Source of the DNA: Nitrospirota bacterium
GTDB lineage: Bacteria; Nitrospirota; Nitrospiria; JACQBW01
DNA length: 51,419 bases
NCBI GenBank assembly: GCA_016194305.1
Contig: JACQBW010000003.1
Span: forward strand, 103,224 to 154,642
Direction of reading: 5' to 3'
The position numbers and the translations under genes are program-made. The notes beneath the pieces were generated by a model that saw only the letters and a list, made by a program, of their open reading frames with translations, was not told the DNA's origin and did not search any database. Positions within the stretch are counted from its first letter, which is position 1, and each line of letters opens with the position of its first letter. Shown here piece by piece: positions 1-51,419 of the stretch.

Positions 1-184
1 ATAAAATGGAGCCCATTGACGTTCCCAATGCGAGATGAAGAATATGGGATTCTGGAATGTGATTGATCGAAAAGATAAACAGGAGAGAAGGGACAACAAT
101 AATTCCGCCGCCTATGCCAAACAGACCGGCCAAGAAACCCGATAAAGCTCCGGGAATAAGATAGACCAGGATAGACCCAAGCAT
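1..184 (-). CDS. TauE/SafE-family sulfite/anion exporter, partial
   Basis: N-terminal 61 residues of an integral membrane protein; the rest lies beyond the left edge. The start ATG is at 182-184 on the minus strand. The visible part holds a first hydrophobic helix (about residues 3-21), the glycine motif GLFGIGGGIIVVP (about 20-32) and the LALGTS motif (about 51-56), both typical of TauE/SafE permeases (PF01925). The family exports sulfite, sulfoacetate or related anions through the inner membrane. The next gene upstream on this strand is a small membrane protein 24 bp away, so the two may be co-transcribed. The substrate cannot be inferred from this fragment. Confidence 0.85.
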   Translation of the reverse strand, partial: MLGSILVYLIPGALSGFLAGLFGIGGGIIVVPSLLFIFSINHIPESHILHLALGTSMGSIL

Positions 185-208
185 TTATATCATTTGACTT
201 TCTCCAGG

Positions 209-382
209 TTAGCCGATTGGCCTGTAGGTAAGAAACCTCAGCCCCAGGTTAAACAAGGCAATAATTCCCGCTGTCAGACCCGCGTTAATATCGACAACGC
301 CAGAAACATATCCACCTATCGCGATGAGAATTGAAATAATATTAAACCAAATGGTTTTGCTCTTAAACCATTTCTTAGTCAT
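209..382 (-). CDS. small membrane protein of unknown function (57 aa)
   Basis: I do not recognise a named family. The ORF can be read from an upstream codon at 421, but the ATG at 380-382 is preceded by a strong GGGGGAAG ribosome-binding site, so the 57-residue form is preferred. It starts with a basic, Trp-containing segment (KKWFKSKTIW) and then has two hydrophobic stretches separated by VVDINAG, ending in a basic tail. This resembles small two-helix proteins often seen in phage and genomic accessory DNA, but no other phage gene is nearby. It sits just before the TauE/SafE gene on the same strand. Confidence 0.6.
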   Translation of the reverse strand: MTKKWFKSKTIWFNIISILIAIGGYVSGVVDINAGLTAGIIALFNLGLRFLTYRPIG

Positions 383-580
383 AATTTCTTCCCCCATAAA
401 TCGAATTCCAAAGATGTTCAAGTGAAGGAAGAATAAAATATTTCCACGGATTAATCAACTAGGAATATCTCTCACTGGGAGAACTGTGCCAGAACACTTG
501 CTTTTTTAGCTTTTATCTTTTAACATGAAGCGATTCCTATGGAATCGTATTTTGTCACGTCCATCCCGGAGCACATTACG

Positions 581-1165
581 ATGAGTCTTGAACGAAAACT
601 GGATAAGAAAGAAAAACTTTCTCTCCGGAATCAACTCTTAAAACTTTTGAAGGAATCCTTTATCTATAATGACCACCCTGTTTTTACCCTCTCTTCCGGC
701 AGAAAAAGTCGTTTCTATATTGACAGCAAGAAGGTGACGCTCGATCCAAGCGGCGGATTTTTGGTAGGTCAGTTGATTTTGGATGCCATTCATGACATTG
801 AAGTCGATGCGATTGGTGGAATGACTCTGGGAGCAGATCCACTTGCAATCTCGGCATCCGTATTAAGTTATGGCGAAGGATCGCCTCTACCCGCATTTAT
901 TGTCAGAAAAGATCCGAAAGGATACGGGGAATCTCCTTTTATTGAAGGAAATCTTAAGAAAGGGTCACAAGTTGTCATTGTGGATGATGTTTTAACGGGC
1001 GGAACTTCCGTTGAAAAGACAATTCAGATTTTGAAGGAATTGGATTGCAAAGTCATACGCGTCATCGCTCTGGTCGATCGCAAAGAAGGTGGTAAAGAAA
1101 AGCTCGAAAAACTGGGTTATGAAGTCATTTCTCTATTTACAGTAGAGGATCTTCTCAAAGCCTAG
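581..1165 (+). CDS. pyrE: orotate phosphoribosyltransferase PyrE
   Basis: Transfers the phosphoribosyl group of PRPP to orotate, giving OMP in de novo pyrimidine synthesis; cytosolic. The signature PRPP loop VVIVDDVLTGGTS is at about residues 131-143 and the N-terminal substrate motif LSSGRKSRFYID is at about 37-48. The length of 194 aa fits the family. An earlier in-frame ATG at 539 would add 14 residues, but only the ATG at 581 has a well-placed GGAG (9 nt upstream), and the family normally begins close to the helix that follows. It stands alone on the plus strand, followed by a tRNA gene. Confidence 0.93.
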   Translation: MSLERKLDKKEKLSLRNQLLKLLKESFIYNDHPVFTLSSGRKSRFYIDSKKVTLDPSGGFLVGQLILDAIHDIEVDAIGGMTLGADPLAISASVLSYGEGSPLPAFIVRKDPKGYGESPFIEGNLKKGSQVVIVDDVLTGGTSVEKTIQILKELDCKVIRVIALVDRKEGGKEKLEKLGYEVISLFTVEDLLKA

Positions 1166-1207
1166 CCCCTATTCCACGTTTATCTCTCAATCCAATTGAA
1201 AATTCTC

Positions 1208-1287
1208 GCGAGAGTGGCGGAACTGGTATACGCACCAGATTTAGGATCTGGCGGGAAACCATGGGGGTTCAACTCCCCCCTCTCGCA
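1208..1287 (+). tRNA. tRNA-Leu (anticodon UAG)
   Basis: The acceptor arms GCGAGAG (1208-1214) and CTCTCGC (1280-1286) pair fully, with discriminator A at 1287. The anticodon stem is CCAGA/TCTGG around the seven-base loop 1240-1246, giving anticodon TAG at 1242-1244. The T arm is GGGGG/CCCCC around TTCAACT. A long variable region (about 1252-1265) makes it a class II tRNA as expected for leucine. CCA is not encoded. Confidence 0.96.
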
Positions 1288-1371
1288 TTCCTCGGAAGAC
1301 CGGTCTCCCCGTATTCCCTTTGTTTTAATGAATTACTTTAAGTAAATTCTAATAATCTTCTATTGCTTTGA

Positions 1372-2646
1372 TTACGGAAATAATCCTCGTGCGAGGTAGG
1401 CATCGGCAATCCGCTTGATTCCAAGCATCAGAGCGGCGGTGCGCAGATCGACCTTTTCTTTAAGAGAAGTTTGAAGAACCTGGGCAAACGCCGATGTCAT
1501 AACTTCCTTGAGCTTCTCCATCACCTCCTTTTCCTTCCAGAAAAAATTCTGCATCCCCTGAACCCATTCAAAATAAGAGACTGTCACTCCGCCGGCATTG
1601 GCCAGAATATCGGGAATCACCCAGATATCCCGTTCTTTCAAAATTCGATCCGCTTCGGGTGTTGTTGGCCCATTGGCACCCTCCAACACGATAGCGGTTT
1701 GAAGTTTGGAGGCATTTTCCTTTGTTATCTGGTTGGAAATAGCCGCAGGTATGAGAACATCGCATTTGAGCTTGAGCAGTTCCTCATTGCTGATTTTTTC
1801 AGCTTCGGGATATCCTTCAACGACTCTCTCCCGTTTAACATATTCAATTAATCGCGGTATCGAAATGCCATTTGGATGAAAAAGACCCGTAAAGGCATCC
1901 GAAACGCCGATTATTTGACATCCTTCTTTGAAAAGGATCTCCGCCACATTGGAACCCACATTTCCAAATCCCTGCACCACAATTTTTTTACCGGATAAGG
2001 CGCTCTTCTTATGTTTCAGTGCCTCCGCTAAAATATAGACCAGACCCTGCCCGGTGGCTGCGTTGCGCCCCATGGATCCACCAATAATCAAAGGTTTCCC
2101 CGTTACAATCCCTGGGACGGTATACCCTTTTAATTCACTGTACGTATCCATCATCCATGCCATAATCTGTTCATTTGTCCCAATGTCAGGTGCGGGAATA
2201 TCAATATCTGCGCCGATCATGATCAGGATTTCCGACGTGAACCGGCGTGTCAGTCTCTGAAGTTCCTTTCGGGAAAGTTGATTCGGATCGCAACTGACTC
2301 CCCCTTTGGCCCCGCCAAAAGGAAGTCCGACCAGTGCGCATTTCCAGGTCATCCACATTGCGAGGGCGCTCACTTCCCCCATGGTGACGTCGGGGTGGTA
2401 CCGTATTCCCCCCTTTGAAGGCCCGAGGGTACAATCATGATGAACGCGGTACCCCGGGAATACTTCTACATGCCCGTCATCCATGGCGACAGGAACACTG
2501 ACCAGCAATGCTCTTTTAGGAACAATCAGCCGCCTGCGAATATTGGGATCGAGATGAAGGAGTTCGGCTGCTATTTCAAACTGGGAGACCGCCATCTGAT
2601 AGATGGGTGAATGGTATTCTGGAAGAGTACGTCGTTCTTTCAGCAT
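1372..2646 (-). CDS. gdhA: glutamate dehydrogenase
   Basis: Interconverts glutamate and 2-oxoglutarate plus ammonia, linking nitrogen and carbon metabolism. At 424 aa it is the size of hexameric bacterial/archaeal enzymes (GudB/RocG type). Motifs seen: substrate segment GPSKGGIRYHP (about 75-85), the catalytic lysine in PFGGAKGGV (K114), the conserved aspartate in PAPDIGT (about 151-157), and the Rossmann loop GFGNVGSN (226-233) followed by an acidic D250 after the second strand, which tends to favour NAD over NADP. It is convergent with tRNA-Leu. A palindromic repeat copy separates it from the SDR gene behind it. Confidence 0.94.
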   Translation of the reverse strand: MLKERRTLPEYHSPIYQMAVSQFEIAAELLHLDPNIRRRLIVPKRALLVSVPVAMDDGHVEVFPGYRVHHDCTLGPSKGGIRYHPDVTMGEVSALAMWMTWKCALVGLPFGGAKGGVSCDPNQLSRKELQRLTRRFTSEILIMIGADIDIPAPDIGTNEQIMAWMMDTYSELKGYTVPGIVTGKPLIIGGSMGRNAATGQGLVYILAEALKHKKSALSGKKIVVQGFGNVGSNVAEILFKEGCQIIGVSDAFTGLFHPNGISIPRLIEYVKRERVVEGYPEAEKISNEELLKLKCDVLIPAAISNQITKENASKLQTAIVLEGANGPTTPEADRILKERDIWVIPDILANAGGVTVSYFEWVQGMQNFFWKEKEVMEKLKEVMTSAFAQVLQTSLKEKVDLRTAALMLGIKRIADAYLARGLFP

Positions 2647-2672
2647 TAATTTATGAAATCCGTTAAATGTTC

Positions 2673-2794
2673 TGAGTGTTCAGAGAGGGTGATAGGCAAG
2701 GTCGCAGTCTCGAGGACGGTTGAGGCGCACTTAGTCAGTACGTTGAAGACGTCCGAAAGACGAGAACGACGCATATAGCCTTTATCAACACTCA
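2673..2794. repeat. palindromic intergenic repeat, copy 1
   Basis: A ~120-bp element ending 3 bp from the stop codon of the SDR gene at 2798. The outer arms TGAGTGTT and AACACTCA form an inverted repeat. The core (about 2696-2779) aligns with the copies at 3611-3735 and 21771-21877, sharing GCAAGG-CGCAGT, CGAG, TGAGGCG-ACTT, GTACG and GAGAACG. In all three places the element lies in the same orientation on the plus strand and at the 3' end of a minus-strand gene. Confidence 0.7.
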
Positions 2795-2797
2795 ATG

Positions 2798-3577
2798 CTA
2801 GGGAACGAGGAGTCCGCCATTGATATCTATCGCCTGTCCCGTCACCGCCTGCGCCTGATCCGAAGCCAGATAGACGGCGAGTGATCCCACTTCGAGGGGA
2901 TCGATCAGTCGCTTAATCGGTACGGAGTTTATGACATTTTGCGTATATTCTCGCTGGGGAAGACCCAATTGATCGGCCATTTCAAAAGTTCTTTTCTTGG
3001 CAAAGTCAGTATCGATAAGGCCTGCACAGATCGCATTGACCGTAATCCCGTTTTCTGCAACCTCAAGAGCCAGGGAGCGCGTAAATCCGAGGATTGCATG
3101 TTCGGCAGTGCAATAAGCGGTATAACAAGGATGGGCCGTTTTGGAAAGGTGTGATGCGATGTTGATAATCCTCCCTGTTTTATTTTTCTGGATCTGGGCG
3201 AGCGCCGCTTTGGTCATAAAATAGAGTCCATGGAGATTGGTTTCAAGCATTGCAAACCATTGGCCATCGTCCAGCCAGGTCATTGGATTCATGCCGCCAG
3301 TTCCGGCATTATTGACGAGAATATCCACTTTGCCCCATTTCTCAAGCGTTCTGTCTATGACCATCTGAACCTGATCTTTAAGCGAAATGTCGGCGCGAAT
3401 AATCAGAGACTCGTATCCGGATTGCTTTTCGAAATCTTTTCTTGTCTTTTCCAGATTTCGCTCATTTCTCGAACAAATGACCACCTTGGCACCGCTTTCA
3501 CACATTCTCCGGGCAATATATTTCCCGATGCCTCGTCCGCCTCCGGTGACAATCGCGACTTTATCTTTTAATACCAT
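2798..3577 (-). CDS. SDR-family oxidoreductase lacking the catalytic lysine
   Basis: Short-chain dehydrogenase/reductase of the FabG/3-ketoacyl-ACP reductase type (259 aa, classical length). The cofactor loop TGGGRGIG is at 11-18 and the NNAG motif at 89-92. Of the catalytic residues, Ser142 and Tyr155 are present, but the lysine four residues after the tyrosine is glutamate (YCTAE, E159; codon GAA). The neighbouring paralogue at 3740 keeps Lys160. Without that lysine a classical SDR should be strongly impaired, so this could be a non-catalytic partner, an altered enzyme, or a recent mutation. The repeat copies at both ends suggest that gene plus repeat were duplicated together. The natural substrate is unknown. 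Confidence 0.85.
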   Translation of the reverse strand: MVLKDKVAIVTGGGRGIGKYIARRMCESGAKVVICSRNERNLEKTRKDFEKQSGYESLIIRADISLKDQVQMVIDRTLEKWGKVDILVNNAGTGGMNPMTWLDDGQWFAMLETNLHGLYFMTKAALAQIQKNKTGRIINIASHLSKTAHPCYTAYCTAEHAILGFTRSLALEVAENGITVNAICAGLIDTDFAKKRTFEMADQLGLPQREYTQNVINSVPIKRLIDPLEVGSLAVYLASDQAQAVTGQAIDINGGLLVP

Positions 3578-3610
3578 TTCAATTTATCTTTCTGTATTAA
3601 TTTTTTCAAA

Positions 3611-3735
3611 AAGGCTGTTCAAAAAGACTGAGTAGCAAGGCCGCAGTTTCGAGAGCGACTGAGGCGTACTTGCTTAGTACGTTGAAGTTGATTTCGGAAC
3701 GAGAACGCAGCTAATTAGGCATTTTCAACAGCCTT
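3611..3735. repeat. palindromic intergenic repeat, copy 2
   Basis: The best preserved copy, 125 bp. The terminal arms AAGGCTGTTCAAAAA (3611-3625) and ATTTTCAACAGCCTT (3721-3735) are inverted repeats with two mismatches. The centre holds a perfect hairpin, CGTACT-tgctt-AGTACG. The copy ends 4 bp from the stop codon of the SDR gene at 3740. It shares its core with the copies at 2673-2794 and 21771-21877. It may act as a 3'-end stabiliser or terminator, or be a non-autonomous mobile repeat; no target-site duplication is evident by eye. Confidence 0.78.
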
Positions 3736-3739
3736 CATT

Positions 3740-4522
3740 TCAATGCATGACGGAGCCGCCGCAGATATTAATGGCCTGCCCCGTAATCGCCCGCGCCTCT
3801 TCGCCCGAAAGGAAGATCGCCAATTCCGCAACCTCTTCCAAAGCGACAAATCTCTTGATCGGTATTGCATTAATGGCCATTTTTCTGAATTCGTCGGTAG
3901 AGACATTCAAGGCCTTCGCGGTTTCCTGGATTCCTTGAGACGCCATTTGTGTTTCTACCCAACCGGGACAAATCGTGTTGACCGTTATTCCTCGTGGAGC
4001 AACCTCCAGGGCCAATGCGCTCGAAAAACCAACGACACCATGTTTAGAGGCAGAATAGGCCGTATACCCCGCAACGCCAAACTTCCCAAGCACGGAAGAG
4101 ATATTGATGATTCTTCCGTGACTTTGATCTTTCATTGACCTTAAGACGGCCTTGCTGAAAAAATAAATCCCGTTGAGATTCGTATCTAGAATATCCAGCC
4201 ACTCCTCGTCCGTGCTTTCCAATAAGGGCAATCTTCCGGACCGTCCCGCATTATTCACGAGAATATGAACCTCGCCCCATTTCTGGATGACTTCGGCAAC
4301 GGAACTCTCAACTTCCTCCTTCTTATTGACATTGACCGACAGCGCAAAGACCTTTTCTTCGCCATACTGATTATTTAATGACTTTGCGGTCGAATTTAAA
4401 TTCTCAAGATTTCTTGAACAGATCATGACACGCGCCCCTTCCTTGACAAAGGATTCCGTTATGGATTTTCCGATGCCAGTTCCGCCGCCCGTCACAATCG
4501 CAATCTTATCTTTTAATCTCAT
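3740..4522 (-). CDS. SDR-family oxidoreductase (FabG-like)
   Basis: A 260-aa classical short-chain dehydrogenase/reductase, most like 3-oxoacyl-ACP reductases and 3-hydroxybutyrate dehydrogenases, which use NAD(P)H to reduce a keto group. The cofactor loop TGGGTGIG is at 11-18, NNAG at 90-93, and the intact catalytic set is Ser143, Tyr156 and Lys160 (YSASK). It is paralogous to the gene at 2798 and lies directly upstream of it on the same strand, separated by a repeat copy. Downstream context (flavoprotein, zinc ribbon) does not identify the substrate. The fabG symbol is not used, since the true fabG normally sits with other fatty-acid genes. Confidence 0.88.
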   Translation of the reverse strand: MRLKDKIAIVTGGGTGIGKSITESFVKEGARVMICSRNLENLNSTAKSLNNQYGEEKVFALSVNVNKKEEVESSVAEVIQKWGEVHILVNNAGRSGRLPLLESTDEEWLDILDTNLNGIYFFSKAVLRSMKDQSHGRIINISSVLGKFGVAGYTAYSASKHGVVGFSSALALEVAPRGITVNTICPGWVETQMASQGIQETAKALNVSTDEFRKMAINAIPIKRFVALEEVAELAIFLSGEEARAITGQAINICGGSVMH

Positions 4523-4569
4523 CGTTAGATTTTACTTCATGTTTTGAATGATGTTTGGGAAATTTGATC

Positions 4570-4725
4570 TTACAGAATGGCACTACAGTTCATGCAAAGA
4601 TAACCTGCCTCTTCATCAAACCGGCACGATTCCGAAAGATAACGAATATCGTAGACAAACTGGCATTTGGGACAGGTCACCAGATTTTCCATTCCCTTTT
4701 TTCCGGAGGCGATTCCTTGATTCAT
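4570..4725 (-). CDS. mini zinc-ribbon protein (51 aa)
   Basis: A short ORF between the nitronate-monooxygenase-like gene and the SDR gene on the same strand. The protein carries TCPKC (Cys18 and Cys21) and CMNC (Cys45 and Cys48), the two knuckles of a zinc ribbon, plus a fifth cysteine at 34. The stop lies at 4570-4572. The chosen ATG (4723-4725) has only a weak AAGAG ribosome site; a second in-frame ATG at residue 12 sits behind AAGGGA and is also possible. No named family is recognised. Such small ribbons often serve as regulatory or metal-binding accessory proteins. Confidence 0.6.
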   Translation of the reverse strand: MNQGIASGKKGMENLVTCPKCQFVYDIRYLSESCRFDEEAGYLCMNCSAIL

Positions 4726-4767
4726 ATTCTCTTCAGCAGGACACATTGCATTTTTCCTTGATCAAAT

Positions 4768-5910
4768 TCAGGAAGAAATGGAAGGAGAGACGGCTGTTTC
4801 TTCCGCCATCTGATTAATTCCAACAAGTTCTTCCATGAGTTCCTGAACGGAAACAATCTTTTTAATTTTCCAGGCGTTCGTTCCTGCAAAAAACAGACCC
4901 TCTTCCAGATTTCCTCTCTGCGCTTTGTCAAGCATGGATGCAATACAGTAAGTCTCTCTCTTGTCGCGGCAGGCGCAATGTTTTAAACACTTGGCAAAAC
5001 ACTTATCATCGACCTCAAGCCCTTTTTCAAAACGTTCAGTAAATTCGCTTCGAATTGCCCGTCCCGGCATGCCGACGGGACTTTTAACAATAACAATGTC
5101 TTCTTCCTTGGCTTTTATGAACATTTCTTTAAAACTATCCGCCGCATCGCATTCAAATGTGCCTACAAATCTCGAACCTAATTGCACGCCATGGGCGCCC
5201 AATCCCATGATGCGCAGGATATCTTTGTGATAAAAGATACCTCCGGCTGCAATAACGGGAATGTTAAGCTGGGCCTCTTTATGCAAAAATTCCAACACCT
5301 CGGGAACGACTTTATCCAGAGCAAAGACCGGATCGGTAATTTCATCTGGCCTGGCACCGAGATGCCCTCCGGCAAAATTGGGAGTCTCGACCACATAGGC
5401 ATCAGGCATCCTTTGGTGCAGTCTTTCCCATTTTTTAATGATAATGGATGCGGCTTTAACTGAAGAAATTATCGGAACAATGGCCACATCCGGGTATTCC
5501 TTGACATATTCCGGAAGATTGACGGGCAGACCTGCGCCGGAAAAAATAATTTGCGCACCATATTCCGCGGAAGTTCTGACCATCTCTTCGTAGTCGGTAA
5601 TAGCAACCATGCAATTAACGCCAAAAATTCCTTTCGGGCTTTTTTCCCGGGTCATTCGGAGTTCATCCCGAAGCGCCAGAATATTGGCACGAAAATAATC
5701 TTTGGATGTAGCGCCGTCCTTTTTGTAATAGGGTGAATCCAGGCCGAGTGCCACAGTTGAGACCACACCAATCCCGCCGGCATTTCCCACCGCTGAGGCC
5801 AATCTCGAAGCAGATATCCGGATTCCCATTCCTCCCTGAATGACAGGATATCGCGAGGTGTGTTTCCCAATCGTCAGTGATGGAAGAGTGATATTTTGTT
5901 TTGAATTCAT
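4768..5910 (-). CDS. nitronate monooxygenase/2-nitropropane dioxygenase-family flavoprotein
   Basis: FMN-dependent TIM-barrel protein of the NMO/FabK superfamily (380 aa). Motifs: PVIQGGMGI near the N terminus (about 22-30), AGGHLGA (180-186) with the histidine used for catalysis or FMN contact in the family, and AAGGIF plus GVQLGSRF (about 221-248) forming the phosphate site. A cysteine-rich insert near the C terminus (C304, C308, C312, C314, C322) is not part of the minimal fold. The start at 5908-5910 has AGGA 6 nt upstream; the longer reading from 5961 is unlikely. Members oxidise nitronates or, as FabK, reduce enoyl-ACP. The nearby FabG-like genes make an acyl-chain role conceivable, but this is inference. 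Confidence 0.85.
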   Translation of the reverse strand: MNSKQNITLPSLTIGKHTSRYPVIQGGMGIRISASRLASAVGNAGGIGVVSTVALGLDSPYYKKDGATSKDYFRANILALRDELRMTREKSPKGIFGVNCMVAITDYEEMVRTSAEYGAQIIFSGAGLPVNLPEYVKEYPDVAIVPIISSVKAASIIIKKWERLHQRMPDAYVVETPNFAGGHLGARPDEITDPVFALDKVVPEVLEFLHKEAQLNIPVIAAGGIFYHKDILRIMGLGAHGVQLGSRFVGTFECDAADSFKEMFIKAKEEDIVIVKSPVGMPGRAIRSEFTERFEKGLEVDDKCFAKCLKHCACRDKRETYCIASMLDKAQRGNLEEGLFFAGTNAWKIKKIVSVQELMEELVGINQMAEETAVSPSISS

Positions 5911-5985
5911 AAAGAATCCTTTTCGTTTATTCTGAGAAGACGCGGGATCGACTACAATCACAAAACGCAGATGGGAACGCTTTTA

Positions 5986-8409
5986 TTATAGCACACTCTT
6001 TCTGGAATCTAACAGGTTTTCCGCGACGGTAACCACCTCGCCGACGTCCTTACCATAGGCTTGAGCCCTGATCTCTTCCTGAAATTTCTTTGTCGTAACC
6101 GCTCCGCCAATCATAATTTGATAGGGTAACTGGCGGGTGTCCACTTCATCGACAACAACCTTCATCTGCATCATCGTCGTCGTCATGAGAGCGGAAAGAG
6201 CGATGATATCGGCCTTATTTTCCTCGGCGGCCTTTAAGATCGTTTCCATCGGAACATTTCTGCCCAGATCAATGACGTTGAATCCGAAATTTCTTAACAT
6301 AAGACAGCAGATATTCTTGCCAATATCGTGAATATCTCCTTTGACCGTGGCAAATACAATTGTTCCCTTTTTTTCCATATTTCCCGATTTTTCGAGATAA
6401 GGAAGAAGAAAATCGACGCCTCGCTTCATGGTATCTGCCGAAGCGACCAAATGGGGAATGAATTTCTTCCGTTCGCCGAACAGATCTCCCAATTTTCGAA
6501 TGGCGGGAGTCATGACATTCAGGAACATGTCAAAGGCTTCCAGTTTTTCGTCTATACCCTGCTTGACCAGCTGGGTAATACTTTCCCGCTCTCCTTCCAG
6601 CACGGCCTTGTAAATCTTTTCCCGTGTTGTTTGGGGAGGTGCCTCTTTGGGCGCATCTTTATTCCCCTCCAGGTCAGCCTGGACCTGAATAAAGGCTCTG
6701 CACTCAGGATCTCTTCTGGCAAAAAGAGAGGCTGCAGAGACGATTTGGTGCATTTCCAAATCGTAGGGATCCAGAATGGCGGCATCTAAACCCGCCGCGA
6801 TACATTGTGCCAGGAAAGTATTGTGAACCATATGGCGATTGGGAAGGCCGAACGAAACATTGCTTAAGCCCAGCGAGGTGGGAGATCCCAATTCAGTGGT
6901 GATCAACCGGATGGTTTCAAGCGTCTGCGTGGCTGATTCCTGAACAGCGGAAACTGTCAGCGCAAGGCAATCGAAGATAATATCTTCCTTGCGAATGCCA
7001 TAATCCGCGGCCCGCCTCAAAATAGTTTCTGCGTTTTTTACCCGCTGTGAAGCTTTTTCAGGGATCTCATCCCCCGCAACCAGGGCGATGACAGAAGAGC
7101 CATACTTTTTGACCAGGGGAAAAATCTCCTGAATCCGCTCTTCTTCGGCATTGACACTGTTGACCAGAACTTTGCCCGGGTAATAGATCATGCCATATTC
7201 CAGTGCATTGACGAATGAACTGTCAATGACCAGTGGAACGTTGACCACATTCTGGATTGCCGTGACTGCTTTTCCCATCATTTCTGCTTCATTAATCATC
7301 GGAACACCGACATTCACGTCAAGGGCCGTCGCGCCTGCCTCAAACTGTTTTCTCGCCGCCGCCACGATCAGATCGGTTCTCCCCTCTTTAATCGCCTGGC
7401 TGAAAAGTTTTTTCCCTGTCGGATTGATTTTTTCACCGATTTTGAGAAAGGGATGTCCAGGTCCGACATAGACTGTTTTCATTCGGCTTGAAATTTTCAT
7501 TCCCTTTCTGACATTTCTCGGCGCAGGCCGTCGGCCGGAAAGAATTCCCTTAATCTTTCGGATATAGTCAGGCGTTGTCCCGCAGCATCCTCCCAATATA
7601 TTTACGCCCGATTCGATAAAACGATCGGCGTAGGAAGCCATTTCATCGGAAGTGGCCGGAAAAACAGTGGTCCCCTTGATTTGAATAGGCAATCCCGCAT
7701 TTGGTTCCGCCGAAATAAAGACATGGGTTGTTTCTGACATCTTTTTGATGACCGGAAGCATATGTTCCGGTCCGGTAGAACAATTTACGCCTAAAATTTC
7801 AACGCCCAGCCCCTCCAGCACTGTTGCCGCCGTTTCAGCATCAGACCCTGTGTCGGTAATCCCATCCTGGGTAAAGGTCATATGGGCCATGATAGGAATA
7901 TTCTTCCCCTGAACCGCTTCTTTTGCCGCAATAATGGCCGCTTTCATTTCCTGCAGGTCAAACATCGTTTCAATGGCAATCAGGTCGCAGCCGGCCCGAA
8001 CCAGTTCAAAGGCCTGTTCATAAAAAAGGTGAACGGCCTTGTCAAAAGCAAGTTCTCCAAACGGTGCGATGGTTGTTCCCGACGGACCGATATCACCCGC
8101 CACATAGACTTTTTTTCCGCCGGCCGCCTTTCTGGCAATTTTGACAGCCGATTCGTTAATCTCCCTTATTTTGTCCTGTGCGTTATATTCCCCTAATCGA
8201 ATGCGGCTTGCACCAAAGGTATTGGTCAGGACGATATCGCTTCCAGCCAAAATATACTCCCGATGAACATCCACAATGGCTTCGGGATTCTCCAGATTCC
8301 AGAGATCGGGAGCGTACCCGTTTGGCAGACCCCGCCCCTGCAGAAGGGCACCCATCGACCCATCCAAAATCAAAATTTCAGTTTTTAGACGATCGAGTAT
8401 TTCAGACAT
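5986..8409 (-). CDS. metH: B12-dependent methionine synthase, without reactivation domain
   Basis: Transfers a methyl group from methyltetrahydrofolate via cobalamin to homocysteine. The 807 residues form three modules: homocysteine methyltransferase (about 1-290, zinc cysteines C210, C275, C276), pterin-binding domain (about 320-580, starting with IGEKINPTG at 324-332), and the cobalamin cap plus Rossmann domain (about 595-800), with DIHDIG at 692-697 providing the axial histidine H694. The classic enzyme is about 1,200 aa; this one stops after the B12 domain. The missing AdoMet-binding reactivation domain is encoded by the overlapping upstream gene, whose end overlaps this start by 8 bp, so the two are likely translated together. 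Confidence 0.93.
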   Translation of the reverse strand: MSEILDRLKTEILILDGSMGALLQGRGLPNGYAPDLWNLENPEAIVDVHREYILAGSDIVLTNTFGASRIRLGEYNAQDKIREINESAVKIARKAAGGKKVYVAGDIGPSGTTIAPFGELAFDKAVHLFYEQAFELVRAGCDLIAIETMFDLQEMKAAIIAAKEAVQGKNIPIMAHMTFTQDGITDTGSDAETAATVLEGLGVEILGVNCSTGPEHMLPVIKKMSETTHVFISAEPNAGLPIQIKGTTVFPATSDEMASYADRFIESGVNILGGCCGTTPDYIRKIKGILSGRRPAPRNVRKGMKISSRMKTVYVGPGHPFLKIGEKINPTGKKLFSQAIKEGRTDLIVAAARKQFEAGATALDVNVGVPMINEAEMMGKAVTAIQNVVNVPLVIDSSFVNALEYGMIYYPGKVLVNSVNAEEERIQEIFPLVKKYGSSVIALVAGDEIPEKASQRVKNAETILRRAADYGIRKEDIIFDCLALTVSAVQESATQTLETIRLITTELGSPTSLGLSNVSFGLPNRHMVHNTFLAQCIAAGLDAAILDPYDLEMHQIVSAASLFARRDPECRAFIQVQADLEGNKDAPKEAPPQTTREKIYKAVLEGERESITQLVKQGIDEKLEAFDMFLNVMTPAIRKLGDLFGERKKFIPHLVASADTMKRGVDFLLPYLEKSGNMEKKGTIVFATVKGDIHDIGKNICCLMLRNFGFNVIDLGRNVPMETILKAAEENKADIIALSALMTTTMMQMKVVVDEVDTRQLPYQIMIGGAVTTKKFQEEIRAQAYGKDVGEVVTVAENLLDSRKSVL

Positions 8410-9073
8410 TTGTCCCCGGAACTGATTTCTTTTCCGCTTTTCTTTCCCAGCCGATCAAGGCCGAAACCGAAAAACGGGGATCCATGATAAATGCTTCATT
8501 GTGCGTCACGCCGATCTTATGGGCTTCGGTAACTTTCAAGACCTCGGCCTGTACAGGCAGTTTCCAGTCTCCATACCCCACGCCAAATCGAAATGTTTTT
8601 TGATAACCATTTTTGTTGATTTCCGTTTCAATCAGCTTCTCTACTGGATCTGCAAAATAATCGGCCATCCAGGCGCCTATTCGATCGAGATAAAAGGCTT
8701 CGGCAGGTTCGTCTTCCTTGATTTCATCGATTTTCTTTTCAAATTCCGGACCCATCGTGCAGACCAAAAGCGTTGCATAATCGCATTTCTTCAGGAGCTT
8801 GACCATATTGCTTCCCTGAAAAAGCGTCGTACTGAGATCGCAGGTCACGTGGTCTTTAAAGACCTTTTCAATTTTAACTGTGCGGTAGACCCCTTTTCCG
8901 CTGATGAGGGTATACCCGATATCGATGGCCTTTTTAATATATTTGGCAATATTTTCTTCGGGAATTTCCTTTAAAGACTTATATTTGGGAAGCCGCAATT
9001 CCCTGATTATTTCAGCTTCATCAATCGTAAAAGGAATATTAAGTAAGGTAATCGGTTTTAAGCTCTTGATCAT
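8402..9073 (-). CDS. stand-alone methionine synthase reactivation-domain protein
   Basis: Resembles the C-terminal AdoMet-binding activation domain of MetH, which reduces and remethylates oxidised cob(II)alamin. The key segment RFGVGYGDW (about 162-170) matches the RxxxGY AdoMet motif of that domain and is followed by KIGVTHNEAFIMDP, typical of stand-alone versions in anaerobes and thermophiles. The frame is open to a TTG at 9100; the ATG at 9071-9073 is preferred because homologues begin close to this point and both ribosome sites are weak. It precedes metH with an 8-bp overlap and supplies exactly the domain metH lacks. A possible promoter (TATTAT on the minus strand near 9111-9116) lies just upstream. 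Confidence 0.88.
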   Translation of the reverse strand: MIKSLKPITLLNIPFTIDEAEIIRELRLPKYKSLKEIPEENIAKYIKKAIDIGYTLISGKGVYRTVKIEKVFKDHVTCDLSTTLFQGSNMVKLLKKCDYATLLVCTMGPEFEKKIDEIKEDEPAEAFYLDRIGAWMADYFADPVEKLIETEINKNGYQKTFRFGVGYGDWKLPVQAEVLKVTEAHKIGVTHNEAFIMDPRFSVSALIGWERKAEKKSVPGTNV

Positions 9074-9179
9074 GATCTCATTTAAAGAGAGGATATCCAA
9101 AAATCGGCCTATAATAGCATATCTACCTCAAAAAATAATGATTTATTTTAGTGATGCGCGGCGTCATAGGGGCATGGAA

Positions 9180-10178
9180 TTAAAGCCCGCGGATATCTGT
9201 GTAAGACCTGGCACAACGGAATCCGATACTGACCGATACCGTATTGGGCGAGAGGGCAATCCGGTTAAATGCCTGGAAACTGGGACCACACTTGTAGTAA
9301 CTGCAGTCATAGAACGACCCTCCCCTGAGCACTTTGTGTGATTCCCCATAGTTCGGGTTATCGGTATGGGGGTTATTGGGGTAAGGCTTAAACCAGTCAG
9401 AGGTCCATTGAAAGACATTTCCCGCCATGTCATAAACGCCGTAGGGGCTCTTTCCCGCCTCAAAATTCCCCACAGGAGTGGTATCACCGATTCCCAACAT
9501 ATACACATTGGCGTTTTCCTTGACAAACTCATTGCCCCAGGGGAAGATTCTTCCGTCACTTCCCCGGGCGGCTTTTTCCCATTCCTTTTCTGTCGGAAGC
9601 CTCTTCCCTTTCCAGTGGCAGTAATCTTCCGCGTCAAACCAGCTCACAAAAGTAACAGGGTGATCTTTTTTTACAAGGAGCACCCTTTTGTCAATCCAAT
9701 GTTTCGGAGGTTTTCGCGCGGTCTGTTTCACAAAGAGGTTATACTCTCCGTTGGTGACGTCATTTCGGTCTATCCAATATTCTTCAAGATAATCTTTATG
9801 TTTTGGACCGACCGCTTTTTTGACATAATTCTCTCCCATAATAAATTCCCCTGCCGGAATCAAAACCATTGCCGACTGAGAAGCATCCTTTCGATGATGT
9901 CCTGACAATGAACGGGAAATTTTTATCGCTTTGAGGACAATTTCTTCGGGAATCTCCCCTTCATTGTGGCAGAGCAGGCACTCTCCGGATTGTTTGTGTA
10001 TATTGCCAAGCGTTGCGGGATGGGCGTTTTCGTGACACCCATAGCATTCTGCCTTCGTGTCCTTCGCGTAATAGGTATTCCTGTCCGCGGAATTGACCTG
10101 ATATGCGAATCCAAATAGGAGACTTGTAAGGATCAAAATCTGAATGATAACACCCGTCCTGGTCAATGGCTGAAACAT
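9180..10178 (-). CDS. diheme c-type cytochrome fused to an FGE/SUMF1-type domain
   Basis: The protein (332 aa) begins with a signal peptide or anchor (about 8-31, ending FAYQVNSA), so it should act outside the cytoplasmic membrane. Two heme-c motifs follow, CYGCH (45-49) and CLLCH (67-71). Residues about 103-328 form a formylglycine-generating-enzyme (SUMF1/PvdO/EgtB-like) fold, with MVLIPAGEF, RLPTEKEWEKAARG, GNVFQWTSDW and LRGGSF. Near the end, C292 and C297 have the C-x4-C spacing of the copper-binding cysteine pair of true FGE, though most bacterial relatives lack it. The gene stands alone with gaps on both sides. It could install or use an oxidative modification on an exported protein, but the substrate is unknown. 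Confidence 0.85.
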   Translation of the reverse strand: MFQPLTRTGVIIQILILTSLLFGFAYQVNSADRNTYYAKDTKAECYGCHENAHPATLGNIHKQSGECLLCHNEGEIPEEIVLKAIKISRSLSGHHRKDASQSAMVLIPAGEFIMGENYVKKAVGPKHKDYLEEYWIDRNDVTNGEYNLFVKQTARKPPKHWIDKRVLLVKKDHPVTFVSWFDAEDYCHWKGKRLPTEKEWEKAARGSDGRIFPWGNEFVKENANVYMLGIGDTTPVGNFEAGKSPYGVYDMAGNVFQWTSDWFKPYPNNPHTDNPNYGESHKVLRGGSFYDCSYYKCGPSFQAFNRIALSPNTVSVSIGFRCARSYTDIRGL

Positions 10179-10252
10179 AAGCGCTATTTTAACATAAACA
10201 TCAAATTCAAGTCATTTTCTCTATAAGAACTGACGTCTCGGAGATTTGATTA

Positions 10253-10363
10253 ATGGATAAACAGCGGAACGACCCTGGCTCGCTATACCTGATCGAGAGC
10301 TTAAGCATAGAAAATATAAGTGAGATTATTTCAGAACGAGATGATTTGTCGAGTTTTAGATAA
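10253..10363 (+). CDS. possible 36-aa small ORF
   Basis: A plus-strand ORF in the 152-bp gap between two minus-strand genes. The ATG follows GGAG at 9 nt spacing. The product is short and acidic, with a run rich in Ile, Ser and Glu (SIENISEIISERDD). Its last 33 bp overlap the 3' end of the PanE-like gene on the other strand. No family is recognised, and an ORF of this length can arise by chance. Confidence 0.22.
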   Translation: MDKQRNDPGSLYLIESLSIENISEIISERDDLSSFR

Positions 10364-11254
10364 CGCTTCGACGGCCTGAAATAAAATATAGTTCATCGGG
10401 GTGGCGATTTGGGCGGAGGCTCCCTTTTGACAGAGCATGCCATTCAAATATCGATTTTCGGTCGGTTTTCCACTCTTCCAATCTTCATACATCGAAGTAA
10501 AATACTCTTTTAACTCAAAACTATTTTGAATCGTCTCTTCGGCGATCGTTTCTCTCAAGGCAACGCCATTTTCCCGGGCCACCGCAATAATTTCTTGAAT
10601 GACCTGTCGAATAACGGAAAGCGCGCCGGAAGATTCAAGAATCTCTGACACGGGCGCGTTTAATATGACAGAAAGCGGATTAAATGTCGCATTCCAGCAG
10701 AGCTTCTCCCATTTCTTTTTCATAATTTCGCTGGTCATAAACGCCGAAATTTTGGCATCGGTCAGAATCTGATGAATATTGATTAATCGTTCGCTCTTTT
10801 CACCGTTGAGTTCACCGATCGTAATGATTCCCCGTTTATAATGACCGATTCTTCCTTTTTCAATGAGTTTGGCTGTTATAAAAGCGACGCCTCCTATGAC
10901 CCTTTCCCTTCCGAAAAGAGAGACCGCCCTTTCTTCGGTATCAATGCCATTTTGCAGGGTCATCATAAGCGTATGGGAAGCCATCGCAGGTCGAATCTGG
11001 GCAAACAGTTCTTCAAGGTCGTAGCACTTTACGGTCAGTATAATCAGGTCATAGGTACCCTTTAACTGTTCGGCGATGACCCAATTGGGATGAACCAATA
11101 TATTTCCTGTGACGCTTTCGATGGATAAGCCCTTTTCTCGAATGATGTCGCCGGTCGTTTTTCGAACCAAAAAAGTGATGTCAGCGCCGCTCTGACAAAG
11201 GAGCGCACCGAAATAGCCTCCAACCGCTCCGGCTCCCGCGACCAGGATTTTCAT
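10331..11254 (-). CDS. panE: 2-dehydropantoate 2-reductase-like protein (ApbA/PanE family)
   Basis: NADPH-dependent reduction of ketopantoate to pantoate for coenzyme A is the family's main role. The Rossmann loop GAGAVGGYFG is at 7-16; the catalytic lysine and asparagine appear in KWEKLCWNATFNPLS as K184 and N188, matching the K-x3-N arrangement of PanE. At 307 aa it is a normal length. The start at 11252-11254 was chosen because the nucleotide-binding strand begins right there and GAAAGGGG precedes it; the longer frame from 11428 runs into the upstream gene. It begins 3 bp after the end of the squalene/phytoene-synthase-like gene, so it is part of that operon. Relatives that reduce other 2-keto acids exist, so pantoate is probable but not proven. 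Confidence 0.85.
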   Translation of the reverse strand: MKILVAGAGAVGGYFGALLCQSGADITFLVRKTTGDIIREKGLSIESVTGNILVHPNWVIAEQLKGTYDLIILTVKCYDLEELFAQIRPAMASHTLMMTLQNGIDTEERAVSLFGRERVIGGVAFITAKLIEKGRIGHYKRGIITIGELNGEKSERLINIHQILTDAKISAFMTSEIMKKKWEKLCWNATFNPLSVILNAPVSEILESSGALSVIRQVIQEIIAVARENGVALRETIAEETIQNSFELKEYFTSMYEDWKSGKPTENRYLNGMLCQKGASAQIATPMNYILFQAVEALSKTRQIISF

Positions 11255-11256
11255 AT

Positions 11257-12210
11257 TTAGGCCCCTTTCTCTAACGCGGAGCACCTGACTTTCATGAAAT
11301 TGAAATATTCGGCAATTCCGTAATTGGAAAATATGAGTATGGATGAGATCAGCATGGTCCGGTACAGTTCGAGACGGCCTATTTTTATTTTTGAGTTTCC
11401 TGAAGGTATGGAAGACAATTTTCTGCATTTCGATAGAGTTTTCAAAGCAAAAAGGAGCGGCCAGAGAGATGCCAGTCGAATTCTCCAGGAGCTTCTGGGC
11501 AGTCTGGTCACGAATTTCAATCCGTCATTAAAATAAGAAAGCGTCTTTCGAAAAATAAATAAATCGGACGCAAAACGTGCGCCTGAAGGGAGATAAATTC
11601 TATTCATGGTCCGGTCCTCATTCTGGTCTCTGATGATATTGGTCAATTGTAATCCTTTGCCCAATTGCTCTCCCAAAAAGATCATTTCGTCGTGATCTTG
11701 CAAAATATATCGGTATCGATAAGAGAGCTCGGTCAGAAATTTACCCGCCGATCCTGCCACATGATAACAATATCGATCCAATTCTTCTTCGTTTTCCAGA
11801 GCGCCTCCTTTCAAATCCCGTTTCATCCCGTTCATGACCTGTTCAAATAATTCCAGAATCAGATTCTGGTCCTCTAATGTAAAGTTGTGAAAGAGAAGGA
11901 TCGCAGGGGGCAATGCCGAAATGAGGGCGTAGAAATAATCCGGAACAGGCAGAACCTCTACCTTTTTCATAAATTCAGCGATCGAAACGCTGCCATGCAC
12001 GAGGCCTTCAAATTCCTTGAGAAGCTTTTCGCGATCCCATTTTTCCGTTTGCTTCTGATCGACGATGGTGTCCGCTATTTTGCAAAACAAATAAGCAATG
12101 GAAATCTGCTTTTTTACAGGATTGGGAAACAGGATGAGACTGAGATAGAATGAGCGGGCGAAAAACTTCAACGTCTGGGCAATCTTGGAGAAGGGTTCGG
12201 AATAATTCAT
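11257..12210 (-). CDS. squalene/phytoene synthase-family prenyltransferase
   Basis: Trans-isoprenyl diphosphate synthase of the squalene/phytoene synthase fold (317 aa), which joins two prenyl diphosphates head to head. Both Asp motifs are present: D47-TIV-D51 and D195-QNE-D199, the latter within NIIRDQNEDRTMNRIYLP, plus FARSFYLSL near the start. No HpnD/HpnE or desaturase partner is adjacent, so hopanoid versus carotenoid use cannot be told. The start ATG (12208-12210) overlaps the stop of the upstream gene (ATGA-type), showing translational coupling with the degenerate GalU-like protein. A C-terminal hydrophobic stretch around 285-300 may attach it to the membrane. Confidence 0.82.
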   Translation of the reverse strand: MNYSEPFSKIAQTLKFFARSFYLSLILFPNPVKKQISIAYLFCKIADTIVDQKQTEKWDREKLLKEFEGLVHGSVSIAEFMKKVEVLPVPDYFYALISALPPAILLFHNFTLEDQNLILELFEQVMNGMKRDLKGGALENEEELDRYCYHVAGSAGKFLTELSYRYRYILQDHDEMIFLGEQLGKGLQLTNIIRDQNEDRTMNRIYLPSGARFASDLFIFRKTLSYFNDGLKFVTRLPRSSWRIRLASLWPLLFALKTLSKCRKLSSIPSGNSKIKIGRLELYRTMLISSILIFSNYGIAEYFNFMKVRCSALEKGA

Positions 12211-12905
12211 TTTATTTTTAAGGGCTGGAAGGAAAGCGATCCGTAAAGCGATTCGGAGCGGGCCCATAAATTGAGAGATTCGATAAAAGCAGTTTCACCA
12301 TATTTTGGTCTGTTTTGGGAAAGAAACCTGATAAAGTCGGGTTTCATCAGAAATCGCTTTGTCAGGGCTAAATTGCTCGAGGATTGAAGCGCTCTTTCTC
12401 CTCGAAAAACAGCACGAATCTGGTATTCTCCTTCTGAAACAAGATTCCCCTTGAGCAGATCAGAGCCGGGTATGTCCGAAAATGCAATTTTTCTCATCCC
12501 CACACTTGACCCGCCTCGTTGTTTGGCCATATTCATCAATTTCCAAATCCAGTCTTGTCCATCATACGCCAGATCATTTCGGTCATCCTCAAAATAGAAG
12601 AAAAGCTCCCGATGGGTCACATGCCCCAGCCTCTCCATGAGAGCTGACATCTCAAATTGGTCCGTCTGGAGGTGCTGTTTTTGAAGTCTCTCAGGCAAAA
12701 GTCTGTTAATCAGTCCCTTTTTTTCAAAGCGTTTTTCCGGAATGGCTTCTAAAAAAGAAACTTCCTCCTGAGCCGGCCTTCTGGAGACCAGGTAAAATTC
12801 CCTAATCTCGGTATTGAGGATAATCTGAACGAGCCGTTTGAATCTTTCCGAATCTCTGGGGATGGATTCATCGGAGGGATCAATCAGGAAAAAAGCGGTT
12901 TCCAT
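12207..12905 (-). CDS. degenerate GalU-like nucleotidyltransferase-fold protein
   Basis: I do not recognise a characterised family, but the order of elements follows UTP-glucose-1-phosphate uridylyltransferase. LFFYFEDDRNDL aligns with the family's LLGDD segment, GGSSVGMRKI with the following strand (ASVIGVQEV type), SSNLALTKRFLMKPDFIRFL with SNLAILGRYILTPEIFEIL, and GETAFIESLNLWA with GEIQLTDALRELA. The usual glycine-rich nucleotide loop and PKEMLP motif at the N terminus are missing; the protein starts with FFLIDPSDESIP instead. At 232 aa it is shorter than GalU (about 290-300). It may be a catalytically dead relative with a scaffold or regulatory role. It overlaps the squalene/phytoene-synthase-like gene by 4 bp. 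Confidence 0.5.
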   Translation of the reverse strand: METAFFLIDPSDESIPRDSERFKRLVQIILNTEIREFYLVSRRPAQEEVSFLEAIPEKRFEKKGLINRLLPERLQKQHLQTDQFEMSALMERLGHVTHRELFFYFEDDRNDLAYDGQDWIWKLMNMAKQRGGSSVGMRKIAFSDIPGSDLLKGNLVSEGEYQIRAVFRGERALQSSSNLALTKRFLMKPDFIRFLSQNRPKYGETAFIESLNLWARSESLYGSLSFQPLKIK

Positions 12906-12921
12906 CGTTTATTCCGGCGGA

Positions 12922-13635
12922 TTATTTAATAAATAAATGAATATTTCTCTTTTCCCAATCAATAGCTTGATGATATTCCTTAAAACCCTTTTCGAGCTCA
13001 CAGAAGGCACCCGAATGATGAAGCTTTCGACCTGAGGGGGCCGGTGTCGTATTTTCAATTTTTGCATGAAGCATTTCATGATAAACGATATACCGGATAA
13101 AAAAGCCCGGGACTTTTACCTGATCGAGCGCTGGATTAATCTTAATCAGATTTGAAAAACTCTCAAAATTTCCGAAGCTGATGCTTCTTTTTCTTCTCTT
13201 TTTGTATGATTTTCCCCAGGTAATTTGGCACCTGACTTCACTATTAAAATACTCCCTGTTGATTTCATTAAACAACAGGTTCAAATCATAATGTTCCCCC
13301 GCCCCGTTCAATTTCGGTCGACGGTAAGTCTCATTCAGATCAGGAGCAGCCCGATATCCTGAAATAAACGTTCGAATAGCCCTCCGGGATTCAGTCGTTG
13401 GAGAAACCATGAAAGTGCCGATGGCATCCCATATGTCCTGAGGCGCATTCAGAAAGATTTCCTGAACTCTTAAATGAACCGAATGCTGGCCATTTTTTCG
13501 CACGCTGATCAGGTGCGACCTGTTCCGGGTCAAAATGATTTTGACTTTCTTTTCGACTTTAAGTGAAAAATCCCTCTCTATCGCCGAAAGCTTGAGGTCT
13601 GCCGAATGAAATAAATCGAGTTGTTCCAAAATCAT
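12922..13635 (-). CDS. SprT-like zinc metalloprotease-domain protein
   Basis: The C-terminal half (about 115-237) carries the SprT-like fold: LNLLFNEINREYF, a strand with CQITWGKS, and the zinc-binding helix YHEMLHAK with H186, E187 and H190. HHSGAF (206-211) probably supplies the third zinc ligand. The N-terminal ~100 residues (ILTRNRSHLISVRKNG and following) form a basic beta-rich segment seen in some bacterial relatives. SprT/Spartan proteins cleave DNA-protein crosslinks in eukaryotes; bacterial members of this size are uncharacterised. The gene lies 6 bp after the PHP-domain gene in the same operon, so its job here may relate to envelope rather than DNA, but this is only context. Confidence 0.78.
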   Translation of the reverse strand: MILEQLDLFHSADLKLSAIERDFSLKVEKKVKIILTRNRSHLISVRKNGQHSVHLRVQEIFLNAPQDIWDAIGTFMVSPTTESRRAIRTFISGYRAAPDLNETYRRPKLNGAGEHYDLNLLFNEINREYFNSEVRCQITWGKSYKKRRKRSISFGNFESFSNLIKINPALDQVKVPGFFIRYIVYHEMLHAKIENTTPAPSGRKLHHSGAFCELEKGFKEYHQAIDWEKRNIHLFIK

Positions 13636-13641
13636 ATTGCG

Positions 13642-14826
13642 CTATTGTCTCAAATAGATCGGGTTCGAGTAAATCCATACTACGCTTTTCTCGTTCCCCC
13701 AGAAGGTCGGCATGAGGGTTTCCACTTCGATTCGATAAGCACCCGTGCTAGCGGATTGAAAGTGAAACGCTTTGTCCTCGGTTACGAAAATAGGTTTTCC
13801 ATCGTGGATGACGCGAATCCTTGTTTTTCTGCTTGCGGCGCTTTCAGGAAGCTCAACTGAAAAAAAGGTCTTCACTCCTGCTGGAAGTTGATCTCCCATC
13901 CAGACCACCTGATCTTCCTGCCTGGCAGAAAATAGAAAGCCCGTGGCATTCCCGAGAATATCCATTGAAAAGAATAAATGTCCATGTCGAATTGCGGCAT
14001 AAAGATCTCGCTTGTCTTGTTTCAGATTCCCGGTCCATGGAGAATGGAGGAGGATATGATCGTGAGCGAGCGGAAGGATTTTATCGACTGCTGGAAAGGG
14101 AATTTTAAATCCTTTTAAAATTTTCACTGATTGATGAAAATCGGGTGCAAATATCCCAACAAAATTCTTTTTCGAAATTCTTGAATCCCAACCTTTTAAT
14201 GTCTCGACCGGATCGTGATAAAGTTGCAAGAGTCCGGCACCGGGATTGATTGGATAATAGATAAGTCCTGTCAATCGTGCCATAGGTTCAACGGTATACC
14301 ATTGATCCGCAAAATCTAGCACTTCCTGACCCGAACAACCTTCCTCCCGATCAGACTTCCATTGCCATTGCGGATGGTTCGGGTGTGCCAGAAAGAAAAT
14401 ACCTCCCTGGGCGGCTCCGTTTTCAAAGACTTTCTCAATCTCCTGTCCGGAAACGTTAATATGACGCTGAATGTCAAGTGCCAGAAGATAACCTTCTTTT
14501 ACATTGAGCTCTTCGCCCGTTAGAAACAATGTGTTTTGATACCAGCCTTCCTTTTGGTCATCAAGCGGCTGCAGCGTATCATGATCGGTGGATATCATGA
14601 AATCGACATTTTGGCGATTGGCTACTTTTGCTATTTCTTCAAATGTGCCCGTCGCATCACCGGAATAGGATGTGTGAAAGTGAATGACCCCCTGATAATC
14701 ATAATACCCTTTCTGGACTTTTTGAGGTTTGGAAAGGGAAAGATCCGGCACAAGAAAATGTACTCTTGTTACAAAGAGGACGGAGAGAACGATAAGACCG
14801 GCCACTATTTTTCGTTTAAGGTTCAT
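13642..14826 (-). CDS. membrane-anchored PHP-domain phosphoesterase-like protein
   Basis: A 394-aa protein with an N-terminal hydrophobic anchor (about 7-23). The PHP metal-binding motifs are visible: HFH at 49-51, DHD at 81-83, GEE near 104-106 and AHPNHP with H148. These would bind two or three metal ions. The PHP fold is found in histidinol phosphatases, polymerase subunits and exported CehA/McbA-type hydrolases; the anchored layout with a C-terminal beta domain (about 300-390) is closest to the last group. It overlaps the GT39 gene by 4 bp and so is probably part of the glycosylation operon, where it could release a phosphorylated or esterified group outside the cell. Confidence 0.82.
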   Translation of the reverse strand: MNLKRKIVAGLIVLSVLFVTRVHFLVPDLSLSKPQKVQKGYYDYQGVIHFHTSYSGDATGTFEEIAKVANRQNVDFMISTDHDTLQPLDDQKEGWYQNTLFLTGEELNVKEGYLLALDIQRHINVSGQEIEKVFENGAAQGGIFFLAHPNHPQWQWKSDREEGCSGQEVLDFADQWYTVEPMARLTGLIYYPINPGAGLLQLYHDPVETLKGWDSRISKKNFVGIFAPDFHQSVKILKGFKIPFPAVDKILPLAHDHILLHSPWTGNLKQDKRDLYAAIRHGHLFFSMDILGNATGFLFSARQEDQVVWMGDQLPAGVKTFFSVELPESAASRKTRIRVIHDGKPIFVTEDKAFHFQSASTGAYRIEVETLMPTFWGNEKSVVWIYSNPIYLRQ

Positions 14827-16322
14827 GGTATCCGTTCCAGAGATATGGGCGAAACAAATCCTTTGAAATGTTCACCTCTAAAAAAATGATACGTCCTGAT
14901 CAGGATGGAGGAATTCCCCCGCTTAACAAAGACGGGAATCTCCATAACGGGAGCTATTCTTTCAAATAGCGACAGTGTCTCCAGGGGAAACTGATCACGA
15001 TCAAAAGTCACGAGGAGAAACTCATTAATTTGATTTAACTCAATCGGCTCGATTCGGGATAAATCCGTAATGCGGAAAGGAGAACCCCATTGAAAGACTC
15101 TTTTATTCTTCAGGTAATAGGAGACTTCTCCGACCATGGTGTGATTTGTCGTGATCACCGGGTCCTCTGCGAATTCAGGAAATTTGGAATAAATCGCTTT
15201 CATTTCGCTCCAGCCGATCAAATCATTTGTCCTGTCCCGTTCGACTTTCAGCGGAATAAATTTTGTCATCGCCTGCAAGTGAACAGTGAGCATCATGAGA
15301 AAAGCGAGTCCGACAGAAATATAAATGAAAGACTTCATCAAAAACGAATCCTTTCGGTCTCTTAATTTCTGGTAAAAAAAACCTCCCAGGAGAACAATGG
15401 ATCCTGTCTGGCAGAAGACGGGCCAGTTCGCTTCAATTTTGGAATGAAGGCTTTTATAAATGAAAAATACAAATAGAGGGAAAACCATCCAAAATAGAAA
15501 GGAAAATTGCCAAAGGTGCGGGACTCTTCCGATCCGATAGGCTTTTACCCATGCCCAGAAGAATGCCATAAAGAGAAGTGGGGAAAAAATTCCAGCCTGA
15601 CTCCCCAGAAACTCAAAAAGATATCTTAATCCCGTGGACTCTCTTGATAATGTGCCATGATGAAATTGGAAAAGAAAGGATATCCACTGATTTTGATAGT
15701 TCCAGATCATGACGGGAGAGAAAATGAGAAATGCGATCAGAAGAGACAGCCAGGACTTCCAGGAAGCCAGATGACTTCTAAATGGCGCATTAAATAAAAG
15801 AAACAGGAGAAGCGCCGGCAAAAACAGGATCATGGTGTATTTACTTAGAAGCCCCAGTCCAAAGGCAATTCCGGTTAAAAACCAATACTGACTCCTGTTC
15901 TCGACGGTTGCCCGATAGGCAAAGGCGGTGGCCGCAATCCAGAAAAAGAGCTGCGGCGTGTCCGGCGTAAAAATCACCATTCCTACTGAAAAAATCATGA
16001 TTGAGTTCAGGATCATTGCACTGACCAGACCTGCGCCAGGGCTCTTGAATGTTCTTTTGGCAAGGTCATAGATCATCCATGTATCTCCGATACCCATCAG
16101 GAGTGCAGGAAGACGAACGGCCCACTCGCCTTGTCCAAAAAGAGAAGTCGAAAGCCTCATGAGCCAGGCCACCATCGGAGGATGATCGTAATAACTGAGT
16201 TGCAAATGTTCAGACCAGTACCAGTAGTACGACTCATCGGGTGTCAGGTTAAAATGAGCGGCAAAATAGAATCTGAAAGAAGTTAACAGTACAAATAGGA
16301 ATAGAAACGCAGATGCAATCAT
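14823..16322 (-). CDS. GT39-family (ArnT/PMT-like) glycosyltransferase
   Basis: Integral membrane glycosyltransferase (499 aa) that transfers a sugar from a polyprenyl-phosphate donor on the outer side of the inner membrane. The first extracytoplasmic loop contains the catalytic acidic pair D29-E30 (LTPDESYYW) and DHPPMVAWL, followed by about ten hydrophobic helices and a soluble C-terminal part from about 370. It is paralogous to the gene at 18186, which shares HLxxSYxDHPPMVAW. Its donor is probably made by the adjacent DPM1-like synthase, with which it overlaps by 4 bp. The acceptor (lipid A, core sugar or protein) is not evident. Confidence 0.88.
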   Translation of the reverse strand: MIASAFLFLFVLLTSFRFYFAAHFNLTPDESYYWYWSEHLQLSYYDHPPMVAWLMRLSTSLFGQGEWAVRLPALLMGIGDTWMIYDLAKRTFKSPGAGLVSAMILNSIMIFSVGMVIFTPDTPQLFFWIAATAFAYRATVENRSQYWFLTGIAFGLGLLSKYTMILFLPALLLFLLFNAPFRSHLASWKSWLSLLIAFLIFSPVMIWNYQNQWISFLFQFHHGTLSRESTGLRYLFEFLGSQAGIFSPLLFMAFFWAWVKAYRIGRVPHLWQFSFLFWMVFPLFVFFIYKSLHSKIEANWPVFCQTGSIVLLGGFFYQKLRDRKDSFLMKSFIYISVGLAFLMMLTVHLQAMTKFIPLKVERDRTNDLIGWSEMKAIYSKFPEFAEDPVITTNHTMVGEVSYYLKNKRVFQWGSPFRITDLSRIEPIELNQINEFLLVTFDRDQFPLETLSLFERIAPVMEIPVFVKRGNSSILIRTYHFFRGEHFKGFVSPISLERIP

Positions 16323-17065
16323 CGGTCGTAAAGAGGCGGGGGATAGTTCCGATAAAGGTACCTAAATTTCAGAATCATCAAAAAGGAGCTTAAGATGATC
16401 TTAAAGTTAAAAGTGGACTGACCCGCGACTCTTTCCTCGAAGAGAATGGGGATCTCTTTTATGGAAAAGTTTCTGAGGTGGGCCCGGTATAAAATCTCCT
16501 GTACAATTGAAGGGCCGTTTGAAACAAGAGTCTCGACTTCGATATCTTCCAATACTTTTCTTCTAAATAACCGGTATCCAGCTGTACAATCCTTAACCGG
16601 GATTCCTAAAAGAAGCCGAATATAAAAATTAGCGGCTTTGGTAATGAGAGGCCGTGTCAATCCTCTTCCGGTTTCTCCGCCACCCTGGACTCCCCTCGAA
16701 CCAATGACCAGATCAAACTCTTGAATCTCCTTTAGAAATTGTGGAATAAAAGATGGGTTATGCGAAAAGTCAGAGTCCATCTCAAGTATCGTCTCTGCTT
16801 TTTGGCGCATGGCATAAATAAACCCTTCAGCTCCCGCGCTTCCTCGCCCCTTTCTGCCGATTCGATGCAGAAGATGAATTCTGGGATCTTTTGCCTTAAG
16901 GTTCTCGACCAGTTTCCAGGTTCCGTCTGGCGAGTCGTCATCCACAACCACGATGTGGGATTCGGGAGATACTTCATGGATTCGGGCAATTAATGGAACA
17001 ATATTTTTCGATTCGTTATAAGTCGGTATCATGACCATGAGCGGAATGATATCGGGTCCACTCAT
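16319..17065 (-). CDS. polyprenyl-phosphate glycosyltransferase (DPM1-like, GT2)
   Basis: Makes polyprenyl-phosphate-sugar (dolichyl-phosphate-mannose synthase type) from a nucleotide sugar at the inner face of the membrane. Seen: IPTYNESKNI (about 13-22), the nucleotide-binding VVDDDSPDGT (40-49), the metal motif DSD at 97-99 within EMDSDFSHNP, and AGYRLFRRKVL. At 248 aa it is the short form without multiple membrane helices. The start ATG (17063-17065) lies 3 bp after the upstream stop; the much longer open frame to 17353 is only read-through within the neighbour. GDP-mannose could come from the manC and phosphomannomutase genes at 24987-27887. Confidence 0.88.
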   Translation of the reverse strand: MSGPDIIPLMVMIPTYNESKNIVPLIARIHEVSPESHIVVVDDDSPDGTWKLVENLKAKDPRIHLLHRIGRKGRGSAGAEGFIYAMRQKAETILEMDSDFSHNPSFIPQFLKEIQEFDLVIGSRGVQGGGETGRGLTRPLITKAANFYIRLLLGIPVKDCTAGYRLFRRKVLEDIEVETLVSNGPSIVQEILYRAHLRNFSIKEIPILFEERVAGQSTFNFKIILSSFLMILKFRYLYRNYPPPLYDR

Positions 17066-17067
17066 TC

Positions 17068-18189
17068 TTATACAGACTCGACAAAAGAAGGACCCAGGAT
17101 CCTGCGCATCGATTGAATAACGCTTTCCAAAGCGATCAAATCCATGCAAGTCGTTGTCTCTGGACAGATCTGCTTGTAACAGGGTGCACAACCAATGGTC
17201 GTCACAATTTTTTCGCCCAGGCCATAGAGATCGATTTCCTGCGAACAGGTGGGTCCAAACAAGACCAGAAGTTTTACTTTTAGTCCGATAGCGATATGCA
17301 TACCAAGCGTATCTCCGGTCACAATCATTTGGCAGCGTTCCATCAGAGCGCAAAACTCTAGAAGAGGAAAATCTCCGGGATGATATACCTTCTGATTGGA
17401 TTTGGACTGGATAAATTTGTTTAACTCCCTTTCTCTTTCTCCGCCAAAAAGGATAAACTGTACGCGGTCTTGCCGGCTCAACCGATTAATCAGTTCCACA
17501 TAATAGTCGGGTGTCCAATTCTTATTCGCAAAGATTCCCCCTGCACCGGTATTCAATCCGATCAAACAGACCTCCTTGCGCAATCCGAGCATTTCATAGG
17601 TCTCTTTGGCACGGACTCTTGCAGATTCAGGTATTTCAAGAATATAGGGCTCCTGGCCATATTTAAAGCCGACCGCTTCACAGACCAGATCCTGGTAGGA
17701 TCTCTTGTTCTTGAAGAATTTGAGTTCATCCGAAAGGCCCAGAGTGAAATAGTACTCTGCTTCAGAATTTAAGGGGAAGACATTTCCTTCACGGGAAAGA
17801 CCGATCCCTCTTTTTTCTCGGGCATTTATCTTCATTGCTAACGCTGCGGTTCTGGGTTCTTTATCTAAAGAAAGCAGGAGATCAAACGATTCAATTGAAA
17901 GGCGGGCCAGGTCGGGAGAATCATAGATATAAAGGCGATCAATCAGCTTATTATATTTTAGAAGATCCGCAGAAGGTGGATCCGTCAACCAGGTGATAAA
18001 TGAATGGGGATATTCCCTTTTGAGAATATGAAGGAGCGGGGTCGTTCTCAAAACATCTCCCATCGCGGCATGTTTCAGAATCAAGATCCGGGTGCCCATT
18101 GGCTGGTAATCGGTACAGCCTTCGCAGAGCCGTTTCTTGACACAAGGTTTATCGCCCCTGTAATAGACGCAATCGAGATTCAAAATCAT
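17068..18189 (-). CDS. GT9-family (heptosyltransferase-like) glycosyltransferase with N-terminal Cys cluster
   Basis: A 373-aa GT-B enzyme of family 9, which transfers heptose or related sugars from ADP/UDP donors. The family start ILILKHAAMGDVLRTTPLL is at about 35-53 and the donor-site segment GDTLGMHIAIGL replaces the usual NDSGPMH. Before the catalytic domain there is a 30-residue extension with C7, C16, C22 and C25, which could hold a zinc ion or Fe-S cluster. A second cysteine group near 330-345 (GCAPCYKQICPETTTC) is common in this family. It overlaps the GT39 gene upstream by 4 bp. Confidence 0.85.
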   Translation of the reverse strand: MILNLDCVYYRGDKPCVKKRLCEGCTDYQPMGTRILILKHAAMGDVLRTTPLLHILKREYPHSFITWLTDPPSADLLKYNKLIDRLYIYDSPDLARLSIESFDLLLSLDKEPRTAALAMKINAREKRGIGLSREGNVFPLNSEAEYYFTLGLSDELKFFKNKRSYQDLVCEAVGFKYGQEPYILEIPESARVRAKETYEMLGLRKEVCLIGLNTGAGGIFANKNWTPDYYVELINRLSRQDRVQFILFGGERERELNKFIQSKSNQKVYHPGDFPLLEFCALMERCQMIVTGDTLGMHIAIGLKVKLLVLFGPTCSQEIDLYGLGEKIVTTIGCAPCYKQICPETTTCMDLIALESVIQSMRRILGPSFVESV

Positions 18190-19670
18190 GATTTTAATCC
18201 TTTAAAACCGTACGACTTATAAAAATAAAAGGTTCGGATGAGCTCTCCACGACGGTATATCCGGACCGGAGATTCTTTTTCAATTCTCTGAAACAATTTC
18301 CCGAATTTCTCGACAGGGTCGATATCATACCGATTGTCAGTGACAAAAAGCCCATTTTGTCCCTTCAGTTTATCAGGATCGTCCCAAAAATCAAATTGTG
18401 TTTTGTCCTCATTGAAACAATAAATACCGTATGCCTGCCCGGTATAGAATCCTATCTGGTCGGCAATCAGGAATTTATAGGAATAGATAAACGAAGATCT
18501 CTCTGATGTCATCTCTGCCTGAAGACGATTTATTTCCCTCGCCGCCTCCGGCCAGCCGTAAAGGTCATTGGTCGGATCCGCATTGGAACGAATAAAATGG
18601 GTGATGGGAATAAGACCTGTAAGAGCCTGTATTGGAATAATGAGAGTCAGAACAAGGCCAAAAACAATCGCCGGCGTCCGCCAAGGTTTCAAATTTGGAC
18701 GTATGTCCATCCAGATCGCAAGCGAAATGAAAGGAGTCACAAAACCAAGTGCCGGCCAATGAGGCAAAATGCGATGAAAACTGCCTATCATGTCAAACAG
18801 GAACAAAGTGGGTGCTCCGAAAAAGAAAAGAAAGAGATGTTTTTCATCCCGGTTTCCGAATCCACGCATGCCGCTTAAAAAGAGGGCAATAAAGGAGAGG
18901 ACAAACAGGATAGGTGAAATATAGGCGAATTGAGCTCCCAAAATTTGAAAAAAGAGGGTTAAAGAAAAGGAAGGGTCCACGCCGAGTCCATGATTGAACT
19001 GGAATCCGAATGAAGCCCAGTCATGCCGGGCATTCCAGACAATAACTGGCATGACGATAAGAAATCCCAATGCCAGAGCAATATAGGGCTCTTTCCTGTA
19101 TAAGAGATTTCTCTTTTTCGGTGAAACAAGAAGGTACAGAAATGCTGAGAGCGGGAGAAGTACTGCGTTGTATTTGCTCAGAAGGGCGACTCCCAGTGTC
19201 AGGCCGGACAATAGCCAATACCGCAGGCGATCGGGTTCCTGAATGGCCCGATAAAAAAAAAGAATAAAAAAGATCCAGGCAGCCCCAAGCGAACTGTCGG
19301 GTACCATTAATACCGATCCTAAAAACGAAAAGACAGGAGAAATATTGAGAAAGAGAACGGTCATGAATCCTGTTTTTTCATCCTGAATTGCGGTCCCTAG
19401 ATGAAATGCACCGAACGATGCCAGCGCAAATAACAGAACCGCACCGATTCGAACGAAAAATTCGTGGTGGCCGCCGATTTCGGTAAATAAAGCAATGATC
19501 CAGGCCACCATTGGAGGATGATCAAAATAGCTCCAGTCGAGATGCTGACTCCACATCCAGTAATGAGCTTCATCATCCCCGAGTCCAACCTGTCCGATCA
19601 TCAGAAGTCGCAGCAGAGCGCTGATCGAAATCACGAGAAAAGTGTATTCACGAAAACTTCTCAATATCAC
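18186..19670 (-). CDS. GT39-family (ArnT/PMT-like) glycosyltransferase, second copy
   Basis: A 494-aa polytopic membrane enzyme and paralogue of the gene at 14823. The catalytic loop has DDEAHYWMWS (D32, D33, E34) and SYFDHPPMVAW; about ten hydrophobic helices follow, then a soluble C-terminal region (about 370-494). It begins with GTG at 19668-19670 without an obvious ribosome site. Two GT39 enzymes flanking one donor-synthase gene suggest two successive sugars or two acceptors. It overlaps the GT9 gene by 4 bp and follows the PAP2 gene by 24 bp. Confidence 0.87.
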   Translation of the reverse strand: MILRSFREYTFLVISISALLRLLMIGQVGLGDDEAHYWMWSQHLDWSYFDHPPMVAWIIALFTEIGGHHEFFVRIGAVLLFALASFGAFHLGTAIQDEKTGFMTVLFLNISPVFSFLGSVLMVPDSSLGAAWIFFILFFYRAIQEPDRLRYWLLSGLTLGVALLSKYNAVLLPLSAFLYLLVSPKKRNLLYRKEPYIALALGFLIVMPVIVWNARHDWASFGFQFNHGLGVDPSFSLTLFFQILGAQFAYISPILFVLSFIALFLSGMRGFGNRDEKHLFLFFFGAPTLFLFDMIGSFHRILPHWPALGFVTPFISLAIWMDIRPNLKPWRTPAIVFGLVLTLIIPIQALTGLIPITHFIRSNADPTNDLYGWPEAAREINRLQAEMTSERSSFIYSYKFLIADQIGFYTGQAYGIYCFNEDKTQFDFWDDPDKLKGQNGLFVTDNRYDIDPVEKFGKLFQRIEKESPVRIYRRGELIRTFYFYKSYGFKGLKS

Positions 19671-19694
19671 GCGGGATCGACTTTCATTCAGGCG

Positions 19695-20294
19695 TTAATT
19701 CCCTTTATTTGAAATAGAAGCGGAAGGTTTGATGAGAAGATGAAAACAATAGCTGTCAGTCAGGAGACAAAATACGAATGTAACGCCGACCCCCAGGATC
19801 ATTCCACCCATGACATCGAGAGGAAAGTGAGCGCCGACATAGATTCGCGATAGTCCCGTTATCAAAGCACACGAGAAGAAGAGCGGAGACCAGCGCTTAA
19901 ATAACATGGAAAGGAAGGTGGCCCCTGAAAAAACGGAATAGGTGTGTCCGGATGGAAAGGAATTCTCCCTGAGCGATCTTCCAATAACATGTACATAGAT
20001 CTGATGCGACTCGATCAAAGCAGCCATCTCCTTCAAAGGCCTGGGTCGATCGATCAGAATCTTGAGAAATCTTCCCACTATTCCCGTTAAAATGAGTCCT
20101 CCAGCGAAAAGGAGAAGGTATTTATAAAAATGTTTCTTATCGTGCCAATACAGAAGCGGAATGACGATCAATACCATCAGCCAGATTTCACCCAGGCGGG
20201 TAAAAGCGGGCATGATGAAATCCAGAAATGGATTCTGCCAGCCGTTATTAACAGAAATGAAGAGTTGATGATCCCACGTTAGAAGTTGCTCCAA
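19695..20294 (-). CDS. PAP2-family membrane phosphatase
   Basis: Removes phosphate from a lipid (di)phosphate at the outer face of the inner membrane. All three PAP2 signatures are visible: K79 to P86 (KILIDRPRP), PSGH at 114-117 and SRIYVGAHFPLD at 149-160. Several hydrophobic helices span the 199 residues. The start is a TTG (20292-20294) with GGGGA five nucleotides upstream. As the first gene of the operon containing two polyprenyl-phosphate-dependent GT39 enzymes, it may recycle undecaprenyl diphosphate, or trim lipid A phosphates as LpxE/LpxF do; the sequence alone does not decide. Confidence 0.88.
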   Translation of the reverse strand: MEQLLTWDHQLFISVNNGWQNPFLDFIMPAFTRLGEIWLMVLIVIPLLYWHDKKHFYKYLLLFAGGLILTGIVGRFLKILIDRPRPLKEMAALIESHQIYVHVIGRSLRENSFPSGHTYSVFSGATFLSMLFKRWSPLFFSCALITGLSRIYVGAHFPLDVMGGMILGVGVTFVFCLLTDSYCFHLLIKPSASISNKGN

Positions 20295-20416
20295 TATTTC
20301 CCCAAACCTGAATTTGCAAAACGAATAGAACGAAAAAGAATGCTGATCTGAAAGGCCGTAACCACGAGAACAAAGATGTAGAACCGGGTTAGTCCCGGAA
20401 TGATTCCGGTCGGCAA
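20279..20416 (-). CDS. possible 45-aa membrane peptide
   Basis: An ORF in the 144-bp gap between purD and the PAP2 gene, ending 16 bp inside the PAP2 start. It opens with a possible TTG at 20414-20416 and encodes a clear hydrophobic helix (FYIFVLVVTAFQISILF) followed by a basic tail (RSIRFANSGLGKYW). The composition looks protein-like, but there is no ribosome site at normal spacing and no family is recognised. The region also forms alternative hairpins, so it may be structured non-coding DNA. Confidence 0.25.
   Translation of the reverse strand: MPTGIIPGLTRFYIFVLVVTAFQISILFRSIRFANSGLGKYWSNF
20384..20409. other. two overlapping alternative hairpins after purD
   Basis: CCGGG (20384-20388) can pair with CCCGG (20394-20398); CCGGAA (20395-20400) can pair with TTCCGG (20404-20409). 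The arms share bases 20395-20398, so the two hairpins exclude each other. The site is about 30 bp after the purD stop and about 90 bp before the PAP2 start on the minus strand. It could mark an operon boundary, but lacks the T-run of a simple intrinsic terminator. Confidence 0.4.
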
Positions 20417-20438
20417 TAACTGTAAAGTTAAATCCTGA

Positions 20439-21713
20439 TTACCGATTTACGGCCTTTAGACCAATATCTTTTCTATATTGCATACCGTCAAAATGAATTT
20501 TGGAAATCGCCTCGTACGCAAATTTTCTCGCTTCCTGAATCGATTTTCCGCAGGCAGTAACTCCAAGCACTCTCCCGCCGGAAGCCAGTACGGATTGGTT
20601 TTTGAATTCGGTACCGGCATGAAAGACGAGACCATGATCTTCCTTGGCGTTAATGGTCTCTAAACCTGTAATGGGAACTTTGGCGCCGGAAGATACGGGA
20701 TACCCTGCTGAGGCGATAACGACGCAGACTGAGGCCTCGTCTTGCCACTTAAGCTGAAATCGATCCAACTGACCATCAGCGGTCTTTTGAAGTAGTTCGA
20801 CAAAATCAGACTGAAGACGGGTCAGAATGACCTGAGTTTCAGGATCACCCAATCGCGCATTAAATTCGAGGACTTTTATTCCTCCCCGCGTTAGAATCAG
20901 ACCACCGAAGAGGAATCCTGTGAACGGGGCCCCTTCCAATTCCATGGCGCGGACTATGGGAATCATGATCTGATTCAGAATTTCCGCCTTTTGCGTTTCA
21001 GTCACAAGGGGAACAGGGGAATAAGCGCCCATACCACCTGTATTGGGTCCCATGTCACCATCAAATATCTTTTTATGATCCTGGGCTTCCGCCAGGGGAA
21101 GAACATGTTTTCCGTCTGTAATGACCAGAAAAGAGATCTCTTCTCCTTCCAGAAATTCTTCAATTAAAACGGAACTTCCGGCATCGCCCAAGCTCCTTTT
21201 TTCCATAAATGATTCAATTGTAGAAATGGCCACCTCGTCCGACTCTGCAATGACAACCCCTTTTCCTGCTGCCAGACCATCCGCTTTGATCACCAGAGGT
21301 TTTGGAGTTTTTAAAATAAATTCCCTGGCTTTTTTCGCAGAGGTAAAAATCTCTGCGGTCGCTGTCGGAATTTGATATTTGAACATGATCTCTTTCGAAT
21401 AGGCTTTGCTCGACTCGATCCGGGAAGCTCTTTGAGTTGGCCCCACAATCTTGAGCCCATTTTTCCTGAATTGATCACAAATTCCAAGCGAAAGAGGAAG
21501 TTCCGGCCCAACGAGGGTCAAATCAATCTTTTCATTCAGGGCAAACTCCAGAATGCCTTGGATATCATCCACTTTTAATTGAACCGTCTCGGCTAACTTT
21601 CCTATCCCCGGGTTGCCCGGAATGGCATAGATTTTTGGTCGCGCCGGAGACTGGGAAAGCTTCCAGACCATTGCGTGTTCCCGTCCTCCACTCCCTATGA
21701 CCAATATCTTCAT
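20439..21713 (-). CDS. purD: phosphoribosylamine-glycine ligase
   Basis: Second step of purine synthesis: joins glycine to phosphoribosylamine using ATP, in the cytosol. The 424-aa protein starts with ILVIGSGGREHAMVWKL (Rossmann-like N domain), carries the ATP-grasp segments PLVIKADGLAAGKGVV (about 140-155) and GPNTGGMGAYSPVP (about 220-233), and ends with the GARS C domain. The start at 21711-21713 was chosen because the first beta strand begins there and GGAT precedes it; the frame open to 21758 lacks support. It follows purH on the same strand, separated by repeat copy 3. Confidence 0.95.
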   Translation of the reverse strand: MKILVIGSGGREHAMVWKLSQSPARPKIYAIPGNPGIGKLAETVQLKVDDIQGILEFALNEKIDLTLVGPELPLSLGICDQFRKNGLKIVGPTQRASRIESSKAYSKEIMFKYQIPTATAEIFTSAKKAREFILKTPKPLVIKADGLAAGKGVVIAESDEVAISTIESFMEKRSLGDAGSSVLIEEFLEGEEISFLVITDGKHVLPLAEAQDHKKIFDGDMGPNTGGMGAYSPVPLVTETQKAEILNQIMIPIVRAMELEGAPFTGFLFGGLILTRGGIKVLEFNARLGDPETQVILTRLQSDFVELLQKTADGQLDRFQLKWQDEASVCVVIASAGYPVSSGAKVPITGLETINAKEDHGLVFHAGTEFKNQSVLASGGRVLGVTACGKSIQEARKFAYEAISKIHFDGMQYRKDIGLKAVNR

Positions 21714-21770
21714 TAACGATCCATCACTATCTTGATCTCCATATAAATAACGATCCATTTTTTGTTCGCC

Positions 21771-21877
21771 GAGAATCGTTCATATACAAGGCCGCAGTTT
21801 CGAAGACGACGGAGCCGTACAATACAGGTACCTTGACGAGTCTGAGAAACAAGAACGCCGCAGATGAGCTATTTCTC
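21771..21877. repeat. palindromic intergenic repeat, copy 3
   Basis: The most diverged copy (about 107 bp), lying between purH and purD and ending 14 bp from the purH stop codon. Outer arms GAGAAT and ATTTCTC pair; an inner GTAC/GTAC hairpin is kept. The core shares CAAGGCCGCAGTTTCGA, GCCGTAC, TTGA and AAGAACGC-GCAG with copies 1 and 2, in the same plus-strand orientation. Confidence 0.65.
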
Positions 21878-21891
21878 AGTGGCCATTGAAT

Positions 21892-23463
21892 TTAATGGCG
21901 GAAATGTCGCATGCCGGTAAACACCATCGACATCCCATGTTCATTGGCCGCCTGTATGACTTCGCTGTCCTTGATTGATCCGCCCGGTTGAATGACCGCC
22001 CGAATCCCCGCTTTAAATGCAGCATCCAATCCATCTCGAAACGGAAAAAAGGCATCGGATGCCATCACAGCGCCTGACAGAGGTTTTTGGGCTTTTGAAG
22101 TTGCAAGTTGAACGGAGTCAATCCGGCTCATCTGTCCCGCTCCTATTCCTATCGTTTGAGTCCCAGAAGCAAAAATAATCGCATTCGATTTGACATGTTT
22201 ACAGACTTTCCAGGCAAAATCCATTGCGGCGAGTTCCTCAGCGGTCGGTATTCTTTGGGTTACCACTTTTAGATCCTTGATGTCTTTAATCGATCCCAAA
22301 TCCCGATCCTGCAGTAAAAGCCCGCCGGTAATCCTTTTAAATTCAAATTTTTCCCGTGCAGATTGAATGAGGTTCCCGGTTGAAAGAATCCGGATATCCC
22401 TTTTTCTTTTCAATTCAAAAAGGGCATCTTCAAGAAAAGAAGGGGCTATGACGACTTCGACAAAGGTGGAGGTAATTTCTTTCGCAGTCGCAAGGTCAAC
22501 GGATTGGTTAAAGGCAATGACTCCCCCAAATGCGGAGATAGGATCAGTTTCCCTTGCTTTTTGATAGGCTTGCAAGGGATCAGATCCCAATGCCACACCG
22601 CATGGATTATTATGTTTTACAATGACTGCGCAGGGCTCTCGATATTCTTTGACCAATTCAAATGCCGAATTGGCGTCCAAATAGTTATTGTATGACATTT
22701 CCTTTCCATGGAGAAGGGATGCGCGCGCTACCGAAACTTCGAAAGAACTATTATCTTTGTAAAATGCCCCTCTTTGATGAGGATTTTCTCCATATCGAAG
22801 GATCTGAGCTTTTTCATAGGTTAAAGTCAATATGTCGGGAAAATCCCTTTCATGATCAGGATCTTTGGAACCCCTTTGTTGATTGAGATAAGCTGCAATA
22901 ATGGAATCATATCGAGAAGTATGTGAAAAAACCTTTCTTGCCAGGTCGAACAGTGTTTCACTTCTTAAACTCCCCCGATTTTCGTTCATTTCCTGGACAA
23001 CCTTGGCATAGTCACCCGGATCCACAACGACAGCGACGTCTTTATAATTTTTCGCCGCTGACCGGAGCATGGCAGGTCCACCGATATCGATATTTTCAAT
23101 CGCTTCCTCAAACGAAACATCCGGTTTGGAAACCGTCATTTCAAAGGGATAAAGATTGACCACGACCAGATCAATCGGAGAAATTCCATTTCTCTTCATT
23201 TCTTCCTGATGCGACGCGAGATCTCTTCTCCCCAGAAGCCCTCCATGGACTTTAGGATGAAGTGTTTTAACACGTCCGTCCAATATCTCGGGGAAGCCGG
23301 TGAACTCAGAGATCTCCTTCGCAGGTATGGCATTTCCTCGAAGAAATTTTGCTGTTCCCCCGGTAGAAAGAATCTCAACTCCGCTCTTGTGAAGATGATT
23401 GGCAAAGTCGAGCAATCCCGATTTATCTGACACACTGATAAGAGCCCGTTCTATCTTTTTCAT
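21892..23463 (-). CDS. purH: bifunctional AICAR transformylase/IMP cyclohydrolase
   Basis: Last two steps of de novo purine synthesis. The 523-aa protein has the N-terminal MGS-like cyclohydrolase domain ([11 protein letters not shown] at about 7-17, [25 protein letters not shown]) and a C-terminal transformylase domain with the catalytic lysine-histidine in IVKHNNPCG. The ending [21 protein letters not shown] and FTGMRHFRH is the usual family C terminus. The length is normal and no key residue is missing. The AAGGA ribosome site is slightly far from the ATG. It precedes purD, so the two purine genes form a unit with a repeat between them. Confidence 0.96.
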
Positions 23464-23500
23464 ATCAACACATGATGTCCTTTATTATCCTGAACCTGAC

Positions 23501-24121
23501 TTAATGAATAAAGAGATAAAAACCATCCAGAAAATAGAATAAGCCTACGGTCGACAGGCCGATTCCGAGAAGCCAGAGTTCCTTTCGTCTGGTCATCGCC
23601 GCCACGGATGAGAGGGCAATAGCGACCTGAAACATCACTTCGGAAAGTGCAAATCCGTGATGGTGTTCCATATTTTCTGAAGATTTTCTGCTATTTTCTT
23701 CCGCTTGTTTTTCAAGTTCTTCGGCTTTCAACTTAATTTCACTCTGCTCATCCTTATATTTCTTCACTTTCTCCCCATAGTTCACCAGGAGTGAGGAGTC
23801 CTTCTTCAGATCATGGAGCAGATCCTTTTGGGAATCATAGATAATGCCTTTAATTCCTTTTGCCTGATAATAGGCCCATTGATCAGAGGCCCTCGCCTGC
23901 GAAAGGATCGACGAGTTCTTGGAAAGAAGGGCTTCATTGGTATGAAAATTTGATTCCATGGTAGCAATGGCCGCCAGGACGGCTATCAGAGCTGTCGTCA
24001 GGGCAACATATTTGATCCAGGCGATTTTCTTTTCTTCTAGGTGATGTTCCTTTCTTTCTTCCTCAAGTTCATGAATGGTCTCTTCGAGTTTCTCCATCTG
24101 TTGTTCGGTAAATTCGGACAT
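23501..24121 (-). CDS. DUF4337-type membrane protein
   Basis: A 206-aa protein with an N-terminal charged coiled-coil stretch (about 5-32, rich in Glu, Lys and His), a membrane helix (about 36-56), a second long coiled-coil region (about 60-150), and two C-terminal helices (about 155-205). LTTALIAVLAAIATMES and the following ASDQWAYYQAKGIK match the DUF4337 pattern. The function is unknown. AAGGAT is well placed before the ATG. The gene follows the methyltransferase gene by only a few bases, so it is probably co-transcribed. Confidence 0.75.
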   Translation of the reverse strand: MSEFTEQQMEKLEETIHELEEERKEHHLEEKKIAWIKYVALTTALIAVLAAIATMESNFHTNEALLSKNSSILSQARASDQWAYYQAKGIKGIIYDSQKDLLHDLKKDSSLLVNYGEKVKKYKDEQSEIKLKAEELEKQAEENSRKSSENMEHHHGFALSEVMFQVAIALSSVAAMTRRKELWLLGIGLSTVGLFYFLDGFYLFIH

Positions 24122-24125
24122 GAAA

Positions 24126-24962
24126 TTATCCTTTTTTCCTGACGATCAGCATATGATTAAATCCGAATCGGTTAAACGGGAAAATGCCGGAGATCATCAA
24201 ATCAATCCTTCCGAGAAAGATGGCCACGCTTCCTAAAAAAGTCCTTTTTTCTTCCAATAGCCATTTATCAGGAATGAGTGAAGCCAAAATATTATGTCCG
24301 TGCCATTCGATAACTTTCAAATGATTCCGGTTAAGCAAGTTCTCCAATTCAGACGGTGTAAAAGTTTTGAAAGACATCCCTTGCCAGTTTCGCGTAGCAT
24401 GCCCGATACCTTTCGTTTTCCATGCCTCTTTAAGTTCCTTAGGCACGAAAAGAAGTCCGGCATTCCATTTATTGTCGACCTCAAAGGTAATCCAGCCTCC
24501 GGGTTTGACCACACGGGCCATTTCGGATAATGCCTGATCGTATCCCTCTAAAATATGGCTGACCACGTCTCCATAGGATACGATTCCGTCAAAAATATTG
24601 TCAGGAAAAGGAAGCTGACAGGCATTCTCGATCTGAAAAGAGACGTTTGTCAGCTTTGCACATCTTTTTCTGGCCACTTCAACGAATTCTTCTGCGATAT
24701 CTATTCCGGTGACCTGCCTGGCATGACCCGCCATGACGACGGTCTGAACGCCGCTTCCACAGCCGACATCCAGGAGAGAAGTGTATTGATGACCACCCAG
24801 GAGCTTATCAAGAAGCTTGTCATACAGCGCATAGCAGTTTATAAAAAAGGGCTGGTTTACAATGATCTGCTGATAAAGATCGGATAATCGTTGATAGTGA
24901 CTGACGACATTTTTTACCGCTCCGTCCAATGGGGTCTCGTTTCTCTCCGTAATGGTCTGCAT
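24126..24962 (-). CDS. class I SAM-dependent methyltransferase
   Basis: A 278-aa methyltransferase of the UbiE/Methyltransf_11 type. The AdoMet-binding motif LLDVGCGSG is at about 63-71, followed by the acidic end of strand 2 (GIDIAEEFVEVARKR) and post-motif FDGIVSYGDVVSHI. The ATG at 24960-24962 has AGGA five bases upstream; a GTG just before it is less likely. The C-terminal ~90 residues form a hydrophobic, basic region that may dock to membrane or lipid. The substrate is unknown; neighbours are GDP-mannose genes and a membrane protein. Confidence 0.8.
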   Translation of the reverse strand: MQTITERNETPLDGAVKNVVSHYQRLSDLYQQIIVNQPFFINCYALYDKLLDKLLGGHQYTSLLDVGCGSGVQTVVMAGHARQVTGIDIAEEFVEVARKRCAKLTNVSFQIENACQLPFPDNIFDGIVSYGDVVSHILEGYDQALSEMARVVKPGGWITFEVDNKWNAGLLFVPKELKEAWKTKGIGHATRNWQGMSFKTFTPSELENLLNRNHLKVIEWHGHNILASLIPDKWLLEEKRTFLGSVAIFLGRIDLMISGIFPFNRFGFNHMLIVRKKG

Positions 24963-24986
24963 CACTTTCCTGGAAACAGAATCCTT

Positions 24987-26354
24987 CTAGAACCTTTTTC
25001 TGACATCCTCTAATGCTGATTCAATTTCGTGCTGGATTTCCGTAAGTCTTTTTCTCGTAGTGGCTTCAAATCTTAAGACAAGAATCGGCTGAGTATTTGA
25101 AGCCCGGACCAATCCCCAACCATCGTCAAACAAAACTCGAACGCCATCCACATCGATAATCTTATGGACTGAAGAGAGATGCTCTCTCAGTCTTTTGACA
25201 ATCTCAAACTTGGTGGCGTCAGGACAATCTACCCTGATTTCCGGCGTAGAAAATGTTTCCGGAAGATCGGACAGAAGTGTGGAAAGTTTCTTTTTTTCGG
25301 TGATGAGGATTTCGAGCAGACGACAGGATGCATAAATGGCATCATCAAATCCGTAGTAACGGTCTGCAAAAAAGATATGTCCGCTCATCTCACCACCCAG
25401 GGCGGCTTTGGTCTCTTTCATCTTCGCTTTGATCAATGAGTGGCCGGCTTTCCACATGACGCCCGTACCTCCCCGACTCTGTATATCTTCATACAAGAGA
25501 TGGCTGCACTTCACTTCTGAAACAATCGTCGCTTTGGGCTGGTGCTTTAGAATGTCTCTCGCGTAAAGAATAAGAAGTTTATCTCCCCAGAGAATATTCC
25601 CTTTTTCATCGACCACACCGATACGATCGGAATCGCCGTCATAGGCAATTCCCACATCAGCATTTTCCTTTTTTACAACCTGAATCAACTCCCTAAGATT
25701 TTTTTCCACCGTCGGATCGGGATGGTGATTCGGAAAATTGCCGTCGATTTCACTGTACATTTCAATCAGATTCAGGCCAAACTTCTTAAACAATTCTGGC
25801 GCCACGAGACCTGCCGTCGCATTACCCGAATCAATGACCACTTTAAGACCATGCCCTCCCTTCAGGCCGGGAAAGCTCGAGATCAGATGGGAGATGTAAG
25901 GAGAAATAATCTCTTCCGCAGATTGGGTTCCCTGTCCCGTAATAAAATCCTGGGACGAAGCCATCCGGTACAAAGATTGAATTTCTTCCCCGTGTATGGT
26001 CTCTTTTCCGACACATATTTTGAATCCATTGTATTCCGGGGGATTGTGACTTCCAGTAATCATGACTCCCCCCTGGATATCTAGATGATAAAGCGAAAAA
26101 TAAAGGAGAGGGGTTGGACAGATTCCCACATCAACCACATGCACGCCGGTGGAAAGAAGACCTTTTAATAAAGCATCATATAACTGGTCGGAACTTTTTC
26201 TGACATCCCTGCCGACGGTCATCCTTAAAATATTTTTTCTTCTTAGCTTTGTGCCGATGGCCTTTCCTAGCAGGAGTGCCGTTTCAAGTGAAAGTTCGTC
26301 TTGATTAAATACCCCTCGGATATCGTATTCCCTGAATATGGTCTGGTTGATCAT
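24987..26354 (-). CDS. manB: phosphomannomutase/phosphoglucomutase
   Basis: Interconverts mannose-6-phosphate and mannose-1-phosphate (or the glucose pair) in the cytosol. The 455-aa enzyme has the phosphoserine motif TGSHNPPEYNGFK with S102, the metal loop IAYDGDSDRIG, the sugar-binding loop GGEMSGHIFF, and a C-terminal phosphate-binding RASNTQPILVLRFEA. All four domains of the alpha-D-phosphohexomutase family are present. It follows manC on the same strand, which uses mannose-1-phosphate, so the pair makes GDP-mannose for surface glycan or lipid-linked mannose. Confidence 0.9.
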   Translation of the reverse strand: MINQTIFREYDIRGVFNQDELSLETALLLGKAIGTKLRRKNILRMTVGRDVRKSSDQLYDALLKGLLSTGVHVVDVGICPTPLLYFSLYHLDIQGGVMITGSHNPPEYNGFKICVGKETIHGEEIQSLYRMASSQDFITGQGTQSAEEIISPYISHLISSFPGLKGGHGLKVVIDSGNATAGLVAPELFKKFGLNLIEMYSEIDGNFPNHHPDPTVEKNLRELIQVVKKENADVGIAYDGDSDRIGVVDEKGNILWGDKLLILYARDILKHQPKATIVSEVKCSHLLYEDIQSRGGTGVMWKAGHSLIKAKMKETKAALGGEMSGHIFFADRYYGFDDAIYASCRLLEILITEKKKLSTLLSDLPETFSTPEIRVDCPDATKFEIVKRLREHLSSVHKIIDVDGVRVLFDDGWGLVRASNTQPILVLRFEATTRKRLTEIQHEIESALEDVRKRF

Positions 26355-26417
26355 CTTTATTTGTCCTTCATAGGGGCTTGCGCCTGAACGGGCTGTTTAC
26401 CTTTTTACTTCCGATTG

Positions 26418-27887
26418 CTAAGTATCTTTCCTTCCGTAAACATCGTCGTAACGGACAATGTCATCTTCCCCCAAATACTCCCCGTTTTGAACCTCTATGA
26501 TCTGCAGCGTTACTTTACCTGGATTCTCGAGCCGGTGAGGCGTTGAAAGGGGGATATAAGTGCTCTCATTCGGGTGGATTTCATAGACCTTTTCTCCGCA
26601 AGTCACCTTTGCAATTCCTGAAACCACGACCCAATGTTCGCTCCGGTGGCGGTGCATCTGAAGACTTAATTTGGCTCCGGGATGAATCATGAGGCGCTTG
26701 ATTTTAAACCGCTCGTTTTTTTCAAGAATTGTATAAGACCCCCAGGGTCGATAAACGGTGGTATGAATTAAATGTTCGTCCGATTTGCGTTTTTTGATTT
26801 CTTCAACGACTTTTTTGACATCCTGCGCATTCCTTTTGTGACAGACAAGGGTGGCGTCTGGAGTATCGACGACCACCATATCCTCCAACCCCACGGTGGC
26901 AACGAGCCGTTTGTCTCCATATATAATTGAGTTTCGGCTATTGATGTCGACGACATTTCCGGAAATGATATTCTGGTTGCTGTCTTTGGGAAGGACATCA
27001 TCAAGTGCGCTCCAGCTACCGACATCCGTCCAGCCCATACGTGCTGGAAGCATTACGCCGTTTTTGGATTTTTCAAGGATGCCGTAATCAATCGAGATTC
27101 CTTCCATTTTTTCATAAACGGACTTGATGAGTTCCTTCTCTTCCGGTTTTCCAAAACCTTTTTCTATTTCTAGCAGGTTCTTATAAAGTTCGGGCAAGTA
27201 GGTTTCAATTTCCTTCAAGATGACCGAAGCCTTCCAGGCAAATATCCCGCCGTTCCAGTAATAACCCCCTTTTGCCAAATACTCTTCCGCAAGCCTGAAA
27301 TCCGGTTTCTCAACAAATTTGTCGACTCGATATCCGTCTTTGATTTTTGCGTCTTGTTTTTCAGAAACTTTGATATATCCAAAACCAGTTTCAGGATGTG
27401 TCGGTACAATTCCAAACGTGACAAGATATCCCATTTCGGCGAGATCTAGAGCTTTTTGAATATTTCTCAAAAACTCTTCTTTATCTTTGATAATGTGGTC
27501 CGCGGTCAAAATAATCATGACTGCTTCCGGATTTTTCTGCCGCACCGTCAACGCGGCCAGTCCGATGGCCGGCGCGGTATTTTTTCCCTCGGGTTCGAGA
27601 ATAAATTGAACGTCTTTAAAAGGACTCTTGTTCTCTCCCATCAATCCGAGTTCCTGGCGAATACTCTCGTGATGGCGCGTATTGGTGACAATTAAGATAT
27701 GATCCGAAGAAATGAGACTCTGAATCCTGACGATCGTCTGTTGAATGAGCGAAACTTCGCCGCCGATTTTGAGGAGTTGTTTGGGATAAAGTTCCCTGCT
27801 GATGGGCCAAAAACGCGTTCCTACTCCACCTGCTAGAATAATGGCGAAAACCTGGGATAGTTCTCTTTTTTTAAGCCCGTTTGTCAC
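26418..27887 (-). CDS. manC: mannose-1-phosphate guanylyltransferase/mannose-6-phosphate isomerase
   Basis: A bifunctional enzyme of the AlgA/ManC type. The N-terminal nucleotidyltransferase domain (about 12-350) has ILAGGVGTRFWPISRELYPKQ (from residue 17), and FVEKPD around 165. The C-terminal cupin domain (about 370-485) holds RPWGSYTIL, the metal-binding QMHRHRSEHW and NESTYIPLSTPHRLENPG typical of type II phosphomannose isomerases. The length of 489 aa is normal. It begins with GTG at 27885-27887 behind GGATGG. A promoter candidate lies about 50-80 bp upstream. Confidence 0.93.
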   Translation of the reverse strand: MTNGLKKRELSQVFAIILAGGVGTRFWPISRELYPKQLLKIGGEVSLIQQTIVRIQSLISSDHILIVTNTRHHESIRQELGLMGENKSPFKDVQFILEPEGKNTAPAIGLAALTVRQKNPEAVMIILTADHIIKDKEEFLRNIQKALDLAEMGYLVTFGIVPTHPETGFGYIKVSEKQDAKIKDGYRVDKFVEKPDFRLAEEYLAKGGYYWNGGIFAWKASVILKEIETYLPELYKNLLEIEKGFGKPEEKELIKSVYEKMEGISIDYGILEKSKNGVMLPARMGWTDVGSWSALDDVLPKDSNQNIISGNVVDINSRNSIIYGDKRLVATVGLEDMVVVDTPDATLVCHKRNAQDVKKVVEEIKKRKSDEHLIHTTVYRPWGSYTILEKNERFKIKRLMIHPGAKLSLQMHRHRSEHWVVVSGIAKVTCGEKVYEIHPNESTYIPLSTPHRLENPGKVTLQIIEVQNGEYLGEDDIVRYDDVYGRKDT

Positions 27888-27937
27888 GATTCCATCCGGT
27901 TAAATTGATGCACAATCTTCTTCTAAAACAATTGCAA

Positions 27938-27966
27938 TGTATATCAAAAAGGCCATCGTCATTCAA
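27938..27966 (-). promoter_or_regulatory. candidate sigma70-type promoter for manC
   Basis: On the minus strand, TTGAAT (27961-27966) and TATACA (27938-27943) are spaced 17 bp, each matching four of six consensus positions. A start near 27931 would give a leader of about 45 nt before the manC GTG. Read by eye only. Confidence 0.4.
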
Positions 27967-28126
27967 GAAGTATTTAGCAGATCTCGCGATCAAACAGATG
28001 AAAAGCAGATTGAATTTCAAGTGGGTCATGAAGTTCGCACTCTTTCTTTCAACGGACCACCGTTGCGGGATATTCCTGACAAGGATATGAAGCAAAAATC
28101 ATTTCATCAGATTTTAAAAACGAATG

Positions 28127-28156
28127 TTTAGATTGTAATGATTCTCCCGGTATGAT
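28127..28156 (+). promoter_or_regulatory. candidate sigma70-type promoter for the plus-strand GT4/PIG-L pair
   Basis: TTTAGA (28127-28132) and TATGAT (28151-28156) are spaced 18 bp; the -10 element matches five of six positions, the -35 is weak. A start near 28163 would leave a leader of about 37 nt before the ATG at 28200. Confidence 0.35.
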
Positions 28157-28199
28157 ATCACTAACAGCATTTTAGGGACTCCATATTTGGGTAACTCGA

Positions 28200-29297
28200 A
28201 TGGAAAAAACCAGAGTATTACTCGTCATTTCCAATCCGGGATGGGGCGGTACCGAGGCCTATGTTTCGCTACTCGCAAAGGGCTTAAAGGAACAGGGCTG
28301 CCAGGTCTGGGTCGCCTCGCCGAAAAGCAGCGCAGTTTCTCGGAATGTCAGTGGAATCCAGGTCATCGCGATCTCGTCTTTTCCTCTCCTTATATTCTAT
28401 AACCTGTTCAAGATTTTCTTTTTTGTCCTATTTCATAAAATTCATATTATCCACGGCAACAGCGGAAAAGATTACTGGCTGGTCCTGTTGGCCGGATTCT
28501 TTTCAGGAAAGAAAGTCGTTTTGACCCGCCATTTGATGACCCGTTTTTCCAAACATACCCAGCAGATGGTTATATTAGAAAAATCCATCGTCATTGCGCC
28601 ATCGAATGCGACGCTTCATGTACTTAAAGAGTCCGGGATTCCAGCCAGCTGCCTGGTGCGAATTTATAATGGCATTGACTCCGCGCCCTACCAACTATCT
28701 CATGGAAAATTCCGGATTCTCTATCGCCTTCCTCCGCATGCCTTTGTAACCGGTATCGTAAGTAATATTCACTTTCCGAAAGGGAAAGGCCACTTCACAA
28801 TCCTCCAGTCACTTCCTGAAATCCTTAAAAGGATTCCGGAGGCATACTGGATGATCGGCGGGAGCGGTCCATTGCTACCCGCACTGATGCGGCGGGTGAA
28901 AGAACTTCGTGTTGAAGACCGTGTCATATTTACCGGCCACCTTCAGCCCCAGCAGGTTCCTCACTTTCTATCTTCGCTTGACCTTTTTGTCCTCCTTTCT
29001 TACGATCAGGAAGGCGGATGTCCCCTGGCGATCATGGAGGCAATGGCTTCAGGATTACCGGTCATCTCCAGTCATATTGGAGGAAATAAAGAAATCGTTG
29101 AGGACGGTAAAACCGGCTTTTTGATCAGTCCGGAAGATGACAACGCTTTGGTCAAATATTCTATCGATCTATTCGAAAATCCGGACAGGAGAAAATCGAT
29201 GGGTCATGAAGGCAAACAGAGGATCGAAAACTATTTTAACGAAAAAAGAATGTCGGAAGAGACCCTTAAAGTCTACGACGCGATTCTGACTGCTTAA
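28200..29297 (+). CDS. GT4-family glycosyltransferase
   Basis: A 365-aa GT-B enzyme that transfers a sugar from a nucleotide donor to a glycan or lipid-linked acceptor. The N-terminal glycine motif NPGWGGTEAYVSLLAKGL (about 12-29) and the C-terminal donor-site motif GGCPLAIMEAMASGLPVISS with the catalytic glutamate of the E-x7-E element are visible, as is the linker FPKGKGH. Together with the PIG-L gene it forms an isolated plus-strand pair inside a minus-strand glycan region. A second GT4/PIG-L pair is at 38261-40097. Confidence 0.9.
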   Translation: MEKTRVLLVISNPGWGGTEAYVSLLAKGLKEQGCQVWVASPKSSAVSRNVSGIQVIAISSFPLLIFYNLFKIFFFVLFHKIHIIHGNSGKDYWLVLLAGFFSGKKVVLTRHLMTRFSKHTQQMVILEKSIVIAPSNATLHVLKESGIPASCLVRIYNGIDSAPYQLSHGKFRILYRLPPHAFVTGIVSNIHFPKGKGHFTILQSLPEILKRIPEAYWMIGGSGPLLPALMRRVKELRVEDRVIFTGHLQPQQVPHFLSSLDLFVLLSYDQEGGCPLAIMEAMASGLPVISSHIGGNKEIVEDGKTGFLISPEDDNALVKYSIDLFENPDRRKSMGHEGKQRIENYFNEKRMSEETLKVYDAILTA

Positions 29298-29299
29298 CC

Positions 29300-30052
29300 A
29301 TGAAGCTTTTTCAAAAAATCAGAAATCTCACCCAACCACGACTCTATTGGAAGAATATTTTTAATTATTATAGGAATCAAAACCCTTTTCAAAAATCGGT
29401 CGTTCAAATTACTGATTTAAATAAGGAAAAATCCGTCCTTGTACTTTGTCCCCATATTGACGACGATGTCATCGGATTGGGGGGTACATTATGTCGATAC
29501 CGCGAGCTCGGAATTCCGGTGAATGTTATTTACTTTACAACCGGGAACGAAAGAAGAAAAGAAGAAGGAAACAAAATCGCCGCGTTTTTGGGGTATCGGG
29601 AGGTCTCTTTTTTTGATTTTCTGCCTGAGCAACTTTCTCGCCACCACGAAATACCAGATATCATTGCATCTCACCTGACGAAGAACCATTTCGATTTGAT
29701 TTACGCCCCGTTTTATCTCGACAGACATAAGGATCATATTGCCTTGAGTCTTCATCTGGCCGCGGCGCTTCAAAAACTCCCTGACATGAAACTGGAAATT
29801 CGAAGTTATGAAGTTTGGGCACCGCTCTTTCCCAACCAGATTGTTGATATAAGTACTGTGTTTGAACGCAAAAAAGAAGCGATTATGATCTGTCAAAGCC
29901 AAATGGAAACGGTCGATTACGTTGATCTTGCCCTTTCTTTAAATCGATATCGGGGAATTACTTCAACGCGGGAAAAACAGATGCAGTACGGAGAAGCCTT
30001 TTACTCTTCTACTTCTTCCAGTTATCTGAGAGATTTCGGCGTCAGGAACTGA
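29300..30052 (+). CDS. PIG-L family (GlcNAc-type) deacetylase
   Basis: Zinc-dependent de-N-acetylase of the LmbE/PIG-L family (250 aa), acting on an N-acetylated sugar. The zinc and base motif is PHIDDD at 51-56 (the common form is PHxDDE), and DRHKDH at 141-146 supplies the second histidine site. It starts 2 bp after the GT4 stop, so transfer of an N-acetyl sugar followed by deacetylation is a natural reading. The C-terminal half shares EVWxPL-PN--VDIS and NRYRG-GEAF with the PIG-L protein at 39384, so the two are paralogues. The 3' end overlaps the convergent methyltransferase gene by 11 bp. Confidence 0.9.
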   Translation: MKLFQKIRNLTQPRLYWKNIFNYYRNQNPFQKSVVQITDLNKEKSVLVLCPHIDDDVIGLGGTLCRYRELGIPVNVIYFTTGNERRKEEGNKIAAFLGYREVSFFDFLPEQLSRHHEIPDIIASHLTKNHFDLIYAPFYLDRHKDHIALSLHLAAALQKLPDMKLEIRSYEVWAPLFPNQIVDISTVFERKKEAIMICQSQMETVDYVDLALSLNRYRGITSTREKQMQYGEAFYSSTSSSYLRDFGVRN

Positions 30053-31055
30053 AACTGGATTCGATGTTTTTTCTGGCAACAAGAACGATATCTTCACCGC
30101 ATTGCGGTTCTTTCATTTTTATAAAATATTCCCGGTACTGAAAATAGAGTGCCCTGATCAGGTCAAGAACTCTGAAAAAGAATCGTTTTCTTATCCCGCT
30201 TTCCAGTTCGAAACTGGCTAGATAGATTCCCGCCGAATCGGAAGAAAGTGTTTCAACCGATACAAATTGACTATCAAACCCCGATCGTCCCAAACAAAGT
30301 CGAAGGGAATCAGCCGAATAAAGATAGAGATGCCGCGGCGGTTCCAGGCCTCTCCAGTATTTTCCAAATTTTCGATGGGCCAGGCCGTCACAGTTCGGAG
30401 TGACTATGACCATGAGGCCTCCCGGTTTCAAAATGCGATAAATTTCGTGAATCAGTCCCAACGGATCGTGTTCATGTTCAATCATATGACTCAGCGTAAT
30501 GACATCGAAATAACCGGATGGATAGCCGGATTCCGGAAGCGTTCCCGTTCTGACCGGAATTCTGTATTTCTTTGACACTCTTTCTACGGCAAGCGGGTCT
30601 CTTTCAATACCCTCGACTTCCCATCCTTTTTTCTTCATCCTGTTCAAAAATCGGCCTCCGCCACAACCCACGTCAAGCAATTTACCGGGTAACTGACCGG
30701 CCAGGAACATATATTTTGCTTGAACTCGTTCTCTTTGCATGCCAGATAATAAATAGACCGGAAGCTCCAGGAGTGTTAAGACTCTCCTGACCAGACTAAA
30801 TGCAATTTGATTTAAATTTGGCTTTCGTGAAAGATGAGTATGATAATTCCGGTAAGCTTTTGCCAGCTCTTCTTTTTTGGGTAAGGGATCGAGCCAGACC
30901 AGACGACACTTGAGATTGATACATTTCTTTAATGACCAGAATCCGGGTGCGCGAAACAAGGCATCTCTCAATCCCTGATATAGGAATGTGCCTTCTCCTC
31001 CACAGAGAATGCAGGTGGGCTGAAAGAACGTTACGATCGAGTCCTCGGGTGTCAT
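30042..31055 (-). CDS. class I SAM methyltransferase with N-terminal zinc-knuckle-like segment
   Basis: A 337-aa protein. Residues 15-50 contain C15, C18, C45 and C50 in a CxxC...C-x4-C layout, as in methyltransferases that modify nucleotide-linked or lipid-linked sugars. The AdoMet motif LLDVGCGGGRF is at about 126-136, and ITLSHMIEHEHDPLGLIHEIYRILKPGG corresponds to motifs II-III of Methyltransf_11/23. It is the last gene of the long minus-strand LPS operon and converges with the plus-strand PIG-L gene. It probably methylates a sugar of the outer glycan; the exact position is unknown. Confidence 0.82.
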   Translation of the reverse strand: MTPEDSIVTFFQPTCILCGGEGTFLYQGLRDALFRAPGFWSLKKCINLKCRLVWLDPLPKKEELAKAYRNYHTHLSRKPNLNQIAFSLVRRVLTLLELPVYLLSGMQRERVQAKYMFLAGQLPGKLLDVGCGGGRFLNRMKKKGWEVEGIERDPLAVERVSKKYRIPVRTGTLPESGYPSGYFDVITLSHMIEHEHDPLGLIHEIYRILKPGGLMVIVTPNCDGLAHRKFGKYWRGLEPPRHLYLYSADSLRLCLGRSGFDSQFVSVETLSSDSAGIYLASFELESGIRKRFFFRVLDLIRALYFQYREYFIKMKEPQCGEDIVLVARKNIESSFSS

Positions 31056-31090
31056 GGCAATTTCATTGTTGAGTCAAAGACAGTCCATTC

Positions 31091-31537
31091 TCATTTTTGG
31101 CTGACTATTTTTTGAAAATTGAGGTCAAGCTGATCGATACATTTGTTTCGCTCAAGATTGAGGAGGGCAAGCTGTCGGACAACGCGGTCTTTTTCCGGAC
31201 CCGGGATCTTTTCGAAATCATAGACGTTTTCCTGCACGTGCCACAACTTGCAATTGACTTCGGCAAGCTGTGAGAAGATTCCACCGAGGCTCCCTTTTAT
31301 ATCACCGACAGCATTTCCTTCCTTTTTATACACTTTGTTAGAAGAAAATGTCAGGCGATCCGGCGCAATCCGGCCCGACACGGCATCCAGGATATAGCCA
31401 TCAATCTCCTCTTGTATCTGTTTTTCCTGTAAGGCCAGGCTTTTCAGCCTCTGTAAATCTTCGCTATGCCATTCCTTGAGTTTGATAATCGTCAATTTAT
31501 CACACAAAGAACCTAAAGTTTCTGCCATCGTATTCAC
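31091..31537 (-). CDS. small helical protein of unknown function in glycan operon (148 aa)
   Basis: Not confidently recognised. It begins LGSLCDKLTIIKLKEWHSEDLQRL and contains VNCKLWHVQENVYDFE near residue 110 and LNLERNKCIDQLD near the end: an all-helical pattern with paired Trp-His motifs. Small helical proteins with a DKLTI-type start occur in polysaccharide clusters, but I cannot name a characterised one. It sits 15 bp after the GT9 gene and 35 bp before the methyltransferase gene, so it is part of the operon. Confidence 0.6.
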   Translation of the reverse strand: MNTMAETLGSLCDKLTIIKLKEWHSEDLQRLKSLALQEKQIQEEIDGYILDAVSGRIAPDRLTFSSNKVYKKEGNAVGDIKGSLGGIFSQLAEVNCKLWHVQENVYDFEKIPGPEKDRVVRQLALLNLERNKCIDQLDLNFQKIVSQK

Positions 31538-31552
31538 TCCATCTTGTTAATT

Positions 31553-32719
31553 TTATGATGCTAAAGGATTCGAGGGTTCTCCCGAATATTTTTCAGGAAG
31601 CCACTTTTCGATTGCCTGAAAAACCTGGTCGACCGTGACATGGTCAAGACAAGGTTTGATTTTATCTTTCTCGTTTGAATAAATACAATGGCCCAGACAG
31701 TCAAAACAATCCGTTTTTAGGTCATGGATGACAAGAATCTCCTTTTGAAGATGAACCGGATATTTGGAATAAGACGTAAAGAGTCCGCCATATACCATTG
31801 CGGCAGTTCTGACTCCCAGGGCCATTCCGTAATGCATAATCCCTGTATCGTTTGTGAGAATAAATTGTGCCGATAACAGTAATTCGGGGAGAGATTCAAT
31901 TGAAGATCCGGTCTGATTGTTCCAAGGGAGTTCCGGAGCCCGGTTGATCAATTCCTCCGACAGAACCTGTTCAGAAGCACTTCCGGTAATAGTTGGAATT
32001 AGCCCGGTCCGACGATAGATTCTGTTTGCAATTTCTGCAAAACGATCAATCGGCCACCTCCTGACTTTAAATCGGGCTCCTGGAACGACGATGAATGAGG
32101 TTCGGTTCTCTTTCAAATCACCGGCGTATCGTTTGATCGTCGGCATTCCGACCACAAAGTCTCTATACCCGATTTCTCGCAATAACCTGGCGTTCCTCTC
32201 CAGTTCATGAACGCTCCACTTTGGATCCGGAAATAGATGAGTGTAACATTTATTCCCGTAAATTCTCTCCTCCTTCTGGTCTGGCTGCGGTAAAAACCCA
32301 TATCTTAGAATGGACGCAGAGGCATAAGTGAGGATATCCCCATAGAGGAGCTCTCGAAAAATACAACCATTGATAAAAATGTCGAATTCGAACTCGCGTA
32401 TCTCTCTTAGCTTCATCCAGCGATAGAAGGGATTTTTCCTGAATTTCCTTGTATCCAAAGGAATCACAAAATCGAGGTCTCCGATTCCCTTTAAAATCGG
32501 GAGTGCCCACTCCTCCACAATCAGATAAATCTCAAATTTCTCACGCGGATAAAATGACCGGTAGCCTTTAAGCGCATCCAGAAACAGAATCAGGTCACCC
32601 ATGCCATCCAGCCTCAGGATACCCACTCTTTTCCTTGCACGCCCTTTGCCGGAATCATTGGAGTGCAGTTTCAGACCAAATTGGTCGATCTGCAATCTTA
32701 ACCATTTTATCATTTGCAT
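31553..32719 (-). CDS. GT9-family (heptosyltransferase-like) glycosyltransferase
   Basis: A 388-aa GT-B enzyme. The family N-terminal motif VGILRLDGMGDLILFLDAL is at about 32-50, and the donor-binding NDTGIMHYGMALG is in the C-terminal domain, followed by a cysteine group DCFDCLGHC near residue 350. A short basic extension of about 30 residues precedes the first strand. It lies 3 bp after the end of the O-antigen-ligase-like gene, and is one of four GT9 proteins in the window. Donor and acceptor are not determinable; a core or outer-glycan heptose is plausible. Confidence 0.84.
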   Translation of the reverse strand: MQMIKWLRLQIDQFGLKLHSNDSGKGRARKRVGILRLDGMGDLILFLDALKGYRSFYPREKFEIYLIVEEWALPILKGIGDLDFVIPLDTRKFRKNPFYRWMKLREIREFEFDIFINGCIFRELLYGDILTYASASILRYGFLPQPDQKEERIYGNKCYTHLFPDPKWSVHELERNARLLREIGYRDFVVGMPTIKRYAGDLKENRTSFIVVPGARFKVRRWPIDRFAEIANRIYRRTGLIPTITGSASEQVLSEELINRAPELPWNNQTGSSIESLPELLLSAQFILTNDTGIMHYGMALGVRTAAMVYGGLFTSYSKYPVHLQKEILVIHDLKTDCFDCLGHCIYSNEKDKIKPCLDHVTVDQVFQAIEKWLPEKYSGEPSNPLAS

Positions 32720-32722
32720 AGA

Positions 32723-33964
32723 CTACTTGATCTCAATACGCGTCTGCTCATCGACTCGTCCCATCCTTTCATCAGACCATTTAACGGGAATAGCGGTAAT
32801 GATCGCCAATGCAAAAGCATGATCATGTCCCCAAATTAATGAATCCATAAAACTACCCAAAATAAAGATACCCAAAAAACTCAATTTGAACCACCCTACA
32901 GGTGTCTGCCACACCTGAAGAGCCTCTTTCGAGACGAAAAATAGAAACCACAAGAGTACTCCCAATCCAACGCCGCCCAGACCAGACAAATAGGCCAGGT
33001 AGCTATTGTGGGGATTGTCGAAACGGGAAATACCGGGAGTTTGCGGTATTTTCCTGTCATTTTGAAATTCATTCATTTTAACACCATAGTCCCCTGTTCC
33101 AACTCCCAACAGGGGAGACTCGAACGCCATTTTGAGCGCCCCTTCCCAGAAAACCAGACGGAGACCGAGACTGGTCGTAGCCTCCCCTTTCTGGTAGAAT
33201 CTGAAATCCTCGACCCCGGTGCCAAATCTCTTTCTCACCAACGGAGAAGAAACAAGCACAACGAAGCAGAGGGCGACCAATCCCAGTATCTTGATTCCTC
33301 TCCTTTTAGCTGGAAGAATAGCCATCAGCGCAAATGGAAATAAGAGAAAGAAGACAACCTGACCCGTCCTTCCTCCGATCATAATCAACTGAATAAAGAA
33401 GGCGAAACCTAATCCAATGTTGATGGATGGAATCAGTACGGCCCGATATTTCAAGTCATAGAGAATCCAGATCAACGCGTTGGTCAGAGCCAAACTTAAA
33501 AAAATGTGGTTGGCGAATCCGACCGGTCCCAATATTGGATCCATGGGTAATCCTGAAATGAGATTGAAATATTGAAAAAACCCGATTATGAAAGAGAGTG
33601 TTAAACCCGATAGAAAAGAAAGTACAGTCCAACGAAAGTATCGCCAATTCCAGGGAAGGGTACAGCCTGCGACGGTGAAGAAGAAATAATTTAATTTCGA
33701 TATCACAATAAGGCCTCGATGAAGGTCAGATGTCCAAAATAGTCCGGTTAGATTGACCAGGATGAGTAGAAGTAGAGGAACAGTCCATGGCCGCGTAAAA
33801 ATCCTGTTCCAGTTTTTCCAATAACCGGAAAACAAATACAGGACCAGGAAGATAGCACCGCTAATACTGGACCCTGCAGTGGCAATCGGAGCCATAAATA
33901 GCGGCATTGGGAAAAAAAGAAACAGAAGCCGATCTCTTAACGGATCCGGTTTTGTTTTTTCCAA
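32723..33964 (-). CDS. O-antigen ligase/polymerase-like membrane protein
   Basis: A 413-aa polytopic membrane protein with about ten to twelve hydrophobic helices. The family marker region of Wzy/WaaL proteins is visible: a periplasmic loop with LLGVGTGDYG followed by NPHNSYLAYLSGLGGVGL, plus RTGQVVFF in an earlier helix. WaaL joins O-antigen to lipid A core and Wzy polymerises repeat units; the motif set is shared and does not separate them. It starts with TTG and overlaps the GT2 gene upstream by 28 bp, indicating translational coupling. Confidence 0.82.
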   Translation of the reverse strand: MEKTKPDPLRDRLLFLFFPMPLFMAPIATAGSSISGAIFLVLYLFSGYWKNWNRIFTRPWTVPLLLLILVNLTGLFWTSDLHRGLIVISKLNYFFFTVAGCTLPWNWRYFRWTVLSFLSGLTLSFIIGFFQYFNLISGLPMDPILGPVGFANHIFLSLALTNALIWILYDLKYRAVLIPSINIGLGFAFFIQLIMIGGRTGQVVFFLLFPFALMAILPAKRRGIKILGLVALCFVVLVSSPLVRKRFGTGVEDFRFYQKGEATTSLGLRLVFWEGALKMAFESPLLGVGTGDYGVKMNEFQNDRKIPQTPGISRFDNPHNSYLAYLSGLGGVGLGVLLWFLFFVSKEALQVWQTPVGWFKLSFLGIFILGSFMDSLIWGHDHAFALAIITAIPVKWSDERMGRVDEQTRIEIK

Positions 33965-34773
33965 GTTTCGGCGACCCTTTCTTTTTTTGGTTTGGTCATT
34001 TTGAGTTGAAATCCATATCTCATTTTCTCGTACACGGGATACAGTAAGTGAAACATTTCTGTTTTGATTCTATTGCTCACGCTCCGATTGTGATCTTTAC
34101 CCCATTTCGACTCAAAATGATCATCATCTCTTTTTCGTATTTCCAATAGATTCTTTGACCGGGTAATATCTTCCTGGGTTTTCTCAGAATAGTGATGAAC
34201 AAATGCACTCCCCGTGACGGCCTCTCCGATTCCTTTTTTCTGCAGTCTGAGCACCATATCGTCATCTCCCCGGGTAATGAAAAATCGCTCGTCAAACAGC
34301 CCCACTTCATCAAAAAATATTCTTCTAAACAACACCAGGCTAAAGTTACAAAGTTCGAGTTTTCGAGAGGCCTGATAGCAGGCAGATGTCAATTTCTCGG
34401 CGAAGGGAATGAGCGGATAGTCCAGACTCCCTTCCCGCATGGCCGGTCCAACGATCCGTCTCGGTTCGATTTGACTATACCGGATGAGGGCCGATGCCCA
34501 ACGCGGCGTCACCAGGATATCATTATTCATGATACAGATGTATTCCGAACGTGCAGCGGAAATTCCCTGGTTCCAGGCGACATAAACGCCTCTGTTTTCC
34601 GAATTAAAAATTACGTGTCCCTTTACCCCTTTGAGATACTCGGTCGTTCCGTCGCTCGATCCGTTATCAATCAGAATGATTTCATATGGGATATCCGTAT
34701 ATTTTTCCAGGTTTGAGAGACACTCCCGGGTATAAGATAGTAGATTGAAGACCGGAATAATGATACTGATCAC
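33937..34773 (-). CDS. GT2-family glycosyltransferase
   Basis: A 278-aa GT-A enzyme with IIIPVFNLLSYTRECLSNL at the N terminus, the nucleotide-binding ILIDNGSSDGT (about 33-43), the metal motif NND at 83-85 (in place of DxD), and the acceptor-side FDERFFITRGDDDMVLRLQ near 170. Rhamnosyl- and galactofuranosyl-transferases of this type often show N-N-D. A GTG start (34771-34773) overlaps the ICMT gene stop. It belongs to the outer glycan part of the operon. Confidence 0.86.
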   Translation of the reverse strand: MISIIIPVFNLLSYTRECLSNLEKYTDIPYEIILIDNGSSDGTTEYLKGVKGHVIFNSENRGVYVAWNQGISAARSEYICIMNNDILVTPRWASALIRYSQIEPRRIVGPAMREGSLDYPLIPFAEKLTSACYQASRKLELCNFSLVLFRRIFFDEVGLFDERFFITRGDDDMVLRLQKKGIGEAVTGSAFVHHYSEKTQEDITRSKNLLEIRKRDDDHFESKWGKDHNRSVSNRIKTEMFHLLYPVYEKMRYGFQLKMTKPKKERVAETWKKQNRIR

Positions 34774-35330
34774 GGATTGAACACTCTGGCTTTATAGATC
34801 AGATAAGCAAGAATGACAGCAATTCCAAACCACGCCCGGATTTCGCGTCGAGTGACCTGGTTCCACGAGAAAGGCACAGTCAATGATGGAGCGGGAGGGT
34901 TCAATTTGAAATGAGGAAAAAATCGGGGGACTTTGCTCCGGTATTCCAAATAAGGATTTCCAAACATGCCGGTTAGCAGCTTTTCTTCATCCAGAATGGT
35001 GGAGCGATAGATTACGAAAAAGAGAACAAAATAGAGGAAAAGCGGGAACCAATGACTCCCCATCACGATAAAACCGAGACCTAAAAAGAAATTTCCCAGA
35101 TAAAGTGGATTGCGTGTATAGGCGTAGGGGCCAAATACGGTCACATAGTCATGCGTATCCTTATTGAGGTATCCTGACGCCCAGATTCGAAGGACAACAC
35201 CTAAGAAGACAAAGACAATTCCCAACCCGATTGAAATCGGGGTAGGTCGGGCTAAGAAAAGAAAAAGTACCGCCAGACAGAAACTCAAAAAAGTCCTGTA
35301 ATGCCCTATCCACTTGTTAAATTTTTCCAT
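34770..35330 (-). CDS. isoprenylcysteine carboxyl methyltransferase-family membrane protein
   Basis: A 186-aa membrane protein with four to five helices. The conserved AdoMet-binding region YVTVFGPYAYTRNPLYLGNFF (from about residue 62) and ILDEEKLLTGMFGNPYLEYRSKVPRFFP (from about 112) define the ICMT/phospholipid methyltransferase group (PF04140/PF04191). Bacteria lack prenylated-protein CAAX substrates of the eukaryotic type, so it probably methylates a lipid or a lipid-linked glycan. Its stop overlaps the GT2 start by 4 bp, which ties it to surface-glycan synthesis. Confidence 0.85.
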   Translation of the reverse strand: MEKFNKWIGHYRTFLSFCLAVLFLFLARPTPISIGLGIVFVFLGVVLRIWASGYLNKDTHDYVTVFGPYAYTRNPLYLGNFFLGLGFIVMGSHWFPLFLYFVLFFVIYRSTILDEEKLLTGMFGNPYLEYRSKVPRFFPHFKLNPPAPSLTVPFSWNQVTRREIRAWFGIAVILAYLIYKARVFNP

Positions 35331-35353
35331 ATCGAAAGATCATTTTCCTTTCC

Positions 35354-36175
35354 TCAAAACGTAATTTTATATTCTCCGGCATCGGGATTGTTCGGGGCGT
35401 CAAGTCCTGCCCTAGGGAAAGAACCGACAAAGGGTTTCGGCTCGGTCGCGAGGAGCTTCTTATGGATCCAGGTCATCTCGAGTGCGTTCGGGAGGTCGTG
35501 GTCCTTATTTAAATCCGAAAAGTTATTACCGTGAATGTGGACCAGATAAAACTCTTTCGACAATTCTAGAACAATTGCGTTGAAGAGTTCGACACTGATA
35601 TCGATGTCATGAAATTCCACGATTAAACCTGAAAACCGATTTGAATATTGAATGACTTCCGGTAAAATGCGGTACTCAGAACCTTCGATATCGATTTTCG
35701 CCAATACGGAACATTCCGGAAGGGTGTCCAGGGACGCAATGATCTGAATAATAGAGGCGCTCTCCCGATCCGTATTGTACCAGACTCTCCGTCGGATATG
35801 CCGGACGTTGCCTTTAAAAAAATTAAAATAGTCAATGGCGTTTTGCCACCTCTTGAAATGCATTTTGGCATCTCTTGCATTAAAACATAGAAACCGCGAT
35901 AAAGCCGTCAGCCATGCGAATGCGGCGATGTTGAAAAATGTACCCGGCCCGATGGTATGATCATAGGCGAGGATCTGCATTTCAGGTCGCAAGTTCATCA
36001 CTTCCCGTTCAAACTTCCAGTCTTTTGATACGCCAAATGAGAGAAGAAGAGACGATTTTCGAATGGCATTCATCGAGATGACATACCCGCCGTCGTTTGG
36101 ACCTCCCAATCGCGCAAGATCGGAACATTCCACGACATGAAAATTTTCTTTGGATACCTTGTTCAACAGCAGCAT
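35354..36175 (-). CDS. FkbM-like methyltransferase
   Basis: A 273-aa protein with GPNDGGYVI (about 25-33), LLSFGVSKDWKFEREVM (AdoMet-site region) and KIDIEGSEYRILPEVIQ, the latter closely matching the hallmark of the FkbM family, followed by GLIVEFHDID. Members O-methylate sugars or other hydroxyls in glycan and antibiotic clusters. It has GGAGG upstream of its ATG. It lies between a GT2 gene and the ICMT-like gene and is one of three methyltransferase-like proteins in this operon. Confidence 0.78.
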   Translation of the reverse strand: MLLLNKVSKENFHVVECSDLARLGGPNDGGYVISMNAIRKSSLLLSFGVSKDWKFEREVMNLRPEMQILAYDHTIGPGTFFNIAAFAWLTALSRFLCFNARDAKMHFKRWQNAIDYFNFFKGNVRHIRRRVWYNTDRESASIIQIIASLDTLPECSVLAKIDIEGSEYRILPEVIQYSNRFSGLIVEFHDIDISVELFNAIVLELSKEFYLVHIHGNNFSDLNKDHDLPNALEMTWIHKKLLATEPKPFVGSFPRAGLDAPNNPDAGEYKITF

Positions 36176-36193
36176 AACCCGGAACGGCCTCCT

Positions 36194-36949
36194 TTATGGC
36201 TTATTTTGTTTAAGCAATTCCCAGCATTTGGCATATTTTAAAAATGTATAAAACGAATAGAGCACGCAAAGAATAAAACCGAACGCCCCTTCTTTAAACC
36301 CTCTCTTGATCAAATACATCTTGATAAAAGTCACCGGAGGTCTTAGTAACATTTTTGCAATAATCCGTTTTGGATGCGCAGCAAATAGATCTTTGGCCGC
36401 CAAACTGGAATATCGGTCCATTCTTTGCAAGTAGTCCGAAAGATCACGATAGGTAAAATGAACGAACGACTGTTTCAGGTATCCCTTTTCTCCAGATAAT
36501 TGGACCGATTCATGAACCTGGACGGGATTGAACCTTCCTTTCTTTCTATTGAAAAGTCGAACCGTATAATCGGGATGCCAGCCGCAATTCAATATCAAGC
36601 GATTGCCAAAATAGTTCTTACGACTGATTGCAAATCCCGCAACTTCGATCTTGTCCTTGAGGATCGATTCTATTTCGAATTTTAGCTCAGGGGTAACTCG
36701 CTCATCCGCGTCGATACTCAAAATCCAGTCAAAGTGGGCCCTGTCGAGAGCGTTATTTTTCTGTTTTCCGAAACCCTCCCATGGCAGGTAATAAACCTGA
36801 TCCGTAAAGGATTTGCAAATTTCGACGGTCTTATCCCTGCTTCCGGAATCGACAACGATGATTTCGTCAACCCATTTTATGCTTTCGAGACAAGCCCTGA
36901 TATTATTCTCTTCGTTCAGTGTAATGACGATCGCCGAAAGCTTGTTCAT
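36194..36949 (-). CDS. GT2-family LPS core glycosyltransferase (WaaE/KdtX-like)
   Basis: A 251-aa GT-A enzyme resembling WaaE beta-1,4-glucosyltransferases of the LPS inner core: LSAIVITLNEENNIRACL at the start, EIIVVDSGSRDKTVEI (about 29-44), PWEGFGKQKNNAL, and the metal motif DAD (80-82) in ILSIDADERV. The C-terminal ~50 residues include a hydrophobic, basic segment that attaches to the membrane (FILCVLYSFYTFL). It transfers glucose or a similar sugar to heptose I in known systems. Here it lies 60 bp from the Trm112-like gene. Confidence 0.86.
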   Translation of the reverse strand: MNKLSAIVITLNEENNIRACLESIKWVDEIIVVDSGSRDKTVEICKSFTDQVYYLPWEGFGKQKNNALDRAHFDWILSIDADERVTPELKFEIESILKDKIEVAGFAISRKNYFGNRLILNCGWHPDYTVRLFNRKKGRFNPVQVHESVQLSGEKGYLKQSFVHFTYRDLSDYLQRMDRYSSLAAKDLFAAHPKRIIAKMLLRPPVTFIKMYLIKRGFKEGAFGFILCVLYSFYTFLKYAKCWELLKQNKP

Positions 36950-37009
36950 GTGTTTTCTATTTGGAGGTATTTGTTAGCGCTTCGCACTGGCAAAGCCGGT
37001 GCGCGAAAC

Positions 37010-37174
37010 TTATTCTATTCGAATCGCTTCTTCGATCAACATGATCGGAATATCATCCTTGATTGGATACATCAGTCGGCAGTTTTCGCAGATCAATCCT
37101 TCGCCGGGAGACTTCAAAATAAGACTTCCCTTGCATTGAGGACATGCAAGTATCTCTAAGAATTCTTTATTCAT
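37010..37174 (-). CDS. Trm112/YcaR-like zinc-ribbon protein (54 aa)
   Basis: A short ORF with the pattern of the Trm112/YcaR family (PF03966): EILACPQCKGSLIL (Cys11, Cys14), GLICENCRLMYPIKDDIPIML (Cys30, Cys33), then IEEAIRI. The ATG (37172-37174) follows a strong AGGAGGAG sequence at slightly long spacing. In other bacteria this protein sits near lpxK/kdsB and its exact function is unsettled; Trm112 activates methyltransferases in eukaryotes and archaea. Three methyltransferase-like genes lie downstream in the same operon, so a partner role is possible but not shown. Confidence 0.85.
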   Translation of the reverse strand: MNKEFLEILACPQCKGSLILKSPGEGLICENCRLMYPIKDDIPIMLIEEAIRIE

Positions 37175-37209
37175 TGTCAAATCTCTCCTCCTTCCGTGTC
37201 ACCCAAAAA

Positions 37210-38268
37210 TCAATAGGAATCGACTCTTTGCTGAATTTTTTCAAATACCTCTTCCGGCGTAATGGATTCCATACATTCCATCGGAAACGGATGATTGTGA
37301 CAGGTTCTCTTTAAACAGGGACTGCAGGCCACATTTTTGTATACGACCTGCTCCTCCCTTCCGTATGGACCCGTTTTATGAAAATCCGAGGCCCCAAACA
37401 AGGCCAGAACGGGAACATTCAAGGCCACGGCCAGGTGCATCGGTCCGGAATCGTTGGTCACCAGAATCGCAGATCGAATGAGGAATGCGGATAACTGCTT
37501 AAGGGAAAATTTGCCCGTAGCAAGTATGGGACGAACGGTCATCCCGCTCACTATTTTCCGAATATCCGGCAACTCGCCATGGGATCCCAGAAAGACCACC
37601 TGAAAACCTTTTGACTGATGAAGAAGGACTGTCAAGCGTCTGAAATGATGAGCGGGCCATCTTTTGGTAGCCCACCTTGCGGTAGGATGAATGGCCACAA
37701 TGGGCAAGCCGGGATCTATTTTTTCGGACTTCATAAAATCTTCAATAAACACTTTATCTTTTTCATCAATCGGGATCAAGAACTCCGGTTCCCCTACCCA
37801 CCCCAGTGACTTTGGGATCAGGAGATAGCGATCCACAGCATGAATCGTCGGGTCCGGCACCAAAACCCTTTGTCCATAAAAGTGGCGGCTCCCTTCGCGG
37901 CTATTATCAAATCCAATCGTTTTTCTCCCCCGGCTCAGCCAGGCAATTAATCCGCTTCGAAAAAGTCCCTGGAGATCGATCACCAGATCAAAGCTTTTTT
38001 CCCTCAGTGTTTGAATCAACACCCAATTCGAGTAGAATCCCTGGAAAAATCGATTTTTTATTCTTCGATCAAAAAGGAAAATCTTGTCGATCGATGGCTG
38101 TCCGATCAGTAATTCCCCATATTCCCTGTTCACCAGGAAGCTAATCTCCGTGGAAGGAAAGCATGTTTTCAGAGCGGATGCAACCGGAAGACTTTGAATG
38201 ACATCTCCCAAAGAACTCAATTTGATAATCAGGATTCGAAGCGGGACATTGGCGACGGCACTACCCAT
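37210..38268 (-). CDS. GT9-family LPS heptosyltransferase
   Basis: A 352-aa GT-B enzyme with RILIIKLSSLGDVIQSLPVA (about 11-30), the donor-site NDSGPMHLAVAL, the G-x-T/S loop FGASDFHKTGP and a cysteine-rich tail segment CSPCLKRTCHNHPFPMEC seen in WaaC/WaaF/WaaQ proteins. It most likely adds L-glycero-D-manno-heptose or a similar sugar to Kdo-lipid A or the inner core. The start overlaps the upstream GT4 gene by 8 bp. Whether it is heptosyltransferase I, II or III cannot be told. Confidence 0.87.
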   Translation of the reverse strand: MGSAVANVPLRILIIKLSSLGDVIQSLPVASALKTCFPSTEISFLVNREYGELLIGQPSIDKIFLFDRRIKNRFFQGFYSNWVLIQTLREKSFDLVIDLQGLFRSGLIAWLSRGRKTIGFDNSREGSRHFYGQRVLVPDPTIHAVDRYLLIPKSLGWVGEPEFLIPIDEKDKVFIEDFMKSEKIDPGLPIVAIHPTARWATKRWPAHHFRRLTVLLHQSKGFQVVFLGSHGELPDIRKIVSGMTVRPILATGKFSLKQLSAFLIRSAILVTNDSGPMHLAVALNVPVLALFGASDFHKTGPYGREEQVVYKNVACSPCLKRTCHNHPFPMECMESITPEEVFEKIQQRVDSY

Positions 38269-39391
38269 TTTCTACCAGTTCCCGAAATAAATTGAGCGTC
38301 TCGTTTGCGACCCGGTCCATATTAAAGAACGATTGCACCCTTCTCTGGCCCGATAACGCCATTCTTTTACGCTCCTGAGAGTTTTCGAGCATCCGGTTTA
38401 TTTGAACTGCGAGATCTGAGGCATTTCCTTTCGCAAATAGAAGTCCATTTTCCTCATGAAGAATGATTTCGTTGATGCCGCCTATATCGGTTCCGATGCA
38501 AGGAATTCCGGCAGCCATGGCTTCCAGATTCACAAGACCCAGAGATTCCGAATAAGATGGAAGGACATGAATATCCATCAGAAAATAAAAGGGGAATATA
38601 TTATCCTGAAAAGGAATAATTTTAATCTGGTCAGGCCGAATTCCGGCCATTAGGCCGATCTTCATGAGGAAAGAACAGTCTTTTAAGTCCGGACCAATCA
38701 GTAAAAGAAGAACATCTCTCGAGATCTCCTTCATTGCCCTAAAAAGGACATCATGTCCTTTTCCATGTTCACGCGTATTTTTACCAAATGGGTCATAGTC
38801 AGCAACCATTCCAACAATCGGCCGGTTTTCTTCTCCTGGAAGAAATGTTTTCCTTAAATATCCAAGGTATGCAGGATCCGGCGGATTTATTTTACTTAAA
38901 TCGATTCCTCCCAATATCAATCTCTTTTTGAACGTAAGATCTTTTCTAAGGCTGTCGAGGACCACCTGACTGACCGCAATATTCATATCGGCCCCCCAGT
39001 TATATATGAGAGAGCCAAAAAATGGAACAGTCCCTGAAACAGCATGTCTTGTTATGATAATTTTTGCATTGCAATGAAAAACCTTCTTCGCAAAAATGGC
39101 GAGATAACGTTCTCTGGAATGATGAACATTGATGATGTCTATCCTGTTTTTGTTCGAGAATCGGGCAAGTTGAGCGGCCTTTTTCAATTCAAATAAACCA
39201 TCAATATCAATAATATGGGTCTGCAGGCCCTCCTTTTCGGCGCTGGCAAGTGTGATGCTGCCTGATGAACACGCTTGAATGACGAACTGTCCTGCTTTGA
39301 CGAATTGACTGGCCAATGAAACTGCAAACACTCCGGAACCGGCTTTGCCTCCTCCCAGAGATAAATTCAATATTCTGAGAGATTTAACCAT
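38261..39391 (-). CDS. GT4-family glycosyltransferase
   Basis: A 376-aa GT-B enzyme with the N-terminal glycine motif LGGGKAGSGVFAVSLASQF, and in the C domain GMVADYDPFGKN, then ESLGLVNLEAMAAGIPCIG carrying the catalytic glutamate pair. It overlaps the PIG-L gene upstream by 8 bp and the GT9 gene downstream by 8 bp, showing coupled translation. With the adjacent PIG-L deacetylase it repeats the arrangement of the plus-strand pair at 28200-30052, though the two GT4 proteins are only distantly alike. Confidence 0.88.
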   Translation of the reverse strand: MVKSLRILNLSLGGGKAGSGVFAVSLASQFVKAGQFVIQACSSGSITLASAEKEGLQTHIIDIDGLFELKKAAQLARFSNKNRIDIINVHHSRERYLAIFAKKVFHCNAKIIITRHAVSGTVPFFGSLIYNWGADMNIAVSQVVLDSLRKDLTFKKRLILGGIDLSKINPPDPAYLGYLRKTFLPGEENRPIVGMVADYDPFGKNTREHGKGHDVLFRAMKEISRDVLLLLIGPDLKDCSFLMKIGLMAGIRPDQIKIIPFQDNIFPFYFLMDIHVLPSYSESLGLVNLEAMAAGIPCIGTDIGGINEIILHEENGLLFAKGNASDLAVQINRMLENSQERKRMALSGQRRVQSFFNMDRVANETLNLFRELVENG

Positions 39392-40097
39392 AAATATCTT
39401 CCCAAAGTTTTTTAAATCGATGGGGAGTCATTCTGAAGAAGGCCTCCCCATGGCTTTTTGCATTCGCAATCATGCCGCGGTAACGGTTTAGCGCAATGGT
39501 CCCTTCGAGCCAATTATGGCTCTCGAGTTGGCTTGAATAGCATCCCAGCGCCTTTTTCTTCCAATCGATGACATTTGAGATATCCACAACAACATTGGGT
39601 ATAAGCGTCGTCCAAACTTCGAAAGTGTAGATCATGAAATCTTTCTTTATCAGACTCAGCGCCTTATAAAAATAGCCGTTCAATGCAACATGGTCTTGAT
39701 GTCGATCAATGAAGGAAGGAAGATATACGATTTCAGGATTAACGCTATTGACCAAATCCGCCAGCCTTTGTTCAATTTCAGGAAATTGGCTCAAAGTTTT
39801 CGATTGATATTTCCAAAAAATCTTTTCCGAAATTCCCAGAACCGAACTCGCGGCGTCTGCCTCTCTTATTCGTTCCGGTGTACAATCTGCAAGGTAAAGC
39901 ACGGTCACCTTGCTCCCGGATGAAGAATGCCTCAAAATCGACCCGCCACACCCGATTGTTTCGTCATCAATGTGAGGGGCAAGAACCAGAATGCGCTCTC
40001 CAGCCGGACAATCCTCCAGGGGGAGAGATATATTTAGAAACGGTTCAACGGATTCGTACCATCGGTAAACATGTGCCCATTTAACTCGAAGTTTCAA
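39384..40097 (-). CDS. PIG-L family (GlcNAc-type) deacetylase
   Basis: A 237-aa LmbE/PIG-L enzyme with the full zinc and base motif PHIDDE (41-46) in LVLAPHIDDETIGCGGSIL, and DRHQDH at 131-136. The C-terminal half has EVWTTLIPNVVVDIS and NRYRG plus GEAF, shared with the paralogue at 29300. It probably deacetylates an N-acetyl-hexosamine of the LPS core or of the lipid-linked glycan. It starts inside the stop of the GT9-GmhB fusion gene (ATGA overlap). Confidence 0.9.
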   Translation of the reverse strand: MKLRVKWAHVYRWYESVEPFLNISLPLEDCPAGERILVLAPHIDDETIGCGGSILRHSSSGSKVTVLYLADCTPERIREADAASSVLGISEKIFWKYQSKTLSQFPEIEQRLADLVNSVNPEIVYLPSFIDRHQDHVALNGYFYKALSLIKKDFMIYTFEVWTTLIPNVVVDISNVIDWKKKALGCYSSQLESHNWLEGTIALNRYRGMIANAKSHGEAFFRMTPHRFKKLWEDIYG

Positions 40098-41728
40098 AAG
40101 GTCCTTTCTGATATCGTATCCATCTCCTCATGTCTTATATCCGCCCTAATCCATTGCGCCGCCTCTAAAAGATTTTGTGCCACATGCGCCACCGGAGGCG
40201 CCCCGGCCGAATTTTTGAATATTTTTAAACTTTCGTTCCCCTTGCCGGTGAGGACCAGAACGGCCTTGGCGCCGATTCGTGCGGCCAGTTCTATATCGGA
40301 AGTCTGATCCCCGACAAAATAAGACTTTCGGAGATCAATACGATTGTGACGAAGAATCTGTCGAATCAGTCCCGTCCCCGGTTTTCGACAGAGGCAGCCC
40401 TCATCGGGATGGTGGGGACAGTAATAAAGCCCGGAGATTTTGACATGGGATCGACCGAGCATTTCTTCAAGTTTCTGATGAAGTTTCAAGAGAAATTCCT
40501 CGGTAAAAAATCCTCTTGCAATGCCGGACTGATTAGTGACGATAAATATTGGTATATCACATTGATTCAAAAGAAGCAGGGCTTCTTCCGCCTCGTTATA
40601 AAGACGAAAATCCTTTTCTGAAGAAATATAGTTACGATCCTCGTTGATCGTGCCGTCACGATCAAGAAAGAGAGCCGGAATCAAAGGCTTTTGCAATAGC
40701 GCTCTTTCTCGATGGAATAATTCCATGACTTCACTTACCGGAATCGAAGTCATACAACGATGATCGATGGGGCATTCTCGCAAAAGACAGGGAGAGCACT
40801 CTGTTTCCTTTTGAATGATCGTATTTTGTACTCCGGCAGGTGAAGTCACTTTCGGATCGGTTGGCCCGAAAATGGAGATAAGAGGAACATTTAAGGCGCT
40901 GGCGATATGCATTGGACCCGAGTCATTCGAAATAAATATAGAACATTGAGAAATCAACGCCACCAGTTCTCTTAAGGTTGTTTTTCCGGATAAATTAACC
41001 GGCGTTTCAGACATCATGCTGACGATCTCGTCGTTCACCTTGCATTCTTCCGAAGAACCGAAGAAAATGACTTTTACATTTCCTTCTCTGATAAGACAAT
41101 CTGCGAGCTCGGCAAATCGTTCGGTCTCCCACCTCTTCGCAGAACCATAAGCCGCACCGGCATGAATCCCGATCATGAAGTCCCCCGGGTTCATGCCTTC
41201 ACCACGCAGAATCTTCCAGGCCGCGTTTTTCTCTTCTTCGTTTGTATTGAGAAAAGGTGGTCTCCTGGATAGACAGATATTTTCAAACTCGGATACGAGA
41301 TGAAGGTAATAGGTCATTTGATGAAGGTGTTTGGCAGGAATCCTGACCGGATGGGTCAGGAGTAACCCACGTCCCTCCCTGTCATATCCAAAACGATAGG
41401 GAACGGACGCGAGATAGACAATCCATGCCGCTTCAAAAGCATTCTGAAAAAGTATCGCTAAATCGAAAACCTCCTTTTTTAATTTTTGAATAAGGCGCCA
41501 TTGACCAAGGAATCCTTCTTTCTTGTCAGGAACCGGAATAAAACTATCTGCCAATCCGTTCCCTTTTAAGAGCTGATTGATTGATTCAGGTCCAAGAAAT
41601 ACAATTTCTGCAGTTTTGAAATGGGCGCGGATCGAGCACAAGGCTGGAATGGCAAGCACCGCATCTCCGATCCAGTTGGGAACGCGTACGATGAGTTTAT
41701 TGATTTCGTCTGATTTAATGGCTTTCAA
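40094..41728 (-). CDS. fusion: LPS heptosyltransferase (GT9) plus heptose-bisphosphate phosphatase (GmhB)
   Basis: One open frame joins two LPS enzymes (544 aa from the preferred start). Residues about 10-340 are a GT9 heptosyltransferase (VRVPNWIGDAVLAIPAL near the start, NDSGPMHIASAL at 268-279). Residues about 350-530 are a HAD-type D,D-heptose 1,7-bisphosphate 7-phosphatase: LFLDRDGTINEDRNY (354-368), the zinc loop YCPHHPDEGCLCRKP (436-450; C437, H439, C445, C447) and GDQTSDIE (473-480). The phosphatase helps make the ADP-heptose donor that the transferase uses. The frame is open to an ATG at 41833, but that would overlap lpxL by 119 bp; TTG at 41726-41728 overlaps by 14 bp and is favoured. 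Confidence 0.88.
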   Translation of the reverse strand: MKAIKSDEINKLIVRVPNWIGDAVLAIPALCSIRAHFKTAEIVFLGPESINQLLKGNGLADSFIPVPDKKEGFLGQWRLIQKLKKEVFDLAILFQNAFEAAWIVYLASVPYRFGYDREGRGLLLTHPVRIPAKHLHQMTYYLHLVSEFENICLSRRPPFLNTNEEEKNAAWKILRGEGMNPGDFMIGIHAGAAYGSAKRWETERFAELADCLIREGNVKVIFFGSSEECKVNDEIVSMMSETPVNLSGKTTLRELVALISQCSIFISNDSGPMHIASALNVPLISIFGPTDPKVTSPAGVQNTIIQKETECSPCLLRECPIDHRCMTSIPVSEVMELFHRERALLQKPLIPALFLDRDGTINEDRNYISSEKDFRLYNEAEEALLLLNQCDIPIFIVTNQSGIARGFFTEEFLLKLHQKLEEMLGRSHVKISGLYYCPHHPDEGCLCRKPGTGLIRQILRHNRIDLRKSYFVGDQTSDIELAARIGAKAVLVLTGKGNESLKIFKNSAGAPPVAHVAQNLLEAAQWIRADIRHEEMDTISERTF

Positions 41729-42611
41729 TTTGGGTTTTCCATCGCCGATGCATCCATAGCCACTGATCCGGATATTCTCTGACAACCTCTTCAATTGAGA
41801 GATTAATATTGGCAGTATTTTGCCGGATATCATTTTTCAAATTTCCAGTTTGTACGAGTGGAATTTCAGGTTTTACGATGATTCGGTGAGATCCGTCTGG
41901 TTTTCTCACGATAAAGATCGGCACCATGGGCGTTTTGGTTTTTAACAAAATCATGGCTAGCCCCTTGTTCGTACAGGCGGGACGACCAAAAAATGGAACA
42001 AAAACACCTTCCCTGTGGGCCACATTTTGATCCATCAGAACACAAACGAGTTCACCTTTCTTTAATAATCTGATCATTTCCCAGAAAGCATCATTCTTAT
42101 TGATCACTTTATTCCCTGTGAATGTTCGAATCTCATTGACTCTAAGATGAAGGAAAGGATTGTCCATTTTTCTGGCGACCATAAATCCTTTTTGAAACAG
42201 GAGGGAAATGGCAATTCCAAGGAGTTCCCAATTTCCCATGTGGGCACCTATAAAGACGAGACCCTTTCCCTTCTTGATCGCATTTTGGTAGTGTTCCGCC
42301 CCTTCTACGGAAAGACTTTTCAAGATTTCTGTCGCGTTTCGACGGGAAAGCCGAATCATCTCAAGTACCGACTGTCCCAGATTCTGAAAACTCTGGACGG
42401 CTATCTTTTCAATTTCCGCTTCATTCAGCCGGGAGCCGTAAGCGGCTCTCAAGTTGTTTAGGGTGACATTGCGATGTCTTTTATCCACAAGATAAAACAC
42501 CCGCCCCAGGTACCGACCGAAACGATTCGAGATTTCCTCGGGTAGTCGGTTGGCCATTTCAGAAAAAAGAAGGTATAAGAGATATTGCAAACGGTAATTG
42601 AAAGTTTCCAT
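41715..42611 (-). CDS. lpxL: lipid A biosynthesis acyltransferase (LpxL/HtrB family)
   Basis: Adds a secondary acyl chain to Kdo-lipid IVA at the inner membrane. The 298-aa protein has the catalytic H-x4-E motif as HMGNWE (H124, E129), preceded by LVFIGA, and the later conserved CVLMDQNVAHREGVFVPFFG with the substrate-site residues. A hydrophobic N-terminal stretch can act as a membrane anchor. It lies 4 bp after the lpxK stop. Only one LpxL-type gene is present, so whether it makes the first or second secondary acylation, or both, is unknown. Confidence 0.9.
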   Translation of the reverse strand: METFNYRLQYLLYLLFSEMANRLPEEISNRFGRYLGRVFYLVDKRHRNVTLNNLRAAYGSRLNEAEIEKIAVQSFQNLGQSVLEMIRLSRRNATEILKSLSVEGAEHYQNAIKKGKGLVFIGAHMGNWELLGIAISLLFQKGFMVARKMDNPFLHLRVNEIRTFTGNKVINKNDAFWEMIRLLKKGELVCVLMDQNVAHREGVFVPFFGRPACTNKGLAMILLKTKTPMVPIFIVRKPDGSHRIIVKPEIPLVQTGNLKNDIRQNTANINLSIEEVVREYPDQWLWMHRRWKTQIESH

Positions 42612-42615
42612 CTCT

Positions 42616-43722
42616 TTATATTTTGCCCTCTTTCAATTTTATCCAGGGGAAATCTGTGCCGGTCTTCATCTGTAGTTTCAGGACAACTATCGGGATGTCA
42701 TTTCGCATATAATGAACCAATTTGACGGCATCCTTATCAGTCGTCAATATGAAATCGACTTTCCTGGAACGGGCAATGTCATAGATGGCATCAAAATCAT
42801 CCATTTGATAGCAATGATGATCCGGGAACACCAATTCCCGAACGACTTTGATCTCACATTGTTCCGCCAAATCCCGAAATGATTTTGGATTGCCAATTCC
42901 GGAGACAAGAAGAGAAGTTTTTCCTTTCATCTTTTCTGACGAATAAGCTTCAGAAGTGATCAAATTCTTGAAAGTGTCGGGAATAAAGAAAACTGAATAA
43001 GTGGGAATCTTGCCAAAATTGAAATGCTTTGAATCCTGACCCCTTTGGCCATCCAATACTTCCTTCCGTGTTAAAAGGATAAGCGACGCTCTGCTTATCG
43101 CGGACGCCGGTTCTCTTAGAATTCCTCTTGGAAGCAAATAACCATTTCCGAAGGGCTTTTCACCATCGAGCAGGAGGATATTGGTATCACGATACAGACC
43201 GAGATGCTGATATCCGTCATCTAGAATAATTAAATCGATCTTAAACTTCTTGAGCAAAAATTGTCCCGTCAAAAATCGATTTTTGCCGACGGCGACGATA
43301 ACGCCCTTCAACTCCTTTGCGAGGAAATAGGCCTCTTCTCCCGCTTCGGCAGCTGAGACCAATATCTGCATTCCATTAGAAACCAATACGATACGGCCGG
43401 GAGAAATTCTCTTATATCCTCTGCTTAATACCGCCACCTGGAAGTCTTCGCGTTGAAAGAATCTCGCCAAGGACAAAACTGCCGGGGTCTTCCCTGTTCC
43501 CCCGGCGCTGATATTACCAACACTCATTACCCTCGTCGGCAGCCTTTTGCTTTTCAATATTCCGGACTGGTATAGAGAGATCCTGATTTGCACAGCAGCC
43601 CCAAAGAGCATGGATAGCAGATAAAGGACGAAAAACACCCCTCTCCAGGCTCCCTGAGGGCTGTCGGACTTGAGTTGTGTATAGAACCACTGCCGGGTCG
43701 ACGTATAGGTCTCGGTTTTCAT
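42616..43722 (-). CDS. lpxK: tetraacyldisaccharide 4'-kinase
   Basis: Phosphorylates the 4' position of the lipid A disaccharide, using ATP, at the inner membrane. The P-loop is GNISAGGTGKT (69-79 from the preferred ATG), after an N-terminal amphipathic/hydrophobic helix (about 25-50). LDDGYQHLGLYRD and FPDHHCYQMDD are the LpxK signatures. The ATG at 43720-43722 has AGGA six bases upstream and is better than the GTG at 43740. Its start overlaps the stop of a 35-codon ORF (ATGA), a likely translational coupling. Confidence 0.93.
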   Translation of the reverse strand: MKTETYTSTRQWFYTQLKSDSPQGAWRGVFFVLYLLSMLFGAAVQIRISLYQSGILKSKRLPTRVMSVGNISAGGTGKTPAVLSLARFFQREDFQVAVLSRGYKRISPGRIVLVSNGMQILVSAAEAGEEAYFLAKELKGVIVAVGKNRFLTGQFLLKKFKIDLIILDDGYQHLGLYRDTNILLLDGEKPFGNGYLLPRGILREPASAISRASLILLTRKEVLDGQRGQDSKHFNFGKIPTYSVFFIPDTFKNLITSEAYSSEKMKGKTSLLVSGIGNPKSFRDLAEQCEIKVVRELVFPDHHCYQMDDFDAIYDIARSRKVDFILTTDKDAVKLVHYMRNDIPIVVLKLQMKTGTDFPWIKLKEGKI

Positions 43723-43826
43723 AAACTTCCTAGGATCCACCCTGTTCGGGAAATGATGAACAAATTATCAGGAGACAGTGTGGTTATTCCGGCGAAGTCG
43801 GAAATCCATAATCCGCCCAATATCAT
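43719..43826 (-). CDS. 35-aa small ORF translationally coupled to lpxK
   Basis: In the 165-bp gap between waaA and lpxK, an ATG (43824-43826) follows a strong GGGAGGA ribosome site at seven-base spacing. The ORF encodes a short, hydrophobic-aromatic peptide (start MILGGLWISDFAG) and ends in a TGA that overlaps the lpxK ATG. No family is recognised. The strong initiation signal and coupling suggest a real translated leader or micro-protein, but length alone does not prove it. Confidence 0.4.
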   Translation of the reverse strand: MILGGLWISDFAGITTLSPDNLFIISRTGWILGSL

Positions 43827-43887
43827 GTTACTGTCCTCCCGATAAATTCCTCAAGATAGGATGGCAAGAGGTCTCTTCACTCTTCTG

Positions 43888-45168
43888 CTAATGAATAAGT
43901 TTGGAAATGAATTCAAGATTTTTCTCCGAAGCTCCCTGTTTTTCGTATAGGAGTTCCACCGCATTCTTTCCCTTTTCTTCCAGAAGAGAGCGATTCTCCA
44001 GATAATAGGAAATCTGGATTGCCAGGTCTTCCTCTCCGGCAATCTCAATTCCAGCCCCTTTGGATTTGAAGAGTTCCGCTATTTCCCTGAAATTATGCAT
44101 ATGCTTTCCAAAAAACGGGGCTTTACCCCAGATAGCTGTCTCAAGTATATTGTGTCCCCCTTTTGGAACAAGACTTCCCCCTACAAATGCGATCGCTGCC
44201 CAGTAATACCAATCGGAGAGCTCCCCGATGGTATCCAGTAAAATAACGGGTGCATCCTCCTGTTTCCATTCCGGGTTTTGGGAAAGACCGGTTCTTTTCA
44301 AAAACCGAATTCCTGTTCGGTTCAATAATCCAGTTACCTCATTCCAGCGATCCGGATGCCGCGGTGCCAGGATCAGACCCAGTCTCGGAAAGCGCTTCCT
44401 GACCAAAACATAGGCCTTCAGGATCATCTCCTCCTCTTTCGAATGAGTACTTCCCGCAATCCACCAGTCCCAACGACTCAAAAGAGGATACTCCTGAAAG
44501 GGAATTCTGTTCGGACGAATAATCTGGTCATATTTCGTGTTTCCAGTCGTATGAGTACTTGAAGGTTGCCCCCCCAGGGCGAGAAACTTCTTACGATCTT
44601 CCTCTGTCTGCATCAATGCAATGGAAATGCTTCCAAGCCAAACACTCATCAGACTCCTGATTTTCAAGTACCTTCCGAATGACTGGTCGGATATTCGTCC
44701 ATTAACCAGAACGGATTGAACATTCTTATTTCTAAGCCGGTTTAATAAATTTGGCCATATTTCCGTTTCAAAAAATATAAAGAGCTCCGGATGGATATGG
44801 TCGATAACCCGATTTACAATCCAGGGAAAATCAAATGGAAAATAAAAGAGTCCATCGATTCCTTTCATCTTGGCCCTGATATTCTTCTGTCCGGTGACTG
44901 TCACTGTAGAAACGACCAGTTTTTTGTCCGGGTATTTCGCCTTGAGTCTGAGCAAGAGAGGTACAGCGGCATTGCCTTCGCCCACTGAAACCGTATGAAT
45001 CCAGAAGACGGAGCGATCTTTCAGCGAAGAAGTCAGTTCTACAGGAAGAAATCCCAACCGCTCTTTCCAGCCTGTTCGATATTTCGAATTGGTAAAGCTG
45101 AGCATCCACCAAATGACAAAAAACGGAAATAGGAGTATGAGAATACAATTGTAAAACAGCGTAGCCAT
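43888..45168 (-). CDS. waaA: 3-deoxy-D-manno-octulosonate (Kdo) transferase
   Basis: Attaches Kdo from CMP-Kdo to lipid IVA. The 426-aa GT-B enzyme has an N-terminal membrane anchor (about 5-23), the catalytic glutamate in WKERLGF (E36), VWIHTVSVGEGNAAVPLLL, FFETEIWPNLL, and the C-domain motifs APRHPDRWNEV and FVGGSLVPKGGHNILE. All are typical of WaaA/KdtA. Mono- or bifunctionality cannot be told from sequence. A nested inverted repeat lies in its 5' leader (45183-45261). Confidence 0.93.
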   Translation of the reverse strand: MATLFYNCILILLFPFFVIWWMLSFTNSKYRTGWKERLGFLPVELTSSLKDRSVFWIHTVSVGEGNAAVPLLLRLKAKYPDKKLVVSTVTVTGQKNIRAKMKGIDGLFYFPFDFPWIVNRVIDHIHPELFIFFETEIWPNLLNRLRNKNVQSVLVNGRISDQSFGRYLKIRSLMSVWLGSISIALMQTEEDRKKFLALGGQPSSTHTTGNTKYDQIIRPNRIPFQEYPLLSRWDWWIAGSTHSKEEEMILKAYVLVRKRFPRLGLILAPRHPDRWNEVTGLLNRTGIRFLKRTGLSQNPEWKQEDAPVILLDTIGELSDWYYWAAIAFVGGSLVPKGGHNILETAIWGKAPFFGKHMHNFREIAELFKSKGAGIEIAGEEDLAIQISYYLENRSLLEEKGKNAVELLYEKQGASEKNLEFISKLIH

Positions 45169-45182
45169 ATTTAATCCAGTTT

Positions 45183-45261
45183 GAACTGTTGAGAAGTTGA
45201 ATTGCGACCCGATTTTGGGTGCAAATCAAGCAATTCAACGAATAAACAGATCAACAGGTTC
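45183..45261. other. nested inverted repeats between the DUF374 gene and waaA
   Basis: Outer arms: GAACTGTTGA (45183-45192) and TCAACAGGTTC (45251-45261), one bulge. Inner arms: GTTGAATTGC (45196-45205) and GCAATTCAAC (45230-45239), perfect. An innermost ACCC/GGGT stem (45207-45210, 45217-45220) caps them. GCAAATCAA (45221-45229) can also pair with the 45197-45205 arm, so the inner arm has two competing partners. The right end covers the DUF374 stop codon; the left end is 15 bp before the waaA start. This may be an RNA control or processing element for waaA. Confidence 0.55.
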
Positions 45262-45904
45262 TTAAGAAGTATCGGTCTGCTTCTTCCGTTATTTTATTGA
45301 GTGTGATTTCCAAATCCTTTCTCCTTTCCTCTAATTGTTCTCGTGTTAAATTCTTTTCAACCCGGATTGGCTTGCCCCAGATAAAAATGCCTTTAGAAAA
45401 GAGGTGCGGAATTAAAAAGTGATCCCAAGCCTTAAGTTCTTTTCGGGAGGAGCTGCTGAAAGTAACCGGAATAATGGGTAGCGAAGTCATACGCGCAAGT
45501 TCGATAATTCCCATTTGTACCTTGTATGCCGGCCCTTTGGGTCCATCTGGGGTGATCGCAATATCAGAACTTCCCGAAAGTCGCAGCAATTCCCGAACGG
45601 CCCTAAAACCACCACGGGTTGAAGAACCTCGGACAGATTGGAATCCAAAATAACGCATGGCGCGTGTCACAATTTCTCCGTCGCCATGTTGGCTGATCAA
45701 AATATGAATTAGTTTCCCGTCATATGAAAAGGGCATGAAGAGCTGACGTCCATGCCAAAAGGCAAGAATAAAACGACGGTCCTTTTTATAGAACTCCGCG
45801 ATGAATTCCTCTCCCACTCTCTTTATTCTGACGGTCATTCTGATTAGGAGAACCACCAGAAATCCCAGAAGAGGAAGGATGATCAATATGACTCTGCGCC
45901 TCAT
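45251..45904 (-). CDS. DUF374 lysophospholipid-acyltransferase-like protein
   Basis: A 217-aa protein with an N-terminal hydrophobic anchor (about 3-24) and the acyltransferase core: ILAFWHGRQLFMPF with the catalytic-position histidine (H51), QHGDGEI, GSSTRGGFRAV and ITPDGPKGPAY. DUF374 proteins occur in lipid A clusters and are proposed to act on lipid A or related lipids. The ATG (45902-45904) overlaps the msbA stop (ATGA); the longer frame from 45964 lies inside msbA and is unlikely. The gene precedes waaA by 82 bp. Confidence 0.85.
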   Translation of the reverse strand: MRRRVILIILPLLGFLVVLLIRMTVRIKRVGEEFIAEFYKKDRRFILAFWHGRQLFMPFSYDGKLIHILISQHGDGEIVTRAMRYFGFQSVRGSSTRGGFRAVRELLRLSGSSDIAITPDGPKGPAYKVQMGIIELARMTSLPIIPVTFSSSSRKELKAWDHFLIPHLFSKGIFIWGKPIRVEKNLTREQLEERRKDLEITLNKITEEADRYFLRTC

Positions 45905-47634
45905 GGAGAATAATTTCTGAACTGAATTCCGTATAAATGATGATAGATTCCCTTCTCGTCCCATAATTTGCGATGGGTACCGGATTCAAAGATTCTTCCG
46001 TTTTCCATGACCAGAATCAGTGTAGCGTTCTGGACGGTCGACAAACGATGTGCAATTACAAACGTCGTCCGGTTTTTCATCAAGAGCTGAAGAGCCTGCT
46101 GAACCATGAATTCCGATTCGGAATCAAGCGACGATGTGGCTTCGTCAAGTATTAAAATTGGCGCGTTCTTCAACAACGCCCGCGCGATGGCAAGGCGTTG
46201 TCTCTCACCTCCCGATAGATTCATTCCTCTCTCTCCGACGAGCGTATCATAGCCTTCAGGAAGTTTCTGAACAAAATGATCGGCGTAACCCATTTGCGAC
46301 GCCATTTTCATTTCATTTTCGGTCACACTTTTGAGACCATAGGAAATATTTTCTCTGATCGTCGTATCAAACAAGACAACGTCCTGACTGACAATCGCGA
46401 TCTGTTGTCTCAGGGAGGTCAGCGTAAAATCCTTGATATTAATTCCGTCGATTTCAATAGTGCCTCCGGTTGGCTCATAGAATCTGGGAATGAGATTGAC
46501 CAGCGTCGATTTTCCGCTTCCGCTCTCACCCACGAGCGCGATGATATCCCCGGGATTGGCCTTTACATTGATATGATGCAGAGCAGCAGTTTGGCCGCCC
46601 TCATACTGAAATGAAACATCCTTAAATTCGATGGAGCGTTCAACTGATTTCAGGACTATCTTCCCGCTCTCCTTTTGATATTCTGTCGGGGTCTCCAGTA
46701 TTTTAAAAAGACGTTCGGCTGACGCCAGGGATTGCTGAATATTATTGAATGTCATACTGAGATTCTTGGCAGGTGTATACATAAAGAGAGAAGCTGTCAT
46801 AAAAGAAAAAAAGGTGCCCGGTGTCGTCACGCCCTGAATGACTTGCAATCCTCCGTACCAGATAATAAAAGCAACTCCGACACCACCGAAAAACTCCATC
46901 AATGGAGATGTCGTTTCCATAATTTGTACTCTTTTCATGATATTTCTAAAAAACTGGAAGCTCTTTTCATCAAATCGTTTCTTTTCCTTTTCCTCGGTTC
47001 CAAAGGCCTTGATCAATCGGATTCCACCCAGCGTTTCCTGCAGTACCATCGTCAGATCAGCGATCTTTTCCTGACCTTTTCGAGACGTATCCCGAAGTTT
47101 CCTTCCGAATTTGAATAGAGGATAATAAGCAAACGGAAGCACAATGATGGCAAAGAACGCGAGCTTCCAGTTTTGATATAGAATAACGCCCGCTAAAGCG
47201 ATCAGAGTCAGAGATTGCTGAAACAGATCTTTTATCCCGACAGACAGCATATTTTGAAGAACAGCGACATCATTCATGATGTTGGACATCAATTCTCCCG
47301 AGGCTGTTTTATTATGAAATTCCAGCGGCATTTTCAGAAGATGATCGTAGACTTTTCCTCGTAAATCCATGATGACTCTGTTTCCCACATAATACATCAG
47401 ATACGATTGGCCATAAGTGCAGATCCCTTTCGCGAAGGAAGTGCCCAGTATCGCAAGAGGAACAACGAATAAAAGCTGTTCATTTCGATTAATAAAAATT
47501 CCATCGAGGACCGGACGCACCAGCCAGGCATAGAGGGCCGTAAGAAGAGAGACTCCGACGGCAAACAAAGCCGCGAAAACAAGTCGTCTCCAGTAGGGCT
47601 TTACATAGGCAATCAGCTTGAAATAATGATTCAT
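45901..47634 (-). CDS. msbA: lipid A export ABC transporter MsbA-like
   Basis: Half-transporter (577 aa) that flips lipid A-core across the inner membrane. Six helices lie in the first ~300 residues; the ATPase domain has Walker A GESGSGKST (369-377), signature LSGGERQR (473-480), Walker B ILILDEATSSLDSE (493-506) and the H-loop AHRLST. In family terms it is a fused TMD-NBD exporter that works as a homodimer. Its position between lpxB and waaA supports the MsbA role over drug export. Its start overlaps the lpxB stop by 4 bp. Confidence 0.91.
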   Translation of the reverse strand: MNHYFKLIAYVKPYWRRLVFAALFAVGVSLLTALYAWLVRPVLDGIFINRNEQLLFVVPLAILGTSFAKGICTYGQSYLMYYVGNRVIMDLRGKVYDHLLKMPLEFHNKTASGELMSNIMNDVAVLQNMLSVGIKDLFQQSLTLIALAGVILYQNWKLAFFAIIVLPFAYYPLFKFGRKLRDTSRKGQEKIADLTMVLQETLGGIRLIKAFGTEEKEKKRFDEKSFQFFRNIMKRVQIMETTSPLMEFFGGVGVAFIIWYGGLQVIQGVTTPGTFFSFMTASLFMYTPAKNLSMTFNNIQQSLASAERLFKILETPTEYQKESGKIVLKSVERSIEFKDVSFQYEGGQTAALHHINVKANPGDIIALVGESGSGKSTLVNLIPRFYEPTGGTIEIDGINIKDFTLTSLRQQIAIVSQDVVLFDTTIRENISYGLKSVTENEMKMASQMGYADHFVQKLPEGYDTLVGERGMNLSGGERQRLAIARALLKNAPILILDEATSSLDSESEFMVQQALQLLMKNRTTFVIAHRLSTVQNATLILVMENGRIFESGTHRKLWDEKGIYHHLYGIQFRNYSP

Positions 47635-48800
47635 TGAATCGTCCCGGCTGGCGCCGAAAGGTCTCGACTGGAACGAAAGAGTCTCAAGATCGCATCCGCG
47701 GCCCTTTGACTTGCCTTTCGATCAGTCAATTTGGAGCGGATTATATTAAACTTCTCCTTCATTTGCCGGATTGTCTGAGGGTTTTCAAATATTTCCAAGA
47801 CCTTTGCTGCAATATTTTCCGGGGTCGCTGCCTCCTGGACCAATTCAGGAACAAATTTTTCACCCACAACGATATTGACCAAACCGATCATTCTTATTTT
47901 CAGCAGATTTTTACCGATCCAATATGTCCAGGGAGAAACTTTATACACAATCACCATCGGAATTCCGATGATGGCTGCCTGAAGCGTGGCTGTTCCGGAG
48001 GCCACCATTAAAATGTCACAGACCGACATGACTTCACTGGCATCCCCTTCGATCAGGGTAATCAAAACGGGAAAAGAGGTTAGCCGGGATTCAATATCCT
48101 GACGGGTAAAGGTCGGAGCAACAGGTAGAATGAACTGCGCCTCCGGAATTTTCCTCTTGATGATTTCTACTGCTTTAAGCATGACAGGCAGTACGCGGTC
48201 CAGTTCGCTTTTTCGACTTCCCGGACAGATGCCATATAGAGGGAGATTGTGATCCAGTCCCCATTTAAAAGTGAGCTCTTCCCTGGAATAGGAGGCATGG
48301 ATCTCCTCTAGAAGAGGATGGCCCACAAACTCAACCGGTATTTTTTCATCCTTGTAGAGCTGTTCCTCAAAAGGGAGTATCACGAGCATCTGGCTGACCA
48401 GCCGCTTGATTAAATGAATGCGCCCTCTCCGCCAGGCCCAGATTTGGGGAGAAATATAATAAGAGACCGGGATGCCCAGGCGTTTGGCAACTCTGGCGAC
48501 CCGCAGATTGAAATCAGGATAATCGATCAGAATAACCTGTTGAATCGATCTTGTTTTTAGGGATTGAATGACTGCAAGATAGGCCTTTCGAATTACGTGA
48601 AGGTGGGACACCACTTCAAATAATCCTACCACGCCCAGGGATTGAATATTAAATATGAGCTCGGCACCCGCGGATTGAATAGCCTTGCCGCCTATTGCGA
48701 AGATTTTCAATTGGGGCTCTTTACTCAAAAGCGCCTGTACCAGCTTTCCTCCATGGATATCACCTGATGCCTCGCCGGTAATTATGAGAATATTTTTCAT
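47631..48800 (-). CDS. lpxB: lipid-A-disaccharide synthase
   Basis: Joins UDP-2,3-diacylglucosamine and lipid X into the lipid A disaccharide (GT19). The 389-aa protein opens with ILIITGEASGDIHGGKLVQAL (GEASGD at 9-14), contains VILIDYPDFNLRVA, SPQIWAWRRGRI, CPGSRKSEL and the C-domain VASGTATLQAAI. The start at 48798-48800 was chosen because the first strand begins there; the frame open to 48851 overlaps the upstream gene. The gene begins 10 bp after the Gfo/Idh/MocA stop. Confidence 0.94.
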   Translation of the reverse strand: MKNILIITGEASGDIHGGKLVQALLSKEPQLKIFAIGGKAIQSAGAELIFNIQSLGVVGLFEVVSHLHVIRKAYLAVIQSLKTRSIQQVILIDYPDFNLRVARVAKRLGIPVSYYISPQIWAWRRGRIHLIKRLVSQMLVILPFEEQLYKDEKIPVEFVGHPLLEEIHASYSREELTFKWGLDHNLPLYGICPGSRKSELDRVLPVMLKAVEIIKRKIPEAQFILPVAPTFTRQDIESRLTSFPVLITLIEGDASEVMSVCDILMVASGTATLQAAIIGIPMVIVYKVSPWTYWIGKNLLKIRMIGLVNIVVGEKFVPELVQEAATPENIAAKVLEIFENPQTIRQMKEKFNIIRSKLTDRKASQRAADAILRLFRSSRDLSAPAGTIQ

Positions 48801-48810
48801 CAGGCGGAGG

Positions 48811-49782
48811 TCAGGCAAATGTTGCTGACTTTTGAATTGCAATCCTTGCAATTTCTTCGGCCACTTTTAGCGCCTCTCTTCCGGCAACTCCGGAAATCAC
48901 GGGCGGCGTCCGGTTTTTACAATTCTTGACGTAGTCCTGCAATTCCAGTTTCAAGGGTTCCTCCTTTTCAACAGAGGGGTATTCGACGATGATCTTGGTC
49001 TGATCATTTTCTATTCCCTTTCTCGCTATCACGACTTCTTGATTTTGATAATCCAAAGAGATGTAACAATCTGGCTGAAAAACTCGAATCTTCCGCATTT
49101 TATCCAGGGACACACGACTTGCGGTCATATTTGCAACGCAGCCACTCTGAAATTCCAGTCTCGCATTGACAATATCGATTTCCTTGGAAAGTACCGGAAT
49201 CCCCATGGCTCTCACTTCGGTAATAGGCGAATTCGTCAGACTCAGGATAATATCGATATCATGAATCATCAAGTCCAGAATGACATTCACATCTGTTCCT
49301 CTTGAAGCAAATGGACCGATTCTGTGATTTTCGATAAAACGGGGATGGATAATCAATTCCTTCGCCTTTAAATAGGCCCGATTATATCTCTCAAGGTGAC
49401 CAATTTGAAAAACGGCCTGTTTATCTTCTGCCTCTTTGATCAAGAGATCTGCTTCTTCAAGCGTTGCTGTTATCGGTTTTTCCAAAAGGACATCTATCCG
49501 ATTCTTTAACGCCTCATGGGCCACCTCAAAATGGAGTTGTGTCGGAACGGCAATACTCAATGCATCTGCCCGCGAGAGAAGATCAAGGTAATTCTTGAAA
49601 AACCGGGTCTTGTATTTTCCGGCAATTTCCGTACCCCTTGTTTCATTGGAATCTGCAACGCCCACTAATGTTACACCCGGCATTTCGGAATAAATTCGGG
49701 CATGATGCTGTCCAAGATGACCCACGCCAATGACGCCAATATTTAAAATCTTATTTTGATTCACTTTCGTATCGGATTCCAA
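48811..49782 (-). CDS. Gfo/Idh/MocA-family oxidoreductase in the lipid A operon
   Basis: NAD(P)-dependent sugar oxidoreductase (323 aa). The Rossmann loop GVIGVGHLGQHH is at about 16-27, the conserved EKP at 101-103, and the substrate-binding HDIDIILSL near 170. It sits between lpxI and lpxB, where many diderm bacteria carry the same gene. GnnA of Acidithiobacillus and Leptospira is in this family and oxidises UDP-GlcNAc at C3 for 3-amino lipid A, working with the aminotransferase GnnB. No GnnB-like gene is in this window, so a GnnA function is possible but unproven. Confidence 0.82.
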   Translation of the reverse strand: MESDTKVNQNKILNIGVIGVGHLGQHHARIYSEMPGVTLVGVADSNETRGTEIAGKYKTRFFKNYLDLLSRADALSIAVPTQLHFEVAHEALKNRIDVLLEKPITATLEEADLLIKEAEDKQAVFQIGHLERYNRAYLKAKELIIHPRFIENHRIGPFASRGTDVNVILDLMIHDIDIILSLTNSPITEVRAMGIPVLSKEIDIVNARLEFQSGCVANMTASRVSLDKMRKIRVFQPDCYISLDYQNQEVVIARKGIENDQTKIIVEYPSVEKEEPLKLELQDYVKNCKNRTPPVISGVAGREALKVAEEIARIAIQKSATFA

Positions 49783-50572
49783 TAATTCCTATACCCCCTT
49801 TCTCTGCAAGGGCAACCGTTTCTTCCCGATCCAGTAATAATGTGCTGTTCGCTTCCAGCGCAAGAATCGAGGCATGAACTTCAATCATTGTTCGGATCGT
49901 TTCTGGACCAATGGTAGGGAGATCGAACCTTAAGTCCTGGTCCGGTTTGCAGACTTTCACGACAATGGCATCCGATTTACCCAGGCGCCCTCCTCTTCTA
50001 ATTGCTTCATCCGTACCTTCAATAGCTTCTACCGCCAGGATCACTTTCTCCTTAACCAGGACCGTTTGTCCAATATCTAGTTTCCCCATGTTCTTTGCAA
50101 TTTTCCAACCGAATTCGATGTCCTGGAGCTCTTTCCGGTTTGGTCTTCTGCTGGTCAAAGAACCTTCTTGCACCAAAAGGGCTTTTAAATAAGAGGTCGA
50201 CTCCCTGACATACAGATGTTCTTTTTCCAGATCCGATGCAATGGCCCTTAGTATGGCATCATCTTTTTTATCTTTCACGGAGGAGAGAACCTGGACCGCT
50301 CTTAAATCGGGTATCACATCGGTAAAGAGTCGCGTCTTCTTGATACCCCCTGCCATCACCAATTCATGCACTTCTTCTCTCTTGAAAATCTTGATCAATT
50401 TTCCCAATTGGCCGACCTTGATCCAGAATATGCGATCCACATGTTCTTCAAGTTCTTTCAGCGTCTCCCCAAGATGGGCAACCGCCACGACTTCAAATCC
50501 CTCTTTTTTCATCTGTTCTGCAAAGATGATGGGAAACCGTCCATTTCCTGCGATAAGGCCTATTTTTTTCAC
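49751..50572 (-). CDS. lpxI: UDP-2,3-diacylglucosamine pyrophosphatase LpxI
   Basis: Hydrolyses UDP-2,3-diacylglucosamine to lipid X and UMP; replaces LpxH in many non-enteric bacteria. The 273-aa protein has IGLIAGNGRFPIIFAEQM at the start, LVMAGGIKK (about 92-100), and in the second domain VLVKEKVILAVEAIEGTDEAIRRGG and FDLPTIGPETI, all typical of the LpxI/DUF1009 family. The gene overlaps the Gfo/Idh/MocA gene by 32 bp and touches the lpxA stop, so lpxA-lpxI-oxidoreductase-lpxB form one coupled block. Confidence 0.93.
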   Translation of the reverse strand: MKKIGLIAGNGRFPIIFAEQMKKEGFEVVAVAHLGETLKELEEHVDRIFWIKVGQLGKLIKIFKREEVHELVMAGGIKKTRLFTDVIPDLRAVQVLSSVKDKKDDAILRAIASDLEKEHLYVRESTSYLKALLVQEGSLTSRRPNRKELQDIEFGWKIAKNMGKLDIGQTVLVKEKVILAVEAIEGTDEAIRRGGRLGKSDAIVVKVCKPDQDLRFDLPTIGPETIRTMIEVHASILALEANSTLLLDREETVALAEKGGIGIIGIRYESESK

Positions 50573-51357
50573 TATCGGGAGATTCCTCTTTCCGACGACT
50601 GGACAAATTGAACCAGACGATTCACATCGGGCTGATCCAATTTTTCATTTTTAATCTTCTCAACTGCGTCGACCAGGGTAAGTCCCGATCGAAAAAGAAT
50701 CTTGTAGGATTTCTTGAGTGAATCGATTCTTTCTTTGGTAAATCCTTTTCGTTTAAGCCCAATCATATTCAATCCGTAAAGCGATGTTCGATTCCCCGCC
50801 GCACAGACATAATGCGGGATATCCTGGGCAACCGCCGAGGCTCCACCAATCATCACATAATCTCCGATACGTACGAATTGATGAATGCCTGTCAAACCTC
50901 CAATGATCGAATCATTTCCGATTTCGACATGCCCTCCAAGCGTTGAGGCGTTTGCCAGTATGGACCTGTTTCCAATAATGCAGTCATGTGCAATATGGAC
51001 ATAAGCCATAAAAAAATTATCGTTCCCGATGACGGTCTTTCCTCTCCCTGTTTTGGTTCCTCGATGAACAGTTACAAATTCCCTGAATGTATTATTATTT
51101 CCTATCAAGACCGCGGTTTCTTCATTTCGATACTTGAGGTCCTGCGGAGCGGCTCCGATCGAACTGAAGGGAAAAAATTTGCAATTTTCTCCGATCTCCG
51201 TTATGCCGTCAATCACACAGTGCGATCCAATTGATGTTCCTTTTTTCACATGGACGGACTCCCCGATAATTGTGTAGGGACCGATTTCGACATTTTCGTC
51301 GAGTTTTGCGTTCGGATGAATAATGGCTGTCGGATGTTTGGACATGGGAATATTCAT
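50572..51357 (-). CDS. lpxA: UDP-N-acetylglucosamine acyltransferase
   Basis: First step of lipid A synthesis: moves a (3R)-hydroxyacyl chain from ACP to UDP-GlcNAc. The 261-aa protein is a left-handed beta helix made of hexapeptide repeats (about 10-190), with the catalytic histidine in HIAHDC (H124) and NTFREFVTVHRGT (about 89-101), and a helical C terminus. The ATG at 51357 follows AAGGAG with very short spacing; an alternative ATG four codons later (51345) has long spacing, so the exact start is uncertain. The upstream fabZ reading frame extends into it. Confidence 0.94.
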   Translation of the reverse strand: MNIPMSKHPTAIIHPNAKLDENVEIGPYTIIGESVHVKKGTSIGSHCVIDGITEIGENCKFFPFSSIGAAPQDLKYRNEETAVLIGNNNTFREFVTVHRGTKTGRGKTVIGNDNFFMAYVHIAHDCIIGNRSILANASTLGGHVEIGNDSIIGGLTGIHQFVRIGDYVMIGGASAVAQDIPHYVCAAGNRTSLYGLNMIGLKRKGFTKERIDSLKKSYKILFRSGLTLVDAVEKIKNEKLDQPDVNRLVQFVQSSERGISR

Positions 51358-51419
51358 TCTCCTTTTTCTTTGTAATCATGGCCATCAATTCCGCTTCGCA
51401 GACGACCTCATTGTTGACA
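51209..51419 (-). CDS. fabZ: 3-hydroxyacyl-ACP dehydratase FabZ, C-terminal fragment with abnormal end
   Basis: The right edge cuts the gene. The visible end reads NNEVVCEAELMAMI (51374-51415), the usual C terminus of FabZ, which dehydrates 3-hydroxyacyl-ACP. FabZ should stop within a few codons, but this frame runs on for about 55 codons into lpxA and stops only at 51209-51211. The tail has no FabZ-like composition. One extra base in the A5 run at 51363-51367 would give a stop at 51354-51356 overlapping the lpxA ATG (ATGA), so a frameshift in the DNA or the assembly, or slippage on translation, is suspected. Confidence 0.7.
   Translation of the reverse strand, partial: VNNEVVCEAELMAMITKKKENEYSHVQTSDSHYSSERKTRRKCRNRSLHNYRGVRPCEKRNINWIALCD

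Follow-up and report, generated by a model that had tools for sequence, protein, structure and literature searches.

Formylglycine-generating enzyme (FGE, or SUMF1; PDB entries 1y1e, 5ssz, and 6s07) is built on the SUMF1 fold and has a GGS strand followed by a loop with two cysteines in C-x4-C spacing. In human FGE, the copper cysteines of this loop are C336 and C341 (PMC4505483). Other proteins with this fold, including PvdO, EgtB, and CalU17/ToxD, take their names from small-molecule pathways. A second point of reference is the methyl-plastoquinone (Mpq) pathway of Nitrospirota. In two Nitrospira species, no quinones other than methyl-plastoquinones are reported (PMC12324825), and a 2026 study, which names MpqA to MpqE, terms the pathway elusive (PMC13386864). 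As far as the accessible text of these two papers goes, neither names a SUMF1-type protein in the pathway. Among titles in the open literature, none was found that joins SUMF1 or FGE with quinone synthesis or with the c-type hemes of Nitrospirota, and by term counts of the accessible main texts, the word "formylglycine" is absent from PMC9040806 and PMC12342949.

The window analyzed here is a stretch of 51,419 nucleotides from a Nitrospirota genome, and the gene of interest (positions 9180 to 10178; this gene and all of its parts are on the minus strand) encodes P0001, a protein of 332 residues with a hydrophobic N terminus, two CxxCH motifs, and a SUMF1/FGE domain. The N-terminal segment (residues 1 to 31; 10086 to 10178) is, by its hydropathy, a predicted signal peptide or membrane anchor, with a best 19-residue Kyte-Doolittle mean of 2.04 at residue 10 compared with 0.68 elsewhere. 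Attachment of c-type heme takes place outside the cytoplasm and hence requires export, which fits the position of the most hydrophobic stretch at the N terminus. The heme motifs are CYGCH (residues 45 to 49; 10032 to 10046) and CLLCH (residues 67 to 71; 9966 to 9980); two or more CxxCH motifs occurred in 0 of 20,000 shuffles of P0001, and two of them behind a predicted export signal mark the protein as a putative diheme c-type cytochrome. Cytochrome-type Pfam models matched P0001 with at best 13.7 to 17.1 bits, all below the cutoff, and no conserved distal heme ligand outside the CxxCH motifs was seen by eye in the family alignment. The genome encodes cytochrome c assembly proteins (three PF01578 matches). 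The heme motifs are followed by a SUMF1/FGE domain (PF03781; residues 102 to 324; 9207 to 9875), assigned from the predicted fold and a Pfam match with an E value of 2.4e-54 and 185 bits against a cutoff of 23.3. The initial annotation's description of an exported diheme-type protein joined to a SUMF1 fold therefore agrees with the two CxxCH motifs, the hydrophobic N terminus, and the PF03781 match, with export being a prediction. P0001 stays below the NCBIfam equivalog cutoffs for EgtB (115.8 of 360 bits), PvdO (57.9 of 500 bits), and GldK (89.1 of 350 bits).

An AlphaFold model built from 47 sequences, which replaced an earlier and useless model from 7 close sequences (pLDDT 34.8), had a mean pLDDT of 80.3 and a pTM of 0.74, with low confidence both in the heme module (pLDDT near 50) and in the ten-residue block containing the cysteines (64). 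In line with the FGE-type domain first proposed, the predicted fold matches that of human FGE with a VIA-align Z score of 28.3 at 2.4 to 2.5 Å over 221 residues, a score tied with those of CalU17 (28.5) and EgtB (28.0). PvdO, EgtB, CalU17, ToxD, and PorK/GldK share the predicted fold of P0001 and stand at the top of the list of matches within a few Z units. Apart from one phage tropism protein, the entries listed are SUMF1 relatives, and the list does not in itself exclude other families.

P0001 shares with FGE the GGS strand followed by the C-x4-C loop and adds the two CxxCH motifs. The GGS of P0001 (residues 286 to 288) lies directly before the C292/C297 loop, and alignment and conservation delimit the segment GGSFYDCSYYKCGPS (residues 286 to 300; 9279 to 9323), which holds both cysteines. 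The spacing is that of true FGE, as initially noted, but the register differs: true FGEs read GGSYMC-x4-C or GGSYLC-x4-C, whereas the P0001 family reads GGSFYDC-x4-C, with both cysteines one residue later and a loop two residues longer, as judged from the sequence alignment rather than from coordinates. The stretch N[IT]WQG[ED]FP is present in all four reference FGEs (human FGE and three plasmid FGEs, two of which adjoin sulfatase genes) and absent from the 10 P0001-family rows in the alignment. A search for PF00884 sulfatases returned 0 matches in the P0001 genome, which is 95% complete; the control matched in 10 of 14 named genomes. Given the absence of a PF00884 match, the shifted register, the longer loop, and the missing N[IT]WQG[ED]FP stretch, P0001 is very unlikely, as far as its sequence indicates, to be a sulfatase activator. 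Sulfatase maturation, suggested at first as a possible role, was rejected on these grounds, and the equation of C292 and C297 with the copper-site cysteines of FGE did not hold up. The protein oxidation suggested as a further role likewise gained no support from the analysis, and neither did copper binding.

Because 3,182 of 20,000 shuffles of P0001 contained a C-x4-C pair somewhere, such a pair is no rarity, and conservation is the criterion that counts. Among the SUMF1 ORFs of the P0001 genome and its relatives, a set that was not picked by the motif and is thus non-circular, the GGS-C-x4-C motif was present in 42/42 complete diheme SUMF1 ORFs but in 5/60 complete heme-free ones; the comparison left out L042, a diheme ORF that the end of its contig truncates ahead of the motif, and ORFs without a recognizable GFR end. 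Relatives that keep both hemes and both cysteines were accordingly found, and the diheme-SUMF1 architecture is genuine and conserved as a family within the Nitrospirota. In an alignment of 47 members, chosen by the motif, C292 and C297 are invariant, as are S288, Y295, G298, S300, N305, and R306, and D291 is present in 45; five of the 47 are heme free. The P0001 genome has nine SUMF1-domain matches, among which P0001 is the sole SUMF1 ORF with hemes or with a C-x4-C pair in its last 110 residues.

A scan of genome contigs with exact short patterns, which finds close relatives only, returned six relatives, all Nitrospirota by their titles; the best was a Candidatus Manganitrophaceae MAG. Across the phylum, P0001 matches at E values below 1e-69 occur in 26 of 395 genomes, a count made by eye that includes genomes with heme-free motif proteins, and 23 of these 26 genomes have UbiA (absent in G015, G022, and G113). 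UbiA itself (E up to 1e-50) is found in 178/395 genomes. Because most genomes with UbiA have no strong P0001 match, the diheme SUMF1 protein is not needed for the UbiA pathway in general. In family f2, which has UbiA, none among the matches listed reaches the heme module, and the three sequences that were read (L055 to L057) have neither CxxCH nor the motif. Viral contigs scanned with P0001 as the single query gave nothing. Plasmid records gave 478 matches, all below 60% identity, and the best 15 of the 478 are ordinary SUMF1-type proteins by label, where labeled.

For phylogenetic analysis, removing ORFs with identical last 200 residues reduced 69 C-x4-C ORFs to 57. Clades were assigned by hand: clade A (14 rows) comprises family f1, which holds P0001, and the non-operon copies of f8 and f9; the remaining rows fall into clade B (26), clade C (13, of which 5 are heme free), and a group of four f23 rows. 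Each of these four groups has a bootstrap value of 100 and an SH-aLRT value of 97 to 99, and a second, smaller tree agrees with the clades; midpoint rooting places the three outgroup rows next to clade B, so that the tree supports no ranking of the clades by age. L066, L090, L227, L228, and L229 are clade C members that keep the C-x4-C loop without CxxCH.

Clade B genes are found with genes of quinone synthesis. UbiA, UbiC, or UbiD is encoded on the fetched stretch in 25/26 clade B rows (one row per genome), within about 1.2 kb in 23 and at 2.1 kb (G012) and 6.2 kb (G007) in the others, G004 being the exception. The gene order in f9 is UbiC, SUMF1, UbiA, UbiD, diheme SUMF1, and SUMF1. The f5 and f7 clusters contain UbiC-UbiA with the diheme protein and no UbiD on the stretch. 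The TIGR01474 cutoff (4-hydroxybenzoate octaprenyltransferase) was passed by all three UbiA proteins tested, including that of the P0001 genome. PF02621, searched as a sign of the futalosine route to menaquinone, was absent from 17/17 genomes searched; the control matched in 4/14. Many stretches with the diheme protein also carry a SUMF1 paralogue that is heme free and whose loop is of the GHY/GHF type instead of bearing the cysteine pair; it was observed on 22/26 clade B stretches, 12/13 of clade C, 3/4 of f23, and 0/14 of clade A (such paralogues include L068:8936-9796, L079:6018-6914, and, from the P0001 genome, L002:1423-2223).

In G019, one of five f5 genomes with clade B, UbiA is continued in frame by the diheme SUMF1 protein within a single 597-residue ORF (L210:4314-6107, minus strand). 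Compared with the relative G025, the alignment of UbiA falls no more than two residues short of its end and the stop is gone, about 20 residues separate UbiA from the first CxxCH, and the last UbiA helix replaces the signal segment of the partner. Together, these features favor a genuine fusion over the loss of a stop as the probable origin of the ORF, although it occurs in a single genome.

The clade A loci differ in this respect, with Ubi genes on 0/14 stretches, four of which (L058, L059, L060, and L014) have a flank of 385 to 496 bases on one side; the flanks of L015 are about 3.2 to 3.5 kb, and those of L051 and L052 in clade C are about 1.5 kb. For the P0001 gene, the stretch used in the count spans 3.7 kb, and the only UbiA match of its genome lies outside the window, in a UbiC-UbiA pair some 56 kb away on the same contig. 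UbiD was absent from this genome at an E value of 1e-40. The clade A loci in f1, f8, and f9 showed no common partner. Thus, clade B relatives lie together with UbiC/UbiA/UbiD homologues in the phylum of the methyl-plastoquinone pathway, whereas clade A does not, and the tie to respiration suggested in the initial annotation is supported for the sister clade B rather than for the P0001 gene itself.

On this basis, we propose, as a reading with about an even chance of being correct, that P0001, as a clade A member, is one of a family of Nitrospirota redox proteins that are exported to the periplasm and probably anchored in the membrane, in which a short two-heme c-type module would precede a SUMF1-type domain whose conserved [DN]-C-x4-C-G-x-S loop sits, by prediction, where true FGE holds its copper cysteines. 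The groove of the SUMF1 domain would bind a phenol or quinol that is small and probably soluble in lipid, the cysteine pair would be a redox or metal site that takes part in the oxidation or binds the metal, and the two hemes would carry electrons between this site and the periplasmic pool of soluble cytochromes. For clade B, the operon and the UbiA fusion point to an intermediate or a product of quinone synthesis from 4-hydroxybenzoate as the most likely substrate, methyl-plastoquinone being the quinone reported for this phylum; by homology, clade A, including P0001, may perform the same kind of chemistry. The absence of Ubi genes from the clade A stretches, the many UbiA genomes with no strong P0001 match, the heme-free motif members, the lack, by eye, of a conserved distal heme ligand, the subthreshold cytochrome Pfam matches, and the low model confidence in the heme module and the cysteine loop count against the proposal.

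A noncatalytic role is the alternative that survives best, although we consider it doubtful. The SUMF1 part would then serve for binding or as a scaffold, like that of PorK/GldK, with C292 and C297 joined in a structural disulfide. The hemes, placed beside membrane enzymes, would do no more than pass on electrons or sense the redox state. The presence of PorK/GldK among both the sequence and the fold matches, the position of the cysteines out of the FGE register, and the retention of the pair in heme-free members are all consistent with such a role, but the conserved set of S288, D291 (45/47), C292, Y295, C297, G298, S300, N305, and R306, in members picked by the motif, exceeds what a disulfide needs.

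A stronger form of the redox proposal, which we regard as unlikely, is that the family represents a new enzyme class, a heme-wired periplasmic SUMF1 oxidase in which the cysteine pair, possibly with copper, oxidizes the prenylated phenol or quinol made by UbiA. It would form part of the quinone pathway in those Nitrospirota lineages that lie outside Nitrospira. Clade A would be a duplicate that has come to act on a related substrate in the membrane, and in f1, where UbiC-UbiA is present and no clade B copy occurs among the SUMF1 genes, the protein would act in trans.

It is quite unlikely that the diheme family is instead a ring hydroxylase or oxidative decarboxylase of the quinone pathway. 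The clade B linkage, the UbiA fusion, and the f5 and f7 clusters that have no UbiD on the stretch fit such an enzyme, and the missing ring hydroxylase was at first the favored identity, on the strength of the operon and the fusion; it was marked down after flavoproteins were found both with and without the family. TIGR01988-like flavoproteins at E values below 1e-20 occur in 22/25 genomes with the family and 18/21 without it, none of these matches exceeding the cutoff of a model that is unspecific here (the control matched in 14/14 genomes, over the cutoff in 3). In three f16 genomes, a UbiH-like flavoprotein of this kind lies 47 to 60 bp beyond the cluster. U32 proteins, the family of UbiU/UbiV, were found in 3/46 genomes (two of f23 and G064), and the two f23 genomes, which have the family, carry them instead of the flavoprotein. 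Given these flavoproteins and U32 proteins, and UbiA families such as f2 in which no listed match reaches the heme module, ring hydroxylation is unlikely to depend on the diheme protein alone. Two further observations concern hydroxylation. The P0001 genome encodes the best TIGR01988-like flavoprotein of the 46 genomes (G000:C29:7186-8331, L235; 137 bits, cutoff 224.65), a candidate quinone hydroxylase. In f23 (G081; L215 and L241), UbiA and a U32-family gene are about 5 kb apart on contig C80, perhaps indicating an oxygen-independent hydroxylation route.

The neighborhood of the P0001 gene raises another, highly improbable reading, in which clade A in f1 serves methionine synthase as the first gene of a run. 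The next gene, 79 bp downstream of the P0001 ORF, encodes a MetH-activation-like protein (8402 to 9100, minus strand; a weak PF02965 match below the cutoff) and overlaps by 8 bp the methionine synthase gene metH (5986 to 8409, minus strand; S-methyl_trans, Pterin_bind, and B12 domains). This order and strand are the same in 3/3 f1 genomes. However, c-type hemes are attached outside the cytoplasm and MetH is cytoplasmic, the clade A loci of f8 and f9 have other neighbors, and gene clusters 16 and 17 are restricted to f1 among the loci clustered. The metH neighborhood in f1 is therefore weak evidence of P0001 function. Within the metH pair (window positions 5986 to 9100, minus strand), MetH has no Pfam activation-domain match of its own, and the separate activation-like protein is encoded just upstream. 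Finally, a true FGE wired to a cytochrome and activating sulfatases is barely conceivable, since the SUMF1 fold, the PF03781 match, and the C-x4-C pair near the position of the FGE cysteines are countered by the lack of a PF00884 match in a search whose control was positive in 10/14 named genomes and by the differences in register, loop length, and the N[IT]WQG[ED]FP stretch.

These comparisons indicate that having a C-x4-C pair is not enough to mark a SUMF1-domain protein as a sulfatase activator. Gene order across several families and one fusion tie the SUMF1 domain and its two-heme module to quinone biosynthesis, and the clade B clusters give a short list of testable genes for the methyl-plastoquinone pathway.
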